A stretch of 64,000 nucleotides of DNA from Pseudomonadota bacterium. GTDB lineage: Bacteria; Tectomicrobia; Entotheonellia; Entotheonellales; Entotheonellaceae. This document shows, one piece after another, positions 1 to 64,000 of the stretch. The translations under genes and the position numbers were made by a program. Where the stretch lies: positions 1 through 64,000 of the forward strand of contig SXND01000155.1 of NCBI GenBank assembly GCA_005777235.1, given 5' to 3'. The notes below the pieces were generated by a model. It had not been told where the DNA came from and made no database searches. It saw only the letters and a program-made list of their open reading frames with translations. The stretch's first letter is position 1; every line of letters begins with the position of its first letter.

Positions 1-132
1 ATTAAACTAGAGCGGCTGAAAATGAGGACCAAGCTTCATCATTTTGCCCTAAAGTCCAAACTCTACCTCAATGCCCTCCGCTCCGCTTTCGCCACTTTAC
101 GGGCCCTCACCCCCGTACAGGGCTCCGCGTAA
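1..132 (+). CDS. C-terminal end of an unidentified protein, cut by the window edge
   Basis: An open frame runs from base 1 to a TAA at 130-132, giving 43 residues rich in Lys, Arg, Leu and Ala (it ends ALTPVQGSA). I do not recognise the family. It lies just upstream of a broken tyrosine-recombinase gene, so it could be the tail of a mobile-element protein, but nothing in the residues shows that. It may equally be a chance open frame. Confidence 0.25.
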   Translation: MKLERLKMRTKLHHFALKSKLYLNALRSAFATLRALTPVQGSA

Positions 133-230
133 GGTGAGTGCCTCATTGTGGTAGAATACTACACAAATAAGCACCGACTGCAAATACTATAGCGTACAAC
201 TGCTTTCTCTATCCTAACGCAGGAGTAGAC

Positions 231-602
231 ATGCCGCCAAAAATAAAATGCTTGGATCACATGCGCCAAGTCATCCGGCTCAAGCACCTGAGTATCCGGA
301 CAGAGGAGGCCTATGTGCAGTGGGCCAAGCGCTGCATCCTTTTCCATCAGAAGCGCCATCCTGCCGAGATGGGTCCGGAAGACGTCCGCGCTTTCTTCAC
401 TCTGTATTCGACGACTTTCTATCATCAAGCACGGCATTATCCCAGACAAAGACGACAGATATCCTATCGCACTCTCTGCAAAGATGTGCGACGACTCCCA
501 GTCACGAAGTTTCTCTTGTTCTCAATGCTTGGCAACTGGGAATCGTCGTTACAGGGAGGGAGACGTACTCAACAGGCCCAAGTTGTTAAGCAAGCCGCTT
601 AG
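231..602 (+). pseudogene. Truncated tyrosine recombinase, integron-integrase-like N-terminal domain only
   Basis: Residues 1-57 read as the SAM-like core-binding N-terminal domain of integron-type tyrosine recombinases: IRLKHLSIRTEEAYVQWAKR followed by FHQKRHPAEMGPEDVRAFFT. This domain clamps the recombination site in complete enzymes. After about base 404 the frame departs from the family, and the catalytic domain with its Arg-His-Arg-Tyr residues is absent both in this frame and in the following 300 bases. The start is the ATG at 231, with AGGAG eight bases upstream. The 123-residue frame is far shorter than the usual 320 or so. It is most likely a decayed relic of an integron integrase or related recombinase. 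Bases 405-730 hold no recognisable gene. Confidence 0.7.
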
Positions 603-730
603 TAGGCTCAAGCGACACGTAGTTGTCAAGCACAGCCATCGCCTATCTTTTGCGGATGACTCACGTACCGTTGCGTCGCCTGTCAGTCACCGCTGGCGGA
701 CGGCGGGTCCGTAGTGCCGGGGTGGCGCCG

Positions 731-1198
731 CTAGATTGACCGCAGGAGCCCCTCACGGGCCACCGCCTCGTCCAGCATCACCCGCAGGTTACGGTCTTCC
801 GTGGTCTCGAAGGTGGTCTGCGCGTGCAACCGTACCGCGGCAGCAGTCGCCAGAGCCTTGCGGGCCGCCTCATCCAGAGCGGCTGTGCCAGCACGGAGGG
901 TCGCGTCCTCGGTGTGCGCCAGCATCTCTAGGAGGTGCTGCGCCAGCACCGTGTGTTCAATGCCGCGCTGATACAGCTCGCCCAAGGCGCTCACGTGGCT
1001 GCCCAGGTAGCACTGGCCAAAGTGCAGGAGTTTATAGGCCACCCCGTCGTGCTCCTCCCAGAGTTCACGCCGGGGCTGCAGACCGTGCTCCTGGAAATAC
1101 GCCATGACCCAGGCATCTTCCGGGTCGGGTGTCTGCTGGTTAAAGTACAACTTGTAACGCAGCATCATCAGACCAGCTGGTTCCGTTTCAACCATCAT
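731..1198 (-). CDS. Hypothetical protein, 155 aa
   Basis: Unrecognised soluble protein. The N-terminal third holds aromatic and acidic residues (YKLYFNQQTPDPEDAW), and the rest looks helical and rich in Ala, Leu and Glu. No signal peptide or membrane segment is visible. The start at 1198 (ATGATG) has AAGGAG about nine bases upstream, which supports real translation. It begins 20 bases after the stop of the HAD phosphatase gene on the same strand, so the two are probably co-transcribed. No function can be assigned from sequence alone. Confidence 0.6.
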   Translation of the reverse strand: MMVETEPAGLMMLRYKLYFNQQTPDPEDAWVMAYFQEHGLQPRRELWEEHDGVAYKLLHFGQCYLGSHVSALGELYQRGIEHTVLAQHLLEMLAHTEDATLRAGTAALDEAARKALATAAAVRLHAQTTFETTEDRNLRVMLDEAVAREGLLRSI

Positions 1199-1218
1199 GG
1201 GGGCGCTCCTTCTGCTGG

Positions 1219-1902
1219 CTACGCCTGCAGCACACGTAAAATCGTCGTGACATCGCCCAAATCCTCGCAGCAGTGTTCGGGTTGATGCCGTTGCAACTCC
1301 GCCACCGTATAACTGCCCGTGGCCACCGCGAGCGCTTGGGCGCCGTGCACATGCGCACAGGCAATGTCACGCGGCGTATCGCCAATCACCCACGTATGCT
1401 GCGCTGTGATGGTGTGACCGAGGAGGGCCTGCACCCGCTGCTGTGCAATCGGCACCAGCTCGTTGCGGTCGTGATGATCACTACCGTAGGCGCCGAGCTG
1501 AAAATAGTGCCAGAGACCAAACGATTCGAGCTTGAGCTGTGCCCCCATGGCAAAATTGCCGGTGAGCAGGCCGAGGACGATGTCCGCTTTGCCCATAAGC
1601 ACCTCCAGGATGGCGGGCAGTCCCGGCATCAGGCGGCGTTGCCGATGTGGCTCTTGGAGGGCGAACCGCAGCCGTGGGATATAGCGTTCGTGAAACAGGG
1701 CCAGCGGGATGGCCTGCTCATCCAACTGGTGCTTGGTCAGGGCTTCGCGGAAAATGGCGGCATCGGTCTTGCCGGACATCTCCACGCCGGCAAAGCCGTC
1801 GGGAATACCGCTGAGGTCGGCGAATACCTCACGCATGGCATCAGAGCCCGCGGCGCCGGTACTGACTAAGGTGCCGTCAATGTCAAACAGGATAAGTTTC
1901 AT
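1219..1902 (-). CDS. HAD-superfamily phosphatase (phosphoglycolate-phosphatase-like)
   Basis: Haloacid dehalogenase-fold hydrolase of 227 residues. Motif I is LILFDIDGTL at the N terminus, where the first Asp is the nucleophile and the second the general acid. Motif II is the LLTGN segment and motif IV is GDTPRDIACA. The cap domain between motifs I and II is of the helical type seen in phosphoglycolate phosphatases. The likely reaction is hydrolysis of a small phosphate ester in the cytoplasm; the substrate cannot be read from sequence. I chose the ATG at 1902 over the GTG at 1914, because the AAAGG box lies 11 bases from the ATG but almost touches the GTG. It probably forms a unit with the downstream 155-residue protein. 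Confidence 0.85.
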   Translation of the reverse strand: MKLILFDIDGTLVSTGAAGSDAMREVFADLSGIPDGFAGVEMSGKTDAAIFREALTKHQLDEQAIPLALFHERYIPRLRFALQEPHRQRRLMPGLPAILEVLMGKADIVLGLLTGNFAMGAQLKLESFGLWHYFQLGAYGSDHHDRNELVPIAQQRVQALLGHTITAQHTWVIGDTPRDIACAHVHGAQALAVATGSYTVAELQRHQPEHCCEDLGDVTTILRVLQA

Positions 1903-1931
1903 CGCGCTGCACACCTTTCATGGTTGAGAGG

Positions 1932-1955
1932 AGGGACGACCGACTGGTCGCCCCT
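1932..1955. repeat. Short GGGACGACC..GGTCGCCCCT palindromic repeat, copy 1
   Basis: This 24-base imperfect palindrome (core GACGACCGACTGGTCGCC) lies in the gap between menD and the HAD gene. A second copy with one central base changed is at 4938-4961. Such GGCGACC-type elements are dispersed in several uncultured phyla. Confidence 0.75.
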
Positions 1956-1997
1956 ATGAGGTGGACGAGCCTGTGGAGGGCCGACTGGGCTGGGCTC

Positions 1998-3797
1998 TTA
2001 CGCCAAGCTGGCAGTCTCGAACAGCCGGACGCTGGCTTCGCCATCGACTGTCAGCTCAAACACGGTGGAACGCTGCTGGCACTGCGCTGCTTGATAGGCC
2101 GCCACAAACGTCTCCAGCGAGGTCGGACGGACGTACGCCAGGCGAAAATTCTCCGCTGCACCCCGGAAATCCCACGGGTGCGCGTTGCGCAATTGCGCCC
2201 CCGTAGCACCGAGGTCGAAGAAGTGAAAAATGGCGCCGCTGTGGTTGTTCATGACCACCACGTAGACTGGGCACGCAGCGCTGGCCACTAGGGCCAGTGC
2301 GTTCAAATCGTGCAGCAGGGCTTGATCACCAATCAACACCGTGCAGGGCTGGCCCCAGCCGGCGCTAAAGCCGATGCCCGAGGACAGCACACCGTCAATC
2401 CCTGTGGCACCGCGATTGGCCCCCACATGCACGGTGGGCGGGTGACACGCCACAAAATACTCGGCTTCGCGGACAATCAGGCTGGCCGATAAAAATACCG
2501 CTGACGGCCCCTGGATGTGCTGGAAGACGGCCGTGATGACCTGGGCTTCCGTGAGCGCTGGTGCCGCCGGGGGGTGCAGCAGTGTGGTTAAGCCGTGCTG
2601 CGCCGTGGTTTCACACGCCAGTAGCACCTTGGTCAGGGCTGAGGCGGGACGAGCCGGCAGCAGCGGTAGCAGATCCTCGGCCAGCGTACACGGATTACCC
2701 CAGATTTTCAGCGTCGGATACACGAACTCGTTTTCCACCGCATCCTGTCGCAGCGGGTAAGACGAGCACATGATGAACTCGGCATGCTGGGCCGTGAGAT
2801 ATTCGCGTAGCGGCTCGGAGATCAGACGATCGCCAAAATACAGCACCAGATCCAGCGCCGGCAGGGAGGCCATGGCTCCACGCAGATACAGATTATACAA
2901 GGCTAGAACGGGAGCCGGTGCCACGCCCGCCCGCCCAGGGGCCTCCGTCGGCGCGAGGTCATCACAGCGCAATCCGGCATTGATGTCGGCAAACAGCGGT
3001 GCTCCCAGGCGCGCCGCTAGGGTACGAATGGCCGCCGTCGTCTGCGTCGCTGGCAGCGGACCAGCCACACACACGATATGGGGCGCGGCCTTGAGGCGCT
3101 CAGCCAGCTGTTGCACATCCGCCGCTGCCAGACGCGGTTGCGCCTGCAGATATGTGCAGTACGGCGTGCCACGCGCCTGCCAGCGCTGGAGGGCGTCCAG
3201 CTCCTCAGATGGCAAGTCGGCCACACGGAAGGTCGCCTCGACAAACGGCTTGCGATACGCCAGATTGAGATGCACCGGGCGGCCCGTGCGCTGGGTCTCA
3301 AACACTGCTTGATCGAGATTGCCTAGCAGACTGTGCAGATGCAGCTGTTGCTCCGGGGCCGGTATGTCAAACACCGTTTGCACAAAGGGCGTAAACAACT
3401 CTCGTTGCGGTAGGGTTTGATTGGCCCTGGCGTAATGCAACTCAAAAGGCCGATCCGTGGTGAGCACCAACAACGGTGTGCCAGACATGGTCGCTTCGAC
3501 CACGGCTGGCAGGTAGTTCGCTGCCGCCGTGCCGGAGGTGCACACCAGACACAGCAAGCGCCCGGCCTTGGCCGCCCCTTGGGCCCAGAAGGCGGCGCTG
3601 CGCTCGTCGTTACACAGCTTGGTCATCACCGTGGGATGGTCTTGCAGGGCCAGGATCAGCGGGATGGCGCGTGCCCCAGGGGAGACGCAGAACATCTCGA
3701 CACCACAACGGCGTAATTCCTCAATCACCACCATGGCGTGGAGGTGTGCCAGGCTACGAGCTTCGAGACACGTTGACGTCTGCACACTGGCCCTCAC
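1998..3797 (-). CDS. menD: MenD-like thiamine diphosphate enzyme (SEPHCHC synthase)
   Basis: 599 residues, slightly longer than the usual 550-580. MenD joins 2-oxoglutarate and isochorismate to make SEPHCHC in menaquinone biosynthesis. Family features are the N-terminal SPG-x-R loop (here SPGARA instead of SPGSRS), the NDERSAAFWAQG segment carrying the cofactor-activating Glu, CTSGTAAANYLPAVVEA, and near the C terminus IGDQALLHDLNAL followed by NN, which matches the thiamine-diphosphate motif. The GTG start at 3797 follows the stop of the preceding oxidoreductase gene at once, suggesting translational coupling; ATG 3734 is an alternative. No other men gene is visible in the window. Both Ser residues of the SPGSRS loop are replaced by Ala, so a shifted substrate is possible. 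Confidence 0.85.
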   Translation of the reverse strand: MRASVQTSTCLEARSLAHLHAMVVIEELRRCGVEMFCVSPGARAIPLILALQDHPTVMTKLCNDERSAAFWAQGAAKAGRLLCLVCTSGTAAANYLPAVVEATMSGTPLLVLTTDRPFELHYARANQTLPQRELFTPFVQTVFDIPAPEQQLHLHSLLGNLDQAVFETQRTGRPVHLNLAYRKPFVEATFRVADLPSEELDALQRWQARGTPYCTYLQAQPRLAAADVQQLAERLKAAPHIVCVAGPLPATQTTAAIRTLAARLGAPLFADINAGLRCDDLAPTEAPGRAGVAPAPVLALYNLYLRGAMASLPALDLVLYFGDRLISEPLREYLTAQHAEFIMCSSYPLRQDAVENEFVYPTLKIWGNPCTLAEDLLPLLPARPASALTKVLLACETTAQHGLTTLLHPPAAPALTEAQVITAVFQHIQGPSAVFLSASLIVREAEYFVACHPPTVHVGANRGATGIDGVLSSGIGFSAGWGQPCTVLIGDQALLHDLNALALVASAACPVYVVVMNNHSGAIFHFFDLGATGAQLRNAHPWDFRGAAENFRLAYVRPTSLETFVAAYQAAQCQQRSTVFELTVDGEASVRLFETASLA

Positions 3798-3799
3798 AC

Positions 3800-4855
3800 C
3801 TAGGCTGCCGTGGCGCTGGCCATGGCTGTCTTGAGCAGCGGGATGACTTCCGTGGCAAAGCGCTCGATATAGTCGGGACGCGGTCCGCCGGGGGCGGGCG
3901 TTGGTGCCGGATGCGGGATAATCATATCGACGCGGAATCCGAGGTGCAGCACCTCACACAGTTGCTGCGCAATCATCGCCGGCGTGCCGTACAGGGCAAA
4001 GGCATCAGCCACTGTATCGGGGAGAAACGACACCACCCGCCCGGAGGCTTCAAGATCGTCGGCGTGGTGGAAATCCGGCCACACCTGTTTTTTCAACTCT
4101 TCCACGTCGGGACCGTTCCAGGTAAAGCCCGGCGGCTCAAACAGCATGGGTGAGTATTCATAATACCCCGCTGCCATGGAGCGGCTGATCAAGGCGGCGC
4201 GTTCGAGATCGTCTGTCAAAATGGTGTGGAAGATCAGGCTAATTTTGACTTCGTCAGGATCGCGTCCCACGGCCATGGCCCCTTCCCGTACTGCGCTAAT
4301 GGCCGCCCGCAGGTTGGCCTCGTGCCGCCCCACACGGATAAACACCCCATCGGCCACCCGGCCCGCCATGCGCAGAGTGCGCGGTCCGCCCGCGGCAATC
4401 CACACCGGCACCGGCCGGGCGTGTTGCAGGCGCGCCGGACGCGCCGCGTTGACCTCGATCTCTTCCCCGGCCAGCAGGCGTTTGGTGAAGATTGTGGCTT
4501 CTTCGAGCTCCGCCACCCGTGACGGGCGCTTGCCCAGCAGGCGCACCGCCGTATCGCCCACACCATAGGCCAACAGCGTGCGACCTGGGGCGAGGGCTTC
4601 AACGGTGGCGATGGACGAGGCCATCACCGCCGGATGGCGCATCATGGGGGTTTCGATCAGCGGTCCCAGGCCAATACGTGCGGTCTGCATGGCCGCAAAG
4701 GCCAGGTTGACGTACGGATCTTGGCGCCGCAAGGGGGAGGACGGGATGAAGGCATAATCCCAGCCCAGGCGTTCGGCGCGTTGGGCATCGGCGGCAAAGG
4801 CCGTGGGCGACGTATAGTTAAAACGATTGAGGCCGAAGGCCGGTAGCGTGGTCAT
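3800..4855 (-). CDS. LLM-class flavin-dependent oxidoreductase (probably F420-dependent)
   Basis: 351-residue luciferase-like monooxygenase-fold protein. It shows the family layout: FGLNRFNYTSPTAFAADAQR at the N terminus, ERLGWDYAFIPSS, and TARIGLGPLIETPMMRHPAV, which forms the barrel wall next to the flavin. RTLLAYGVGD and PVWIAAGGPRTLRMAGRVAD are typical of the F420-dependent branch (Mer/Fgd-like). The ATG at 4855 has GAGGAAT eight bases upstream. It is followed directly by menD (GTG abutting the TAG stop), so the two are co-translated. It lies downstream of the acetolactate-synthase-like gene but is separated from it by 274 bases of palindromic repeats. Substrate unknown. Confidence 0.82.
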   Translation of the reverse strand: MTTLPAFGLNRFNYTSPTAFAADAQRAERLGWDYAFIPSSPLRRQDPYVNLAFAAMQTARIGLGPLIETPMMRHPAVMASSIATVEALAPGRTLLAYGVGDTAVRLLGKRPSRVAELEEATIFTKRLLAGEEIEVNAARPARLQHARPVPVWIAAGGPRTLRMAGRVADGVFIRVGRHEANLRAAISAVREGAMAVGRDPDEVKISLIFHTILTDDLERAALISRSMAAGYYEYSPMLFEPPGFTWNGPDVEELKKQVWPDFHHADDLEASGRVVSFLPDTVADAFALYGTPAMIAQQLCEVLHLGFRVDMIIPHPAPTPAPGGPRPDYIERFATEVIPLLKTAMASATAA

Positions 4856-4880
4856 GATGATTCCTCAAGAAGCGCTCGTG

Positions 4881-4905
4881 CCCCCTCGCCCAGCGGGCGA
4901 GGGGG
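4881..4905. repeat. Perfect GC-rich hairpin
   Basis: An 11-base stem (CCCCCTCGCCC) with a three-base loop (AGC) and a perfect complementary arm. It is part of a mosaic of four different palindromes packed between 4881 and 5127. There is no T run after it on either strand, so it is unlikely to be a classical terminator. Confidence 0.8.
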
Positions 4906-4937
4906 TAGAAAAGGCCGCAGCGTGCTCAGAGCGTCGT

Positions 4938-4961
4938 AGGGACGACCGGCTGGTCGCCCCT
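4938..4961. repeat. Short GGGACGACC..GGTCGCCCCT palindromic repeat, copy 2
   Basis: Second copy of the element at 1932-1955, differing in one central base (CCGGCTGG against CCGACTGG) and in the same orientation. Confidence 0.75.
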
Positions 4962-4971
4962 CCTGGCGTGA

Positions 4972-5011
4972 TATGGATGCAACAAACACCTAGATGTCTG
5001 TTGTATCCATA
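4972..5011. repeat. Inverted repeat, 17-base arms
   Basis: The left arm TATGGATGCAACAAACA and the right arm TGTCTGTTGTATCCATA are complementary except at two positions, around a six-base loop. The composition is much more AT-rich than the neighbouring palindromes, so it is a distinct element. It could be a protein-binding operator or a small transposable relic. Confidence 0.7.
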
Positions 5012-5035
5012 CACCACCAGTGCTCCAGGGTGTGT

Positions 5036-5127
5036 CCTGGGAGCGCCACGCGCCAGCGTGGCTGCCGGAGCCGGGCTGGAGCCCGGCGTTCCCAGGGTGG
5101 CACGGGCGTAGGACTGACGAAATGGAC
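5036..5127. repeat. Dispersed palindromic element, long form, copy A
   Basis: It begins CCTGGGAGCGCCACGC, contains the inner palindrome GGGCTGGAGCCC and ends CCCAGG, followed by the tail GTAGGACTGACG and ATGGAC. A close copy with the same order and tail lies at 62844-62940. This copy sits just downstream of the stop of the thiamine enzyme gene. Confidence 0.8.
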
Positions 5128-5129
5128 AC

Positions 5130-6770
5130 CTAGTCGAAGCGCGACTTCTTCGACTCCATATTGCTGTGCACGTCGATCAGGACGGTCTTGCCCTCAGCGT
5201 TGAGTTGCTGGGCGCGCCGCAAGGCCGGACCGACTTCGGAGGGCCGCGTGACGGTGATACCCACCGCGCCCATACCTTCGGCAATTTTGGCGTAATCGCC
5301 GGTCATCTTGGTCACGTTATACAGCTCACGAGCGGTAGGATAGCCCCCCGGATACGTCGCCATGTCGCCATTGTTGAGCAACACGGTGGTGATCGGGGCA
5401 CCGGCCCGCACCGAGGTCTCGACATCAAGACCAGACATGCCAAAGGCGCCATCGCCCATGAGGTTGAGGCAGAATTTCTCGGGTCGGGCCAGTTTGGCGC
5501 CGATCATCAGCGGAATACCATACCCCAGGTGGGTGGTCTTGCCCCAGCCAATGTAGCTATGCGGCGTCGTGGCAGTGTAGAACGGCATGATCGAGTCACG
5601 CGGTGCGCCGGCGTCGTGCGTGACGATGCTGTTCTCGTGGTCAATAATGCGCTCCAGCTCGCCAATGACGCGATAGGTATTGACAGGCAGATCGTCCGAG
5701 TTGAGCAGGGCGGTCCACTCCGACATCCACTGCTGTTTAATCGTGGCAATCTCGGCTGCGACGTTGGTCTGGCCCTTGCGGCCATTGGCCCCAATCTGCG
5801 CTTTGATTTCGTCAATCAGCATGCGAATGGTCAGGCCAGTGTCACCCGGCAACCCGACTTCGATGTTGTAATCTTTGCCAATATCTTCCAGGCTCTCGGT
5901 ATTGTGGAGGAGCGTTTTGCCGGGCGGGATGGCCTGGCCATAGCTGGTGCGCGTCATACTGGAGCCCAGGGCCAGGAGCACATCTGACTCTTTGAGCCAG
6001 GTAAACGCCTGCCGCGAGGTGGACGAACTGCCCGACCCCAGGGCCAGTGGATGGCGTTCGTCGAACCCGGACTTGCCCGGCATGGTGCAATAGACAGGAA
6101 TTTCGGTCAACTCGGCCAATTCGCGCAGGGCAGCACTGGCGCCAGACATCAGTGTGCCCATGCCGGACCAAATCATGGGCTTCTTGGCCGCGAGCAGCAA
6201 GCGCACGGCGTCTTTGACGTCACTCTGCGCTGGCGATTGCAGCATGCGTTTGGGGATTTTGTAGTTCATCGCCGCATCCGGCACGTCCTGCGTCGCCACA
6301 TCCGCCGGCAGCTCGACAATCACCGGTCCTGGACGGCCATTACGCAGGCGCTGAAAGGCACGCCGCATGACGCTGGCAGTGAGATCGGGCTTCCAGATGA
6401 TTTCGTTGGACACGGAGACTGATTCGTAGGTGCGGGCCGGGGAAAAATTCGGGCGTACCGAATGCTGCGCCAGCGATGGGCCACCCGGCAGATAGAGTAC
6501 CGGGACGTTATCAGCATACGCTTGGGCCAGACCGCCCATGGCATTTTCGGAGCCTGGGCCGCCCTGGGTGATAATCACGCCGAACTTTTCACGGTGGTTG
6601 AGACGGCTATAGCCGTCCGCGGCCATGATCGCCCCACGCTCCTGCCGGAACATGATGGGTTTGATGCCCTCTTTGGCCACCGCCTCGATGAGGTTATTGG
6701 ACGGAAAGCAGGCGATCCACTCCACGCCTTCCATTTTCAAGATGCGGGCTATCGCCGCCATCGTATTCAT
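5130..6770 (-). CDS. Thiamine-diphosphate-dependent enzyme, acetolactate-synthase-like
   Basis: 546 residues with the three-domain layout of acetolactate synthase, glyoxylate carboligase and similar decarboxylases. The cofactor-activating Glu lies in MFRQERGAIMAADGYSR. The GPG segment is ITQGGPGSENAMGG. A central FAD/DHAP-like domain includes MIWSGMGTL. The C-terminal thiamine motif starts GDGAFGMSGLD and ends LLNNGD. Enzymes of this family condense or decarboxylate 2-oxo acids in the cytoplasm. No regulatory small subunit gene is nearby, which argues against a dedicated branched-chain acetolactate synthase. The ATG at 6770 has GGAGA nine bases upstream. Its neighbours MenD and an LLM oxidoreductase suggest a secondary pathway, but the substrate is not deducible. 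Confidence 0.82.
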   Translation of the reverse strand: MNTMAAIARILKMEGVEWIACFPSNNLIEAVAKEGIKPIMFRQERGAIMAADGYSRLNHREKFGVIITQGGPGSENAMGGLAQAYADNVPVLYLPGGPSLAQHSVRPNFSPARTYESVSVSNEIIWKPDLTASVMRRAFQRLRNGRPGPVIVELPADVATQDVPDAAMNYKIPKRMLQSPAQSDVKDAVRLLLAAKKPMIWSGMGTLMSGASAALRELAELTEIPVYCTMPGKSGFDERHPLALGSGSSSTSRQAFTWLKESDVLLALGSSMTRTSYGQAIPPGKTLLHNTESLEDIGKDYNIEVGLPGDTGLTIRMLIDEIKAQIGANGRKGQTNVAAEIATIKQQWMSEWTALLNSDDLPVNTYRVIGELERIIDHENSIVTHDAGAPRDSIMPFYTATTPHSYIGWGKTTHLGYGIPLMIGAKLARPEKFCLNLMGDGAFGMSGLDVETSVRAGAPITTVLLNNGDMATYPGGYPTARELYNVTKMTGDYAKIAEGMGAVGITVTRPSEVGPALRRAQQLNAEGKTVLIDVHSNMESKKSRFD

Positions 6771-6839
6771 GCTGTGGTCTCCATGCTCTGGCTGTATGCC
6801 GCTCGCTACACACGCTGTTGGGAATCCTACAAGCGCTGC

Positions 6840-6868
6840 ATTCTAGCAGACTCTGGCCGATTGACCAA
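6840..6868 (-). promoter_or_regulatory. Candidate sigma-70-type promoter for the thiamine enzyme gene
   Basis: On the minus strand, TTGGTC and TAGAAT are separated by 17 bases. The -10 box matches the consensus in five of six positions and the -35 box in three. It lies about 70 bases upstream of the ATG at 6770. Weak evidence. Confidence 0.4.
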
Positions 6869-7007
6869 CGTCCAAACGTCTATGGCCGGACCAGACCCCC
6901 GTAGCGCACACCGGCAGATGGGGGCGAGCCTCGCCGGTGTGCGCCGGAGGTCGTCCGCGGGGTAGGACCGTGGACGACGCGGTGCACATGGAGAGCACCG
7001 GCGTGTC

Positions 7008-8066
7008 TCAGATGGAGGCATCAGGTGCCGCCGGCAGCGCCGGTGGCAGCACCAGGACACTGAGCAGCAGCCCCACCACGCCCGTGAGCCCGATGGTGCC
7101 AGCCCACAGGTGGACAGACCACCAGAGCCCACCGCCCAGCGCCATGGCAGCAAAATGCGCCGTATTGAGCAGCAGGGGTAGCAGCACCGCAAATAGGCGC
7201 CAGGCCCGTGGGCGCTGCATGGTCGGGTGGAGGGTACGATACGCCACATCCGCCAAGCACGCCGCTAGGACGCGGAGCACCACCAGCCCGAGGGGATAGG
7301 CGCCAGGCAGCAGCACGCCCATGGCGGCAGCGTTCAGGCCGAGCACCAGGGTGATGCTACCTGGCGGCAGCACCCAGCGCCGCATCGCCAGCAGCAGGAA
7401 TCCCAACGACAGCCCGGTATCCCACAGGGCACTGACTACCCCGGCGATGTGTCGCAAGACCGGCAGGCTCTGCCGGCTGCCTCCACCCCACGGCGCCGAG
7501 ATCGGATGTGCCACCTGCAAGATAAAAGTGCACACCGACAGCATACACAGCAGCGATAGCCAGCACGGCAGGCCCTGCCACAACGTCTGCGGTGGCAAAG
7601 CACCACGGTGCCAGGCGGCGCGAAACGGCCCTCCGGCCATAAGCCAGGCGCCGCCTGCCAGCATGAGGTGCGTGGGACTCAAGAGCGCTTCGACATCCTG
7701 CTCAATACCGAACCAGGTATGCCAGAACAGATCCCCAACCCCGCCAAGCCAGAAGACCACAGCGCCGAGTAATGCTAAGTTGTAGCCGTGCGGCAAGGCG
7801 TGTTGCCAGGGCTGCCTCCGTGCCACCCCACGGATCACCTGGACTGCTAGGGTGCTCGCCATAGCCAGAAAACCGCTATAGAGCACCGCATGCCACGGCG
7901 TAAAAAACGTCGTATCGGCCCGACCATGCGTGTGGGCCCAGCCATCGACATATGCCCCACCAACGAGCCATACGGCGAGGCCCGTCATCAGCCAGTCCAA
8001 GGCGTCTGCCTGTCCTGGACGTGTTGCGCTCTGTCCTACCGCTCGGTTGGCTTCGCTTTCATGCAT
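7008..8066 (-). CDS. Polytopic membrane protein, unknown function
   Basis: 352 residues with about nine or ten hydrophobic segments, for example LDWLMTGLAVWLVGGAYVDG near the N terminus, YSGFLAMASTLAVQVI, and ALGGGLWWSVHLWAGTIGLT near the C terminus. Conserved-looking polar motifs within membrane segments are DGWAHTHGRADTTFFTPWHA and WHTWFGIEQDVEALLSPTH; the clustered His residues could bind metal or haem, which is inference. I chose the ATG at 8066 (MHESEANRA) because the upstream extension is not hydrophobic and has no ribosome site. The gene is transcribed divergently from the oxidoreductase at 8189. I do not recognise the family. Confidence 0.7.
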   Translation of the reverse strand: MHESEANRAVGQSATRPGQADALDWLMTGLAVWLVGGAYVDGWAHTHGRADTTFFTPWHAVLYSGFLAMASTLAVQVIRGVARRQPWQHALPHGYNLALLGAVVFWLGGVGDLFWHTWFGIEQDVEALLSPTHLMLAGGAWLMAGGPFRAAWHRGALPPQTLWQGLPCWLSLLCMLSVCTFILQVAHPISAPWGGGSRQSLPVLRHIAGVVSALWDTGLSLGFLLLAMRRWVLPPGSITLVLGLNAAAMGVLLPGAYPLGLVVLRVLAACLADVAYRTLHPTMQRPRAWRLFAVLLPLLLNTAHFAAMALGGGLWWSVHLWAGTIGLTGVVGLLLSVLVLPPALPAAPDASI

Positions 8067-8188
8067 ACCTGAGGCCTTTCCCTGACAGGACGCTGGACTT
8101 TGTGCACGGGCTCCCTGACAATGCCTCCCCACACGGTGTAAGGCACCTCAACGGATGTGTGCGGCATCGTATTCTAAGGAGGGGACGG

Positions 8189-9283
8189 ATGAAATTCGGC
8201 ATCTTTACCATTGTACCCTGGCACGAAAGCCTCAGTGCTGACCAGGCGCTGCATGGCGCGCTGGAGCAGATTGAGCTGGCGGATCAACTGGGCCTAGATG
8301 AAGTCTGGCTTGGGGAGCACCGTTTTTCCCGGCATGGCCTACTGTCGGGTTTTTTTAGCTTTGCCGGTCACGTGGCGGCGCGCACCAAGCATTTACGCAT
8401 CGGCACTGCCGTCGTCGTGCTGCCGCTGCACAACCCCATTCTGGTGGCGGAAGAGTTCGCCATGCTCGACGTGCTGAGCGGCGGGCGTCTGGACGTCGGC
8501 ATTGGCAGCGGCTACCAGCGCCAGGAGTTTGACGGCATCGGCGTCAACATGGAAGAGAGCCGCGAGCGCTTTCAGGAAGCCACCGAGGTCATGCGACGCG
8601 CCTGGACGGAGGAACGCCTGACTTTTCACGGCAAGTACACCAACGTCGATGACCTCTGGGTCGTTCCCAAACCCGTGCAGCAACCTCACCCACCCCTGTA
8701 TGTCGCCATCAGTACCAGCCCGGCCACCGTGGAGTGGGCCGCCAGCCGACAGATCCAGCCCATCCTGGGCGGACCGACGGACATTATGGGGCAGGCGCCG
8801 CAGGTGCTCAAAATGTGGCGCGATAAAATGGACGCCTTCGGCCATCCACACGCGCATCTCCACCCGCCCATGGCCAAGGGCATTTATGTCGCGCCGACCA
8901 TGGAAGAGGCCCTGAACGATCCGATAGGCTTGGAAGATTTCTCCTCGCGCATTCTCCGCTCGAACGGTTCTGCCGGGACGCCGATTGGCATGCCCATTGA
9001 TCGGCATGGCAACCTGCCCAAGGGCTATGAAGCCTGGGCTGGCCGGCAGAATGACCGCGAACGACGTGACGATCTGGGCCACGCCGGTCTGCCACCGCTG
9101 CGCGGTACGCCGGAGGTGCTGATTGAGCGTTTGCAGCAGACCCAGGCCGCTGGGATTGAGCATATCTTTGGGGCCTTTGGTTTCCCTGGCCTGCCGCAGT
9201 GGAAGGTGCTGCGTTCGATTGAGCTGTTCTGTAAGGAAGTGCTGCCACATTTCCGGTCGGTGCCAGCCACGGTTGGCGCGTAA
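8189..9283 (+). CDS. LLM-class flavin-dependent monooxygenase
   Basis: 364-residue luciferase-like protein of the bacterial-luciferase subgroup. It starts MKFGIFTIVPWHESLSADQA and contains LGLDEVWLGEHRFSRHGLLS, RIGTAVVVLPLHNPILVAEE and SGGRLDVGIGSGYQRQEFDG, which together form the flavin-binding barrel signature. The likely cofactor is FMNH2 or F420H2. The ATG at 8189 is preceded by AAGGAGGGG at 8176-8184, a strong ribosome site; the longer upstream frame lacks one. It differs clearly from the LLM protein at 3800-4855, so the two are not recent duplicates. The substrate is unknown; relatives oxidise alkanes, nitriles or small aromatic compounds. Confidence 0.85.
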   Translation: MKFGIFTIVPWHESLSADQALHGALEQIELADQLGLDEVWLGEHRFSRHGLLSGFFSFAGHVAARTKHLRIGTAVVVLPLHNPILVAEEFAMLDVLSGGRLDVGIGSGYQRQEFDGIGVNMEESRERFQEATEVMRRAWTEERLTFHGKYTNVDDLWVVPKPVQQPHPPLYVAISTSPATVEWAASRQIQPILGGPTDIMGQAPQVLKMWRDKMDAFGHPHAHLHPPMAKGIYVAPTMEEALNDPIGLEDFSSRILRSNGSAGTPIGMPIDRHGNLPKGYEAWAGRQNDRERRDDLGHAGLPPLRGTPEVLIERLQQTQAAGIEHIFGAFGFPGLPQWKVLRSIELFCKEVLPHFRSVPATVGA

Positions 9284-9619
9284 CGGCAGCAGAGGGCCTG
9301 GTGACGGGCCTCCTGCTGCCACGGTTGAAGCTGGGGTGAGGTGAGATCGCTACCCCTGCCATCGCGCGGTTTGTAGGATGTCTGGCCACAGTCTTCCGGG
9401 TGGGATCTGCTCGCTGTCGAGCCAGGGGCCGCTGGCCGCTGGCCTCTGCCCCTGAGCAAGGCGGCGAGCGGCGCGACCTGCGGTTTGCGTAGGACAAGTG
9501 GGTCTTTCCGCCGCCCGGATTGTCCCGCCGTAACCAAGGGCGCCCCAGAGCGATGCACTGCAAGAGACGTGCTCAGTACACAGCGTGTGTACCTCGCGTC
9601 GGCTGTCACGTTTGATGGC
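9284..9619. other. Intergenic stretch without a recognised gene
   Basis: Between the LLM gene and the khpA promoter. Open frames here are shadows without ribosome sites or recognisable residues. A short GC-rich inverted segment follows the LLM stop (GGCAGCAGAGGGCCTGGTGA with a partly complementary arm), which might end transcription, but it has no T run. Confidence 0.4.
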
Positions 9620-9648
9620 TTGACAGTGTTGTCCACGCCCCCTAGGAT
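9620..9648 (+). promoter_or_regulatory. Strong sigma-70-type promoter for khpA
   Basis: A perfect TTGACA at 9620-9625, a 17-base spacer, and TAGGAT at 9643-9648. The khpA start codon is 66 bases downstream of the -10 box. Confidence 0.75.
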
Positions 9649-9713
9649 GATACGATGCGTGACAACGTGGTCGGGGTGCCCTTGGTGAGATTGCGACATG
9701 CAGGAGAAGCGAC

Positions 9714-9974
9714 ATGCAGCATCTTGTACGCACAATCGTGAGTGCTCTGGTGGATTACCCTCAAGCGGTTGAAGTGAAACAGGTTGACGGCGAGACAACC
9801 TGGATTCTGGAGGTGCGTGTAGCCCCCGCAGATATTGGCAAGGTGATTGGACGCCAAGGGCGCAACATTGCCGCGCTGCGCACGTTGTTGCATGCCGTGG
9901 GTGCGAAGGAACGTAAGCACATCGTGCTGGAAGTGTTAGAAGATCGCCCTACGCCCCCCCTCCATGGAGAGTGA
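9714..9974 (+). CDS. khpA: KH-domain RNA-binding protein KhpA
   Basis: An 86-residue single KH-domain protein. The RNA-gripping GxxG loop is visible in IGKVIGRQGRNIAALRTLL. The N-terminal MQHLVRTIVSALVDYPQAVE is typical of the KhpA (YlqC) family. KhpA binds RNA in the cytoplasm, often with KhpB, and affects cell division, elongation and small-RNA function. In many bacteria it is encoded between rpsP and rimM, but neither is present here, so it has been moved out of that context. The ATG at 9714 follows AGGAGAAG, and a consensus promoter lies at 9620-9648. The C-terminal tail is short and proline-rich. Confidence 0.9.
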   Translation: MQHLVRTIVSALVDYPQAVEVKQVDGETTWILEVRVAPADIGKVIGRQGRNIAALRTLLHAVGAKERKHIVLEVLEDRPTPPLHGE

Positions 9975-10132
9975 CGTCTCGCGGTCACCTGAGATGTCGC
10001 CTATGCGGAGAACAAGGTCCGCTCTGCAGAGGTGCTCTGCCTGCTGGACAGCGCCAAGTGCAGGACTGGGTGCCGCACCGGCCTAAGTGTGTCCCCAGGC
10101 GCGCGGGGAGTGTGTCCAGAACTCATGGCCTT

Positions 10133-10585
10133 CTAGAAGCGCGCGAGCACTTCGAGAAGCGTGGCTTGTTGCTGCGGATCTGTGGCAAAGCGCACCGCCA
10201 CACCGCCCTCGCGAATGCGGACGACTTCAGCATGCAGTTTGAAAGGCCGTCCAAGCAATTGAAAGGTGATGGTCATGTTTTCGCTTGGGAGCAAATGCAG
10301 ATCCGTTTCGATAAAGGCTCCGCTGGCAGAGACGTTCCGTGCCACGCCCATGGCGGTTTCACCTCGACTGTTGAGACCATCGACGCGAAAGGTGGCTTCA
10401 ACCCGTTCGTACACCCGTCCATCGCTTCGTGGGACCGCATGGCGTCCCACCTCCTGTACTTGCGTGCGTAATTGGGTGTTTTCCTCGAGCAAACGCGTCT
10501 GCGTGGCCTGCATCTGCCGGAGCGCGGCCTCCAGCTCACGGACACGCTGACGCAGACGCTGATTTTCTATGTCTAGAAGTGCCAT
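10133..10585 (-). CDS. Coiled-coil plus PilZ-domain protein
   Basis: A 150-residue protein. Residues 1-50 form a probable coiled coil (ENQRLRQRVRELEAALRQMQ). Residues 60-150 are a PilZ domain with both c-di-GMP-binding signatures intact: RxxxR in RVYER and NxSxxG in NVSASG. PilZ proteins sense cyclic di-GMP and control motility, polysaccharide or transcription; the target here is unknown. The ATG at 10585 has GAGGAGG eight bases upstream; the longer frame to 10636 has no ribosome site. It follows the alpha/beta hydrolase gene by 47 bases and probably shares the promoter at 11579-11607. Confidence 0.85.
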   Translation of the reverse strand: MALLDIENQRLRQRVRELEAALRQMQATQTRLLEENTQLRTQVQEVGRHAVPRSDGRVYERVEATFRVDGLNSRGETAMGVARNVSASGAFIETDLHLLPSENMTITFQLLGRPFKLHAEVVRIREGGVAVRFATDPQQQATLLEVLARF

Positions 10586-10632
10586 CGATGGGCCTCCTCT
10601 ACGCCTCAAGATCGCGCAGCGACTGTGTTGTA

Positions 10633-11418
10633 TCAACTATGCAAAAACTCAGCCACCGCGCTCACAAAGCCCTCGGGATCTTCGTACATGGGCATGTGGC
10701 CACAGCGCGGCATGATTGTCACACGTGCGTCAGGAATGCGTTGCTGGAACGCGTGCGCATAGAGCACCGGCGCCAGCCCATCCGCTTGGCCCCACAAAAC
10801 CAACGTGGACGCGTGAATGCGGTGGATACGTTTTTTCAGACCCTTATCAGGAATGGGCCACAAGAATTTACCCGCCGTCGCCAAGTGTTGCATACGGAGG
10901 AGATACGCTTCTAACTGCGCGTTGCCGTCTTGGGGCAGAGCCATCATGGCTTGCGCCACGTCTGTCTGTGGATTGTACCATAAGGCGAGGGCGAGTTGTT
11001 CTGGGGTCATCGCAAAGAAATCGGCGATGGGATGGTCGTCAAGCCACAAGCCCAACGCGTTGGCGAGGACGAGCTTGCGCACACGGTGCGGGCTCAGCGC
11101 GGCCAGCTCGGCGCCAATCATCCCCCCCAGCGAATGCCCAATGACATGTACCGTCTCCAGGTGCAGCGCATCCAGGAAGTCGTTATAATACACCACCATA
11201 TCGATGCTATCGTCAATATGGTCAATGCCCGTGCTGGTCTCAAAGCCTGGATGCGCAGGCGCATAGACGGTAAAGTGTCGGGACAGGGCCGCCAAAAAGG
11301 GCTCCCCTCCACACAGGCCACCCGCTCCATGCAGAAACAGCAGCGGTTCCCCCGCCCCTGCCCTCCGCAGCTTGATGTCAAACATGCCGTTGCGGACGCG
11401 AACAGTGCTTTCCTCCAC
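10633..11418 (-). CDS. Alpha/beta-hydrolase
   Basis: A 261-residue hydrolase-fold protein. The oxyanion segment LLFLHGAGG is near the N terminus. The nucleophile elbow is GHSLGG (Ser). The acid residue is the Asp in LWGQADGLAP and the catalytic His is in MPRCGHMPMYEDPE. The cap and core resemble the C-C bond hydrolases (MhpC/BphD-like) and haloperoxidase relatives, so it may cleave an ester or a ring-fission product. No signal peptide. It is the first gene of a probable two-gene unit with the PilZ gene, 160 bases from a consensus promoter. Substrate unknown. Confidence 0.85.
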   Translation of the reverse strand: MEESTVRVRNGMFDIKLRRAGAGEPLLFLHGAGGLCGGEPFLAALSRHFTVYAPAHPGFETSTGIDHIDDSIDMVVYYNDFLDALHLETVHVIGHSLGGMIGAELAALSPHRVRKLVLANALGLWLDDHPIADFFAMTPEQLALALWYNPQTDVAQAMMALPQDGNAQLEAYLLRMQHLATAGKFLWPIPDKGLKKRIHRIHASTLVLWGQADGLAPVLYAHAFQQRIPDARVTIMPRCGHMPMYEDPEGFVSAVAEFLHS

Positions 11419-11578
11419 AATTGTCCTTTCTGGTAGACAGCCTCACCGGCATAGGAGACGGCCCGTGAGGCGTTGGCGACAGGGCGTGTCCAGTCTTGGG
11501 CGATGTCCTGGACACACAGACAGCGATAGTAGACAGCCTGACGCCTGTCCGTCCATCCCGGCCTGATTTTCGCCTCGC

Positions 11579-11607
11579 AGGATACTGAGCGCTCTCGGCC
11601 TTGTCAA
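11579..11607 (-). promoter_or_regulatory. Strong sigma-70-type promoter for the hydrolase-PilZ unit
   Basis: On the minus strand, a perfect TTGACA (11607-11602), a 17-base spacer and TATCCT (11584-11579). It gives a leader of about 150 bases before the hydrolase start at 11418. Confidence 0.7.
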
Positions 11608-11660
11608 TTTTTCTCTCGACGTGGCTCTCTGGCCGCCTCGCCTTCCCGTCGCTGCATCCC

Positions 11661-12701
11661 TCAAGGCGCTTGGCGTTTGACCTCAAACGTCCCATGCGGC
11701 CCCAGCGTCGCGGTAAAGCCTCCAGTGGCAAGCCAGGATTGAGCGTGGGTGCTCTCCCGGAGATAGGCGTCCCAGAACGCCAGCGTACTCTGGCGAATGA
11801 GGGCGTGGAACACGGCGTCGTTCGCCCCGGTGCCACGTCGGCGCGACAGACCGGCAAAGACCATATGGTCGCCACCGCGGAAGATCAGCAAATATTGATC
11901 GGCCCGGTGGATATGGTCAAATGGCAGGCGACGCTCCGCAGGCTGCGTCTCGCCGACGAGACTGCCATCATGCGTGCCAGTCATATGGAAACCAGGCATG
12001 CGCACGCCGGCAAACGCCTCCGCCAGCCGATCACGCCGCAAGGGCACCGGCGCACTCATAGGGATGACCGCCCGCACGCGCGCGTCCGTGAAGGTGGTCG
12101 GCTGGCCACGCGGGCCGAAGAAGGCTTGGCCAGCCACGGCCAGGGCCGTGTACGCCCCAAAAGAATGCCCGGCAACGCCAATGCGACTGAGCTGCAGCCG
12201 TCCCTGGAGTATGCCTGGCTCGCGCTGCAGCCGTTCCATCTGATCAATGGCAAAACTGATGTCACGTGGTCGGGCGCGGATGACCTCCAGATCCGTGATC
12301 GCGTGGCGCATCGCCTGGAGGGGTGGCGTCGTACCCTGCCACACGGCGCTGTCACTCCCCACATGCTGGACATGCACCACGACGTAGCCAGCCCTGGCCC
12401 AAGCGTTGCCCAAATAGGCGTAGCTCTCCCGTGATCCGCCCAGACCATGGGAGAACAGGATGAGTGGCAAGGGGCCGGGATCCTGACGTGGAACGTACAG
12501 TTGCACCGGAATCCGCCGTGCCCGTGCCGTGTCGAACCAGTCGAGTTGGAGGCGCTCGACTGGCGCGGATCCCTCTGGATATGGCTGCTCCGCCGCCCAC
12601 CCAGGCCATACCCAGATCCCGCACAGACTCAGCAAGAGGCCGCACAGCCAACCGCAGGCCTGGGCCGGAGTGGGGCGTGGACCTAGGCGTGGATGCGGCA
12701 T
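11661..12701 (-). CDS. Secreted alpha/beta-hydrolase (PAF-acetylhydrolase or dienelactone-hydrolase-like)
   Basis: 346 residues with an N-terminal export signal (GWLCGLLLSLCGIWVWPGWA) ending near an AAEQ cleavage site. It then shows PLILFSHGLGGSRESYAYLG for the oxyanion hole, the nucleophile elbow GVAGHSFGAYTAL (Ser), the acid in MTGTHDGSLVG and the His in FRGGDHMVFAG. The arrangement fits PAF-acetylhydrolase and related periplasmic esterases. The ATG at 12701 overlaps the end of the MmgE/PrpD gene by 19 bases and has no clear ribosome site, so it is probably translated by coupling. It is the last gene of the 12-19 kb minus-strand run. Confidence 0.82.
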   Translation of the reverse strand: MPHPRLGPRPTPAQACGWLCGLLLSLCGIWVWPGWAAEQPYPEGSAPVERLQLDWFDTARARRIPVQLYVPRQDPGPLPLILFSHGLGGSRESYAYLGNAWARAGYVVVHVQHVGSDSAVWQGTTPPLQAMRHAITDLEVIRARPRDISFAIDQMERLQREPGILQGRLQLSRIGVAGHSFGAYTALAVAGQAFFGPRGQPTTFTDARVRAVIPMSAPVPLRRDRLAEAFAGVRMPGFHMTGTHDGSLVGETQPAERRLPFDHIHRADQYLLIFRGGDHMVFAGLSRRRGTGANDAVFHALIRQSTLAFWDAYLRESTHAQSWLATGGFTATLGPHGTFEVKRQAP

Positions 12702-14086
12702 AGCAGCTGGATGGTCTCTCGAATCTGGGGTACCGTGCCGAGTTGGCGGATGTGGTCTTTCAGGCGCGTCAGCTGCGCGACGGGCAACACCGGGGTGGCG
12801 AGGGCATCAAACTTGGCTTCGAGCTCCTCCGAGGTCGCCGGGTTCTGCGGAGAACCACGGGGGTAGTCCACCTGCAACGCATAACGTGCTCCGGATGTGA
12901 GGGTCACTTGCAGATGGGTCGGTGCTTTGTCCGTCGTCTCAAAGATGTGCCCGAGGACGGCATCAGGGCGCGGGATAATACGTTGCGCCGTCTCCAGAAT
13001 AGCCGGATGACGCAGGTGCGCCTCATCAAATTGTTCCAGATAGATGCGACCCTCGTGTAACCCCACGGCCAGGCAGTAGCGCAAATTATTGGTGGCCTGC
13101 GCATAGGTGGCCGGGGCGTAGGTGGCCCCTGTCGGGTCATCCATAATCGCCGTCCAGTTCTGCGGAAACGTCACGACGATTTCCGCGACATCAGCGGCAC
13201 TGAAGGCATGTGCGGCGCGTAACGTGGCCAAGGCGTCGAGCGGTAGGGCCCAGACATGCGCCGTGTTGTGCAGTTTGAAGGCCGCATCGAGAATGAGCAG
13301 ACGTTCCCCCAGGCCCTGCTCCAAGGCGACGGCATCGTAGTGGCCATCAGTGAAGGCCGTGCAAAACCCACGACGTCCTTCGAGCACTGCCACCGGCCCC
13401 GTCAACCCTTCTTGGGCCAGCAATGCCGCCAGGATACCGTTTTGCGCCGCCATACCGCCGTGCGCCCGCCACACATCGCTGCCATCGGTGAGGGATTCGG
13501 ACAAGCCAGCCGCGAGACTGCCTGCCACGCCGAGACTCTGGACAATGCCCGCCACGGAGCATCCCAGCAGCTTGGCTGTTAGCGCTGCCGCACCGAAGAC
13601 GCCGCAGGTGCCTGTGGGGTGATAGCCCTTACGATGATGCGCCATGCGCGCCGTGCCAGCGTTGATGGCGTTGCCCACCCGGGTCATGACCTCGTACCCG
13701 GCGACCACTGCCGCTCGGACCTGAGCCCCACTAGCGCCGACCATTTCACCCACGGCAAGCGCCGCGGGCACGATCACCGGACCACCATGGATGACACAGG
13801 ATAACGTGGTATCGGTGAAATTGTGGCTAAAGGCCGCGGTCCCATTCTCCAAGGCCGCATGCGTGACTGGCACCCGCGAGCCCTCGACGAACAGCGTGGC
13901 GTGGGGCGTGCCCCCGAGGTGCTGCGCCACGGTACGGGCGGCACGGGTGGCTGGTTCCTGCTGCCCGGCCAGCGCCACGCCCAGGGTATCCAGGATGCAC
14001 CACGTGGCCTGCGCGTGCACCGAGGCGGGGAGCGTCGCGTCATCCAAATCATAGATAAAACGTGCCAGGCGTTCCGTTGCGGTCAT
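12683..14086 (-). CDS. MmgE/PrpD family protein (2-methylcitrate-dehydratase-like)
   Basis: 467 residues, the usual length for the family. PrpD-type enzymes dehydrate 2-methylcitrate or isomerise related tricarboxylates. Recognisable segments are WCILDTLGVALAGQQEPATR near the N terminus, ENGTAAFSHNFTDTT, HHRKGYHPTGTCGVFGAAAL, which is the family hallmark, and DAAFKLHNTAHVWALPLDAL. No iron-sulfur cysteine triad is visible, consistent with the iron-free PrpD type. The ATG at 14086 follows AAAGG. There is no prpB or prpC nearby, so a propionate pathway cannot be claimed; many homologues act in other catabolic clusters. Its neighbours are NHL proteins and an acyl-CoA synthetase. Confidence 0.85.
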   Translation of the reverse strand: MTATERLARFIYDLDDATLPASVHAQATWCILDTLGVALAGQQEPATRAARTVAQHLGGTPHATLFVEGSRVPVTHAALENGTAAFSHNFTDTTLSCVIHGGPVIVPAALAVGEMVGASGAQVRAAVVAGYEVMTRVGNAINAGTARMAHHRKGYHPTGTCGVFGAAALTAKLLGCSVAGIVQSLGVAGSLAAGLSESLTDGSDVWRAHGGMAAQNGILAALLAQEGLTGPVAVLEGRRGFCTAFTDGHYDAVALEQGLGERLLILDAAFKLHNTAHVWALPLDALATLRAAHAFSAADVAEIVVTFPQNWTAIMDDPTGATYAPATYAQATNNLRYCLAVGLHEGRIYLEQFDEAHLRHPAILETAQRIIPRPDAVLGHIFETTDKAPTHLQVTLTSGARYALQVDYPRGSPQNPATSEELEAKFDALATPVLPVAQLTRLKDHIRQLGTVPQIRETIQLLCRIHA

Positions 14087-14182
14087 CACACACCTTTCTC
14101 CTGCCAGACGGCCCTGCACCCCCAGGAGGGCGGCTACCGCCGCACGTCCTGGGGACAGGTACTGGCTGGATGCGACGATCTG

Positions 14183-15103
14183 CTAATTCAAACGTACATA
14201 TTTGACGACCCGCCGCGGCCGTCCCCAGGCACCGGGCCGCACCACGTACAGATCGCCATGCGAATCGCCCCAGATGCCGTGGCAGGAACGGAAGCTCGGA
14301 TCGCCCCACTGCGCCAGACGTTCGCCTTCGAGTGTGAGCACGCTCACCAGGCCGCCGTTGTGCTCCGGGATATAGACGATGTCATCAGCATCAACATACA
14401 ACACCGCCGGGCCAATGAGTTTGGAGGCCCAGATGCTCAACAGTTTGCCGTCTTGGTCAAACACCTGGACGCGGTCGTTTTCACGATCCGCCACCAGCAC
14501 GCGCCCGTGCTTGTCAATCCACACACCATGCGGCAAGTTAAACTGCCCAGGGGCCGTACCGGGTTCGCCCCAGGAAAAGAGGTGCGTGCCGTCGGCGGCA
14601 AACTTATGCACGCGGGCATTGCCATAGCCATCGGTAATGAACATCTCGCCCGAGGGCGTCAGGTCGATGTCCGTCGGCAGGTTGAAGGGGCCGCCCCCAT
14701 GCGTGACTTTGCGGTAGGCACCCGAGCTAAAATCGTCTGATGCCACCCCGGTATCCGAGCGATGCCCCTTGGTGCCAATGGTGCGCAGCAGCGTGCCGTC
14801 GGGGCTAAACAGCATCATCTGGGCATGGTCGCGGTCCACCAGCCAGAGGTTGTCGTTTTTATCCACGCGGATAGTGTGCGGAAAAGCAAACAGCCCGGCA
14901 CCCCAGGAGGACAGGTAATTGCCCTCGCGATCGAACACAATGACCGGATGCTCTTTGGCACGGTTGAAACAATAGACGCGATCCTGCGAATCCACCGCGA
15001 CCGAGGCCGCCGGCATGTCCCAGCCTTCGGGCAGACGCGCCCAGTCTTCATGCACTTCATACGTATACTTACCACTGCCAACGACAGTTTCTACAACAGC
15101 CAT
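14183..15103 (-). CDS. NHL-repeat beta-propeller protein, copy 1
   Basis: 306 residues built of NHL repeats, visible as recurring segments such as FAFPHTIRVDKNDNLWLVDR, FNLPTDIDLTPSGEMFITDG and FNLPHGVWIDKHGRVLVADR. It should fold as a six-bladed propeller. Such proteins include peptidyl-hydroxyglycine lyase-like enzymes and many catabolic-cluster proteins of unknown role. No signal peptide is seen. The ATG at 15103 has AAAGGGAG upstream. It lies 56 bases after a paralogue of nearly the same length and layout, so the pair arose by tandem duplication. Enzymatic activity is unproven; a binding role is equally possible. Confidence 0.85.
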   Translation of the reverse strand: MAVVETVVGSGKYTYEVHEDWARLPEGWDMPAASVAVDSQDRVYCFNRAKEHPVIVFDREGNYLSSWGAGLFAFPHTIRVDKNDNLWLVDRDHAQMMLFSPDGTLLRTIGTKGHRSDTGVASDDFSSGAYRKVTHGGGPFNLPTDIDLTPSGEMFITDGYGNARVHKFAADGTHLFSWGEPGTAPGQFNLPHGVWIDKHGRVLVADRENDRVQVFDQDGKLLSIWASKLIGPAVLYVDADDIVYIPEHNGGLVSVLTLEGERLAQWGDPSFRSCHGIWGDSHGDLYVVRPGAWGRPRRVVKYVRLN

Positions 15104-15159
15104 GGTCTCCCTTTCTCTGTCACGACGAGATGATCCTTCCCCACACCCACCGGGCACCT

Positions 15160-16104
15160 TTACGACATACGGCGATATTTCGAGATGCTGCGCAGCTCCC
15201 GTGGCGGGGTCATATGTCGCCCACGGATCGTGTAGGAGACTTCCGCCACATAAATATCCCCGTGTGAGTCCACCGCAATCCCGTGCGGCGCGATGAATTG
15301 CCCGGACCCTTCACCTTCTTCGTCTGCGCCAAAACGGCACACCATGCGACCTTTGAGGTCATAAATCGACACACGGTGTCCCAAGCCAGGCGCGTCATCC
15401 ACCCCGCCCATGCCGTTGAGCTCGCCGACATAAATATGCTCACCCCACAACACCATGGCATCGGGCCGGTGGATGTTGTTCCACATGCCCATGAAACCAC
15501 CCTGCGCATCAAACAGCTGAATGCGGTGCGCCTCACGGTCCACAACATAGATGGTATCGTTGCTGTCAATCGCGATATTGTGTGGCCTGATGAACTGCCC
15601 CGCGTCGATACCGGGTCGGCCCCAGGAGAATTTGTAGGTGCCGGTCCCCGTATAGACGTGAATGCGGGAGTTGCCGTAGCCATCGGAGATATACACGTCC
15701 CCATTGCTGGGCCGAATGGCCGCGGAGGTGGGGCGGTTGAACGGGGTTCCGCTCCAACGCGGTGCGGGGTTGTCGCGGTCGCCAATTTCCATCAACTGGG
15801 CGCCCGTGGTATCAAATTTTTGGATGGTGTGGATACCGTCATCCGCGACTAATAACGAATTATCATGCGCGATATACAACCCGTGGGTACGGTCGCTAAA
15901 GAATCCTTCCCCAAACGACCGCAGGTAATTGCCGTCACGGTCGAAGACCATGAGTGGATGCTCACCACGGGTCAGGATATACACATTATCCTGGGCATCT
16001 ACGGCGACCCCAGGGCACTCCTGGAAGGAGAGACTAGCGGGGAGCTTGCCCCAGCCATCAACGTATTCATACCGAAAGTCACCCACTCCATACACTGCAC
16101 GCAT
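15160..16104 (-). CDS. NHL-repeat beta-propeller protein, copy 2
   Basis: 314 residues, paralogous to the downstream gene. Both begin with a short YG/GSG-F/YxYEV segment (here VGDFRYEYVDGWGKLP) and share propeller blades such as FNRPTSAAIRPSNGDVYISD and FIRPHNIAIDSNDTIYVVDR. The two differ enough that the duplication is not recent. The ATG at 16104 follows AAAGGGAGG. It lies 48 bases downstream of the acyl-CoA synthetase gene, so the order of translation is solute-binding protein, synthetase, NHL 2, NHL 1, then PrpD. Function unknown. Confidence 0.85.
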   Translation of the reverse strand: MRAVYGVGDFRYEYVDGWGKLPASLSFQECPGVAVDAQDNVYILTRGEHPLMVFDRDGNYLRSFGEGFFSDRTHGLYIAHDNSLLVADDGIHTIQKFDTTGAQLMEIGDRDNPAPRWSGTPFNRPTSAAIRPSNGDVYISDGYGNSRIHVYTGTGTYKFSWGRPGIDAGQFIRPHNIAIDSNDTIYVVDREAHRIQLFDAQGGFMGMWNNIHRPDAMVLWGEHIYVGELNGMGGVDDAPGLGHRVSIYDLKGRMVCRFGADEEGEGSGQFIAPHGIAVDSHGDIYVAEVSYTIRGRHMTPPRELRSISKYRRMS

Positions 16105-16152
16105 GGTGTACCTCCCTTTGCAGTCGTGACGCACGCTTTCGAGTCGCCTATC

Positions 16153-17853
16153 TTAGGCTTCCTGGCGTGCCGGGTCAATGCGGGAAGATACCCCCTGCCC
16201 CGCCGCGCGCTCGTGCTGGCGCTGGCGCTCCAGGTCGCGCAAATCCCGGCGCCGGACTTTCCCAGTGGTGGTCACGGGTAACGTCTGCAGAAATTCAATC
16301 TCCCGGGGGTATTCATGCGCCGAGAGCCGCGTCCGGACATAGGCCGTTAGCTCACGCGCCAGGGCGGGGGTGGGCAGCACACCGTCCCGGAGCTGCACAA
16401 AGGCCTTGACGACCTCGCCACGGACGGCATCTGGGCTTCCGACCGCGGCGGCGAGGGCCACGGCAGCGTGCCCGGCTAGACAGTCCTCTATCTCCCCCGG
16501 ACCAATGCGATAGCCCCCGCTGGAGATCAGGTCATCTCTGCGGCCGACAAACCAGAAATAGCCGTCCTCGTCTTGACGCGCTAGATCGCCCGTCAAAGCC
16601 CAATCCCCCACGAATTTGTCCGCTGTGGCGCTTGGATTGCGCCAGTATCCGAGGAACAAGACCGGATCCGGGCGCTGTACCGCCACCTCGCCCAGTGTGC
16701 CCACCGGCACGGGCTGCCCTGCCGCATCGACCACCGCCACGGTGTGCCCAGGCACCGGGCGTCCCATCGAGCCGGGTTTCACGGGCATAAGCGACGAGCA
16801 GTTGCCTAGAACTAAATTCACCTCGGTCTGTCCATAGCCTTCGTGTGGGGTGACTCCAAGGGCCTCACGCGCCCAGCCGATGATCTCCTCGCCCACCGCC
16901 TCGCCGCCGGTGAACATAGTGCGCAAGCACAGATCGTACGACTGGCGTGGTGTGGGCACGCTGCGCATCATCTTCAGGGCCGTAGGCACCAGGAAGGTAT
17001 TACGCACCCGGTGCCTGGCCATGAGGTCGAGGGCCTGCGCCGGGTCAAACTTGCGCATGCGGTGCGCTACAACACTCACGCCGTAGTGCCAACTCGGAAA
17101 CAGTACGTCGTACAGCCCACCAATCCAGGCCCAGTCCGCCGGGGTCCAGAAACGGTCGTCCGGTTGGGGAAAATACTCGTGATAGAGCTCAATGGCGGGG
17201 AGATGCCCGAGTAAGACGCGATGGGCATGCAAGGCCCCTTTAGGCGGGCCCGTGGTGCCGGAGGTATAGATGAGCAAGGCCGGATCGTCAGGCGTCGTCG
17301 GCACAGGAGCAAAGGTATCAGATTCAGCACGCAGGAGGCGTTGATAGTCGACAATGCCCTTTGCGTCGGCACGATCGACGCAGATGACGTGCTGCAAGTC
17401 CGGGAGCTCGGCGCGCATCCCCAGGACGCGGTCGAGGCTTTCCGTATCGGTGATCACCACCCGTGCCCCGGCATCCCGCAGCCGATAATCAAGCGCTTCG
17501 GGGCCAAACAAGGTCGAGAGCGGCAAGGCGATAGCCCCCAGCTTATAGGCAGCGAGGTGCGCGATGGCGGTTTCCGGGCGCTGCGACAGGATAATGCCGA
17601 TACGGTCGCCCCGGGTGACACCGAGCCGCAGCAACGCCTGCGCCAGCTGGTTGGAGCGCGCGCGAAACTCGGCAAACGTGTGCGTACTGACGTGCCCAGC
17701 CTCGTCTTCATAGAGCATGGCCAGGCGGGTGCGATCCGTGGCGTGCCGATCACACGCGTCCACCGCAATGTTATACTGCGCCGGAATCTGCCAGCGGAAG
17801 CGCGCGTAGACGTCAGCGTAGCTTGTCCCCTTGGGGAGCATGGTGGCTGACAT
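16153..17853 (-). CDS. AMP-forming acyl-CoA synthetase
   Basis: 566 residues of the adenylate-forming superfamily. It activates a carboxylic acid with ATP and CoA. The P-loop-like motif is LLIYTSGTTGPPKGALHAHR, the A5 motif is HEGYGQTEVN, A7 is LTGDLARQDEDGYFWFVGR, A8 is RDDLISSGGYRIGPGEIED, and the A10 Lys is in VTTTGKVRRRDL. The layout matches medium-chain or acetyl-CoA synthetase relatives. The acid substrate is unknown, though a neighbouring solute-binding protein may deliver it. The ATG at 17853 has AGGAG nine bases upstream and is five bases from the stop of the binding-protein gene, giving a tight operon. Confidence 0.9.
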   Translation of the reverse strand: MSATMLPKGTSYADVYARFRWQIPAQYNIAVDACDRHATDRTRLAMLYEDEAGHVSTHTFAEFRARSNQLAQALLRLGVTRGDRIGIILSQRPETAIAHLAAYKLGAIALPLSTLFGPEALDYRLRDAGARVVITDTESLDRVLGMRAELPDLQHVICVDRADAKGIVDYQRLLRAESDTFAPVPTTPDDPALLIYTSGTTGPPKGALHAHRVLLGHLPAIELYHEYFPQPDDRFWTPADWAWIGGLYDVLFPSWHYGVSVVAHRMRKFDPAQALDLMARHRVRNTFLVPTALKMMRSVPTPRQSYDLCLRTMFTGGEAVGEEIIGWAREALGVTPHEGYGQTEVNLVLGNCSSLMPVKPGSMGRPVPGHTVAVVDAAGQPVPVGTLGEVAVQRPDPVLFLGYWRNPSATADKFVGDWALTGDLARQDEDGYFWFVGRRDDLISSGGYRIGPGEIEDCLAGHAAVALAAAVGSPDAVRGEVVKAFVQLRDGVLPTPALARELTAYVRTRLSAHEYPREIEFLQTLPVTTTGKVRRRDLRDLERQRQHERAAGQGVSSRIDPARQEA

Positions 17854-17858
17854 GCGGC

Positions 17859-19418
17859 CTACTCCTTTTTTAACCGAATATCTTCCAAGGGGGCGGACCA
17901 CGGATAGGGATTGATCAGCATCAGCCCGGCCTCTTCGACCCGTGGGCCAATGCCACTGGGCCAGTGATATTCCCAGATCGGGCCGAACATCACCCGCTCG
18001 TGTACCAACTTCTGGATCTGGTGTAAGAGCGCCTCACGCTTGCTGCGATCGATCTCCACGTCCTGCTGCTTAAATAGCGCATCAATATCTGGATACCCGC
18101 CATACGCCAGGGAGCCCGTACTAATCACCACCTCCTCAATGCGCGATGCGGCATTGCCGTAACGTCCGCTGCCGCAGGCGCACACGCCGCGCAGCTGCTT
18201 CGAGTTCCAGGCCGCGAAAAAGGCGGCCCGCTCCATGGTGCGCAAAGTCATCTTAATGCCCACGGCGCCTAAAAAATTGACAATCGCTTCGCCCATATCC
18301 GCATAGGGTGGCACCGGCGTCAGCTCGCCGCCCTCAAACCCCTTGGGATACCCGGCCTCAGCCAGGAGTTGTTTCGCCTTGGCCGGATCATACGGATAGG
18401 CTTCCAGTGGCAGCGTAAAGTCAAAGTGGCGTGGCGCCATGCTCCCGGTCAGCTTCGAGGCCCCGAGCGCATCGGCATCACTTAAGGCCTGGCGGTCGAT
18501 GGCATAATTGGCGGCCAGACGCACGCGGGGATCATGCCAGGGCGATTTAACATCCCACTGCTCCAGGAAATGCAGCCAGGACACACCGATGCCGCCGGAA
18601 AACGCCACACGGTATTTGGGGTCACGCTGCAGCTCTTCGGCCATCGGGGCAGTCAACAGATAGGCCACATCAACCTCGCCATTCTTCAGCATGGCCAGGC
18701 GCGTGGGCGCATCCGGGACGCTTTTGAACACCAGTCGTTTGACATGCGGCATTTTACGCCAGTAGCCTTGATAGGCTTCCATCACGATCTCAATGCCCGG
18801 TGTCTGGCTGACAAATTTATAGGGGCCCAGGCCAATCGGGTGTTTGCGAAAGCCCTCATCCCCCACCTGCGCGATATATTTTTTGGGCACGATCCAGGCC
18901 GCGCCGGTGGCGAGGGTGCCATAGTACGTCAGGAAATCTGGCCATGACGTGCGCAGCCGAATGCGCACGCGATAGGGATCGACCACTTCGATATCTTGCA
19001 GCTTCTCGCTCTGCTGTTTTGGCCATTTGTAGCGCTGAAAACTGAACTTGACATCTTCGGCGGTAAAGGGATCGCCATTATGGAAGGTGAGGCCCTCGCG
19101 CAGCTTGAACTCATACACCCGGTGATCGTCGCTCACTGTCCAAGATTCGGCCAGCGACGGAGCCATTGGATTGCCTGGCATGGGTTTGAGCAGGGCATCA
19201 TGCACCGCATAGATGAGCCAGAACGGTGAGACTCCGGCGACAGCGACTTCCGCCGGATCCAGCCACGCTGGCGGGAAGGTCACATAGAGCGCCCAGCGCA
19301 TTTCTCCCTCAGGTTTATACCCTGCCGCAGGAGGCGCACAGACTCCCGGTTGGAGCCACAGGCCGAGGGGCCAGCCCACGAGCAACACGAATAGCATTCG
19401 ACGCAAAGCAGGCTTCAT
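17859..19418 (-). CDS. Periplasmic solute-binding protein, family 5 (peptide/nickel/opine type)
   Basis: 519 residues. An export signal (RRMLFVLLVGWPLGLWLQPG) ends near VCAPPAAG. The mature part has family 5 landmarks: AESWTVSDDHRVYEFKLREG, LTFHNGDPFTAEDVKFSFQR, NEXT-like VDVAYLL segments and RLAANYAIDRQALSDA. These proteins capture peptides, sugars or other solutes for an ABC importer. No permease or ATPase genes of that class are adjacent, so it is an orphan receptor that probably works with a transporter elsewhere. I chose the ATG at 19418 because it places the basic signal-peptide start correctly; GTG or ATG codons up to 19484 are alternatives. It is the first gene of the catabolic run. 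Confidence 0.85.
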   Translation of the reverse strand: MKPALRRMLFVLLVGWPLGLWLQPGVCAPPAAGYKPEGEMRWALYVTFPPAWLDPAEVAVAGVSPFWLIYAVHDALLKPMPGNPMAPSLAESWTVSDDHRVYEFKLREGLTFHNGDPFTAEDVKFSFQRYKWPKQQSEKLQDIEVVDPYRVRIRLRTSWPDFLTYYGTLATGAAWIVPKKYIAQVGDEGFRKHPIGLGPYKFVSQTPGIEIVMEAYQGYWRKMPHVKRLVFKSVPDAPTRLAMLKNGEVDVAYLLTAPMAEELQRDPKYRVAFSGGIGVSWLHFLEQWDVKSPWHDPRVRLAANYAIDRQALSDADALGASKLTGSMAPRHFDFTLPLEAYPYDPAKAKQLLAEAGYPKGFEGGELTPVPPYADMGEAIVNFLGAVGIKMTLRTMERAAFFAAWNSKQLRGVCACGSGRYGNAASRIEEVVISTGSLAYGGYPDIDALFKQQDVEIDRSKREALLHQIQKLVHERVMFGPIWEYHWPSGIGPRVEEAGLMLINPYPWSAPLEDIRLKKE

Positions 19419-19552
19419 CGGCGTGTGTCTCCAGGGATCGAGCGCGTGAGTCACATGAGTCATGTCGGTGTGTCCACGTATCATGAGCAGGCAGGAGTCC
19501 TGCCTCGTGTTGCCCCGAGGCAGCGCGAGCAGGGCTCCTGAGCAGGCTTTGG

Positions 19553-19999
19553 CTACTGCAACACAATCTGGTCTTTGAGCTGCTCCAGAGTCTTCTGGCC
19601 AATGCCTTTAACTTTTTTCAGATCATCGACACTTTTGAAGGGACCATTTTGCTGGCGATACGCCACCAGGGCTTTGGCTTTCACCGGGCCAATACCTTTC
19701 AACTTCGCTAGCACCGCTTCATCTGCCGCGTTGACGTTCACAGTGGCAGCCATGCTCCCTGTCGTGCCGGACATGGCCGGCATTTTCCCTGGCATGCTCC
19801 CCGTAGTCCCGGACATCGCCCCCGTAGCCCCGGGAGCCCCCGACATAGTCGGCGCTTTTCCCGGCGGCGTCCCCATCGCGCCTCCGGGCATCCCCGGCGT
19901 GGTGGACATGGATCCGGGCCTGTCCTGGGCAACCACCATGCTACTAAGGAAGCCCAGCATACAGGCGACCACTGCCATCGAACGGATTGTCTTCCGCAT
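19553..19999 (-). CDS. Secreted ComEA-like helix-hairpin-helix protein with Met/Gly/Thr-rich repeats
   Basis: 148 residues. There is a signal peptide (SMAVVACMLGFLSSMVVAQD), then a low-complexity region with two near-repeats of SGTTGSMPGKM and SGTTGSM, then a HhH domain of the ComEA type (NVNAADEAVLAKLKGIGPVK and VKGIGQKTLEQLKDQIV). ComEA-type domains bind double-stranded DNA in the periplasm. No other competence gene is near, and stand-alone versions are common with an unknown role. The ATG at 19999 follows AGGAGA. The Met- and Gly-rich linker is unusual and may be flexible or metal-binding. Confidence 0.85.
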   Translation of the reverse strand: MRKTIRSMAVVACMLGFLSSMVVAQDRPGSMSTTPGMPGGAMGTPPGKAPTMSGAPGATGAMSGTTGSMPGKMPAMSGTTGSMAATVNVNAADEAVLAKLKGIGPVKAKALVAYRQQNGPFKSVDDLKKVKGIGQKTLEQLKDQIVLQ

Positions 20000-20036
20000 C
20001 GTCTTCTCCTTGTGTGAGTCCATACATCTTAGGCAC

Positions 20037-20432
20037 TTACAGCCGTGCCGCACCAGCACGTGCACAGTCCTCATCCTGCTGGCCAGTACCGCCACCGACC
20101 CCACACGCGCCTTCGAGAATCCCCTGGCGGACAATCGGCACCGCGCCCTGGCTGGGAATCATATGCCCACCCTCCGCGCTGGCGATGCCGCGGAAAATCG
20201 GGCTCTCGGCCCGTTCCTGTAGCTCACCACTCGGACGCGCAAAGGCGGCGGACGCCACGGCCTTCCCCTGGGAACCATACATGCTACCCCAAATGGCCCC
20301 ATCCATGCGATTAAAAGCCACCAAGCGCCCTCCAGCATCACAAACCGCAACGCTGATCTTGATCTGCATCTCCTGAGCTTTGGCGATAGCCCCGGCGACG
20401 ATCGTGTTGGCCTCCTCAAGTGTGAGCGCCAT
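20037..20432 (-). CDS. GlcG/HbpS-family protein (DUF336)
   Basis: 131 residues. Family signatures are AAIAKAQEMQIKISVAVCDA-type N-terminal segments, GGRLVAFNRMDGA, the KAVASAAFARPSGEL segment, and GHMIPSQGAVPIV near the C terminus. Members include GlcG of glycolate operons and the haem-binding HbpS; the exact activity is unknown. It is cytoplasmic, since no signal is present. The ATG at 20432 has AGGAGG eight bases upstream. It precedes the HhH gene by 37 bases on the same strand. Confidence 0.85.
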   Translation of the reverse strand: MALTLEEANTIVAGAIAKAQEMQIKISVAVCDAGGRLVAFNRMDGAIWGSMYGSQGKAVASAAFARPSGELQERAESPIFRGIASAEGGHMIPSQGAVPIVRQGILEGACGVGGGTGQQDEDCARAGAARL

Positions 20433-20536
20433 ATGAGTCCTCCTTTACGTTAGTACAATCCCCCATACATGCCATCCATCGTCGGGCTATAGTAGACGCG
20501 GCTTCTGCCCCTGTCAACCCGCGATCACAGCGCCTT

Positions 20537-20905
20537 TCAGCCTTGACCTTTGCCCCCGGCCATCACAAACAGCCAGGCCCAGCCCACGAGAAACCCCACA
20601 CCACCAAGTGGCGTAATGGCGCCCAACCAGCGCACGTTGGTCACCGCCAAGACGTACAGGCTACCGCTAAACACCACAATCCCCCAGACAAAACTCCACA
20701 CCGCCCCGAGCGCAATGCTGGGCTGCGCCGCTAACCCCAGCAATACAAGCGTATGTAAGGCATGGTACAACACTGCCTTCTCCCATATCTCAAGGGTCTG
20801 ATGGGTCTGCAACAGCGGTTTCAGACTATGGGCCCCAAAGGCCCCCAGCGCCACCACCAAAAAGCCGCTGACGGCGGCCAGACGAAGACACGAAGCGGAA
20901 GTCAT
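20537..20905 (-). CDS. DUF423 (YgdD-like) small membrane protein
   Basis: 122 residues with four hydrophobic segments. The family motif GAFGAHSLKPLL and the HALHTLVLLGLA segment are clear, as is VFSGSLYVLAVTNVRWLGAI, followed by TPLGGVGFLVGWAWL. The function is unknown across bacteria. The ATG at 20905 has AAGGAGAG upstream; the longer frame to 20980 adds non-hydrophobic residues and is unlikely. Confidence 0.88.
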   Translation of the reverse strand: MTSASCLRLAAVSGFLVVALGAFGAHSLKPLLQTHQTLEIWEKAVLYHALHTLVLLGLAAQPSIALGAVWSFVWGIVVFSGSLYVLAVTNVRWLGAITPLGGVGFLVGWAWLFVMAGGKGQG

Positions 20906-21087
20906 GTGGCTCTCCTTACTCTTGCTGGACTGGACATCTGTCTGCCGCGTATTGTAGGACTTGCTCTGCATGCGGGGCAAGTTGAGCCCATGGCGTTGTT
21001 GGAGGGCCTGGCCTGCGCTCTCTGGGCCTGAGCACTCAGCAGCGGCCTACGGAGCCCGTACGGTCTCTTGCTAGAGAAGTTTTCACC

Positions 21088-21115
21088 CTGACATTCCTCT
21101 ACAATCCTGTATAAT
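21088..21115 (+). promoter_or_regulatory. Sigma-70-type promoter for the kinase-aldolase pair
   Basis: CTGACA at 21088-21093, a 16-base spacer, and a perfect TATAAT at 21110-21115. Transcription would start near 21122, giving a leader of only about 16 bases before the ATG at 21139. Confidence 0.7.
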
Positions 21116-21138
21116 ACCCGCGCAGTACACACGACCCC

Positions 21139-22602
21139 ATGGGTTTACCCTTAGTGTCATGGAACATGGCTATGCCTCCATCACGCCTGTTATTGGCGGA
21201 TACATTCCAACAACTGCCTCCCCCTTGGGCGGACGACCCACGGCCCGCGATCCGTGCGGCGCGCCGTGTGCGGCCAGACAAGGTGGTGGTGCTGGATGAC
21301 GACCCCACCGGGACGCAGACCGTCCACGGGATTCCCGTGCTGACCGCATGGTCGGTGGACACCCTGTGTGCCGAATTGCGCAACGACCTCCCCGCGTGCT
21401 TTCTCTTGACCAATTCGCGCAGCCTCCCCCTCGCCGCCGCGCAAGCCCTCAATACCACGATTGGCCAGCATCTCCGCGCCGCCGCGCAAGCCACGTCGCG
21501 TGCTTTTGTGGTGGTGAGTCGCAGCGATTCCACCTTGCGTGGCCATTTTCCTGGAGAAGTAACGGCGCTCGCCGAGGCCTTGGACCAAGACTTCGCGGCC
21601 TGGCTCCTCATCCCGTTTTTCCAGGAAGGCGGACGCTACACACTCGACGACGTGCATTATGTGGCGGAAGGTGACTGGCTCGTGCCGGCAGGAGAGACCG
21701 AGTCGGCCCGTGATGCGGTGTTTGGCTATCAATCCTCCAACCTCCAGCAGTGGGTCGCAGAAAAAACGGCCGGACGTATTGCGGCTGCGGACGTCGCCTC
21801 CGTGTCGCTGGCGGATATTCGCCATGGGGGACCGACTCAGGTAACCGCCCGTCTGATGGGACTCCCACATGGCTGTGTGTGTATTGTCAATGCGGTAAGT
21901 CAGCGCGACCTTGAAGTCTTTGTGGCGGGACTATTAGCCGCTGAGGCACAAGGGCACCGTTTTCTGTATCGTACGGCGGCTTCCTTTGTACCCGTCCGGG
22001 CGGATATCCCTCCACGGCCCTTGCTTAGGCCGGAGGAGCTTGCCATGCCAGAAGCCGGGGGTGGTTTGATCATCGTGGGCTCGCACGTGCCACGGACAAG
22101 TAGCCAGCTCGACGCCCTCCGCCAACAGCCAGATGTGGTGAGCGTCGAAGTGCAGGTGCCCGTGTTGCTCCAGGACGCGCACTACGCTGCGGAGATTGCC
22201 CGGGTCACCGACGCCATCGAACAGGCGCTCCGTCGCGATACGGATGTGGTCGTGTTTACCAGTCGCACATTGATCACGGGGTCTGATGCCCAGAGCAACT
22301 TGGCGATTAGTCAGCGGGTATCCGCCGGACTCGTCGCCGTGGTCCGGGCACTCACCGTCCAACCGCGCTATCTCCTGGCCAAAGGTGGTATCACCTCCAG
22401 TGATGTGGCGACGCAGGGTCTCGGCTTCACCCGCGCACTGGTGCTCGGACAGATTTTACCTGGTGTCCCGGTGTGGCAACTCGGGCCGGAGACACGCTAT
22501 CCTGGCCTGAGCTACATCGTCTTTCCAGGGAACGTCGGTGGTCCACAGGCGCTCGCCGAGGTGGTCGAAGCCTTACGGCGTCCAACAGGGAGGGCACGCT
22601 AA
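21139..22602 (+). CDS. Four-carbon acid sugar kinase family protein (DUF1537)
   Basis: 487 residues, somewhat longer than the usual 410-450. The N-terminal domain shows VVVLDDDPTGTQTVHGIPVL, the family hallmark, then LLTNSRSLPLAAA and VVVSRSDSTLRGHFPGEV. The C-terminal nucleotide-binding half has VLVVGSH-like GGLIIVGSHVPRTSSQLDAL and LLAKGGITSSDVATQGLG. Family members phosphorylate erythronate, threonate or related acids. The adjacent class II aldolase would cleave the phosphorylated product. The ATG at 21139 lies only about 16 bases from the predicted transcript start and has no ribosome site; ATG 21166 or 21172 are alternatives. The first residues to about 40 are not typical of the family. 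Confidence 0.85.
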   Translation: MGLPLVSWNMAMPPSRLLLADTFQQLPPPWADDPRPAIRAARRVRPDKVVVLDDDPTGTQTVHGIPVLTAWSVDTLCAELRNDLPACFLLTNSRSLPLAAAQALNTTIGQHLRAAAQATSRAFVVVSRSDSTLRGHFPGEVTALAEALDQDFAAWLLIPFFQEGGRYTLDDVHYVAEGDWLVPAGETESARDAVFGYQSSNLQQWVAEKTAGRIAAADVASVSLADIRHGGPTQVTARLMGLPHGCVCIVNAVSQRDLEVFVAGLLAAEAQGHRFLYRTAASFVPVRADIPPRPLLRPEELAMPEAGGGLIIVGSHVPRTSSQLDALRQQPDVVSVEVQVPVLLQDAHYAAEIARVTDAIEQALRRDTDVVVFTSRTLITGSDAQSNLAISQRVSAGLVAVVRALTVQPRYLLAKGGITSSDVATQGLGFTRALVLGQILPGVPVWQLGPETRYPGLSYIVFPGNVGGPQALAEVVEALRRPTGRAR

Positions 22603-22603
22603 C

Positions 22604-23452
22604 ATGCTCACCTCAACGACAGCACTCCTGCAGGGCGCCGTCGCGGGAGATTATGCGATCGGGGCGTTCAATGTGTATAACCTTGAAGGGGTACGTGCCG
22701 TCATCAGCGCGGCAGAGGTGCACCGCAGTCCGGTGATGCTCCAGTTGCATCCCGGCGCTTTGCAACATGGCGGCGTCGGGCTCGTGGCCCTTTGCCTGGC
22801 GGCAGCACGTGCTGCCACGGTGCCGGTCACTGTCCATCTCGATCACAGCTCGGCACCCGCCGCGATTCATGACGGCCTCGAGGCAGGTATCACCTCCGTC
22901 ATGGTCGATGGGTCACACCTCGCCTACGAAGACAATCTCGCCTTCACACAGACCATGACAGAGCTGGCGCATAGGCATCACGCGGTCGTCGAAGCCGAAC
23001 TGGGCCGTCTCACAGGCACCGAAGACGGCCTGACCGTGCCAGAATATGAGGCGAAGTTTACGGATCCAGCCCAAGCGGCTGACTTTGTGGCCCGCACGGG
23101 CATCGACGCCCTCGCGGTCTGCATTGGCAATGTCCACGGTCGGTATCGGAGTGAGCCACGCCTCGATTTTGACCGTCTCGCGGCTATTCACCGCCTGGTG
23201 TCTGTCCCTCTCGTGTTACACGGCGCTTCAGGACTGCCTGAGGCGATGGTGCAGCAAGCCATTACCCTCGGTGTGCGTAAATTCAATGTCAACACCGAAA
23301 TCCGTGAGGCGTATATCGACGCCTTGCGCGTCGGTCTGCAGGCACCCGGGACACCCGACGTCCTCGACCTGATGGGCCAGGCAGAAAAGGCCATGCAGCA
23401 CGTTGTTGCGACCAAACTGCAGCTCTTCCTGGCCGTCAATACTGTTTCATAA
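22604..23452 (+). CDS. Class II (zinc) fructose-bisphosphate-type aldolase
   Basis: 282 residues, the length of the KbaY/GatY branch. Zinc and substrate residues are visible in VTVHLDHSSAP, in VVEAELGRLTGTED, in VLHGASGLPE, and in the C-terminal VRKFNVNTEIREAYIDALR segment. The enzyme makes or breaks a C-C bond between dihydroxyacetone phosphate and an aldehyde. Pairing with a four-carbon acid sugar kinase two bases upstream suggests a sugar-acid catabolic route rather than central glycolysis. The ATG at 22604 follows GGGAGG of the kinase end. The residue that sets stereospecificity cannot be assigned by eye. Confidence 0.88.
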   Translation: MLTSTTALLQGAVAGDYAIGAFNVYNLEGVRAVISAAEVHRSPVMLQLHPGALQHGGVGLVALCLAAARAATVPVTVHLDHSSAPAAIHDGLEAGITSVMVDGSHLAYEDNLAFTQTMTELAHRHHAVVEAELGRLTGTEDGLTVPEYEAKFTDPAQAADFVARTGIDALAVCIGNVHGRYRSEPRLDFDRLAAIHRLVSVPLVLHGASGLPEAMVQQAITLGVRKFNVNTEIREAYIDALRVGLQAPGTPDVLDLMGQAEKAMQHVVATKLQLFLAVNTVS

Positions 23453-23500
23453 GAGTAGGACTTATAGATCTTAGTCACGCATCATGTGCATGAAGAGGTG

Positions 23501-23529
23501 TTGACCATCATCTCAAAGAGAGTTAGAAT
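23501..23529 (+). promoter_or_regulatory. Strong promoter upstream of tRNA-Lys
   Basis: TTGACC at 23501-23506, a 17-base spacer, and TAGAAT at 23524-23529. It would start a transcript that runs through tRNA-Lys, tRNA-Leu and probably tig-clpP-clpX. Confidence 0.65.
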
Positions 23530-23707
23530 GATGAAATAAGTTGACGTCGCATGTTTCGCCGTCTCAGGACACTCCTTAATCGCTCCTTCCAGTCGGCACC
23601 TGCGCTGACCCTGTATCAGGGAGGTAGTATGGTAAGCGACATACCACCTCTTGAGACGTGATGACACAGAGATGCAGGGTTGTACACATGGTGGGACTCC
23701 CATGCTT

Positions 23708-23780
23708 GGGCCGCTAGCTCAACTGGCAGAGCAACGGACTCTTAATCCGTAGGTTGAAGGTTCGATTCCTTCGCGGCTCA
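23708..23780 (+). tRNA. tRNA-Lys (CTT)
   Basis: 73 bases. The acceptor arms GGGCCGC and GCGGCTC pair with one G-U, with discriminator A. The D arm is GCTC/GAGC, the anticodon stem is ACGGA/TCCGT with loop CTCTTAA (anticodon CTT), and the T arm is GAAGG/CCTTC with loop TTCGATT. No CCA is encoded. Confidence 0.95.
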
Positions 23781-23784
23781 TCCT

Positions 23785-23867
23785 GGCTGCCTGGTGAAAT
23801 TGGTAGACACGCTAGCCTTAGGAGCTAGTACCCTTGTGGTGTCCGAGTTCGAGTCTCGGGGCAGCCA
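23785..23867 (+). tRNA. tRNA-Leu (TAG)
   Basis: 83 bases with a long variable arm, as expected for Leu. The acceptor GGCTGCC pairs with GGCAGCC, with discriminator A. The anticodon stem CTAGC/GCTAG carries loop CTTAGGA (anticodon TAG). No CCA is encoded. It lies four bases after tRNA-Lys and 62 bases before tig. Confidence 0.95.
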
Positions 23868-23929
23868 TCGTTTGTCATGGGAACAGGGTAGGGGCGAAAA
23901 GCCAGCCATAGAGCCATAGGAAACGGGTG

Positions 23930-25246
23930 ATGAAAGTTGAGATAGAACATGTGGAAACCTGTGTACGGCGTTTGACGATTGAAGTCCCCGCCGACAAGGT
24001 GCACCAGGAATTTGGCACGATTTATAATGACTTGCAGAAACGTGTGAAGATGCCTGGTTTCCGTCAGGGTAAAGTTCCACGACGTGTGTTAGAAAATTAC
24101 TATCGTCAGACAGTCGAGCAAGAAGTCTTGCGCAAACTGGTTCCAGAGGCTCTTTCCGAAGTGCTTGTCAAAGAAAATGTGACGTCGGTCGGTGAGCCAC
24201 AAATTGATCAGATTGCTCTTGAAAAAGGGCAACCCCTCCGTTTTGTTGCCACCACGCAAGTCATTCCAGACTTCGTTTTGGTAGATTACCACGGCTGGGC
24301 CTTTGAACGCCGTATCCCTGAGGTCACGGACGCGCACATCGCCCAAACGCTCGAACATATTCGTGCGCGTCATGCCGTGCTGCAAACCGTTGAAGATCGT
24401 CCTGTCCGTGAAGGTGATATTGTCATTCTTGATTATACCAGCACGCTTGATGGGCGGCCTGTGCCGGGCGTCTCTGGGACCAAGGCGTCTGTCGAGATCG
24501 GGAGTCGACAATCTTTGCCAGAGATTGAACAAGGCCTTATTGGCATGGTGCGTGGGGAAGAAAAAGAGATCACCGTACACTTCCCGGCGGATTTGCGCAA
24601 TGCGACCTTGGCCGGGCAAGTGGGCCAATGCCAGATTGTGGTAGTCGAACTGAAAGAAAAACTTTTACCTGATCTCGATGACGATTTTGCCCGGAGTGCC
24701 TATGAGGAAGTGGAGTCGTTGGAGGCTTTGCGCGTCAAAGTGCGCGAGGAGCTTGCCAAGGTGGCACGCCAACGGGCCGATGCGGGCGTACAGCAGGAAA
24801 TTTTGCAACGACTCGTGGCCGAGCATCCCATTGAAGTGCCTGACGTACTTGTCCAAGAGGAAATGCGGCGTGCCTATTTACAGCAGAGGCGCCAGGAGAC
24901 CGACGGCCACTTAACGGAGGCGGACTACCACGTGGCTCCGGAGAGCTTGCGCGAGGCGTTTGGTGCCCAAGCGCTGGAGACAGTCCGTGGCCAGCTGATA
25001 CTACGGCATATTGCCTCCGGGGCGGACATTACCGTCGCTGCCCCTGAAATAGATGCCGAAGTGGCGTTGTTGGCGGCCCGGGCGGCGCAAAATCCTGAAG
25101 CCTTGAAGCGCACCATGGAACGTAATGGTAGCTTGCGCACGCTTGAATCCAACATTCTTGAATCCAAAGTCTTTGCTCAACTTATGATTGACATGCAGAT
25201 TACCGATACGAGCGTGAGTGCAGACGCGGTAGGGTCTGAAACATAG
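23930..25246 (+). CDS. tig: Trigger factor, ribosome-associated chaperone and prolyl isomerase
   Basis: 438 residues, the normal length. The N-terminal ribosome-binding domain contains the signature [15 protein letters not shown]. The FKBP-type isomerase domain follows at about 150-245 ([20 protein letters not shown] and [20 protein letters not shown]), then the helical chaperone domain. It shields nascent chains at the ribosome exit. I used the ATG at 23930; the GTG just before it is an alternative. It is the first protein gene after two tRNA genes and precedes clpP by 37 bases. Codon use is less GC-rich than in the flanking accessory regions, as usual for highly expressed core genes. Confidence 0.95.
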
Positions 25247-25283
25247 CGGGCGTCACAGGGTCCGCAGAGGGAGGAGGACGGGT

Positions 25284-25901
25284 ATGGGTCTCGTGCCAAT
25301 GGTCGTTGAGCAAACGAATCGCGGCGAGCGAGCATACGATATTTATTCGCGACTGCTGAAAGATCGTATTGTCTTCTTGGGCACGCCAATTAACGACATG
25401 ATCGCCAACTTAATTATTGCCCAGTTTCTCTTCCTCGAAGCTGAGGATCCTGACCAAGACATCTCCTTTTATATTAATAGCCCGGGGGGATCAGTCACCT
25501 CGGGCATGGCTATCTATGACACGATGCAATATATACGCCCGGATGTCTCCACCATTTGTGTGGGCATGGCGGCCAGCTTTGGAGCCTTGCTGTTGACGGC
25601 GGGAGCCGCCGGGAAGCGTTTTGCGCTCCCTAATTCGACGATTATGATTCACCAGCCGCTTGGTGGTGTGCAGGGGCAAGCGACCGATATTGAGATCCAT
25701 GCCCGTGAAATTTTGCGGCTCAAAGATGTCTTGAACGATATTCTTGTGCGTCATACGGGGCAACCGAAAACAAAAATTGCCGACGATACGGAGCGCGATC
25801 GCTTTATGACGTCTGAAGAGGCCAAGGTCTACGGCTTGATCGACGAGGTTATCGTCTCACGCACTGGCAAACGGAATGCCCCGAGCACGCCCACAGAGTG
25901 A
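25284..25901 (+). CDS. clpP: ATP-dependent Clp protease, proteolytic subunit
   Basis: 205 residues, full length. The catalytic triad is Ser98 (GMAASFGA), His123 (MIHQPLGG) and Asp172. The Met usually after the active Ser is Phe here (ASFGA), a mild variation next to the nucleophile. [20 protein letters not shown] is the family segment lining the chamber. It forms a double heptamer that degrades unfolded substrates delivered by ClpX. The ATG at 25284 follows GGGAGGAGGACGGGT, a strong ribosome site. It lies between tig and clpX in the classic order. Confidence 0.96.
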
Positions 25902-25967
25902 GCGTGGATCCTGTCGGAGAACCGAGGCACATAGCGCGAGCTTGGACAAGAGCGGGAGGGAGCATGC

Positions 25968-27206
25968 ATGCCGCGGAAAGACGTACAAGGAGAGAAACGG
26001 CGTTGTTCGTTTTGTGGTAAGTCTCAAGCCGAGGTCAAGAGGCTCATTGCAGGACCAGCGGCATACATCTGTGATGAATGTATCGATCTCTGTAACGATA
26101 TTATCGTGGAAGAGGGCGTCGCCGAACAAAGTAAGGGGCGAGCCCAATTGCTCACACCCAAAGAAATCAATCAAAAACTTGATGAGTATATCATCGGTCA
26201 GACGAAGGCCAAGAAGATTTTGTCCGTCGCTGTCTACAATCATTACAAACGCATTGAGGCCAATGCCCAACGCAGTGACGTAGAATTACAGAAAAGCAAT
26301 GTTCTCATCATGGGCCCTACAGGGTCGGGTAAGACATTGTTGGCGCAAACCTTAGCGCGGATCCTGGATGTGCCTTGGACCATTGCCGACGCGACAACAC
26401 TCACTGAGGCGGGCTACGTCGGTGAAGACGTCGAACACATCATTCTCCGGCTGTTGCAAGCGGCGGATTATGACGTGGCACGTGCTGAAAAAGGTATTAT
26501 CTACCTCGATGAAATCGATAAAATTAGCCGTAAATCGGAAAACCCCTCCATCACACGCGATGTCTCCGGTGAAGGGGTCCAACAAGCGCTCTTAAAAATC
26601 ATCGAGGGCACGGTGGCAAGTGTTCCCCCCCAGGGTGGACGCAAACATCCCCATCAAGAATACCTGCAGGTTGATACCACGAACATTCTCTTCCTCTGCG
26701 GTGGTGCCTTTCATGGGATTGAAAAGATCATCGAGCGTCGCATAAGCAAACGTACCATGGGATTCGAGGCACAGCTCTATACGAAGGAGGAAAAACCGCT
26801 CGGCCAGTTGTTTGCGCAAGTGCAGTCTGAGGATCTCCTAAAATTCGGCTTAATCCCAGAGTTTATTGGTCGTTTGCCCATCATCGCGACTCTCGATGAA
26901 CTGACAGAAGACGATTTCGTGCGGATCTTAACCACACCGAAAAATTCTTTAGTACGTCAGTATCAGAAATATTTTGATTTTGAACAAGTTAAGCTCAAGT
27001 TTACGGATGAAGCCCTGCGTGCTATTGCGAAAGAAGCGTTGCGTCGTAATACTGGAGCCCGTGGTCTCCGTTCCATCATGGAAGAGGTCATGCTTGAGAC
27101 AATGTACGAATTGCCCTCACGGGATGATGTGCAGGAATGTATGGTGACGGCGGAAGCTGTGGCGCGCCGGCAACAACCGGATTTGCTTTATAAACAGGCA
27201 AGTTAA
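25968..27206 (+). CDS. clpX: ATP-dependent Clp protease, ATP-binding subunit ClpX
   Basis: 412 residues. The N-terminal zinc-binding domain has Cys13, Cys16, Cys35 and Cys38. Walker A is [16 protein letters not shown], Walker B is [10 protein letters not shown], and the pore loop region is [13 protein letters not shown]. The IGF-type loop region that docks ClpP follows. Sensor 2 is in [17 protein letters not shown]. It unfolds tagged proteins and feeds them to ClpP. The ATG at 25968 has GGGAGGG upstream. A lon gene, frequent next in this order, is absent; the next gene is tRNA-Val with its own promoter. Confidence 0.96.
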
Positions 27207-27233
27207 GGGACGAGAAGCCGCGGTATTTTTTGC

Positions 27234-27262
27234 TTGACAAGTATTCTGGTGGACGTTAATCT
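27234..27262 (+). promoter_or_regulatory. Promoter for tRNA-Val and the infC unit
   Basis: A perfect TTGACA at 27234-27239, then a weak -10 box (GTTAAT at 27255-27260 or TAATCT at 27257-27262). Transcription would begin a few bases before tRNA-Val and probably continue into infC-rpmI-rplT. Confidence 0.55.
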
Positions 27263-27282
27263 CAGCCAAGATTCCCTTGTAT

Positions 27283-27354
27283 AGGCACGTAGCTCAGGGG
27301 GAGAGCGCTTGCTTGACACGCAAGAGGTCGGCGGTTCAAAACCGCCCGTGCCTA
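27283..27354 (+). tRNA. tRNA-Val (GAC)
   Basis: 72 bases. The acceptor AGGCACG pairs perfectly with CGTGCCT, with discriminator A. The D arm is GCTC/GAGC, the anticodon stem CTTGC/GCAAG carries loop TTGACAC (anticodon GAC), and the T arm is GGCGG/CCGCC with loop TTCAAAA. No CCA is encoded. Confidence 0.94.
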
Positions 27355-27400
27355 CTTCTAGTTCAATGTCCCTCACGGGCCCAGTAGGAGGTGAAAGCTT

Positions 27401-27913
27401 ATTGCTAAGCAACAACGTGTTAATGAATTGATTCGTGTGCGTGACGTACGTGTTGTGGGTCATGATGGTGCACAACTTGGCATCATGTTGACCGCAGAGG
27501 CTCTGCAACTTGCTGAAGAGCAGGGTCTTGATCTGGTCGAGGTGGCACCCAACGAAAAGCCGCCGGTATGCCGGGTCATGGATTATGGGAAGTATAAGTA
27601 TCAGCAAAGCAAACGTCTTCAGCAAGCCAAGAAAAAACAAAAAGTTATCTCAGTTAAAGAGATTAAGTTACGGCCAAAAACCGAGGAACATGACTATCAG
27701 TTTAAGAGTGAACATGTACGCCGTTTCTTAGAGGATGGGCACAAGGCGAAAGTGACCGTCGTATTTCGCGGACGAGAAATGGCCCATACAGAGATTGGCC
27801 GGCGGATGTTAGATCGTATTGTCGAAGACATGGAAGACATCAGTACGGTTGAACAGACCCCACGTCAGGAAGGCCGTAATATGTCACTCGTCTTAAGTCC
27901 ACGCTCAGCATGA
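27401..27913 (+). CDS. infC: Translation initiation factor IF-3, predicted AUU start
   Basis: 170 residues. IF-3 binds the 30S subunit and checks the start codon. The N domain is AKQQRVNELIRVRDVRVVG followed by LDLVEVAPNEKPPVCRVMDY; the linker is Lys-rich; the C domain holds KEIKLRPKTEEHDYQFK and GDGHKAKV-like segments. No ATG or GTG fits the expected N terminus. The frame starts instead at ATT 27401, spaced correctly from TAGGAGGTGA. Starting at the GTG at 27428 would remove the conserved RVNE-I motif region. An AUU start is the known basis of infC autoregulation, since IF-3 rejects its own non-standard start codon. Confidence 0.93.
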   Translation: MAKQQRVNELIRVRDVRVVGHDGAQLGIMLTAEALQLAEEQGLDLVEVAPNEKPPVCRVMDYGKYKYQQSKRLQQAKKKQKVISVKEIKLRPKTEEHDYQFKSEHVRRFLEDGHKAKVTVVFRGREMAHTEIGRRMLDRIVEDMEDISTVEQTPRQEGRNMSLVLSPRSA

Positions 27914-27987
27914 GTTTGTGCCGATGGTGTTCAGGCTGATATTTTCACCTGTGTATTATAGATTTTCTTGTCATGGTAGGGCGCCTC

Positions 27988-28182
27988 ATGCCAAAGATGA
28001 AGAGTAATCGAAGTGCCGCAAAGCGGTTTCGGCTGACTGCGACAGGGAAAGTACGGCGTAATCGGGCTTTTGTGCGCCATATTCTCACGAAAAAAACGCG
28101 TAAAAGAAAGCGGAATCTCCGCCATTCCGTCATCGTTTCTGCGGCGGATGCGCCACGTATTAAGAAGCTTCTACTCGCCTAA
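27988..28182 (+). CDS. rpmI: 50S ribosomal protein L35
   Basis: 64 residues and very basic, starting [14 protein letters not shown], with [10 protein letters not shown] and [15 protein letters not shown] typical of the family. The ATG at 27988 follows GGTAGGG; the upstream in-frame GTG/ATG at 27973 would add five atypical residues. It lies in the universal infC-rpmI-rplT order and is likely subject to L20-mediated feedback, though I did not identify the RNA structure. Confidence 0.95.
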
Positions 28183-28227
28183 ATGGTCTTCTGAAGAGAG
28201 ACATTGTTCGTGTGAAGGGGATGGATT

Positions 28228-28605
28228 ATGCCACGAGCGGTAAGTGGCCCAGTGACCACTCGGCGCCATAAGCGCCTGCTGGACCATGCAAAAGGGAATC
28301 GCGGGGCGCGTGGAAAGCTGTTCAGAAGAGCCCGAGAAACAGTCGAGCGCGGTTGGAAGTTTGCCTATCGCGATCGGAAAACTCGGCAGCGTAATTTTCG
28401 TCAATTATGGATTGTCCGCATTAATGCCGCAGCACGTCTCCACGGCCTTTCTTACAGTAAATTTATGGCAGGTCTCAAAGAAGCCAACGTTGGTCTTGAC
28501 CGCAAAGCTCTCGCAAATGTTGCGATGCATGATCCGGAAGCGTTTGCGCAAGTGGTTGCCCTCGTGAAAAGGCATGTACTACAATCAGCGCCACAAGTCG
28601 TATAA
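28228..28605 (+). CDS. rplT: 50S ribosomal protein L20
   Basis: 125 residues, slightly longer than usual because of a short C-terminal tail. Recognisable segments are [40 protein letters not shown], and [21 protein letters not shown]20 is an early 23S rRNA-binding assembly protein and represses its own operon in well-studied bacteria. The ATG at 28228 has AAGGGGATGG upstream. It follows rpmI by 45 bases and is followed by a terminator-like hairpin. Confidence 0.95.
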
Positions 28606-28680
28606 CCTAGACTCTCGCTTGTTCATCGGGGAGCATGTGGGAGTTGCCTATGACTTCCAGATACTTTCTCTCTCGCATAT

Positions 28681-28719
28681 ACCCTCCCGACAAGGCGATA
28701 GTGTCTGGAGGGTGTTTAT
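28681..28719 (+). terminator. Terminator-like hairpin after rplT
   Basis: The arm ACCCTCC (28681-28687) pairs with GGAGGGT (28707-28713), with a smaller GACA/TGTC pairing inside, followed by GTTTATT. The T run is short, so termination may be partial. Confidence 0.5.
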
Positions 28720-28780
28720 TCATCAGACTGTCTTCCCTCATTCCGGTGAAGCCAAAGGGGCTCAACCCTGAGGTTGCCTC

Positions 28781-29086
28781 ATGGATACGACACGACTTGA
28801 GGCCCTGGAGAACCAGATTGTACAACTGATCCAAGCCTATACACAGGTCAAAGAAGAAAATACGCGTCTCGTGCAACATCTCGCACAAGGCCAACAGACG
28901 CTGTATCGTTCACCACCCCTCTCTGAATGTCCACCATCTATGCTGGAAGAGCTTGCCGCCCTACGTACAATGATGCAAACATTGCAACATGAACGAGAGA
29001 TCGTCCGTGCGCGGCTTGCCGAGATGCTCGTGACTGTTGAACGTTTGGAAGGGCTCTTGTATGCTCCGAGCCATTCCCCTGGCTAA
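28781..29086 (+). CDS. Small coiled-coil protein upstream of zapA (ZapB-like position)
   Basis: 101 residues. Two helical stretches with heptad-like Leu spacing (LEALENQIVQLIQAYTQVKE and LEELAALRTMMQTLQHERE) flank a proline-containing linker. No signal or membrane segment. The ATG at 28781 follows GAGGTTGCC. It ends 18 bases before zapA. Small coiled-coil genes in this position are often annotated as cell-division ZapB-like proteins; the sequence supports only the coiled coil and the context. Confidence 0.7.
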   Translation: MDTTRLEALENQIVQLIQAYTQVKEENTRLVQHLAQGQQTLYRSPPLSECPPSMLEELAALRTMMQTLQHEREIVRARLAEMLVTVERLEGLLYAPSHSPG

Positions 29087-29104
29087 AGGACTGCGAGAAA
29101 GGTT

Positions 29105-29395
29105 ATGGCAGAAGATATCGAGGTCGAAATTTTTGGGCAAGTGTTCCATGTTGCTGCCGGGGATGCGACAGCAGCGTATGTCCAGCGTCTCGCCGGTTAC
29201 GTTGATGAAAAGATGCGCACTATCGTCTCTACCACCAAGGCTATGCCACTGCATCGGATGGCAGTGTTGACCGCCTTAAACATCGCCGATGATCTCTTCA
29301 AACTCCGTGATTCCTACGAACAATCGACCCGCCTAGTGGATACGAAGACTGACCAACTCATCTCCCTCGTGCGTGAGCAACTGGCCCAGGACTAG
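29105..29395 (+). CDS. zapA: Cell division protein ZapA
   Basis: 96 residues. The N-terminal beta segment is EVEIFGQVFHVAAGD, followed by YVQRLAGYVDEKMRTIVSTT and the long C-terminal helix MAVLTALNIADDLFKLRDSY. ZapA binds and cross-links FtsZ filaments at the division site. The ATG at 29105 has AGAAAGG upstream. It is paired with the coiled-coil gene and follows infC-rpmI-rplT as in many proteobacteria. The 217 bases after it hold no feature I could confirm, although 6S RNA often follows zapA. Confidence 0.9.
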   Translation: MAEDIEVEIFGQVFHVAAGDATAAYVQRLAGYVDEKMRTIVSTTKAMPLHRMAVLTALNIADDLFKLRDSYEQSTRLVDTKTDQLISLVREQLAQD

Positions 29396-29612
29396 CACGT
29401 ATTCTGTCTGATGTGCCACCATAGGGCCCTGATGCAAGGATGTAAAGCACGGCATACTCCAGTAATATCAGTCATATCAGTAATCTATAATGGATCTTGC
29501 CAAGTCCACGTGCGCAGCAGATGAGCGTGTGGCACGCCATGGTACATGATGAGCAGACGGTATGCCGGCGGGCGACTCGCCGTGGGTCGCGTCCGCTCGC
29601 TCAGCGCGCGGC

Positions 29613-30488
29613 CTACAGTTGACCCCGTAGGCGCTGCGTTAAACGATCCGCCAACAACGCCCCCTGGCGTGGCGGGCTGAGGGCGCGGATGCCTTGCTGC
29701 GTTTCCGCAATACGGCTCGAAAAGTTGGGATGGGTCTTAAAAAAGGCCTGATCATCGCCTTTCAGCGTGCGTAAGCGCTGTAAAAACCCCACATACGCCT
29801 GCGGGTCATAGCCGACGCGGGCCGCAAAAGCCACCCCCAGGCGATCCGCCTCCAGTTCCTTCCCCTGATCGAGGCCTTCATCCAGCAGCTTCTTGGCCAC
29901 AGCATCAATCAAACTCTTAAACACCACCGGATTGTGCCCGGCAGCCGAGAGGCCCGCTTCGGAGATGCCGGCGAGCTGCTTGCTGCGTTGCAACACCGCC
30001 AACACGTGTTTCTCGCTGATGTGCGTAATCTCATGGCCCAGCACTGCCGCCAGTTCCGCCTCATTGCGGATCTGCTTGAGCAGGCCCTTGGTGATAAACA
30101 CATACCCCGCCGGGGCGGCAAAGGCATTGATCGAGTCGTGATTGAGCACCGCAAAATGATAGGCGATAGTGGGGCGATCCGCGGTCAAGGCCACGGCCCG
30201 GCCCACGAGGTTGATATACCGGGTGAGTTGCGGCTTGTCATAGACGCCGTTGTAGCGCGCCAGAACCTGCAGCGCCAGGGCTTCACCGATGACTTTTTCT
30301 TCGTCGTAGCTGATGGGCAGCAAGCCACTCATCACGGTCCCGGCCCCGCGTACCACGCCCGCGGCACGCTCCCCGCCGGCCTGGTAGGCCACATCTTCCG
30401 CCATGCCTTGGAGGGCGGCACACCCCACGAGGGCGCTGAGACCCAGCGCCGCGAGGAGGCCCAACGGCCGCGACCATTTACCTGGCAT
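29613..30488 (-). CDS. M48-family zinc metalloprotease, lipoprotein
   Basis: 291 residues. A lipoprotein signal ends in LSALVGC, placing the lipidated Cys at residue 23. The zinc motif is VLGHEITHISEKH, with the third ligand probably the Glu in ELEADRLGVAFAA. The gluzincin core matches the M48B branch (BepA/YcaL/LoiP-like), which degrades misassembled outer-membrane proteins in the periplasm. The ATG at 30488 overlaps the end of the SH3-protein gene by 11 bases, so it is translationally coupled. No TPR region like that of BepA follows; the C terminus is short. It is the last gene of the cyclase-SH3-protease unit. Confidence 0.88.
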   Translation of the reverse strand: MPGKWSRPLGLLAALGLSALVGCAALQGMAEDVAYQAGGERAAGVVRGAGTVMSGLLPISYDEEKVIGEALALQVLARYNGVYDKPQLTRYINLVGRAVALTADRPTIAYHFAVLNHDSINAFAAPAGYVFITKGLLKQIRNEAELAAVLGHEITHISEKHVLAVLQRSKQLAGISEAGLSAAGHNPVVFKSLIDAVAKKLLDEGLDQGKELEADRLGVAFAARVGYDPQAYVGFLQRLRTLKGDDQAFFKTHPNFSSRIAETQQGIRALSPPRQGALLADRLTQRLRGQL

Positions 30489-30990
30489 ATTCCCCCAGCC
30501 TCCCCTCTTGCAGAAACGCTTCCACCTCCCGGTCACTGAGCGTATAGGCTGTCATGCGGTCCACTGCGGCTCGGTAGCGCTGTGGAATCCCAGCACGCCG
30601 GGCATACTCGTCGGACACTTTATCGAGCCCACGCGCACCCGTCGAGGCCGTCACCGGCGTTGCCTCGCCCTGGCGCATGGATTGGCCGAGTTTCGCCAGC
30701 GTGCCGTCCCCGCCGGACGGGCGGCTGGGGCTGGTCTTGTTGGCAAAAATCCACCCGGTGACGCCCGCCGTAGTGCGCACTTGGTACCAATCGTCCTCCT
30801 GGCGTAATTTCTCCAGAGCCTCGCGAAACTGCACGGTGGCCACGACCGGGCTTAACGACGTTTTCCCGGAGCGCAACTGTGCGCTCTTGGCCTGTACATA
30901 AACCGTTTCAGCATACCCGACACTGACCAGCCAGCCGAGACTGGCCAACCAGACGAGCACGGCGAGCCGACCATAGCGCCTGACGTGCAT
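30478..30990 (-). CDS. Periplasmic SH3b-domain protein
   Basis: 170 residues. An uncleaved or cleavable N-terminal signal (GRLAVLVWLASLGWLVSVGY) ends near AET. A bacterial SH3 domain follows at about residues 27-85 (VYVQAKSAQLRSGKTSLSPV and WYQVRTTAGVTGWIFANK). The C-terminal half is helical and unrecognised (YARRAGIPQRYRAAVDRMTA). SH3b domains bind peptidoglycan or proteins in the envelope. The ATG at 30990 has AGGAGGG upstream. It sits 16 bases after the cyclase stop, in one unit with the cyclase and the M48 protease. Confidence 0.85.
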   Translation of the reverse strand: MHVRRYGRLAVLVWLASLGWLVSVGYAETVYVQAKSAQLRSGKTSLSPVVATVQFREALEKLRQEDDWYQVRTTAGVTGWIFANKTSPSRPSGGDGTLAKLGQSMRQGEATPVTASTGARGLDKVSDEYARRAGIPQRYRAAVDRMTAYTLSDREVEAFLQEGRLGEYAR

Positions 30991-31006
30991 ACGACCCTCC
31001 TGGCGA

Positions 31007-33133
31007 TTATTTGGACGTGAGCACATAAACCCCGTCCCAATCTGCGGGTGGGGGAGCCACCTGATATTCGGCGGCGCGGCGGGCATACTCTAACGCTGGA
31101 CCATCGTGCGGATCCCACTGTAAAGCCTCGGTAAAGCAGCGCTCCGCCGTGGCAAAGGCGCACTGTTTATAGGCCGCTAAACCTGCCTCAAAGGCTTTCA
31201 CTACCTGCTGTTTCTGGGCGGAAAGTTCACCCTTGCGACCGAGCAATTCATAGACCACCACGGGTTCATACTTGCCCTTCACCCGGATATGATCCACTTC
31301 GCGGGCCTCGATGGCATCCTGCGCCAGTTCATAGGTACGCGGCCCAAGGAGGATGCGCGTGTCATATTCCTTATTCGCCCCCTCCAGACGCGCAGCGAGA
31401 TTGACGCTATCGCCCATTACGGTGTACTCCAGGCGCTTTTCGGAGCCCATATTCCCGAGGACCAACTGGCCGGAGTTGATGCCAATACGCGTCGTCATGG
31501 CTGGGAAGCCTTGCGCCCGCCAGGATTCAGCCTGAGCCGCGAGCATGATCTGGCAGTCGAGCGCGGCATAACAGGCCAGCACGGCATGGTTGGGCTCGTG
31601 GTTCGGCGCACCGAACAGGGCCATAATGCCGTCCCCGAGGTATTTGTTGACGTTGCCGCGGTGCTGCATCAAATTCTCGGTCATGGCGGAGAGGTAGGTA
31701 TTTAATAAGACGACCAGGGCCTCTGGCGTCAAACCCTCAGAAATGGTCGTAAAACCAGCCACATCGGAAAAGAACACGCTGATTTCCCGCCGTTCGCCGC
31801 CGAGCTTGATGCCGTCGGGATGGCGCATGATCGCATCGACCACATCGGCGGACATATATTTGTCGAACGCCACACGCAGTTGCCGGCGTCGTTTGCCTTC
31901 GGTGAGATATTGCCCTGTGGCGGTGAGCGCATAGGTCAGGCCTAGCGCCGCGCCGGGCAGGGCCAGTTGCAGCCACAGGCCGTGCGCCTGGAAAGCATAC
32001 ACCGTGAGGGCGTAATAGCCTGCGGCCAGTGCGCCGATCAGACTTACGCCCAGGGCGTGCGGCTGCACCAGCATCAGGCTCCAGGAGGTGCCGAGGCACA
32101 GGACCACCAGCGTCAGCAGCGTCATCCAGAGCGGGGCCGGACGCAGAAAGTCGCCGTGCAGGAGATTGTCGAGCACGGTCATGTGCGTCAGCACCCCCGG
32201 CGTAAACGGCGACAGTGGGGTGACCCGCAGATCGTACGTGCCCGCTGCAGTGGCGCCAATAAAGACAATTTTATCGTGGAACGTGGCCGGCGGTAGCAGC
32301 GGGGTGCGGCCCTCTTGGCGTTCCAGAAACGATTGCAGCACCGCGCCAGCGGCATAGGAGCGGTAGGTGTCTTCGAGCCGGCCATGCCAGTTGATCACCA
32401 TCGTCCCCTGCGCGGTCAGTGGCACGGTGCGGTTGCCAAACTGCAAGACCCCAAGCTGCGGAGCCAGCCGCTCAGCACCGAGCATCGCACGCGCCACCGC
32501 CGCGGCGAGCTGGGGCTCGGTGCGCTGCTGCACCTGGGCCAGGAGGGGGAGATGACGCAGGGTGCCATCGCTATCCGGGAACAGATCGACGAAGCCCAGC
32601 CCCTGCGCCACCGCGGCCAGGCCTGGCATGGGCAGGGTCGCGGCGTGTGCCTGGGGCATGGGCACCGGCAGCATCGCGTTGCCTGGCGCATCCGGCGCCG
32701 GACTGGCGGCGGTGGACTCCAGCATGAAGGGCAGAAAGACGTTGCCAGCCGAGCGCAGCGCCGCGATGAAGGTCTGGTCAAATTCTTCGTTCTCGGTATC
32801 TGGCTCGGGAAACAAGATATCGAACACGATGGCTTTGGCTCCGGCTTCTTGGAGATACTGCACCATATAGCCATGCCGATCCCGTGGCCACGGCCAGCGG
32901 CCAAACACGCGCAAGCTTTCTTCGTCAACGGCCACGAGGACAATCTCAGGGCTGGCCTGACCTGGGTTGGCATAATGCAGAAACCGATGATCAAGCGTCG
33001 TATGCTCCAGCCGTGCGAGGAGTCCAAACCAGCCGACAGCCAGGGCCGCGAGGCACACGACACCCCCGAGCAGCGTGGCCAGGAGGAATTTTTTCAGTGC
33101 TGGAGACCAGGTGGTAACGGCCTGAAGGTGCAT
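31007..33133 (-). CDS. CHASE2-domain adenylate/guanylate cyclase
   Basis: 708 residues. One N-terminal membrane segment (FLLATLLGGVVCLAALAVGW), then an extracytoplasmic CHASE2 sensor of about 300 residues (VLVAVDEESLRVFGRWPWPR and HDKIVFIGATAAGTYDLRVT), then three membrane helices around residues 330-420, then a class III cyclase domain. Metal-binding Asp residues are in VFFSDVAGFTTIS and YLGDGIMALFG, and the purine/ribose segment is MGDSVNLAARLEGANK. A short TPR-like tail follows (AEYQ region). It makes cAMP or cGMP in response to an unknown periplasmic signal. The ATG at 33133 was chosen over upstream frames because it places the first helix correctly. Confidence 0.9.
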   Translation of the reverse strand: MHLQAVTTWSPALKKFLLATLLGGVVCLAALAVGWFGLLARLEHTTLDHRFLHYANPGQASPEIVLVAVDEESLRVFGRWPWPRDRHGYMVQYLQEAGAKAIVFDILFPEPDTENEEFDQTFIAALRSAGNVFLPFMLESTAASPAPDAPGNAMLPVPMPQAHAATLPMPGLAAVAQGLGFVDLFPDSDGTLRHLPLLAQVQQRTEPQLAAAVARAMLGAERLAPQLGVLQFGNRTVPLTAQGTMVINWHGRLEDTYRSYAAGAVLQSFLERQEGRTPLLPPATFHDKIVFIGATAAGTYDLRVTPLSPFTPGVLTHMTVLDNLLHGDFLRPAPLWMTLLTLVVLCLGTSWSLMLVQPHALGVSLIGALAAGYYALTVYAFQAHGLWLQLALPGAALGLTYALTATGQYLTEGKRRRQLRVAFDKYMSADVVDAIMRHPDGIKLGGERREISVFFSDVAGFTTISEGLTPEALVVLLNTYLSAMTENLMQHRGNVNKYLGDGIMALFGAPNHEPNHAVLACYAALDCQIMLAAQAESWRAQGFPAMTTRIGINSGQLVLGNMGSEKRLEYTVMGDSVNLAARLEGANKEYDTRILLGPRTYELAQDAIEAREVDHIRVKGKYEPVVVYELLGRKGELSAQKQQVVKAFEAGLAAYKQCAFATAERCFTEALQWDPHDGPALEYARRAAEYQVAPPPADWDGVYVLTSK

Positions 33134-33553
33134 CACTCGGACGCCTTTGCTGCAAGTGCGCTGGCAGCGTAATTTGACACTGCTGATCCTATTGCCTGAA
33201 CGCCAAGTGGGCGACTGAGTATAGGCCATGCCTCCGGTATATTCCAGCGGCTGGACCGTATCCGCACGGCTCAGTGAGCTGCCGAGCGCCGTCACCACTT
33301 CCCTCGTAAGCTCCTTGGCAAATCCTGCGCATTTCCTCATGGTTTCCCCAAGTATTGTCTAGAGGTAGAGTTCTATAGTCTTGCCATGCATGGTGTGTTG
33401 GTGGCAACACGAAAAGAGGAGCGAATGCGTGGTGTGCCTCCTGATGAGCCCTCGCGGGCAATGTCTGGGCACAACATGTCCAATTTATAACACGACAGAC
33501 CAGAGCTTTTCTGGAGTTCTGCAACGCTCACCCTCACTTATTGGAGAATAGTC
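33134..33553. other. Divergent intergenic region, cyclase unit and TauE gene
   Basis: 420 bases between the divergent starts at 33133 and 33554. It must hold promoters for both directions, but I see no clear consensus pair; a TATAAC-like box near 33486 is the best candidate for the + strand. Upstream in-frame extensions of the cyclase cover part of the region but lack family residues. Confidence 0.4.
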
Positions 33554-34507
33554 GTGAATAGTTCTGTACTCGATTTGCCTTATGCTCCTGCGCTCAGAGA
33601 AGAGGTGAAGGAGACCGCTGCCCCGTGGAGCACACCACAGATACTCTCTGCAGCAGTAGGTTTTACATGGTTTGTACTTATAGGTCTTGGTGTGTTGTTG
33701 ATAGGACGTCTGTTCCTTATGCAGCCCTGGGCGGAAGGCTTCGCAGTGTTAGGGACGACCCTGGCCAGTACGATGTTTTGGAGTGCCGTGCTGGTGGAGG
33801 TCCTGGCGCAGTCGGTCGATGGTGCCCTGGGGATGGCGTACGGAGTCACCGCCACAACGTTCCTGCTGGGGGCTGGGATCCATCCGGTCATGGCAAGTGC
33901 CGGGGTGCATATTGCCAAGATCTTTACCGGCGGTGTTTCGGGCCTGGCGCACGTACGTTATGGGAACGTGGACAAGGCCTTATTCATGCGTTTGCTGGTG
34001 CCGGGCATGTTGGGGGGCGTGGTGGGGACCGTGGTGGTGACGCGCTTCGATGGTCGCATCCTCACCCCGTTCATTTCCGGTTACTTAGTCCTCATGGGGT
34101 TGCATATCCTCAGGAAAGCGGGGGGTTACCAGCAGTTGCGTGTGCAGCCTTCCACACATGTAGCACGGCTCGGCTTGTGTGGTGGTTTCGTGGATGCTGT
34201 CGGTGGAGGGGGTTGGGGACCGGTGGTGACCACGACGCTCCTGGGGTCGGGCAATAATCCACGCCTGACGGTCGGCTCGGTCAATTTCGCTGAGTTTTTT
34301 GTGGCGCTGGCGAGCGCGGCCTCCTTCTCCATGCTGGTGGAGACAAATATCTGGCCCATCGTTGGCAGTCTGGTGTGCGGCGGGTTGGTGGCCTCGCCCT
34401 TCGCCGCCATGATGTGCAAGCATCTCCACCCGCGGGTGCTTATGCTACTGGTGGGAGGGTTGATCACCCTGCTGAGTCTCTATAATCTGTACCGCGCTTT
34501 GGCCTAG
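33554..34507 (+). CDS. TauE/SafE-family membrane transporter
   Basis: 317 residues with about eight membrane segments in two related halves. Family motifs are SVDGALGMAYGVTATTFLL in the first half and GGFVDAVGGGGWGPVVTTTL in the second, which are inverted-repeat counterparts. TauE/SafE proteins export sulfite, sulfoacetate or other small organosulfur anions across the inner membrane; the substrate here is unknown. The start is the GTG at 33554 with GGAGAA eight bases upstream. Only a palindromic repeat separates its end from the convergent molybdoenzyme gene. The 50-residue N-terminal extension is mostly one extra helix. Confidence 0.88.
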   Translation: MNSSVLDLPYAPALREEVKETAAPWSTPQILSAAVGFTWFVLIGLGVLLIGRLFLMQPWAEGFAVLGTTLASTMFWSAVLVEVLAQSVDGALGMAYGVTATTFLLGAGIHPVMASAGVHIAKIFTGGVSGLAHVRYGNVDKALFMRLLVPGMLGGVVGTVVVTRFDGRILTPFISGYLVLMGLHILRKAGGYQQLRVQPSTHVARLGLCGGFVDAVGGGGWGPVVTTTLLGSGNNPRLTVGSVNFAEFFVALASAASFSMLVETNIWPIVGSLVCGGLVASPFAAMMCKHLHPRVLMLLVGGLITLLSLYNLYRALA

Positions 34508-34536
34508 TGCATCTCCAAAGAAGTGCTTAGGCCATC

Positions 34537-34595
34537 CCTGGGAGCGCGGGCGTCCCGCCCGCTGCGAAGGCGGGCAAGATGCCCGCGCTCCCAGG
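34537..34595. repeat. Dispersed palindromic element, short form, copy B
   Basis: The outer arms CCTGGGAGCGCGGGC and GCCCGCGCTCCCAGG are perfectly complementary over 15 bases, and an inner CCCGCC/GGCGGG stem stands between them. It lies between convergent gene ends, where it could also stop transcription, although it has no T run. A sister copy is at 42135-42193. Confidence 0.85.
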
Positions 34596-34660
34596 TAGGA
34601 GATTGCTGCCGGGCGGGGGCGTCGCGCTTATGGCGGCCTTGAGGCGTGGTGTCCTAACCG

Positions 34661-37600
34661 CTAGACGTCAGAGGCGTGGTCAAAGGCCGCCGTGCCGGAC
34701 AACTCGCGGGACCGGAGGTGGAGCCGATGTTCCACGCGGTACACGCCAGGGATACTCAGGAGCGGCGGTTTCACCAGGGTTTCGACGGTGAGCATGGAGG
34801 CCGGACAGTTCGTGCAACTGCCGGCAAAGCGTACCGTGACCTGGCCCGTGGTGTCATCAAAGCTTACCAGCTCCAGCTTGCCGCCATCGTTGTAGATGAC
34901 GGGCGCGATAAAGCGCTCGATGACCTCCTGGACCTTCTGCCCGGGAGACAACGACGCGTTGCCTACCAGCTCGGCAAACGTCTGCGAGCTGTAGGCGTCG
35001 TCCAAGAGCGGCAGAGGCGCCAGCGCCGGAGAGGCCTGCAGCAGACGTTGGATCAAATCAGCATCCTGCGTCGCGTCGAGGACTTCCAGATCCACGAGCC
35101 CCTGGACGAGCGCCGGCGAGAGCTGCGAGCGTTCCAGATACTGACAGAATGCCTCACGTCCTGCCGGGACGAACGCGAGCTTAGCGGCGAACTCCTCCCA
35201 GGGAAACGACACGGGACCGATAACGCGGAAATTGTCCTCACCCGTGCGCACAAAATGCACCATCAATTCAGGCAAGCGATCAAAGAAGCGGCGATGCTCA
35301 TCGCGTTCCGCCGTGCGCTTGTTCATGATCACCTTGGAGCGCAGCCGCAACAGCTCGCGGTCTTTGGGCAGCACGCCGGTGGCAATGTCGATCTTGACGG
35401 CGCGTTGCTGCCGCCGATCCACCACCACCAGGGCATAGCCCCCAATCACATGGCAGTGCACCAGACGGCTAGTCTCCAGGTCGGCAGGGGAAATACCCAT
35501 AAAGTACGCCGGCACATCCGAGGCGCACGGAATGCGGATGCCGGAGATCAGCGCCACATCCTCGCGTGGGATCGGGCCGCCAGCCCCATAGAGGAGTTCT
35601 AAAGCGTGCTTGATGGCGACAAAAATCTGCACCGCCACTACCTCTTCCTTGATTTCGATCACGGCATGTTGATGCGCATCGTGCAGGTTGGCCACCTCCA
35701 CCCGCCCTGAGGCCTCGTGCAACGGCAGCCCGCCCAGGACGTGCGACAGAATTGACAGCAGCAGCGTCTCGTAGTCGAGGAGGCGCAACAGTGGCAACAA
35801 GATCGTCAGGAAGCTATCCCGGACCGCACGTGGCAGGCCTTGGAACATGGCGGCGGCCAACGCGCGGTAGTCGGCATCCTCGGCAAAGCGCTGCAAGAAC
35901 GTGGCGCCGGCCCCGAGCGCTTGGGCCAGTTGCTGTTCCACAACCCCGACAGGCGTGCGCAACGTGGCGCGTGGGAACCACTCGGGGGCATCCGGCTCGC
36001 CACGGGCAAAACGATCGGCGTCCTCGTCGGTGGGATAAACGCTGCGATACCTGGCGCTCAGAAGCGCGATGACCTCAGCGAAAGCCTGCGGCTCGGGCTG
36101 CTGCCACAAGACCTGTTCATCAGGGCTCAGCGGCTCGATACGGACCGGGGTGCGCTTGATCAGGCTCTGGTTGGTAAAGCGGTCGGCATCGAGGTAATCG
36201 GTCAGACGGTTGGCCTCGCCCGGCACGAAATCGAGAAAGGGAAACTCGACCGGCACGTGCGCGTTCAGGCTCACGCAGCCGATCACCGTGCCGTGGTGGC
36301 TGGTGATGCGCACCGGGTCGCCCGCCTGCAAGCCGGCGCCGGCGGCGTAGGTGGGATGCAGTTCAATCCAGTAGGTGTGCGCTGCCGGGGCGGTGATGGG
36401 TAGGGTCTTGATGCCGGAGTTATAGCGTGCCACGTAGCGTTTGGCGTTGTGCCCAGGGCGGCCACGTCCGGTGATCAGGCTGCGCAGCTTGTCATCGCCA
36501 CGGGTCACCAGGTGGGCGAGGAAGCTGTCCGGGGGGCGGACGAGGCGAGCCCGGCCCCGCTCCCCATGGCGCAGGCGTGGGAACACGGCGCCCTGCGTGC
36601 GCGCCGCGGCATAGCGCCCATCGCCTTGCCATTGCACCCCGAGTCCGGCCCGCGCCTGTAACATGGCGTGTGAGATGGGCTGCCCCTCGGCATCGACCAA
36701 CTGGTTGTAAACGCCCAACTGCTGCGACACGGCCACCACGTGATCGAAGACCTGAGCCGCATCGACGTGGCCCGCGGCGTCGACGTAGCGCCCAAACGTG
36801 CGCTGAATGACCGCGGCATCCAGGTTGTTGAGCGCCGCGGTATCGGGATCGTGCAGGCGGGCGGCAATAGCCAGGGCCAGGCGGGCCAGAATTTGCTCGT
36901 CGGACCAGGCCATGGGCGGGGGTGGGCTGAGGGCCTGTTGCAGTTGCAAGGTCCGATCGCCGCGCTGGATCACGCCAGTGCGTTCGGTATAGCTCAAGGC
37001 CGGCAACAGCACGTCGGCATATTCCATGGCGCCTTCTGGGAGAAACGAGTCGATCACAATACAAAAACTGCGCCCCAGGCGCGTCAACCAATGCCCCAGA
37101 CGCGGCATGTTCTTGGTAAACTGCGTGCCCATAAAGATGAAGCCGTAGAGATAATCATCATCGGCCATGCGCGACACCGGCGTGCCGTGGTGATCAGGGA
37201 TGTTGGGCTCGGGGATGTCGAGAATCTGCGCCAGTTCACGGCGATGCTCAGGGTTGGTCGGGTCAAGGTTGAACAACAGGCGCCGCGAGTTAAAACCCAA
37301 CATGAGCTCGCTGGTGGCATTGGACTGCCCGGCGATACGCAGCGAGCCGGCTCCACGGCGTCCGACGTTGCCGGTGAGCAGCAGCAAGTTGAGGTTGGTC
37401 GAGAAGCCGTAAGAACCGGTGCTCTGGTTGATGCCCATGCTGGAGACAAAGGCCGGGCGTGGGCGCTCGCCGTCGGGTCGCGGTTGGGCAATGAGGGCAG
37501 CGTAGCGCCGGATGGTCGCGGCCAGGGCTGCCGGGTCGTCGCCTTCCAAAGCGATCTGCGCCGCCACGGCTTCTGGGGTGCAGCGCTCTTGCCGGCAGAG

Positions 37601-38551
37601 ATCCCGCAGCTCGTGGAGGCTGGCTGGCTCCACCGCCTGCGCCAGATAGTCACGATCCTCCCAGCCGTGCTCCAGGATCAGCCGCGCTACGGCCAGGTTA
37701 AACAGCACGTCACCACCTTGCGCGAAGCGAATGTGCAGGGTGCGCGGGTCGGTGCGCAGGAGATCGAGCGCCGTATCGCTCTCGATAGGGTCAATCACCA
37801 CCTTGACGGCGGCGGTATTGCGCTTGAGCTTGGCGTAGGCCTGGGGAAACGTCACCAGCGGGTTGGTGCCGTGTAGCACCGCCACATCACACAGGGCCAG
37901 TTCCTCAAATTCCTGCCAGGTGAAGGCGGCTTCGTTGCCGAAATTGAGTTCATGGGCCGCCCCGGCGCTCGATAGACAATGCTCCGAGTTGGCCCCCATG
38001 GTGGCGATGCGAAAGACCAACTTGTAGAGCGAAGCCATCCAGATGGCTTCAATGGTCTGCTGCCCATTGCCATAAATCGCCACGCCCTCGGGTCCGACCC
38101 ATTCCCGAATATGCAGCAAGAGCCAGGCGGCGCGGTCTAGGGCGCGCTCCCACGATACCTCGGTCCAGCGTCCGTCGTGGCCACGGATCATGGGGGCGCG
38201 GATGCGGTCGTCGGGCCGGGCGCGGTGCTGCAGTTTGGCCACACGTTGCTGGTTGCCGCCGGTCAGCAGGGAGGTTTCGCCTTTAACGCATAAGCCCAAA
38301 TCGCTCAGTGGAATCAACGTCTCCTTACCGCTCGCCCCCTGGACCCTGGTATAGGGACAGCCCACACCACAGAAACTACAGACGGAGGCGTGGCTCACCA
38401 GGGCCATGTGGAGCTGCTGCAGCGCCGGGTCGCTCTGCAGGCCGGGGTCGGCGAGGTAGCGCCGCACAAACGTAGGCGCGCCGCCCCAGGTCGCGACATC
38501 TTGGGCCTTGGCCATGGGCAACTGGGCACACTTGCTAGAGGTCGTCTGCAT
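34661..38551 (-). CDS. Giant molybdopterin oxidoreductase fused to a C-terminal NifU-type Fe-S domain
   Basis: 1296 residues in one uninterrupted frame. Residues about 50-110 bind a [4Fe-4S] cluster through Cys58, Cys61, Cys65 and Cys88. Residues 110-750 are the molybdopterin domains of the formate dehydrogenase/NapA/NasA type; the molybdenum ligand is probably the Cys in NSEHCLSSAG, equivalent to NSRLCMSSA in nitrate reductases. A molybdopterin-binding barrel follows (THTYWIELHPTYAAG-like segment to about 840). Residues about 850-1200 are an unrecognised, mainly helical domain. Residues about 1200-1285 are a NifU C-terminal-type domain with CTNCPAS (Cys1246, Cys1249), which usually carries or transfers an iron-sulfur cluster. 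No signal peptide, so it is cytoplasmic. It follows the DevBCA-like genes by 107 bases. The substrate is unknown. Confidence 0.88.
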   Translation of the reverse strand: MQTTSSKCAQLPMAKAQDVATWGGAPTFVRRYLADPGLQSDPALQQLHMALVSHASVCSFCGVGCPYTRVQGASGKETLIPLSDLGLCVKGETSLLTGGNQQRVAKLQHRARPDDRIRAPMIRGHDGRWTEVSWERALDRAAWLLLHIREWVGPEGVAIYGNGQQTIEAIWMASLYKLVFRIATMGANSEHCLSSAGAAHELNFGNEAAFTWQEFEELALCDVAVLHGTNPLVTFPQAYAKLKRNTAAVKVVIDPIESDTALDLLRTDPRTLHIRFAQGGDVLFNLAVARLILEHGWEDRDYLAQAVEPASLHELRDLCRQERCTPEAVAAQIALEGDDPAALAATIRRYAALIAQPRPDGERPRPAFVSSMGINQSTGSYGFSTNLNLLLLTGNVGRRGAGSLRIAGQSNATSELMLGFNSRRLLFNLDPTNPEHRRELAQILDIPEPNIPDHHGTPVSRMADDDYLYGFIFMGTQFTKNMPRLGHWLTRLGRSFCIVIDSFLPEGAMEYADVLLPALSYTERTGVIQRGDRTLQLQQALSPPPPMAWSDEQILARLALAIAARLHDPDTAALNNLDAAVIQRTFGRYVDAAGHVDAAQVFDHVVAVSQQLGVYNQLVDAEGQPISHAMLQARAGLGVQWQGDGRYAAARTQGAVFPRLRHGERGRARLVRPPDSFLAHLVTRGDDKLRSLITGRGRPGHNAKRYVARYNSGIKTLPITAPAAHTYWIELHPTYAAGAGLQAGDPVRITSHHGTVIGCVSLNAHVPVEFPFLDFVPGEANRLTDYLDADRFTNQSLIKRTPVRIEPLSPDEQVLWQQPEPQAFAEVIALLSARYRSVYPTDEDADRFARGEPDAPEWFPRATLRTPVGVVEQQLAQALGAGATFLQRFAEDADYRALAAAMFQGLPRAVRDSFLTILLPLLRLLDYETLLLSILSHVLGGLPLHEASGRVEVANLHDAHQHAVIEIKEEVVAVQIFVAIKHALELLYGAGGPIPREDVALISGIRIPCASDVPAYFMGISPADLETSRLVHCHVIGGYALVVVDRRQQRAVKIDIATGVLPKDRELLRLRSKVIMNKRTAERDEHRRFFDRLPELMVHFVRTGEDNFRVIGPVSFPWEEFAAKLAFVPAGREAFCQYLERSQLSPALVQGLVDLEVLDATQDADLIQRLLQASPALAPLPLLDDAYSSQTFAELVGNASLSPGQKVQEVIERFIAPVIYNDGGKLELVSFDDTTGQVTVRFAGSCTNCPASMLTVETLVKPPLLSIPGVYRVEHRLHLRSRELSGTAAFDHASDV

Positions 38552-38658
38552 ATCTGCCGTCTCCTTAAGGAAGAGTGTACCCGCACAAGGATGCTGAGGG
38601 TAACGCCGGGCCGGTGCATTTCTTCGGTCGTTGGCGTAGGGGACATTGGCCGGTTGCC

Positions 38659-39756
38659 CTATTGGCGGTGGAACACGGCCTTGGTGAGCTGCGTCTTGAA
38701 CGTCTCACTCAAATTGAGGGCCATCTCAAAATTGCCTTTATCTAACACATAGAGTTGCACCTCCTCTTGCGCCCGCACCGTCGCATTGCGCGGCTGGCCG
38801 GTGAGCAGCGCCGCTTCGCCAAAGAAGCCGCCGCTGGTCAGCGTGGCGACACGGTGTGGTGCGGTCCGATCATCCACGACGACGTCTACCGTGCCCTGTT
38901 TGATCAGGTAGAATTTATCGCCGGCCTCTCCCTGGCGGATAATCTCCGTACCAACGGCGTAGCGCTCCTGCGTCATCGTGTCGGCAATGCGCGTCAGCGT
39001 ACTCAAATCCAAATGAGCAAAGGTCGGACACTGCATGAGAAAGGCGCAGGTGGTGACCGACTCCTGCACTGCCACGTTCGAGACGATTTGGCCATCGACC
39101 ATATTCACGAGGCGGTCCGCGACATCCAAAATGCGGTTGTCATGCGTGACGATGAGCACCGTGGTGCGGTGCGCATGGGCCAGTTCCTGGAACAGTGTCA
39201 CCACCTGCTGCCCGGCGTCTTTATCCAGGGCCGCGGTGGGCTCGTCGGCGAGAATGAGCGGCGGCTCATGCACCAAAGCGCGCGCACTCGCCACGCGCTG
39301 CCGTTGCCCGCCCGACAGGGCCTGCGGTTTATAGTGCAGACGATGCCCCAACCCGAGGCGTGTCAGCATGTCGGTCACCCGCGGCGCTTTATCGGGCCAC
39401 TTGTGGGGTTGTAGTTCCAGGGCCAGCATGACGTTTTGATAGGCGGTGAGGGAGGCAAACAGGTTGTGGGCTTGAAAAATGAAGCCGATATGACGCCGGA
39501 CTGCCACACGTGCCTTGTGGCTCAGGCCGCGCAGCTCACGACCGTTGATCTGCACACTGCCTTCTTGCACCGAGCGTAAGGCCCCGATCAGGGTCAACAG
39601 CGTGGTTTTGCCAGACCCGGATGGCCCGGTCATGATGACGATCTCGCCGGGCATCAAGTCGAGGGTATTCTCAAACAACACCTGATGGCGCAGCGCTCCC
39701 ACGCCAAAACCATGCTGCAAGTGGCGGATACGCACCGTGGGTTCGCTCGTCTCCAT
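38659..39756 (-). CDS. DevA-like ABC exporter ATPase fused to a cyclic-nucleotide-binding domain
   Basis: 365 residues. Residues 1-225 are a MacB/LolD/DevA-type ATPase: Walker A TGPSGSGKTTLL (about 44-55), the signature LSGGQRQRV, and Walker B LILADEPTAALD. Residues about 245-365 form a Crp-like cNMP-binding domain whose phosphate-binding cassette is intact (GGFFGEAALLTGQPRNATVR). Usual DevA proteins end at about 240 residues, so the C-terminal domain is an addition. It may gate export by cAMP or cGMP, which is inference. The ATG at 39756 shares one base with the stop of the preceding permease gene (TGATG), and GAGGGAT lies upstream. Confidence 0.9.
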   Translation of the reverse strand: METSEPTVRIRHLQHGFGVGALRHQVLFENTLDLMPGEIVIMTGPSGSGKTTLLTLIGALRSVQEGSVQINGRELRGLSHKARVAVRRHIGFIFQAHNLFASLTAYQNVMLALELQPHKWPDKAPRVTDMLTRLGLGHRLHYKPQALSGGQRQRVASARALVHEPPLILADEPTAALDKDAGQQVVTLFQELAHAHRTTVLIVTHDNRILDVADRLVNMVDGQIVSNVAVQESVTTCAFLMQCPTFAHLDLSTLTRIADTMTQERYAVGTEIIRQGEAGDKFYLIKQGTVDVVVDDRTAPHRVATLTSGGFFGEAALLTGQPRNATVRAQEEVQLYVLDKGNFEMALNLSETFKTQLTKAVFHRQ

Positions 39757-40922
39757 CACGAAAATCCCTCAGCAGGATCGGCAGACAACACTTTGCGCAC
39801 GGCCAGACTGCCAGCGCCGAGACACATCACCACAGTGAGCCCAAATACTACCAGCACCCGTGGGAGGCTCAGGAAGAGTAACAAACCAGTCCACTGCGCC
39901 AGCAGGTCGTAACACCCCACTGCCAGCAGCAGGCCCGGCACAAAGCCCAGACAGGCCAGGTACCAGGCTTGCAGCAGCACCAGGCGCAGCAGAACGCTAT
40001 TATGATAACCGATGGCCTTCAATGTGGCAAATTGTGGCAGATGATCCACCACGTCCGTATAGAGAATCTGATAACAGATAATCACCCCGATGGCAAACCC
40101 CATCACCGCGCCGAGGCCGAAGACCACCCCGATCGGCGTACTCTGCTGCCAGTAATGCCGCTCACGCGCAAAGAACTCGGCTTTCGTGTACAGCGCCACA
40201 TCCGTCGGCAAAGCCTGCCGCAAGGCCGCCAACACGGTGGCGACGTCGGCCTGCGGCGCTACCTGCACGACCCCCAGTTCCACCTGGCTCAGGCGGTCTA
40301 TCGGCCCCCCTGGCGCTGAAAAATACGTCAGGAAGGTGCGATCGCTCATCAGCACCGTGCCATCGTTGGAAAAATCCGTGCCCAGGCGAAACGTGCCGAG
40401 CACCCGAATCGCCCGACCTGCTAACTCAGTGACCAGGCCAGCCTCGCGCTTGCCAAAGGCGGCCTTGGATTGGCGGTCAATGAGCGCCGTGTCGGGCCGG
40501 CGCAGCGCGGCGCTTTGGGCACGAATTTCGGGATTGACGAACACTGGCGCTTCCGGGGGAAAGGCAATGACGCGGATTTGACGCCGCGTGTACGTCTCGG
40601 CATTGCGCCACCAGGCTCGCTCATCCTCGATATACACAGGATACGCCGCCTGCACCCCAGGCACGGCCAGCGCCTGCGTCACCCGGCGTCTGGCAAACGG
40701 CTCATTGTAGCTCAGCGTATGCTTCAGGGCGTTGGTGATGATGACGTCAGCCTGCAGTTGGCGGATCAGCTCCACCTGACTGTCATACAAGCCGTTGAGG
40801 AAGCCGACCTCCATAAACATCAGAAACACTGCAAAGGCAATGCCCGCCACCGAGGTCAGGAGACGCCGCGTATCGTGGGTCAGATTCTGGCGCGCTAAGG
40901 GCACCTTGCGGTGATACCACAT
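39756..40922 (-). CDS. DevC/MacB-type ABC permease, second copy
   Basis: 388 residues. One N-terminal membrane helix (LLTSVAGIAFAVFLMFMEVG), a large periplasmic domain of about 220 residues, then three C-terminal helices (FGLGAVMGFAIGVIICYQIL and following). The segment YTDVVDHLPQFATLKAIGYH is the DevC/FtsX coupling hallmark. It ends in VRKVLSADPAEGFS. DevC permeases work with DevA and the fusion protein DevB to export glycolipids or other substrates through a TolC channel. The ATG at 40922 is two bases after the TAA of the first permease gene. Its partner is a diverged paralogue, so the exporter may have a heterodimeric core. Confidence 0.9.
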   Translation of the reverse strand: MWYHRKVPLARQNLTHDTRRLLTSVAGIAFAVFLMFMEVGFLNGLYDSQVELIRQLQADVIITNALKHTLSYNEPFARRRVTQALAVPGVQAAYPVYIEDERAWWRNAETYTRRQIRVIAFPPEAPVFVNPEIRAQSAALRRPDTALIDRQSKAAFGKREAGLVTELAGRAIRVLGTFRLGTDFSNDGTVLMSDRTFLTYFSAPGGPIDRLSQVELGVVQVAPQADVATVLAALRQALPTDVALYTKAEFFARERHYWQQSTPIGVVFGLGAVMGFAIGVIICYQILYTDVVDHLPQFATLKAIGYHNSVLLRLVLLQAWYLACLGFVPGLLLAVGCYDLLAQWTGLLLFLSLPRVLVVFGLTVVMCLGAGSLAVRKVLSADPAEGFS

Positions 40923-40924
40923 GG

Positions 40925-42058
40925 TTACCACAGCTCCGCCGGATCGGCCCGGTGCACTTTGCGCACCGCCACCAGGGCCGAGAGGGCACACATCAGCACC
41001 GTCAACGCCAGGACCGTCACCAGACGCGCCAGCGTCATGTGAATGGGGAAATAGGCGGTGTGACGAATCACCGCGTAGACGCCAAAGGCCAGGCCCAGGG
41101 CAGGGGGAAAGCCCATAACGGCTAGACACAGCGCCTGGGACAGCACCACAGCCGAGAGAAACGTGTTGCGATAGCCCAGGGCTTTGAGGGTGGCATATTC
41201 CACCAGATGATTGGCAATGTCCGTGGCCAGGACTTGATAGATCACCACAGCACCCACCAGGAAGGCCAGCAAGGAGCCCGTGCCAAAGATGATGCCCGTG
41301 GAGGTGGCTTCGACCCAGTAGCGCTGCTCGACGTGGGCCAGCGCCGCACGGGTGAGCGGTAGCACATCAGGCGGCAGCGCCTGCCGCAGATGCTGCGCCA
41401 TCAGGTCTGGGTCAACGCCGGAGGCCACTTTCACCAGACCCAGGTGCACGTTGGCCAGATCATGGCCGGGGAGGATGCGGGCAAAGTTTTGCGCGCTGAC
41501 CATGATGGAGCCAATGGCACGCAAGTCGAGTCCCAAGGTGTAATGCCCGCCAATAGTGACCGTGCGCCGTTCGACCTCGGTGACGCTGCCAACGGCCAGC
41601 GGCCCGCACTCAGGGCGTGAGCGGCTATCGATGAGCACCGTGTCCGGGGCACGCAGCACGGCCTGCTGGGCCGCTGGTTCTGGCAGCAAGAAGACCGCAT
41701 CCTCGGGGTGAAACCCTAGCATGCGCAAGCGGTAGCGCAAGCGAGTGTGGGCATTTTGCCACATGGGCAGGGCGAGGTAGAGTGGCGTGGCCCTGGCAAC
41801 TCCAGGCTGCGTGGCGGCTTGATGCAGGCGATGGCGTGGGAATGTGCCAGTGTGGTTAAGAAAGACGTAATGCGGTGACACCAGCATGATCTCAAAGTCG
41901 AGCTGATCGTAGACCAGCACCGCGGCTTGCACAATCGCCGCCAGGAGGCCAAATTGCACAAAGATCAGCAGCACGACAAACGTAATGCCAGCCGTGGCCG
42001 CGGCGGTGCGCATCCTGGTGTGCAGCAAATTGGACCACGCGAGCAACAGAGGTCTCAT
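40925..42058 (-). CDS. DevC/MacB-type ABC permease, first copy
   Basis: 377 residues with the same layout as the next gene: an N-terminal helix (TAAATAGITFVVLLIFVQFG), a large periplasmic domain, and three C-terminal helices. It carries the matching coupling segment TDIANHLVEYATLKALGYRN and the matching end VRKVHRADPAELW. The ATG at 42058 has no strong ribosome site. A 59-base palindromic repeat lies in the 165-base gap between the fusion-protein gene and this gene. Confidence 0.9.
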   Translation of the reverse strand: MRPLLLAWSNLLHTRMRTAAATAGITFVVLLIFVQFGLLAAIVQAAVLVYDQLDFEIMLVSPHYVFLNHTGTFPRHRLHQAATQPGVARATPLYLALPMWQNAHTRLRYRLRMLGFHPEDAVFLLPEPAAQQAVLRAPDTVLIDSRSRPECGPLAVGSVTEVERRTVTIGGHYTLGLDLRAIGSIMVSAQNFARILPGHDLANVHLGLVKVASGVDPDLMAQHLRQALPPDVLPLTRAALAHVEQRYWVEATSTGIIFGTGSLLAFLVGAVVIYQVLATDIANHLVEYATLKALGYRNTFLSAVVLSQALCLAVMGFPPALGLAFGVYAVIRHTAYFPIHMTLARLVTVLALTVLMCALSALVAVRKVHRADPAELW

Positions 42059-42134
42059 GGCACGTCAGTCCTTGTCAGTATCCTCTTAAGTACCTGGCCA
42101 TAAGTTTGAGCCCATGGTCGTCTGGTGGTCCTAC

Positions 42135-42193
42135 CCTGGGAGCGCGGCCATCTTGGCCGCTTCCGGAGCGGGAGAGACGCCCGCGCTCCCAGG
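42135..42193. repeat. Dispersed palindromic element, short form, copy C
   Basis: It begins CCTGGGAGCGCGG and ends CCGCGCTCCCAGG (perfect 13-base outer arms), with the inner part GGCCATCTTGGCC. It matches the element at 34537-34595 in length and ends. It lies inside the DevBCA-like operon, between the fusion-protein and permease genes. Confidence 0.85.
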
Positions 42194-42223
42194 AAAAACC
42201 AGGCAGAATTTTTGTCCAGGTAC

Positions 42224-43414
42224 TTACGGCGTGCGCGCTGGCGGAGTGCTGCCGTCGAGGTGCACCACGACCTGGAGGTTGATCAAACGCGCTGCCATGG
42301 TACTGCGATCGAGCTGGATGTTGACTTCCACGACGCGGACATCGGTGGCCGCTGCAGGGTCTACTGCCAGGACATCGTTCTTCGCCACCATGTGGCCGAT
42401 GTGCACAACGGTCCCGCTGAGCGGCTCAGGCAACGCCGGGCTGATGACCGTAGCGCGTTGGCCCAGAGACACGCGGCGCATATCGGTTTCGTAAACTTCT
42501 GCCACGGCATACATCTGCTGCGTGTGGCCCATTTTGAGGATGGGCTGGGCGCCGGTGGTCTCCCCCGGACGGACCAAGATGCGCAGGATCATACCACTGA
42601 TTGGCGCCCGCAGCACCGTGCGCTCGACACGGACCTGCGCGAGGACCAGGTTGTCCCGCAAGGAGCCGATCCGCAGGGCGGTGTGGGCGCGGGTGGCGTT
42701 GCGCTGCGCCGTACTGCGCTGCGCCCGTGCCAGGCGCAGATTCAGATCGTACGCCGCTTTCAGCTTGGCCAGGACCGCTCTAGCGTTGGTGAGCTGTTCC
42801 TGGGCTCGACGCACCAGGAGTTGCTGGTTCTCGGCGTTCTGGGGCGCCGTGATGCCTTTCTGGCGCAGCCCCTCGGTCCGTTGCCTCTCGACCTCAGCGC
42901 TGGCCAGGTCGGCCTCAAGCTGCCGCACCGTCGCTTCTTGGGCCTGGATATCTAGCGGCGGGAGGGCCTGGAGCTGCTGGACATGCAGTTCCGCCTCGGC
43001 AAGCGTCGCTTGCCAATAGGCGGCTTCCGCCGCGCCCTGCGCTTCGGCATCACGCAGCTGGCTCTCGGCGTACTGGCGTTCGGCGAGACGTTCCGTATAG
43101 CTCTCCAGGTAGGCGAGGATCGCGCCAGCTTCCACCAGCTGGTTTTCTTGCACCAATAAACGGGCCAGGCGGTCGTTACTGGCCGTACCGATAGCTACGA
43201 TGGCCCCTTCAGGTTCCAAGCGGCCCAGGGCAACCACTAATGGCTGGGGGCTCAGGGGAACACCCGGGGCTGCCGCGTCACCGGACACGCTACCTGTGTG
43301 ACCTTCTCCAGGCGGTTGGCCCCGCGTGGGCCGCGTCGAGAACACGTTGTAGGCCATCAAACCGCCGGCGGAGAGTAGCACCACGATCAGGGAAGCCAAG
43401 AGGAACCGTTGCAC
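42224..43414 (-). CDS. DevB/HlyD-type membrane fusion protein
   Basis: 396 residues. An N-terminal anchor (FLLASLIVVLLSAGGLMAYN) is followed by the first lipoyl half, a long coiled-coil hairpin at about 105-260 rich in Ala, Glu, Gln and Leu, and the second lipoyl half with RTVLRAPISGMILRILVRPG. A beta barrel follows (VAEVYETDMRRVSLGQRATV). It bridges an inner-membrane ABC exporter and an outer-membrane channel. I chose the GTG at 43414, which has AAAGGA nine bases upstream and puts the anchor at residue 2. Longer frames to 43678 overlap the ilvA start and look unlike protein. It is divergent from ilvA. Confidence 0.88.
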   Translation of the reverse strand: MQRFLLASLIVVLLSAGGLMAYNVFSTRPTRGQPPGEGHTGSVSGDAAAPGVPLSPQPLVVALGRLEPEGAIVAIGTASNDRLARLLVQENQLVEAGAILAYLESYTERLAERQYAESQLRDAEAQGAAEAAYWQATLAEAELHVQQLQALPPLDIQAQEATVRQLEADLASAEVERQRTEGLRQKGITAPQNAENQQLLVRRAQEQLTNARAVLAKLKAAYDLNLRLARAQRSTAQRNATRAHTALRIGSLRDNLVLAQVRVERTVLRAPISGMILRILVRPGETTGAQPILKMGHTQQMYAVAEVYETDMRRVSLGQRATVISPALPEPLSGTVVHIGHMVAKNDVLAVDPAAATDVRVVEVNIQLDRSTMAARLINLQVVVHLDGSTPPARTP

Positions 43415-43667
43415 GGCGGCCAATCCTTTCAGGTGTGAAACGCCTCGACGTGGCGCGGGCCGGTTTTCCACGCTGGAGCAAACGCTGTATACTGCACGAC
43501 AGAGCTGCACGCTCGTCCTTCCTGACATGGCGCACGCGGCCATGCTGGGGGAAGTGCACCGAGAGTCGTAGGAGACACAATGCGGGTGCTGGCATGTTGC
43601 GCCGTAACGCTGGCCACCTCGCTCGCCCTCTCCCATTGCGAGCAGGGACAACCCAGGAGCATCGTGT

Positions 43668-45197
43668 ATGGCGACCATCCCAATAGCACCCGAGGACTAT
43701 CTGGTCAAGATCCTCACGGCGCAGGTGTATGACGTGGTTATCGAGAGTCCGCTCGACCTCGCCCCCTTGTTGTCCCGTCGCCTCAACAACCGCGTGCGGC
43801 TCAAGCGTGAGGACATGCAGGAGGTCTTCTCCTTCAAACTGCGTGGCGCCTACAACAAAATGGTGCACCTATCACCGGAAGCCCGCACCCGGGGGGTGCT
43901 GACCGCCTCGGCTGGGAATCATGCCCAGGGTGTGGCGCTGGCGGCGCGGCAGCTGCACTGCCCAGCGCTGATTGTCATGCCCGTGACCACGCCGCGCATC
44001 AAAATTGATGCGGTGCAGCGCCGTGGGGCGCAGGTCATTCTGCACGGCGATACGTATGATGACGCCTACACCCACGCGGGGCACCTGGCTGCCGAACGGG
44101 CGCTGACGTTTGTGCATCCCTACGACGATCCCGAGGTGATTGCGGGCCAAGGCACGGTGGGCATGGAGATTGTACGCCAGTGCAGCCCGCCGCCGCAGGC
44201 GATTTTTGTGCCGGTGGGTGGTGGCGGGCTCATCGCGGGGATCGCCGCCTATGTCAAACGGTTGTATCCACACGTCAAAATCATTGGCGTGGAACCCACG
44301 GATGCCGACGCCATGACACGTTCGCTGCAGCACGGCGCCCGCGTGCGGTTGACGCAGGTGGGCCTGTTTGCCGATGGCGTGGCGGTCAAATATGTGGGTG
44401 CTGAGACGTTTCGCCTCTGCCAGGAGCTGGTGGATGACATGGTGCTGGTGGACACGGATGCCATCTGCGCCGCTATGAAAGACGTGTTTGAAGACACGCG
44501 CTCCATCCTCGAACCCGCCGGGGCGCTGCGTATCGCCGGACTCAAGGCCTATGTGGCCCGCGAAAAGCTACACGATACCACCCTGGTGGCGGTGGCCTCT
44601 GGGGCGAACATGAACTTTGACCGGCTGCGCCACGTCGCCGAACACGCCGAACTCGGCGGCGAGCGCGAGGCGGTGCTGGCCATTGTCATCCCGGAGCGCC
44701 CTGGGAGTTTTCAGGCCTTGTGCCAGCTCCTGGGGGTGCATAAGATCACGGAGTTTAACTACCGTTACGCTGACCCAGAGAAAGCGGTGGTGTTTGTCGG
44801 CGTGGAAGTGCAAAATCGCCAGGCATGCGTCGCCCTCATCGCGACCCTTCAAGCACAGGGTCTGCAAACCTCTGATTTTACAGACAACGAGATGGCCAAG
44901 CTGCACGTGCGGCACATGGTCGGAGGGCATGCCCCGCAGGCGCAGCACGAGCGCTTATACCGCTTCGAGTTCCCGGAGCGCCCTGGGGCCCTGCTCGCAT
45001 TTTTGACGCGCCTGAGCCAGACGTGGAACATCAGCCTGTTTCACTATCGTAATCATGGCACGGACCACGGGCGTGTCCTGATTGGTATCCAAGTGCCGCC
45101 GCCGGACCAGGCCGCGTTTCAGGATTTTTTAACAGGGGTGGGGTATGCGTATGATGAGGAAAGCCAGAATCCGGCTTACCGGCTGTTTCTGAGCTGA
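43668..45197 (+). CDS. ilvA: Threonine ammonia-lyase, biosynthetic (two ACT-like domains)
   Basis: 509 residues. The PLP-binding Lys is in FSFKLRGAYNKM, the asparagine loop is TASAGNHAQGVALAA, and the phosphate-binding glycines are PVGGGGLIAGIAAYV. Two C-terminal ACT-like domains (ERPGSFQALCQLLGVH-type and ERPGALLAFLTRLSQTWNIS) bind isoleucine and valine in E. coli IlvA. It deaminates threonine to 2-oxobutanoate for isoleucine synthesis. The ATG at 43668 follows CAGGAGC. No other ilv gene is near. The gene lies divergent from the DevBCA-like cluster. Confidence 0.94.
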   Translation: MATIPIAPEDYLVKILTAQVYDVVIESPLDLAPLLSRRLNNRVRLKREDMQEVFSFKLRGAYNKMVHLSPEARTRGVLTASAGNHAQGVALAARQLHCPALIVMPVTTPRIKIDAVQRRGAQVILHGDTYDDAYTHAGHLAAERALTFVHPYDDPEVIAGQGTVGMEIVRQCSPPPQAIFVPVGGGGLIAGIAAYVKRLYPHVKIIGVEPTDADAMTRSLQHGARVRLTQVGLFADGVAVKYVGAETFRLCQELVDDMVLVDTDAICAAMKDVFEDTRSILEPAGALRIAGLKAYVAREKLHDTTLVAVASGANMNFDRLRHVAEHAELGGEREAVLAIVIPERPGSFQALCQLLGVHKITEFNYRYADPEKAVVFVGVEVQNRQACVALIATLQAQGLQTSDFTDNEMAKLHVRHMVGGHAPQAQHERLYRFEFPERPGALLAFLTRLSQTWNISLFHYRNHGTDHGRVLIGIQVPPPDQAAFQDFLTGVGYAYDEESQNPAYRLFLS

Positions 45198-45495
45198 GAG
45201 GAATGGTCGTCTGTGGCGCCACGCAATTTTATGACCAAGTGCAGGATGCGTGACGCAATCCGCAGGCCATCATTGCTGTCCTGCCGCCGTCTACACAAGC
45301 CTTTGATCGCGGTGACACGTTTCGACGCTATCGCGCCTAGCTGCCGACCTTGACCGACTCTGTCCTGGTGACGCCAACGCGGATGGCCATTGACCACTAC
45401 CATCTTGCCAGAACCCACCGCTGCGGAGGACCGCCCGATCTCTACGCCAGCCCGCGCTGAGCTCAAGCGCGACCGAGAGCTCAAGACCTCCTGCT

Positions 45496-46725
45496 TCATG
45501 TCTGCTCACCACTGTCGACTTCCAGGACATTGTCGGCAATCAAGCGGGCAATCTCCTCATCCGCCATGCTCAAAATGTCTTTGCAGACCTGGACCGTGTG
45601 CTGCCCAAGGTTCGGCGCTGGCCAGTGGAACTCCGCTGCGGTGTTGGAGAGGCGGAATTCCGAACGTTGTACCGGATGATACCCCACGTCGGGGTGATCC
45701 ATGTACACGAAGGCACCGCGCTGCTGCATCTGCGGATCGTCAATCACATCCTGGTTGGTCTGCACCACCCCAGCCGGCACGCCAGCCTGCTGCAGCGTGT
45801 GCATCAAGCCAAAGGCCTCATGCTGCTGCGTCCAGGCACTGAGCAAGGTATCCAGCGCCTCCTCGTGCTGTTTGCGGCTGAACATGCTGGCAAAACGCGA
45901 CGCACTGCTCCAAGCGGGATGGCCCATCACCTGGCACAGAGCCTGCCACTCCGTCTCGGTCATGCAGGCAATGGTGCACCAGCGACCCTCTCCCAGACAG
46001 GGATAGGCGGCGTGCGGCGCCACCGAGGGATGGCGGTTCCCCATGCGGGTTTGTACGTGGCCATTGTTGGCGGCATCCATGACGGGCGGGGCCATGAAGT
46101 GCAGGGCGGCTTCGAGCTGTGAAATATCAATATGCTGTCCCTGACCGGTGCGGCGGCGGTAGTCCAGGGCCGCGACCAACGTGGGCAGGGCAAAACGCGG
46201 CACCACAAAGTCGGTATAGGCGCCGTAGGGCGTGCTGGGCGCGCGGTCGGGCCAGCCGGTGAGATCGGTCATGCCGCTCAAGGACGACAGCACCGGGCCA
46301 AAGCCCGGTTGGCGTGAGTGTGGGCCATCACGGCCCAGCATAGAGGCGCTGATCATGATGAGGTCGGGCTTGATGGCACGCAGCACGTCATAGCCTAAAC
46401 CCCATTTTTCGATGGTGCCTGGCGTAAAATTTTCGGTGACGACATCAGCCCAGGCGACAAAACGTTTCACGATGTCTAGGGCCTGCGGATGGCCCATGTT
46501 GAGGCCAAAGCCGTATTTGTTGACGTTGTAATTGGCGTAGTAGGCGCTGCGATTGAGGCCGCGCTTGCCACCGCCAAACGGTGGGGCAGTGCGCAGCACT
46601 TCCGGGCGGCCACGCGATTCAATACGGACAATGGTGGCGCCGTATTCGGCCAGATAACTGGTGGTCATGGGGCCGATCACTACCCAGAAAAAGTCCAACA
46701 CTTTTAAGCCTTCAAACGGTCGCAC
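45496..46725 (-). CDS. Class III CoA-transferase (CaiB/BaiF family) with catalytic Asp
   Basis: 409 residues. Typical segments are PFEGLKVLDFFWVVIGPMTT, EYGATIVRIESRGRPEVLRT, NVNKYGFGLNMGHPQALDIV, and VTENFTPGTIEKWGLGYDVL. The catalytic Asp position is filled (PYGAYTDFVV). Such enzymes move CoA between dicarboxylic or carnitine-type acids in the cytoplasm. The GTG at 46725 has GGAGGAGA upstream, a strong ribosome site; the longer frame to 46812 overlaps a repeat and is not needed. It is adjacent to a second CoA-transferase lacking this Asp and to an Mcd-like dehydrogenase. Confidence 0.9.
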   Translation of the reverse strand: MRPFEGLKVLDFFWVVIGPMTTSYLAEYGATIVRIESRGRPEVLRTAPPFGGGKRGLNRSAYYANYNVNKYGFGLNMGHPQALDIVKRFVAWADVVTENFTPGTIEKWGLGYDVLRAIKPDLIMISASMLGRDGPHSRQPGFGPVLSSLSGMTDLTGWPDRAPSTPYGAYTDFVVPRFALPTLVAALDYRRRTGQGQHIDISQLEAALHFMAPPVMDAANNGHVQTRMGNRHPSVAPHAAYPCLGEGRWCTIACMTETEWQALCQVMGHPAWSSASRFASMFSRKQHEEALDTLLSAWTQQHEAFGLMHTLQQAGVPAGVVQTNQDVIDDPQMQQRGAFVYMDHPDVGYHPVQRSEFRLSNTAAEFHWPAPNLGQHTVQVCKDILSMADEEIARLIADNVLEVDSGEQT

Positions 46726-46750
46726 GGGTATCTCCTCCAAGGGCAGAGGG

Positions 46751-46780
46751 GGCCGGGATGGCGCCCGGCGCTCCCAGTGG
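46751..46780. repeat. Possible partial copy of the dispersed palindromic element
   Basis: GGCCGGGATGGCGCCCGGCG followed by CTCCCAG resembles the right half of the elements at 5036 and 34537. It lies in the short gap between the two CoA-transferase genes. The match is limited. Confidence 0.4.
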
Positions 46781-46817
46781 GCAAACGCGCTCCTCGGTGC
46801 GCAGCGCAGCACCAGCC

Positions 46818-48074
46818 TTACAGCACACCTTGCTCACGCAGCATGGCCACGGCGGCAGGTGACAGGCCGAGTTCGTCCTGGTAGATGGCGCGATTGTGCT
46901 CGCCCAGGCTCGGCGGCAGGCGCTGCAGGGTCAGCGGTGTGGCACTGAGCCGGGCAAAGGGTCCGAGAAAGGTCATCGGGGTGTGCAGCTCGGGATGCGT
47001 CAGATGCTGAAAATACTGCCGGGCCTGCAACTGCGGGTCCATGACGATATCGGCACTGGTCGAGACCGGAAACAGCATAATGCGCCGCGTGACGGCGCCC
47101 TCAAATAACTCTCTTTTGGTCTTGCTCAAGATAAAACGTTCAATCGGTGGGACCATCCACGCCATCATCTCCGGGGTCATGAGCCCATAGCCCAGCGTGG
47201 TAAAATCCACCGCTTCGAGCTCCGGGCACGGCATGCCCTCTTCGGCCATCCAGCGCACGATCTGGTTCACGCCCAGCCCAGAGCCCTGGCCTCCAGAAAA
47301 TTGAAAATTGACGTAGCCATCTTGGCACGGCCAGGTCAGGCGCATAAACGACGTGGGGCCCATCTGGCGGTAGGCGCCCTGGCGCTGGATGATGGCGTGT
47401 TCCATGGTGTAACTCTGCGGTGCATTGGCCAGCGCACGTGCCATGGCTTCCTGGCACGACACATCAACGTGTTGCCCCTTGCCGGTGAGCACGCGGTGCA
47501 TATGCGCCACCATGGCCCCACTGGCCCCCGCCCCAGCGCCGTGCAGGGCAAAATGCGGAAAGCCGACGCGCACCGGAGCCCGGTCGGGCTCGCCGGTGAC
47601 GAACATAAAACCCGACATGGCCATACCCACGAGGTCCGGGGCTTTGTAGTGCGCATAGGGGCCCTGCTGGCCAAACGGTGTGATCGAGACCATGATCAAG
47701 GCCGGATGGAGGGCCGCCAGGGTCTCATAGCCCAGCCCAAGCGCCTCCAGGGCACCGGGTGGGCCAGACTCCAGGAGAAAATCCGCTGTCGGCACCAGAC
47801 GCTTCAGTAAGGCCTGGCCCCCAGGCGTGGTCACATCGAGGGTGATGCTGCGCTTGTTGGCGGTATACGACCACCAGTATAAGCTGCGCTCCGCCTGCAC
47901 CTCGTCGTGGTAAAACGGTCCGATATGCCGCGCTGGATGGCCGTCTGGAGGTTCAATCTGCAGCACATCGGCCCCGAGGTCGGCGAGAATTTTGCCACAC
48001 AGGAGACATTCGGGGCCGGTCAGATCCAGGACGCGATAAGGATTGAGCATCCCCACGCCATTGGTTGCTTCCAC
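46818..48074 (-). CDS. Class III CoA-transferase homologue lacking the catalytic Asp
   Basis: 418 residues of the CaiB/BaiF fold: NPYRVLDLTGPECLLCGKIL, LGADVLQIEPPDGHPARHIG, NKRSITLDVTTPGGQALLKR and VLTGKGQHVDVSCQEAMARA. At the position of the catalytic Asp the sequence reads VGFPHFALHG, so Asp is replaced by Ala. It may be the non-catalytic subunit of a heteromeric transferase with the 45496-46725 product, or may have another activity. The GTG at 48074 follows GGAGGAAGAGC; ATG 48050 is an alternative. It begins 63 bases after the acyl-CoA dehydrogenase stop, in one minus-strand unit. Confidence 0.87.
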   Translation of the reverse strand: MEATNGVGMLNPYRVLDLTGPECLLCGKILADLGADVLQIEPPDGHPARHIGPFYHDEVQAERSLYWWSYTANKRSITLDVTTPGGQALLKRLVPTADFLLESGPPGALEALGLGYETLAALHPALIMVSITPFGQQGPYAHYKAPDLVGMAMSGFMFVTGEPDRAPVRVGFPHFALHGAGAGASGAMVAHMHRVLTGKGQHVDVSCQEAMARALANAPQSYTMEHAIIQRQGAYRQMGPTSFMRLTWPCQDGYVNFQFSGGQGSGLGVNQIVRWMAEEGMPCPELEAVDFTTLGYGLMTPEMMAWMVPPIERFILSKTKRELFEGAVTRRIMLFPVSTSADIVMDPQLQARQYFQHLTHPELHTPMTFLGPFARLSATPLTLQRLPPSLGEHNRAIYQDELGLSPAAVAMLREQGVL

Positions 48075-48137
48075 GCTCTTCCTCCAGTCTACACGGCTCG
48101 CATCCAGTCGTCAGCAGGCGGTATGCCGCGGTGATTC

Positions 48138-49784
48138 TCACCCGTGCAGCAACTGCCGTGCAATGACTTTGAGGGCCAGGATAGGCCGCACGCCTTCAAA
48201 AATCGGCAGCACCTGCGCATCCACCACATAACGCGAGATGGGCGTCTCCTCCGCGTAGCCCCAGCCACCATGCAGCAACTGGCCCTCCTGCGTCAGCCAC
48301 ACCGCCACATCGCTGGCCAGCAATTTGGCCATAGCGGCTTCCAGACCCGTTTCGGAGCCCTGATCAATGGCCTGGGCCGCGGCATAGGTCAGGTGCCGCG
48401 CCGCGGCCAGCCGGGTCGCCATGCGCCCGATTTTGTACTGCGTCAGGGGATACGCCGCAATGGGCTGTCCAAATTGCCGCCGAGTTTTGACGTAGGCAAC
48501 GGTTTTTTCCAAGGCCGCCTGGCTGAGGCCGACGGCCCGCCCACCGGTTTGCAAGCGTCCATTGGCAAAGCCACGCATCTGTAAATAAAACCCGCGATTG
48601 TGCCCGGCTTCTTCGCCTACCAGACAGTCGGCTGGCAGGAAAAACTGCTCGTACTGCATGGTAAAGGAGTGCATGCCACGATACCCTGGCGTGGCATCCG
48701 CCTTGGCACGCAGCGTGCCACCCTGCGGTTGGGTGATCGCAAAATCATGCCCGTAGAAGCGCGGTTTTTCCAAGATGAAGAGCGACACGCCGCGCGCCCC
48801 ACGACTGCCATCACCGTCGGTGCGGGCCAGCAGACCAATGAGATCGGCCCGCCCGGCAAACGTGCACCAGGCTTTGGCGCCGTTGAGCACATAGCCCCGC
48901 TGGCCACCGATCTCCGCTGCGTCAGCGCGACAGGTAATCGAGGCGACGTCGGAACCGGTATCTGGCTCCGTCACCGACACCGCTACCATAAGGGCCCCCG
49001 AGGCGATCGGGGGCAGCCAGCGCTGCTTTTGCGCCTCGGTGCCGCCATCGAGGAGGGCGCGCGCCACAATCTCTGGACGCGTAATCAGACTCCCGGCGGC
49101 GCCGAGCGACCCACGCGACAGCTCTTCCGTGGTGATGACCATGACCAACATGCCCATGCCAGTCCCACCGTAGGCTTCGGGGATCGACATGGCGAAAAAG
49201 CCGAGTGCGCCCATCTGGGTAATAAGTTCGTCCGGTGCCAGGGCGTCATGGCGATGCACCCACTCGGCAATGGGCTCCACTTCCTGGCGCGTAAAATCCC
49301 GCACCGCTTGTCGCGTCAGCTCCGCCATCTCATCACCCAGACGGCTGGTATGCACGCCATTGCTGTCCAGCACCGCCTGCCCGATCCCACAGACGAGCGC
49401 CTCAGCAGCCCCCGTGCGCGCGGCCTGGCGTACCGCCTCTGCCGCACACGTCTCGGCCAGCACCGCTTCACTGAGCCCATACGCGCTCCAATGCGCGCCC
49501 ACCTCGGCCAGCATGTTCTGGTGCACCTCGGCGGCATAGGCCAGGGCCGTGTGCGCCATCATGGCGTCATCCTGGCCGTGCATCTCGGCAGCGTGCAGCA
49601 GCGCTTGGGCAGCACGCACTTCCGTGGCGCGGTAGGCCAGGCGTTCGCAGTGTACTTGATGCGCGTCGATGTCGTGCCCATGTTGGGTGAGATGCCGTGC
49701 GCGGGCCAGAGCCTCCTCGCGCACCTGCACGAGTGCTGTAAGAATGAGGCGTGCCTGAGTCAGCGCCTCCTGGGTGGTCAACAT
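48138..49784 (-). CDS. Acyl-CoA dehydrogenase with long N-terminal domain, methylsuccinyl-CoA-dehydrogenase-like
   Basis: 548 residues, against about 380 for ordinary acyl-CoA dehydrogenases. The first 150 or so residues are an extra helical domain (RLILTALVQVREEALARARH), as in methylsuccinyl-CoA dehydrogenase (Mcd). The core matches Mcd-type proteins: FFAMSIPEAYGGTGMGMLVM, ITTEELSRGSLGAAGSL, SVTEPDTGSDVASI, and PISRYVVDAQVLPIFEGVRP, with the Glu of FEG at the catalytic position. Mcd oxidises methylsuccinyl-CoA to mesaconyl-CoA in the ethylmalonyl-CoA pathway. No other gene of that pathway is present. The ATG at 49784 has AGGAGG upstream. Two CoA-transferases follow. Confidence 0.85.
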   Translation of the reverse strand: MLTTQEALTQARLILTALVQVREEALARARHLTQHGHDIDAHQVHCERLAYRATEVRAAQALLHAAEMHGQDDAMMAHTALAYAAEVHQNMLAEVGAHWSAYGLSEAVLAETCAAEAVRQAARTGAAEALVCGIGQAVLDSNGVHTSRLGDEMAELTRQAVRDFTRQEVEPIAEWVHRHDALAPDELITQMGALGFFAMSIPEAYGGTGMGMLVMVITTEELSRGSLGAAGSLITRPEIVARALLDGGTEAQKQRWLPPIASGALMVAVSVTEPDTGSDVASITCRADAAEIGGQRGYVLNGAKAWCTFAGRADLIGLLARTDGDGSRGARGVSLFILEKPRFYGHDFAITQPQGGTLRAKADATPGYRGMHSFTMQYEQFFLPADCLVGEEAGHNRGFYLQMRGFANGRLQTGGRAVGLSQAALEKTVAYVKTRRQFGQPIAAYPLTQYKIGRMATRLAAARHLTYAAAQAIDQGSETGLEAAMAKLLASDVAVWLTQEGQLLHGGWGYAEETPISRYVVDAQVLPIFEGVRPILALKVIARQLLHG

Positions 49785-50410
49785 GCAGAGCCTCCTGACG
49801 ATGCCGTGTCGTGGTGAGAGATGCCAAGTGCGCCCCCTGTCCCCCTGCACACGATACGCCAAACCACTGGCTAACGCCAGCGCCCGCCATCGTCCCGCCC
49901 GTTCGGCACACGGCCAAGCTGGCCACTCGCCCTAGATCAGGCCCAAGCGCGGCGGTAGAGAGGCGCCAGGTCACCACCTCATGCGAAGATCCAGGCTGAG
50001 CGCAGCGTCTCTTGGGACACCGCAGCCCTCCACGCAGAGAAGCACGTATACGGTGGTCACGCAGAGGTAGAGGCGGATGTGAGAGCAACCAGACGTCCTG
50101 ACCTCAGCCATGGCCCGCTGGCACGTGGCGACAGCCCATCGCCTCACGCCAATGTGGCCCCTGGCCAAAAGCTAGTCAGGCATCATAGACATATATTACT
50201 TTAAAAAATTAGAAATTATATAGTATTTTAAATATTCATTTCTTTGTTTACTTGTTTGTGGCACACGTGAGGTGGAGAGGTGGGGGGGGACACGTCGCAG
50301 ACGTGCCGGATGGCTGGCGCACGCGCCTGGGGCCGATGGCCCCTGCCCCTATCCTGCGGCTCGTGCGGCCCGTCACACCGCGACACCCACGCCCGTCGTC
50401 TCTGGGAGGC
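49785..50410. other. 626-base gap with an AT-rich island
   Basis: No gene is recognisable. Bases about 50180-50260 are strikingly AT-rich (runs such as TTTAAAAAATTAGAAATTAT) in an otherwise GC-rich sequence. The island lies downstream of the membrane-protein gene and upstream of the dehydrogenase unit, so it could be an UP-element-rich promoter for the latter, a curved-DNA site, or foreign DNA. Confidence 0.5.
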
Positions 50411-51658
50411 TTACCGTACGCGCAGCCTCCCCAGCCCTGCGTGGCCTAAGATGAGTGCGCAGCACGTAAGCGCAAACGTAAAACTGACGAGATGCGGAAT
50501 GTTGCAAAGCGCAATGAGACCACCGGAGTTGAGCCAAGACAATACTGAAAATCCTATATAATTCGCCATGCCAATCGTCAGCAGCGGTCGTGCCGTGGCC
50601 GTCGCGTGATTGAGCACCGTCCGTGTCAGGGCCACGACGACACCGGCGAGGGCTGCAAAAACGAGGTAGCCCGGCGACCCGAGGGCTATGAGCCCCTCGC
50701 CAAAGACGGTAGAGGTGACATTGCTGGTCAGCGTATTGACACCGAGAGCATAGTCTTTGACGGTGGCTGTCGCGAGGGCAGAAAAATCTGTCTGCATGAG
50801 CTCATCTTGGTTCGTGCGTGAGAGATCAGCGACCAGAGCCCCCAGATTACCACCAAGGGCCTGGAGCCACGTCGGCAGGTAGGGAGCAAAGACATAGCCC
50901 TCGATGTGCAGATCCCACAGGCGCCAGAGCGTATCGCCAGAGCCCACAGTGGCACGCCAGAGGACGAAGTTCCATGCCTCAGCGAGTGGTAGATGATCAA
51001 AGAGCATAGCAGAGCCAACAGCTGAGCAGAAAGCTGGGAGGGCAATCATCAGCAGATAGGACACTCTTATTTTGGGCCATACGGCTATGACGGTGGGCAC
51101 AAGCGCCTGGAGAGCAGCGGTCTTGTACCCCCAGACAGCGGGGTAGGACGACGTCAGCAGTATTGTGACCCCAAAGAGTGCATGCTCTGTAGCACCTGCA
51201 GGGCATCGGCGCCAGACCCAGCCCACGAGAGCACAGAGCATGGGGATGAGGAAGTCCCGCAGTGAGTATGCCAGAGGACCAAGAGCCCCTAGAGTAGAGC
51301 GAAATTCTCCCTTGCCTATTTCTCCTGCGAGTACCGCAGAGACCCCAGCGCCAACAAACAGAAACACCAACGCCCCGAGCTCCACGGCGATGACCACGGA
51401 GGCGACCCGATGCATGGCACGCCGCGTGATGGGTACCACACGGTGGGGCTCAGACGGGCACTGCCAGTGTCTGTAGAGCAGCAGGTAGACCAGGGTGCCC
51501 ACGAGCACATACCATCCATAGGCAAGCGTCGCGCCGTTGGGAGATCCTATCTGCAAGATATTTAATCCAGGCGCTCCTTCCTCCATCATATAGATGCCTA
51601 TCCAGGGCAGGACGACGACGACGGCAAGCATAATGGTCAGGCTCGACAGCTCATGCAT
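50411..51658 (-). CDS. Polytopic membrane protein, Wzy/oligosaccharide-polymerase-like topology
   Basis: 415 residues with about ten to twelve hydrophobic segments and a larger polar loop near residues 225-310 (LHIEGYVFAPYLPTWLQALG to DELMQTDFSALATATVKDY). That arrangement resembles O-antigen or repeat-unit polymerases, whose long periplasmic loop binds sugar substrate, but no diagnostic motif is certain. No glycosyltransferase genes are nearby. The ATG at 51658 (MHELSS) follows GAGAGGTG. Codon use is somewhat less GC-biased than in neighbouring genes, and with the AT-rich island beside it, this may indicate transfer. Confidence 0.6.
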   Translation of the reverse strand: MHELSSLTIMLAVVVVLPWIGIYMMEEGAPGLNILQIGSPNGATLAYGWYVLVGTLVYLLLYRHWQCPSEPHRVVPITRRAMHRVASVVIAVELGALVFLFVGAGVSAVLAGEIGKGEFRSTLGALGPLAYSLRDFLIPMLCALVGWVWRRCPAGATEHALFGVTILLTSSYPAVWGYKTAALQALVPTVIAVWPKIRVSYLLMIALPAFCSAVGSAMLFDHLPLAEAWNFVLWRATVGSGDTLWRLWDLHIEGYVFAPYLPTWLQALGGNLGALVADLSRTNQDELMQTDFSALATATVKDYALGVNTLTSNVTSTVFGEGLIALGSPGYLVFAALAGVVVALTRTVLNHATATARPLLTIGMANYIGFSVLSWLNSGGLIALCNIPHLVSFTFALTCCALILGHAGLGRLRVR

Positions 51659-51825
51659 AACGCACCTCTCTAGGCTCAGGTCTGGTGCCGAGAAGATATT
51701 CCATATCACCGCGGTACGCACAGTCTATCCTGGGAAAGAGAGCGTGTGCTGACGCTGTCGTATAGTGCAGGCGATCCGTGGAACACGTCCGGCACATGGC
51801 CAGCCCCTGCGGCCCGTGCGGCCCG

Positions 51826-52566
51826 TCACGCTGACTCATCGTCGTGGTCATGATGGTGTGGATAGAGCGCCGCGGTGGGGCCATAGAGTTGGAACAGTGT
51901 TTCTGGTGTGAGCATCTGTGTGGGCGGGCCGATGCCAAAAAGGCGGCGATTCAGACAGATCACCTGCGTGGCCACGCGTAGCACCATATTGAGTTCGTGT
52001 GAACTAATCAACGCGGTGACTTGGCGCTCTTCCACCTGCTGTGCCAGCACCTGATATAGCGTCTGCTCGCCGCCAATATCGACCCCGGCTTCCGGCTCAT
52101 CCAGCAAGACGAGACGCGGTTGACGCAGCATCGCCCGTGCCAGCATGAGACGTTTGAGCTGTCCACCGGACACCGTGCCGACTGGTTGGTATAAAAAAGG
52201 TGCGAGGCGAAATGTTTCGACGGCCCAATCCAGTGGCGCCTGTCGTGCTTTGCGGGGCAGGGAACGCAGCGGCATGGTGAGCATCTCATGGCCAGTCAGC
52301 GGCAAGGAGGGATCAAAGCGCAAGTGCTGCGGCACATAGCCGATATATGTATGGGCCTGCCGCATGGATTGGCCATACACCTGCACCGTGCCACGCGCCG
52401 GGATCAGCCCCAGAATAGCCCGCAACAGCGTGGTCTTTCCCGAGCCGTTGGGACCAATGAGCATGACCATCTGCCCAGGAGGCAGGGCAAACGAAACGTC
52501 ATCGACGGCTGGACGCTCAGCCCCGTCAAAGTGTACGGACAAATGCTCCACTGCAAGCGCATCCAT
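51826..52566 (-). CDS. ZnuC-like ABC transporter ATPase with His/Asp-rich tail, orphan
   Basis: 246 residues. Walker A is IGPNGSGKTTLLRAI, the signature is VSGGQLKRLMLARAM, and Walker B is LVLLDEPEAGVD, followed by the switch His in ISSHELN. The overall spacing fits the ZnuC/MntB/TroB metal-importer class. The protein ends HHHDHDDESA, a likely zinc-binding tail. No permease or binding-protein gene is adjacent, so it lacks local partners. It lies eight bases downstream of the methyltransferase gene. It probably energises a metal importer encoded elsewhere. Confidence 0.83.
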   Translation of the reverse strand: MDALAVEHLSVHFDGAERPAVDDVSFALPPGQMVMLIGPNGSGKTTLLRAILGLIPARGTVQVYGQSMRQAHTYIGYVPQHLRFDPSLPLTGHEMLTMPLRSLPRKARQAPLDWAVETFRLAPFLYQPVGTVSGGQLKRLMLARAMLRQPRLVLLDEPEAGVDIGGEQTLYQVLAQQVEERQVTALISSHELNMVLRVATQVICLNRRLFGIGPPTQMLTPETLFQLYGPTAALYPHHHDHDDESA

Positions 52567-52574
52567 GCCTGGCG

Positions 52575-53357
52575 TTATCCTTTCGCCGCGGTGACGAGCA
52601 TCCGATTGGTGGCGAGCCCGTAGTCGGTTCCTGCCGCGGGGTCATACACCAAAGCCCCGTGTTGGATAACAATGTCACGGAAGCCGACCTGGGTGAGCAA
52701 GGCGCTGATCGTCTCCGGGCTGTACAAGCGTTCGGCGTAGGCACGATCCCGCAGCAGCCCGGTGGTTTTGGAGAGGACCAGCTCGCGGACGCGGACGACG
52801 TCATGCGCCAGTTCGCGCTTCCAGCATACCACCACATCGTCGGTCGCTTCGTGCCAGGATTCCGCACAGAAGTGCCGCCTTGCCAGGTCGTAATCAATCA
52901 TGTCGAGCAGCAAGCGCCCGCCGGAGGCGAGGACGCGGGCGACTTCGACCACCACCCGGTGGTCATCCGCCACATCCACGAAATAGCCAAAGGAGTTTGC
53001 CATGAGCAGCACCACATCCGCGCTGGCGCTGGGCAGCGCCATGGCCCGCGCATCGCCGTGACAAAACGCCACGTGGAGCCCCGCGGCGGTGGCCTCCCAG
53101 CGCCCCCGGTCCAGTAAAAAATGGGAGTAGTCCAGCACGGTGAGATGCTGATACCCCCGCCGCGCCAGCTCCAGCGCATGGCGTCCCTGGCCCCCGCAGA
53201 CATCCAGGATGCGGCTGGCCGGGTGGAGTGGCACCACGGTCTCGATAACGTCCACTTCCTGTTTCGTCAGCACCGGATTGCACACAAATGGCGCATCCGT
53301 CACCAGATAGACCTCATCGAATAGCGTTTGCCACCAGTCGTGCTCCACACGAATCAT
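52575..53357 (-). CDS. SAM-dependent methyltransferase, class I
   Basis: 260 residues. The SAM-binding motif I is RILDVCGGQGRHALELARR, motif II is near VAFCHGDARAMALPSASADV, and motif post-II is VVLLMANSFGYFVD. The substrate is unknown; the fold is the Methyltransf_25/11 type. Its ATG at 53357 overlaps the stop of the universal stress protein gene by four bases (ATGA), so the pair is coupled. It is followed closely by the ZnuC-like ATPase gene, giving a three-gene unit without a common theme. Confidence 0.82.
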   Translation of the reverse strand: MIRVEHDWWQTLFDEVYLVTDAPFVCNPVLTKQEVDVIETVVPLHPASRILDVCGGQGRHALELARRGYQHLTVLDYSHFLLDRGRWEATAAGLHVAFCHGDARAMALPSASADVVLLMANSFGYFVDVADDHRVVVEVARVLASGGRLLLDMIDYDLARRHFCAESWHEATDDVVVCWKRELAHDVVRVRELVLSKTTGLLRDRAYAERLYSPETISALLTQVGFRDIVIQHGALVYDPAAGTDYGLATNRMLVTAAKG

Positions 53358-54328
53358 CGAGCGCTACCTTCCAACAGAGGTTGCATGGTGGCCGTCCCCG
53401 GGCGGATCACTTCCACCGAGCAGTGCGCCCGAGCTGCCACAGTGGCTGAGACGCTGCCCATGAGGAAACGTTCCACGCGGCTCAGCCCCCGTGCTCCGAC
53501 CACGAGACTCTCGACCTCCCACTCTGCCGCCAGCGCGGGCAGGAGTCGCTTGGGGTCGCCGTCGTGGATCGAGGTGGTGACGGTGAGTCCGGCCGCTTGC
53601 AAGGGCTGTTGCATGGCTTCCAGCATCGTTGCGAGCCATCCCGTGGCTGCGGCGGTGTGCGGTGTGACCCATTTTTCGAGGAAGGCAGCGCCGGGGGCCA
53701 GGACGGCCGGCATACGGGCTTCGCGCACGGCAACGAGGGAGGCCGTGCTGCCGGGGGGCCAGATCCGCGCCGCCATGGCCGCGACCACGGCTTCCGCATC
53801 CGGGGAACCATCCACACCGAGCAGCACGTGTACCGGCGCTGTGGGCGGGCGGCTCGACGGACGGGCCACGCGGACAGAGTGGCGGGCGTGCATCACTACG
53901 GTTTGTGACACACTCCCCAGCACCAGACGGCCCAGGGCGGAGCGGCCATGCGACCCCACAACGATGAGATCAGGCGACCAGGCATCGGCTTGCTTAATCA
54001 CGCCCCAGCCTGGGGAGTCCGCCGACACGTCCGTGTGCACGGCCCAACCGGGAAACAGGGCCTGCACTCGCGCTTTGGCCTGCATCGCGTCGTGCTGAGC
54101 CGCCTCCATTTCCTGCACCACGAGAGCGCGGGCCTGCTGCACCTCGGGAAAGGGTGTCTCAGACGCGGGGCTGTCCGCTGACTCGAGGGGTGGGACAAAG
54201 ACCTCGGCGATGACAACAATGCGCGCCTCGGCTTGCGCCGGGAGCCCAGCACGCTGCAGATCCTCAAGGGCCCTCTCAGCACACGGAGAACCGTCATACG
54301 CAATCAGGATTTTCATGGTTTGGCTCAT
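53354..54328 (-). CDS. Tandem universal stress protein
   Basis: 324 residues with two UspA domains. Each carries the ATP-binding G-2x-G-9x-G(S/T) motif: VVGSHGRSALGRLVLGS in the first and VVGARGLSRVERFLMGS in the second. N-terminal beta strands are MKILIAYDGSPCAERALEDL and VHVLLGVDGSPDAEAVVAA. Proteins with two domains are often ATP-binding stress regulators. The start is the ATG at 54328 or 54316 (MKILIAYDG); neither has a strong ribosome site. It is first in the unit with the methyltransferase and ABC ATPase. Confidence 0.9.
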   Translation of the reverse strand: MSQTMKILIAYDGSPCAERALEDLQRAGLPAQAEARIVVIAEVFVPPLESADSPASETPFPEVQQARALVVQEMEAAQHDAMQAKARVQALFPGWAVHTDVSADSPGWGVIKQADAWSPDLIVVGSHGRSALGRLVLGSVSQTVVMHARHSVRVARPSSRPPTAPVHVLLGVDGSPDAEAVVAAMAARIWPPGSTASLVAVREARMPAVLAPGAAFLEKWVTPHTAAATGWLATMLEAMQQPLQAAGLTVTTSIHDGDPKRLLPALAAEWEVESLVVGARGLSRVERFLMGSVSATVAARAHCSVEVIRPGTATMQPLLEGSAR

Positions 54329-54487
54329 TCACAATCTGTGAGACATGACGAGTGATGATGCCCCCATAGCGGTGGCGATCGCTATGTAGCGCACCGTGCA
54401 GCATAACACGAGCCAGGGGATGCGCGCCATGGGCCTCTCAGGGATCGGCGTCGCAGCTACGTGGGAGGCGGCCCCGCGCCAGGTGGG

Positions 54488-55057
54488 TTATGGGGTCGGC
54501 CCTGCCCCGTCTTCCGTCAGGAGTTGCTCCACCAGGAGACGGACGGAGCGCGTCTGCCAATCATGCGCCCCGACCGCGAAGCTGACGATGCGTCCCCATT
54601 TATCGAGGAGATAGGTGGCGGGAATGCCAGGCACCTGCAAACGTGCTCCGAGCATATTTTGGGGATCAAGGAGTACAGGGAACGTCCACTGCTGCTGCTG
54701 GACAAACGGTGCCACGACGGTGTGTCCCGCGGTATCCAGTGCAACGGCCAGCACCTCAAAACCCCGTGCCCAGTAGTCTTGGTAGAGGAGTTGTATCGAC
54801 GGCATCTCGATCCGGCAAGGAGAGCACCACGTGGCCCAGAGATTCAGGAGCACGGGTCGCCCGCGCAGGGCCGACCATTGTACGAGGGTGCCTTCCAAGT
54901 CTGGCAAGGCAAACTCCGTGACGAAGGGCATCCGCGCCTCTGGAGGCGATACCGTGAGCGTTGGCCCGTCCATCGTCGCGCTGATGTGGCGGACGACGAG
55001 GTAGACGACGAGGAGCAAGAGCCCCGCGAGCCAGCGATAGGTCTGCAATTGTACCAC
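54488..55057 (-). CDS. TlpA/ResA-like membrane-anchored thiol-disulfide oxidoreductase
   Basis: 189 residues. An N-terminal anchor (WLAGLLLLVVYLVVRHISAT) is followed by a periplasmic thioredoxin domain with the active site LWATWCSPCRIEMPS and the cis-Pro segment GIPATYLLDKWGRI. Proteins of this class reduce apocytochromes or other periplasmic disulfides. The start is GTG 55057, with AAGGAT nine bases upstream; the coding start lies close to the broken rhodanese gene. The nearby stress protein gene is 159 bases away. Confidence 0.88.
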   Translation of the reverse strand: MVQLQTYRWLAGLLLLVVYLVVRHISATMDGPTLTVSPPEARMPFVTEFALPDLEGTLVQWSALRGRPVLLNLWATWCSPCRIEMPSIQLLYQDYWARGFEVLAVALDTAGHTVVAPFVQQQQWTFPVLLDPQNMLGARLQVPGIPATYLLDKWGRIVSFAVGAHDWQTRSVRLLVEQLLTEDGAGPTP

Positions 55058-55063
55058 AGTGGC

Positions 55064-55357
55064 TCATCCTTCTCGTCGGTGTGTATACGTGCTGCCGCGT
55101 CGCACGAGCCACCGCTGTTTTTCAGGCCTGCAGACACCAGCCAGACCCCAACGGCTCCGCTGCGCAGCCCAAACCACCCGGAGGCCACGGCGCCTAATAC
55201 GGTCCCAAGCAGCCCCAGGCTGGCTGCGGGGATAGGCGCCGTCGCATACTCGGGGGGGCTCGCGCACGTCCACCAGGAACGCTGCACCGCGCTGTAGCCA
55301 CGCGTTGAGCGTGATGGCATCCACGTCGGGGATGCTGGGCGTTGCTGGGTTTTCCAT
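55064..55357 (-). pseudogene. Rhodanese-like gene broken by a frameshift and internal loss
   Basis: The first 36 residues (ITLNAWLQRGAAFLVDVREP) are the start of a rhodanese domain and follow AAGGAG with an ATG at 55357. A run of seven G (55252-55258) then shifts the frame. With one base removed the reading continues EYATAPIPAASLGLLGTVLG, first rhodanese-like and then hydrophobic as in rhodanese-DUF2892 proteins. The active-site Cys segment is missing in either frame, so more than a sequencing slip is needed to explain it. Rhodaneses transfer sulfur; this copy should be inactive. Confidence 0.55.
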
Positions 55358-55595
55358 CACAGGGACTCCTTACTGTCGTCGCGGGGGGAGTGTATCAGAG
55401 CATGCCAGCGCCCGCGGGATCGGCCGTCGTGGGCACGACAGCTCATTATAGCATTGGAGCCTCGCGCCATGTATTTCTGTCACAGACAACGTGTCAGAGA
55501 GTATGCTATTGTACGTGACCGCAAAACCGTGAGCGCGAACAAGTAGAAGCCAGCACAGATGCAAGCCAGGCGTGAGAGTAAAGGAGACGACCGGC

Positions 55596-57206
55596 ATGAT
55601 GATGCGTGTTCCCTGGGTGACGTACCTGTCCTTACTGTGCTTTCTGAGCCTGGTAGGCTGTCAGGGACCGCAGGCGTCGCCACCAGCGGTCGGCACGATT
55701 GACGCCGCTGTGACCGCCACACGGGGCGCTCCAGGCCTGCCGGCCACCGGGCTCCTGGCCGCGGCGCAGGGGGCGTTGGGGCAGATCTACACGCAAGTCA
55801 ATCCGTCCGTCGTCAATATCCGCACGGTGCAACGCCAGACCGTGATGTTTCCCGTCGTGCCGGAAGTACCCGGCTATCCTTTTCCGCAGGGCCCCCAAGA
55901 ATTTGTCCGCCAAGGGTCTGGCTCGGGTTTTGTCTGGGACACTTTGGGACACATTGTGACCAATAACCATGTGGTCGAAGGGGCTGAGCGGCTCAGCGTG
56001 ACCTTCGCTGACGACACGGTGGTGACAGCCAAAGTCATCGGCACGGACCCAGACAGTGACCTGGCAGTGATCAAGGTTGATGCCGCGGCAGAGACGTTAC
56101 GCCCCGCGCAACTCGGCGATTCCACGCAGGTGAACGTTGGGGAGCTTGCCGTCACCATTGGCAATCCGTTTGGCTTGCAGAGTACCATGACCGTCGGCAT
56201 CATCAGCGCCTTGGGTCGGGTACTACCGATCGACTCCGATGATCCACCGGATGCCGAGTACACCATCCCTGACGTGTTACAGACCGATGCCCCGATCAAT
56301 CCGGGGAGTTCCGGCGGGGTACTGGTCAATGGCAATGGCCTGGTCATCGGCGTCACCTCGGCGATTATCTCCCCTCTAGGCGTGTCGATTGGCATTGGTT
56401 TTGCCATCCCGGCGGTGATTGTGCAGAAGGTCGTGCCCGCCTTGATTAAAACCAAGGGCTACAAGCATCCCTGGCTGGGCATCAGTGGTACGTCCTTAAC
56501 GTCGGACCTGGCAGGGGCCATGGGACTCCCGTCCACCCAGCGTGGCGCCCTCGTCATTGAAGTCCTGCCCAAGAGTCCCGCCGAGGAAGCCGGCTTGCGC
56601 GGCAGTGACCGGGAGATGCTGATCGAAGGGGAGTCCATACGCCTTGGTGGGGATGTGGTGACGACGATTGATACCCGCACCGTGAAGACGTTTGACGATT
56701 TGCTCACCTATCTCGCCCGTGCCACAGAGGTTGGACAGACCGTCGCCCTCACGCTGTTACGTCGGGACAAGGAAGAGACCCTGCGCGTCACGCTCACCGC
56801 CCGCCCCCGCTCCGAGGCGCCGCGTAATCGTGCGGGCCGTGGGGGGATGGGTGGCTCCTGGCTAGGCATTATCGGCCAGACCTTAACGCCACAAGTGGCG
56901 AAAGCCATGCGACTCTCCGCCACGCAGCGGGGCGTCCTGGTCGAGAAGGTGGAGCGCGGCAGCCCGGCGGATCAGGCAGGCCTGCGGGGCAACGATAAGA
57001 CCGTCTCTTTTGAAGGGCGGCGGGTGTCCGTGGGCGGCGATATCATCGTCGCCATGGACGATAAACCCGTGGTCCAACTGCAAGAACTGATGACGCTGAT
57101 CCAGCGCTCGCCGCCGGGGCAGTCCATCAAGCTCACAGTGCTACGCCACGGCAAGCGGATGCACGTGTATGTGACGCTGACTGAGCGCCCGCCTGCCCGC
57201 CCGTAA
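55596..57206 (+). CDS. HtrA/DegP-family serine protease, lipoprotein, two PDZ domains
   Basis: 536 residues. A lipoprotein signal ends in FLSLVGC. The trypsin-like domain holds the triad His (VTNNHVVEGA), Asp (PDSDLAVIKVD) and Ser (INPGSSGGVLVNG). Two PDZ domains follow (HPWLGISGTSLTSD... and GSWLGIIGQTLTPQ...), each with an EAGLRG or DQAGLRG loop. It degrades or refolds damaged envelope proteins. The ATG at 55596 is the first of three in a row, with AAAGGAGA 12 bases upstream. Lipid anchoring of an HtrA protein is less common than a simple signal peptide or a membrane helix. It converges with a subtilase gene. Confidence 0.92.
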   Translation: MMMRVPWVTYLSLLCFLSLVGCQGPQASPPAVGTIDAAVTATRGAPGLPATGLLAAAQGALGQIYTQVNPSVVNIRTVQRQTVMFPVVPEVPGYPFPQGPQEFVRQGSGSGFVWDTLGHIVTNNHVVEGAERLSVTFADDTVVTAKVIGTDPDSDLAVIKVDAAAETLRPAQLGDSTQVNVGELAVTIGNPFGLQSTMTVGIISALGRVLPIDSDDPPDAEYTIPDVLQTDAPINPGSSGGVLVNGNGLVIGVTSAIISPLGVSIGIGFAIPAVIVQKVVPALIKTKGYKHPWLGISGTSLTSDLAGAMGLPSTQRGALVIEVLPKSPAEEAGLRGSDREMLIEGESIRLGGDVVTTIDTRTVKTFDDLLTYLARATEVGQTVALTLLRRDKEETLRVTLTARPRSEAPRNRAGRGGMGGSWLGIIGQTLTPQVAKAMRLSATQRGVLVEKVERGSPADQAGLRGNDKTVSFEGRRVSVGGDIIVAMDDKPVVQLQELMTLIQRSPPGQSIKLTVLRHGKRMHVYVTLTERPPARP

Positions 57207-57264
57207 CAGCGCTACGGGCCAGGCGAGAGACGTGCGAGCCCAGCGCGCGCCGGCCCACCTTCTC

Positions 57265-58560
57265 TCATATCGGCTCCAACGGCTCGTTATCGTCCGTATC
57301 CGGTTGTGGTGCGGGCGCCATCTCCCAGCCACAGCGGCTGCAGGCCTCGTAGGCCACCGGCAGCTCCCAACCGTCTGGCGCAGACGGCACCGCCGCCCGG
57401 CCACACCACCCACACGGCTCGCCACACACGTAGACCGCGTGCAACAACGCCGCCAGTTCCGCACGGTCGCGGCGCCGCACACGCTGCGTCCGGACAAAAG
57501 CCGCATGGAAGGTTAGGAGGCGCTGCTGGCGATACAGCGGTCCCTCGGTATAGGCCCGTTGCAGAGCCTGGAGCTCGCGGCGCACGGCACGCTGTTCCAG
57601 TTTGTCGAGCACAAACGCTACGCCAAAAGGCACGGCAAAGATGGAAACGAAGAAATAGAGGAGGAGTCCACTGTAGAGCGCCAGGCCTGTCCCCAAACGG
57701 GCCAGACGCGTGCGCAGACGTTCCCAGACACCACTGGGATACTCGCAGGGATAGAGTCGCTGTAAATACTGGCCGGCGGTGTGGGCGTTGAGCAGGCCGG
57801 CGCCCATGGCGTACTGTGGATCGGGTGACGGCTCGGCGGTGCGTCGCAAGGCCCGCAGCCCAGCGCGCGGACTGGCACACGGCGCCTCCAGCAACAGGTG
57901 TCCCAGCACCCCAGCCACCATCGGGCTGGCAAACGACGTGCCACTGGCCAGATCGCCCTGCTGGAGTGGACGCATCACGTATTGCAGACCAGGGGCACAG
58001 AGGCTGACCCATGGGCCAAAGTTGGAGTACGAGGCTTTCACACGTGTATAGCGCGTGCTTGAACACACGCCGAGCACCTCGGGAAACGCCGCGGGATAAA
58101 ACGGCGTGCTGATGTGGTCATTGCCGGCCGAGGCAATAATCGGCAGCCCGGCGAGGTCCAGGGCCCGAACCCGGTCATGCAGCAGGGCATCATAGGTGTA
58201 GGTACCAAGGCTCAGATTGACCAGGGCGGTCGTCCCCGTGGGCTGCTGCTGGGCCAGGGTGAGGACGCGCTCCAGCGCCTCGCGCAGGCTCGCCAGGCTG
58301 AGATCGCCGTGCAGGTTCACGGGCTGGACAGCGCACGCCGCGCACTGCTGCTGGACGACGCTCTGCACCGACACGCCATGGTCGTCCAACGCATCAAACG
58401 TATCGACCAGAAAAATGACCACCCGTTGCCGGGTCGCCATCGGCAGGAGGGCTGGGTCCGTCTCGGCGAGCCACCCAGGGGTAGGGTCCGCGGTGTACAG
58501 GAGGAGACAACCCAGGGCTACCACGCTCCCGCACGCCATGAGCACGAGGTATCGGGTCAC
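57265..58560 (-). CDS. Membrane-anchored subtilisin-like protease with C-terminal Cys4 motif
   Basis: 431 residues. An N-terminal signal or anchor is at 5-25 (VLMACGSVVALGCLLLYTAD). The S8 domain shows Asp53 (IFLVDTFD), His61 (DDHGVSVQSV), the oxyanion Asn in IIASAGND and the Ser in SGTSFASPMVAG. Only eight residues separate Asp and His, against about 30 in subtilisin. A membrane helix lies at about 300-325 (LALYSGLLLYFFVSIFAVPF), followed by a cytoplasmic-like tail ending with CGEPCGWCG and CSRCGW, a probable zinc ribbon. The GTG at 58560 follows GAAAGGG; the longer frame has no ribosome site. It converges with the HtrA gene. Confidence 0.85.
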   Translation of the reverse strand: MTRYLVLMACGSVVALGCLLLYTADPTPGWLAETDPALLPMATRQRVVIFLVDTFDALDDHGVSVQSVVQQQCAACAVQPVNLHGDLSLASLREALERVLTLAQQQPTGTTALVNLSLGTYTYDALLHDRVRALDLAGLPIIASAGNDHISTPFYPAAFPEVLGVCSSTRYTRVKASYSNFGPWVSLCAPGLQYVMRPLQQGDLASGTSFASPMVAGVLGHLLLEAPCASPRAGLRALRRTAEPSPDPQYAMGAGLLNAHTAGQYLQRLYPCEYPSGVWERLRTRLARLGTGLALYSGLLLYFFVSIFAVPFGVAFVLDKLEQRAVRRELQALQRAYTEGPLYRQQRLLTFHAAFVRTQRVRRRDRAELAALLHAVYVCGEPCGWCGRAAVPSAPDGWELPVAYEACSRCGWEMAPAPQPDTDDNEPLEPI

Positions 58561-58658
58561 CGGACACCCTTTCTCTCCCCGCCCGACACGGCGGGGTGTT
58601 GCGTGAGAGAGGCATCTGCTAAGATACCCCCTCACATCGACTGCATAAAGGAATCGCC

Positions 58659-59201
58659 ATGGATCTCATCCCGTTTATCGAACAGACACTCGACGAATGT
58701 AAGCGGCGTCTCTACCGCACCCTGCAAGGGCTGACGCCTGCCGAGGTGGCCTGGCGTCCCGGTCCAGAGGCCAACTCGATCGGCTTTATGGTCTGGCATG
58801 TGGCGCGGGTCGAAGATCGCTGGTTGCACCGTTTTGCCTACGACACCGCCGAGGTCTGGCAGCGTGACGGCTGGTATCAGCGCTGCGGCCTGCCGGAACA
58901 CGATACCGGCGTGGGCTACACCGCTGTCCAAGTCACCAGCTTTCCTCACCCGGATCTCGCCACGTTGCAGGCGTATTTTGATGCGGTACGGCACGCCTTG
59001 GTGACGTATGTGCGGAGCCTCGACACCAGCGCCCTGGATGTGCATCCCCAGCGCATCCCGTTTCCAGAGGTCAGCGGTGGACGGCCTCTCCCTGCCGATT
59101 TTACCATTGGCCGCATGTTTCGCCAGCTTATTGGCGAGGAAAATCAGCATTTTGGGCAGATCGCGTACCTGCGCGGTTTGCAGCGTGGCTTGGATCAGTG
59201 A
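58659..59201 (+). CDS. DinB-superfamily protein (putative metal-dependent)
   Basis: 180 residues forming a four-helix bundle. Metal-ligand histidines are suggested by GFMVWHVARVEDRWLHRF and by EENQHFGQIAYLRGLQRG at the C terminus, the usual DinB/YfiT three-His arrangement. Members include thiol transferases using bacillithiol or mycothiol and proteins without known activity. The ATG at 58659 has AAAGGAAT upstream. It precedes the dehydrogenase gene by 83 bases on the same strand. Confidence 0.87.
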   Translation: MDLIPFIEQTLDECKRRLYRTLQGLTPAEVAWRPGPEANSIGFMVWHVARVEDRWLHRFAYDTAEVWQRDGWYQRCGLPEHDTGVGYTAVQVTSFPHPDLATLQAYFDAVRHALVTYVRSLDTSALDVHPQRIPFPEVSGGRPLPADFTIGRMFRQLIGEENQHFGQIAYLRGLQRGLDQ

Positions 59202-59284
59202 GGCGTGCGCGAACGCGTCCCAACCTTGAAGCGGCCAGGAGGCGCTGTTAGAATGCGCCAACAGCTCTCGGAAAAGGAGATGGC

Positions 59285-60238
59285 ATGGAGACAGTCGGAT
59301 TCATTGGTCTTGGAAATATGGGCATGGGCATGGCGGGGAACATCCAGAAAGCGGATTATCCCATGGTGGTCTTCGACATTCGCGCCAGTGCCATGCAATC
59401 CTTTATCAGTAACGGCGCGCGCGTTGCCGCGTCCCCGGCGGACGTGGCGCGGATGAGCGACGTGGTCTTTACCTCGCTCCCAGGACCCAAAGAAGTCGAG
59501 CAAGTGGCCACCGGAACCAACGGCGTCTTAGAGGGCATCAAACCCGGTGGGATCTACGTCGATCTGTCGACCAGTCGTCCGACGCTCATTCGGCAGATCG
59601 CCCCGCTGTTCCTGCAGAAGGGGGCCCATATCCTCGACGCGCCGGTCAGCGGCGGCAAGAGTGGGGCGGCGTCGCGGAACCTGGCGGTGATGGTCGGCGG
59701 CGAGCGGGCGATTTACGAGCGCATCAAGCCCCTCTTGGATGCCTTTGGCGATAAGGTCTTTTATGCCGGAGCCATTGGGGCCGGCAGTGTGTGTAAGCTC
59801 GTGCACAACATGATTGGTCACGGCATTCGTCAGGCCATTGCCGAAGGCTTAACATTGGGCGTCAAAGCCGGTGTCGAAGCCGAGGCGCTGTGGGAATGCG
59901 TGCGCCGAGGCGCGGTGGGCCGCATGAGTGGACTGCACGAAGGGATTCCCCGCATGGTCTTCCGTGGCGAGTTCGATCCCCCAAGTTTTGCCCTCGGGCT
60001 GGCCCGCAAGGATATCGGCCTCGCCACCGAACTGGCCCGCGAGTATAACGTCTCGATGCCGGTGGCGACGCTAGCCGAGCAAATCGCCATCCAGGGCATG
60101 GAGCGCGGCTGGGGGCATCGGGATAGTAACGTCACGTTCTTACTACAAGAAGAAGCGGCCGGCGTGCAGGTGCGGGCACCGCATGTTGATGCGGACAAGG
60201 CCGCGCAATTTATTTCCACGCATCCAGAGATCCCCTAA
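59285..60238 (+). CDS. 3-hydroxyisobutyrate-dehydrogenase-family oxidoreductase
   Basis: 317 residues. The dinucleotide motif is VGFIGLGNMGMGMAGNIQ, the substrate-binding glycines are LDAPVSGGKSGAASRN, and the catalytic Lys is in GSVCKLVHNMIGHG. It belongs to the beta-hydroxyacid dehydrogenase family, which includes HIBADH, tartronate semialdehyde reductase and glyoxylate reductase. The exact acid is not identifiable. The ATG at 59285 follows GGAGATGGC. It may be co-transcribed with the DinB gene. Confidence 0.9.
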   Translation: METVGFIGLGNMGMGMAGNIQKADYPMVVFDIRASAMQSFISNGARVAASPADVARMSDVVFTSLPGPKEVEQVATGTNGVLEGIKPGGIYVDLSTSRPTLIRQIAPLFLQKGAHILDAPVSGGKSGAASRNLAVMVGGERAIYERIKPLLDAFGDKVFYAGAIGAGSVCKLVHNMIGHGIRQAIAEGLTLGVKAGVEAEALWECVRRGAVGRMSGLHEGIPRMVFRGEFDPPSFALGLARKDIGLATELAREYNVSMPVATLAEQIAIQGMERGWGHRDSNVTFLLQEEAAGVQVRAPHVDADKAAQFISTHPEIP

Positions 60239-60544
60239 GGAGGGATACCAGACCAATCTGTCTCCACGCGCCATGGCAGTGTAGCGCGTTCCCTCCCCTG
60301 CGTGATCACACCGACGCGAGATGATACGTGTAGGTCTTGTCAGCGCAACGTATGTGGGATACCCTTAACCTCAGAGGTAGAGGTATCGGCGCAGGGTAGG
60401 GATCGCTCAGGCCTTTTACTGGGGCACAGACCCTCCTTCTCCCCTAATCCTCGTGGGCGAGGGCGTCGCAGCCCTGCCTGTTCTCTCGGCTCGATATTCT
60501 CCTCCTGTCGATGCCCTCCCTGCATATGGAGTCAAGAAAAAGTC
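60239..60544. other. Intergenic stretch before the kinase-like gene
   Basis: 306 bases without a recognised gene. It contains a partial palindrome-like segment near 60437-60470 (CCTCGTGGGCGAGGGCG), reminiscent of the hairpin at 4881-4905. No clear promoter pair was found. Confidence 0.35.
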
Positions 60545-61591
60545 ATGGCACTTCCCAGAGATGCATCCACTCCCAAGGTTGGCTTGCCTGCCTCTCAACC
60601 TGCAGCCCGCCCTGGCACACCCAGTGGCCCTGGTGTCAGAAGTCCGACTGCGTCGATACCGGCTGCCGACTGGAATCGTCTGGTGGGGATCGATATCGAA
60701 CGTTTTCATATTGAAAAGTCCTTGTATACTGACCGGACGCGTGGCACGTTTGCCGCCCACCACACACGCCTCAATTTCCGCGTCATTGTGCGGGCCTTCA
60801 ACCTTGGGGCCGCCACCCCCGGACCCGCCTTGGTCGATCTGCTCAGTCAGCAGGCCCGGGCCACCTCCCAGCTCAGACACCCCAACGTCACACGCATCCT
60901 CGCCTGCACGCTCCATGAGCGTTTCCTGATCATCGTGAGTGAATTTGCCGCCGGGGTCACCCTCACCGAGCGCCTGGCCAGCGAGCCCTCTCTGGCGGAG
61001 GAACAGGTCTTAAGTATCGCGCAACAAGCCGCAGAGGGTCTACAAGCAGGGATGCAGCATGGCTTTCGGCATGGCGGGGTGTGCCCCATACATATCCGTG
61101 TGACCACACAGCACAGGTTGAAACTCGCCGATTATTGTTGGCACATCCCGCACGACTTGTTCGCTACCCCGACGCCGCAGGGGAAGTCCACTGAGCCCGA
61201 TGCCGCGACCAATGCCGTGTTGCCCTATCGCGCCCCAGAACATCTGCTGGGCACGGATAGTGACCATCGCGCCGATATCTACTCCCTCGGTGCCACGCTG
61301 TATCATCTGTTGACTGGCCGCCCCTGTTTTCGCGCCACGAGCGTTGAACGCCTCATGGCCGTACAACGCCAGGGGGCTCCGCAGGCCCCGAAGCTCGTCA
61401 ATCCGGCCATTTCGCAATCGACATCGGATCTGCTCATGACCATGCTGGCCCATGATCGCACCCAGAGACCACCGGACTATAAGTCGTTAATCGCCAAGAT
61501 AGAGACCTGTCGGCTCGGTTCGCGTTTGCAGCAGGCCCGGAAATATATGCTAGAGTCGCAGACCGTTAGTATCCCGCCGCCCACCTCGTAA
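60545..61591 (+). CDS. Protein-kinase-fold protein, probably a pseudokinase
   Basis: 348 residues with a proline-rich N-terminal 40 residues. The kinase fold is shown by the C-lobe signature VLPYRAPEHLLGTDSDHRAD followed by IYSLGATLYHLLTGRPCF. The catalytic residues are missing: the VAIK Lys is Arg (VIVRAFN), the HRD loop reads GVCPIHIRV, and the DFG motif reads LADYCW. It therefore probably binds a partner rather than phosphorylating. The ATG at 60545 has only GGAG 13 bases upstream; the longer frame to 60302 has no family residues. There is no transmembrane segment. Confidence 0.82.
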   Translation: MALPRDASTPKVGLPASQPAARPGTPSGPGVRSPTASIPAADWNRLVGIDIERFHIEKSLYTDRTRGTFAAHHTRLNFRVIVRAFNLGAATPGPALVDLLSQQARATSQLRHPNVTRILACTLHERFLIIVSEFAAGVTLTERLASEPSLAEEQVLSIAQQAAEGLQAGMQHGFRHGGVCPIHIRVTTQHRLKLADYCWHIPHDLFATPTPQGKSTEPDAATNAVLPYRAPEHLLGTDSDHRADIYSLGATLYHLLTGRPCFRATSVERLMAVQRQGAPQAPKLVNPAISQSTSDLLMTMLAHDRTQRPPDYKSLIAKIETCRLGSRLQQARKYMLESQTVSIPPPTS

Positions 61592-61641
61592 GCCCCAACG
61601 AGCGCTGGCGCACGCGGTGACCGGGCGGCTCCCATCGTTGC

Positions 61642-62808
61642 TTAGCGGTATTCCTGGCGTAACACTTCGGCAGCCTGATACAGCACGCGCAGCTTCTGGG
61701 TGGCGACCTCCATACTGTTGACCGGGCGCTCGGCAAAGGTGCCGAAGCCGCAGTCTGGATTGAGGTAAATCTGTTCCGGCTGACGATGCCGCAGCAGCGC
61801 GTGGACTTTGCCGACGATAAACTCCACCGACTCGATGTCCGCCGAGCGTGGATTGCACACCCCCAGGCCAATTTCCTTATCGGGCGGCAGATCGCCGAGT
61901 ACCTCGACACTGCCGGCGCGCTCGGTGGCGTATTCCAACACCAGTTGCTGCACCTGCATACGACTGAAATAGGGGATGAGCGGATCATACGCCCCTTGCA
62001 ACAGCACCGACTCCTGGCGGCTCCAGTTGCCCCGACAGACGTGTAGACCGGTCTTAATGCCCTCCACGCCCTGCACCACACGATTGATCAGATCGACCGC
62101 AAAGCTTAACTCTTCCTCCGGGCTGCTTTTTTCGGACAGGGCTGCACACATGAACGTATGCGTCGCATGCGGTCCGGCAAAGGCCACTTCCGTCAGCACC
62201 GGCTCGTCAAATTGCACAAAGGCACAACCAGCGTCGCGCAGGGCCAGCAGTTCAGCGCGCAGCAACGCCACCACGTCATTGCCCAGAGCCTCTTTGGTGG
62301 GATAATCCTCGGCGGAGAGTCGTTTCACCCACATCGAGCGTGTGAGTAAATACGGGCCGGGCAAGGCAATTTTGATCGGACGTGTGGTCTGGGCCGCCAC
62401 ACCCTGGTATTCGCCCAGCGCCAGAGGCTCGCGCCGCCGTACCGGCCCGATGACCACCGGATTCTTGATGGCAAAGGCTGGCACATCCAGCGCATTGAGC
62501 AAGCGCTCAAAGGCGGCTTTGTTTTCGACGTAATCGAGCAACTCGGCCAAGCTCATGAGCCGCACGCCGTCGACATGCTCGACGATGAACGAATAGAAAT
62601 TGTCGCGCCATTGCTCGCCATCGCTCACGATATCCACCCCGGCCTGCTCCTGCAGCGCGACGGCTTCCTGCACCGCCTGCGTGGCGATGGGCGCGAACTC
62701 CGCCGCGCTCAGGCGTCCGGCCTGTTTGCGGCGTAAGGCGTTGAGGAGGGCTGGGGAGCGCGGCAAGCTACCGACAACCGTGACGGGGAATAATGGCCAG
62801 GTGTGCAT
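61642..62808 (-). CDS. MetE C-terminal-domain-like methyltransferase
   Basis: 388 residues, about half of full MetE, so only the zinc-binding C-terminal barrel is represented. It shows VTVVGSLPRSPALLNALRRK, the WRDNFYSF region, VQFDEPVLTE, the zinc residues His and Cys in GLHVCRGNW, and the final Cys in NPDCGFGT. Such short forms transfer methyl groups in archaea and many bacteria, using methyl donors other than the polyglutamate folate. The exact methyl donor is not identifiable. The ATG at 62808 follows a weak ribosome site. A palindromic element lies 35 bases upstream. Confidence 0.85.
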   Translation of the reverse strand: MHTWPLFPVTVVGSLPRSPALLNALRRKQAGRLSAAEFAPIATQAVQEAVALQEQAGVDIVSDGEQWRDNFYSFIVEHVDGVRLMSLAELLDYVENKAAFERLLNALDVPAFAIKNPVVIGPVRRREPLALGEYQGVAAQTTRPIKIALPGPYLLTRSMWVKRLSAEDYPTKEALGNDVVALLRAELLALRDAGCAFVQFDEPVLTEVAFAGPHATHTFMCAALSEKSSPEEELSFAVDLINRVVQGVEGIKTGLHVCRGNWSRQESVLLQGAYDPLIPYFSRMQVQQLVLEYATERAGSVEVLGDLPPDKEIGLGVCNPRSADIESVEFIVGKVHALLRHRQPEQIYLNPDCGFGTFAERPVNSMEVATQKLRVLYQAAEVLRQEYR

Positions 62809-62843
62809 AGGATGTGTGCTTTCTTGTGAGCAGACACGGCCAG

Positions 62844-62940
62844 GGCCCCCTGGAAGCGCCACGCTCCAGCGTGGCTGTTGGAGCCGGGCTGGAGCCCGGA
62901 GTGCCCAGGGGGCCATTGGTGTAGGACTGACGCCATGGAC
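62844..62940. repeat. Dispersed palindromic element, long form, copy D
   Basis: Outer arms GGGCCCCCTGG and CCAGGGGGCC, with the inner part CCACGCTCCAGCGTGG and CCGGGCTGGAGCCCGG, and the tail GTAGGACTGACG and ATGGAC as in the copy at 5036-5127. It sits between the TusA-OsmC and MetE-like genes. Confidence 0.85.
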
Positions 62941-62948
62941 AGCGTGCG

Positions 62949-63692
62949 CTAAAAAATCTGCCGCAGCGCAATGTCCAGCGTCACTGGACGCGCCAGGGTA
63001 TTGGTCAGCGGCGAGACAGCCAGCGTGTGGCGCCAGATCTCCTCCAGCACGGCTTCGTCCGCATCAGCTTGCACATAGAGCGTGCCGCTGATGTTGCGAA
63101 AGCCGCTGTGGCCGGCGGATTCGACGCCCAGAAAGACAAAGATATTATCGATTTGCCCACTCAAGGCAATCTCCAGCGCTTCCACCTGAATGCCGCGCCG
63201 CGAGGCGTGGATCTGGAAACCCATGGCCAGACAGGAAGCCAACGCACCCAGAACATACTCCACGGCACTGGGTGCTGCGTCCTCGACATCAAAACTCGCC
63301 GGCTGGCCGACCTCCCAGCTGTGGTTGCGGCAATAGACCGTGGTGTGCAGGCCACCGGACCAGCGCACCCGACACTGCCAGCGATACTCGCGGGCTTGCT
63401 GCTCGGCCAGAGTGGCCTCGGGCTGGACGCTGCCGCCCTTGCGCACAAAATACTTGTTATGCGTCGGATCCGGCGCCCAGCCCAGGTAGGGATTCTTGGT
63501 CATGCGGCACCAGGCTGGGAGGTCTTCGCGCACGCTAATTTCCGTGCTACGAATTTCCAGCACCCCGCCCGGTGGCACGGCATTGACGGCCTTGCGAATA
63601 ATCAACAGCAGGCCAGAACCGCAGTCGAGATTCCCCCCATCACACACGGCATCCGGCGTGAGGTCCGCCGGAGCGTGTACGACTGCTTCCAT
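62949..63692 (-). CDS. TusA-OsmC fusion protein
   Basis: 247 residues. The N-terminal 75 residues are TusA-like: the usual CPxP reads CGSG in GGNLDCGSGLLLIIRKAVN, and the conserved end IPAWCRRTG reads LPAWCRMTKNPYL. The remaining part is an OsmC-type domain (ECRVRWSGGL-like CRVRWSGGLHTTVYCRNHSW and YVLGALASCLAMGFQIHASR), carrying the two thiolate positions typical of peroxide- or organic-hydroperoxide-reducing proteins; the first may be the Cys in VYCRNHS. It links sulfur relay with thiol peroxidase chemistry. The ATG at 63692 follows AAGGAG by eight bases. It ends 12 bases after a DsrE gene. Confidence 0.85.
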   Translation of the reverse strand: MEAVVHAPADLTPDAVCDGGNLDCGSGLLLIIRKAVNAVPPGGVLEIRSTEISVREDLPAWCRMTKNPYLGWAPDPTHNKYFVRKGGSVQPEATLAEQQAREYRWQCRVRWSGGLHTTVYCRNHSWEVGQPASFDVEDAAPSAVEYVLGALASCLAMGFQIHASRRGIQVEALEIALSGQIDNIFVFLGVESAGHSGFRNISGTLYVQADADEAVLEEIWRHTLAVSPLTNTLARPVTLDIALRQIF

Positions 63693-63704
63693 GCCGGGCA
63701 CTCC

Positions 63705-64000
63705 TTAATAACTCATGGACGAAGCACCCGTCGAGAGAAACTCCACGGCTTTGGCGCCCCCGACGATGGTGGCCCCAGAGATCAGCTTGTGCTCGTCCAG
63801 ATTGCGCTTCTTAAAGCACGGCGAACATACCCAGATGGTGCCACCGGCCTCGACAAAATCGGTGAGCAATTTCTTCGCCGGGGCAAACCCCTCTTCATGG
63901 ATGTCGTCCGCATAGCCTTCCTGCGCCAGACGCACGCCTTCGGTGCTCAAGAAGATCACCGTTTCGACCCCTGAGGCCACCGAGGCATTAGCCACCACAC
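63705..64000 (-). CDS. DsrE-family protein, cut by the window edge
   Basis: At least 97 residues of a DsrE/DsrF-like fold, such as VETVIFLSTEGVRLAQEGYA, IWVCSPCFKKRNLDEHKLIS and SGATIVGGAKAVEFLSTG. The Cys in VCSPC corresponds to the sulfur-carrying Cys region of DsrE-like proteins. The expected N-terminal strand lies outside the window, so the start cannot be seen. It precedes the TusA-OsmC gene closely, forming a sulfur-trafficking pair. Confidence 0.8.
   Translation of the reverse strand, partial: VVANASVASGVETVIFLSTEGVRLAQEGYADDIHEEGFAPAKKLLTDFVEAGGTIWVCSPCFKKRNLDEHKLISGATIVGGAKAVEFLSTGASSMSY

Follow-up and report, generated by a model that had tools for sequence, protein, structure and literature searches.

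A divergent molybdenum bis-pterin oxidoreductase and an Nfu domain in one reading frame of an Entotheonellaceae genome

The window, the whole stretch of 64,000 nucleotides of contig SXND01000155.1 that was analysed, contains on its reverse strand a gene for a single protein of 1296 residues. The N-terminal part of this protein is a molybdopterin oxidoreductase catalytic unit and its C-terminal end is an Nfu (NifU C-terminal) domain. The features of the gene and of its immediate neighbours are as follows.

34661..38551, (-) strand: whole gene, encoding the 1296-residue protein P0001 (single ATG-to-stop open reading frame, Shine-Dalgarno sequence, coding bias in all blocks)
38276..38389, (-) strand: N-terminal [4Fe-4S] motif CX2CX3CX22C, residues 55-92 with Cys58, 61, 65 and 88 (alignment to formate dehydrogenases and Nas enzymes)
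36875..38206, (-) strand: molybdopterin oxidoreductase catalytic domain, residues 116-559 (PF00384, 96.9 bits, cut-off 24)
37976..37978, (-) strand: Mo-ligand Cys192 (NSEHCLSSAG), followed by Leu (alignment with the genome's own formate dehydrogenase, L027, and Nas-type enzymes)
36155..36439, (-) strand: molybdopterin-dinucleotide-binding C-terminal domain, residues 705-799 (PF01568, Molydop_binding, 35.3 bits, cut-off 26.8)
35672..36034, (-) strand: mostly helical segment, residues ~840-960 (no Pfam or PDB match; helices in a low-confidence single-sequence model)
35270..35611, (-) strand: possible FmdE-like alpha/beta domain, residues ~981-1094 (sub-cut-off PF02663, shuffles, alignment)
34937..35164, (-) strand: second segment before the Nfu domain, residues ~1130-1205 (no match; helical in a low-confidence model)
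34763..34933, (-) strand: Nfu domain, residues 1207-1263 (PF01106, 48.2 bits, cut-off 27)
34805..34816, (-) strand: Nfu CxxC motif, Cys1246 and Cys1249 in GSCTNCPAS (alignment with other Nfu domains)
38659..43678, (-) strand: genes for an HlyD-type adaptor, two FtsX permeases and an ABC ATPase fused to a cNMP-binding domain, a DevBCA-like exporter (Pfam)
33554..34507, (+) strand: TauE/SafE-type sulfite exporter gene, convergent and a neighbour only (PF01925)

The DevBCA-like genes lie upstream of the fusion gene in the same direction, across a gap of 107 bp, and are likewise regarded as neighbours only. The ABC ATPase of this set (38659-39759 in the window) carries its cyclic-nucleotide-binding domain at the C-terminus, and a CHASE2 adenylate/guanylate cyclase is encoded near by, at 31007-33340.

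The proposal of an earlier note that one polypeptide of 1296 residues contains both a Mo-bis-pterin oxidoreductase and an Nfu domain is borne out by both the reading frame and the Pfam assignments. A strong Shine-Dalgarno sequence, CTTAAGGAGACGGCAGAT (AAGGAG), is placed 9 nt 5' of the ATG. Codon-usage log-odds, with a dozen neighbouring genes as the reference, favour the frame in 18 of 18 blocks of 72 codons, those at the domain boundaries included, and third codon positions have a GC fraction of 0.73-0.89 over the whole frame. The tetranucleotide make-up of the gene is that of the window. Tandem repeats are lacking, and nothing ahead of the Nfu part makes a convincing internal ribosome site. 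Given the coding bias in all 18 blocks, unbroken over the junctions, and the window-like tetranucleotides, nothing points to a frameshift or assembly join between ~36000 and 34900, the fault that had been feared. The observation of a real oxidoreductase-Nfu fusion in one gene is confirmed, and the reading placed on it in the note is borne out in part.

The catalytic unit belongs to the DMSO-reductase (Mo/W-bis-pterin) superfamily, as PF00384 and PF01568 both score over their cut-offs and the cluster cysteines and Cys192 align. Cys58, Cys61, Cys65 and Cys88, previously taken as cluster ligands, agree with the [4Fe-4S] positions of the alignment, and the molybdenum-ligand Cys that had been located in NSEHCLSSAG is the same residue as Cys192. 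The TGNxG and GQxN loops are kept, and substitutions occur in normally conserved loops of the catalytic domain. The description of the unit as complete holds for the Pfam domains and the cysteines, but the Pfam Fe4S4 domain model gives 11.6 bits on the 1296-residue protein, below its cut-off of 22.7, and the sequence of the unit has diverged strongly. In a maximum-likelihood tree the branch of the fusion protein measures 3.4-3.9 changes per site against a median end branch of 0.37 (~10-fold), and because of this long branch the placement of the catalytic unit is unsure. Judged by eye, the N-terminal sequence has no Tat or Sec signal, so the enzyme and its Nfu domain would both be cytoplasmic.

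Assignment of the unit as 'NapA/FdhA-type' proved too specific, since the unit has neither the His nor the Arg of formate dehydrogenases, its pocket loops look Nas-like and every equivalog cut-off is failed widely. The best NCBIfam score is to the formate dehydrogenase alpha model, at 157.8 bits against a cut-off of 666; the NasC equivalog gives 135 bits (cut-off 1100) and the NasA equivalog 129 bits (cut-off 1000). With the same alpha model the genome's own formate dehydrogenase reaches 804 bits, over the cut-off, and its own NirB-linked Nas enzyme is likewise below the NasC cut-off. The fusion protein shares its superfamily, and the domain order within the catalytic part, with the formate dehydrogenase alpha subunit (FdhA/FdhF). 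Unlike FdhA/FdhF, which it also falls short of in score, it lacks the His directly after the Mo ligand (CL, compared with CH in all the aligned formate dehydrogenases, namely the genome's own and seven others) and the Arg of the RGQ(N/A)N loop (IAGQSN, compared with LRGQNN). The catalytic domain finds its best matches among Nas-type enzymes, at 143 bits and ~31% identity. In common with NasC, NasA and NarB it has the CX2CX3CXnC motif, a Cys Mo ligand, MGxNQS (here GVNQS) and GQxNA loops with no Arg, and a predicted cytoplasmic location. In contrast to these enzymes it has CL rather than CM after the ligand and ~460 additional C-terminal residues, including the Nfu domain, and its gene does not adjoin NirB, nitrite or nitrate genes. 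As judged by these alignments, the catalytic unit is a divergent Mo/W-bis-pterin oxidoreductase with a pocket nearer to those of nitrate reductases than to those of formate dehydrogenases.

The middle region (residues ~830-1204, ~375 residues) gives no significant match to Pfam, PDB or PHROGs. It had been described as a helical domain, which holds for ~100 residues, up to residue ~925-940; beyond this point the low-confidence models indicate that the region is probably alpha/beta. AlphaFold2, run without homologues, gives a pLDDT of 43 for the tail and a poor 34 for the middle, the Nfu part being mostly ~60-80 and the one region with meaningful fold matches, and because these models are poor no fold is claimed for the middle. 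Residues 981-1094 match the FmdE family (PF02663) with E = 0.022 when the 439-residue tail is searched and 0.0052 for a 216-residue piece. When 24 FmdE proteins make up the profile, none of 3000 shuffles reaches the real score, and a shallow five-sequence profile finds no match. Resemblance to FmdE consists of this weak profile match, a similar order of secondary structure and the retention of Cys1009 and Asp1012, which line up with conserved FmdE positions. On the other side, the middle scores 15.3-17.3 bits, under the curated family cut-off of 22.9, and the FHGHxC motif is absent from it in the FmdE alignment. Of the four metal ligands of the solved FmdE structures, three come from this motif, and the FmdE fusions described in the same 2010 structure paper are to PF00994 and PF01980, none being with a Mo-bis-pterin enzyme (PMC2954224). 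An HQH sequence at residues 960-962 could, speculatively, be a displaced remnant of FHGHxC. Taken together, the profile and alignment leave a relation of residues 981-1094 to FmdE at about even odds.

The Nfu domain is by contrast with the middle region readily recognized. A NifU C-terminal domain with CTNCPAS had been proposed here, and it is upheld by the PF01106 score, the retention of both Cys residues and a top fold match to NFU1. Alignment with other Nfu domains shows the NDGG and GxCxxC motifs to be intact. Sequence matches in the PDB are 1xhj, 2m5o and 1veh, and the top three Foldseek matches of the Nfu part are 2m5o, 1veh and 2z51 (human NFU1, mouse HIRIP5 and plant CnfU). The domain thus resembles NfuA, NFU1 and the C-terminal domain of NifU in its DGG and GxCxxCP motifs and its NFU1-like fold match; however, the usual Nfu carriers have frames of ~75-400 residues and here the domain is one end of a 1296-residue enzyme. 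The ~33 residues that follow it contain no cysteines, and a Rieske or rubredoxin-like C-terminal motif of the HucE/HhyE type is absent. Clusters held by Nfu domains are typically labile and transferable.

No second example of the architecture was found. It is absent from the literature searched, in keeping with the original statement that no described enzyme of this domain order was known to the author, and from genomes of the same family. A search of 1,080 genomes from other phyla gave no homologue of the whole protein, and one of 386 genomes spread over bacteria gave none of the linker, so that ~1,460 genomes were covered in all. At the threshold used, full-length searches in relatives and other phyla return matches to the catalytic part only, in frames of ~710-840 residues. 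Plasmids give matches to the catalytic part alone, all with less than 80% of the query covered, and none to the linker; linker homologues are absent from phages and fusion homologues from viral contigs. A scan of GTDB contigs, the reach of which is close relatives only, matched the tail to ordinary NifU/Nfu proteins alone, and two weak linker matches in other genomes were discarded as antisense to unrelated genes. In a set of 116 genomes, which hold ~100 Nfu domains, the 1296-residue frame is by far the longest to contain such a domain. Second in length among the intact fusions is a Cys/Met-metabolism enzyme of 573 residues with Nfu repeats; this is a cystathionine gamma-synthase-type PLP enzyme with C-terminal Nfu domains from the same bacterial family (L025:5349-7070, genome G002), and a similar frame of 618 residues occurs in genome G003 (L087). 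An 856-residue rhodanese-like/Nfu/cyclase frame (L084, genome G084) was rejected as a second large fusion, since a stretch of unknown bases (X in the translation) breaks it. As no other searched genome has the architecture, the carrier-fused protein is referred to as an unusual single-genome enzyme among the genomes searched.

The source metagenome-assembled genome (MAG) comprises 284 contigs and is 89.7% complete and 6.7% contaminated. The threonine dehydratase adjoining the fusion shares 74% identity with its counterpart in a genome of the same family (next best 57%), which indicates that the contig is native to the lineage. The genes around the fusion show no synteny with the nearest relative. 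None of those adjoining it encodes a ferredoxin, flavoprotein, cytochrome or Rieske protein. Elsewhere the genome encodes a separate A-type/Nfu protein (NfuA; L085), as well as a canonical Nas-type enzyme and a formate dehydrogenase which have the same [4Fe-4S] motif and no fused Nfu domain. The gene of the Nas-type enzyme has ferredoxin, Rieske and NirB genes around it, and the formate dehydrogenase carries extra Fe-S domains. In the former cluster NirB and NirD are themselves fused in a protein of 1004 residues (L026:1013-4027), beside the Nas-type nitrate reductase and the ferredoxin-type and Rieske-type genes.

The presence of a recipient-type [4Fe-4S] motif and an Nfu domain in one chain suggests a cytoplasmic Mo (or W) bis-pterin oxidoreductase with its own dedicated Nfu domain, which would load or repair the cluster of the enzyme to which it is attached. 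We prefer this explanation tentatively, at somewhat less than an even chance. Two chains of the fusion protein would associate, and their C-terminal Nfu domains would hold a transient [4Fe-4S] cluster between the two CxxC motifs. The tether could then bring the Nfu domains to the N-terminal site of Cys58, 61, 65 and 88, where they would load the [4Fe-4S] cluster, or reload it, for example after oxidative damage. The ~375-residue middle may serve as a spacer and as a docking or dimer module. Cluster binding and delivery in cis we infer from these modules, as we would any substrate and partners. If the domain is a carrier, it probably serves its own fused enzyme alone.

A precedent is found in Pseudomonas aeruginosa, where loss of nfuA removes ~90% of nitrate reductase activity (2.9 compared with 35 U/mg); both CxxC cysteines of the NfuA Nfu domain are needed for nitrate reductase, and aconitase and succinate dehydrogenase are unaffected, although direct delivery from NfuA to nitrate reductase is unproven according to the authors (PMC6084964). 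An Nfu carrier can therefore be dedicated to a Mo enzyme of the same superfamily. The Nas-like rather than formate dehydrogenase-like pocket of the fusion protein also favours the carrier reading. Several points stand against a dedicated carrier in the present protein. The searches gave no homologue that would show the fusion to be conserved; ordinary cluster supply should need no tether, as the genome has a separate A-type/Nfu protein and its Nas-type enzyme and formate dehydrogenase do without an attached Nfu domain; and the catalytic unit is so divergent in sequence that its activity is predicted only.

Mo enzymes of this type normally have a separate electron-transfer subunit, and the Nfu domain might replace it, an inter-chain Nfu-type cluster carrying electrons from an external donor to the N-terminal [4Fe-4S] cluster, or from the latter to an external acceptor. 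The lack of an adjoining electron-transfer gene, compared with the genome's own Nas-type enzyme and formate dehydrogenase, is consistent with such a relay. So is the example of HucE and HhyE, Nfu-domain proteins with Rieske or rubredoxin-like ends that are essential for two mycobacterial hydrogenases and have been proposed as electron carriers (PMC6883350). A HucE-like Nfu-Rieske protein is likewise encoded directly downstream of the large subunit of a NiFe-hydrogenase in genome G112 (L086:682-1893 and 1897-2985). HucE and HhyE resemble the fusion in that an Nfu domain is tied to a single redox metalloenzyme; however, they are encoded by separate genes, their partner is a hydrogenase and not a Mo enzyme, and they have the C-terminal Rieske or rubredoxin-like motif that the fusion protein lacks. 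For HucE itself the authors also allow a function in maturation (PMC6883350). A relay, for which the labile and transferable nature of Nfu clusters is also unfavourable, is somewhat the less likely of the two readings, and the carrier is preferred to it because of the usual chemistry of the Nfu family and the P. aeruginosa result. Less probable still is a loss of enzyme function in the catalytic unit, or its use in structure or regulation, as in NuoG-like or QrcB-like relatives, the tail then being a scaffold. The very long branch, the scores far under every equivalog cut-off and the substituted loops would fit such a loss, but all four cluster cysteines and Cys192 are retained, as are the TGNxG and GQxN loops and the dinucleotide-binding domain. 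Finally, an assembly or annotation artefact, in which the fusion exists in the MAG contig alone, is very improbable. The number of contigs, the contamination, the want of a second copy and the absent synteny speak for it, yet the coding signal is unbroken at all junctions, the composition matches, no tandem repeats or convincing internal ribosome site are seen, the threonine dehydratase marks the contig as native, and joining known genes leaves 375 residues without any relative unexplained.

For the question of how Nfu-type carriers select their clients, the fusion represents a natural experiment in which the identity of the client is fixed. The role of the Nfu cysteines in loading, repair or electron transfer is directly addressable in one protein. 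A broader form of the proposal, which we consider doubtful, is that the protein represents a new class of Mo oxidoreductase in which a carrier in cis would rebuild or wire its own cluster without a separate protein, with an FmdE-like module in between. If this were true, no separate maturation or electron-transfer protein would be needed.
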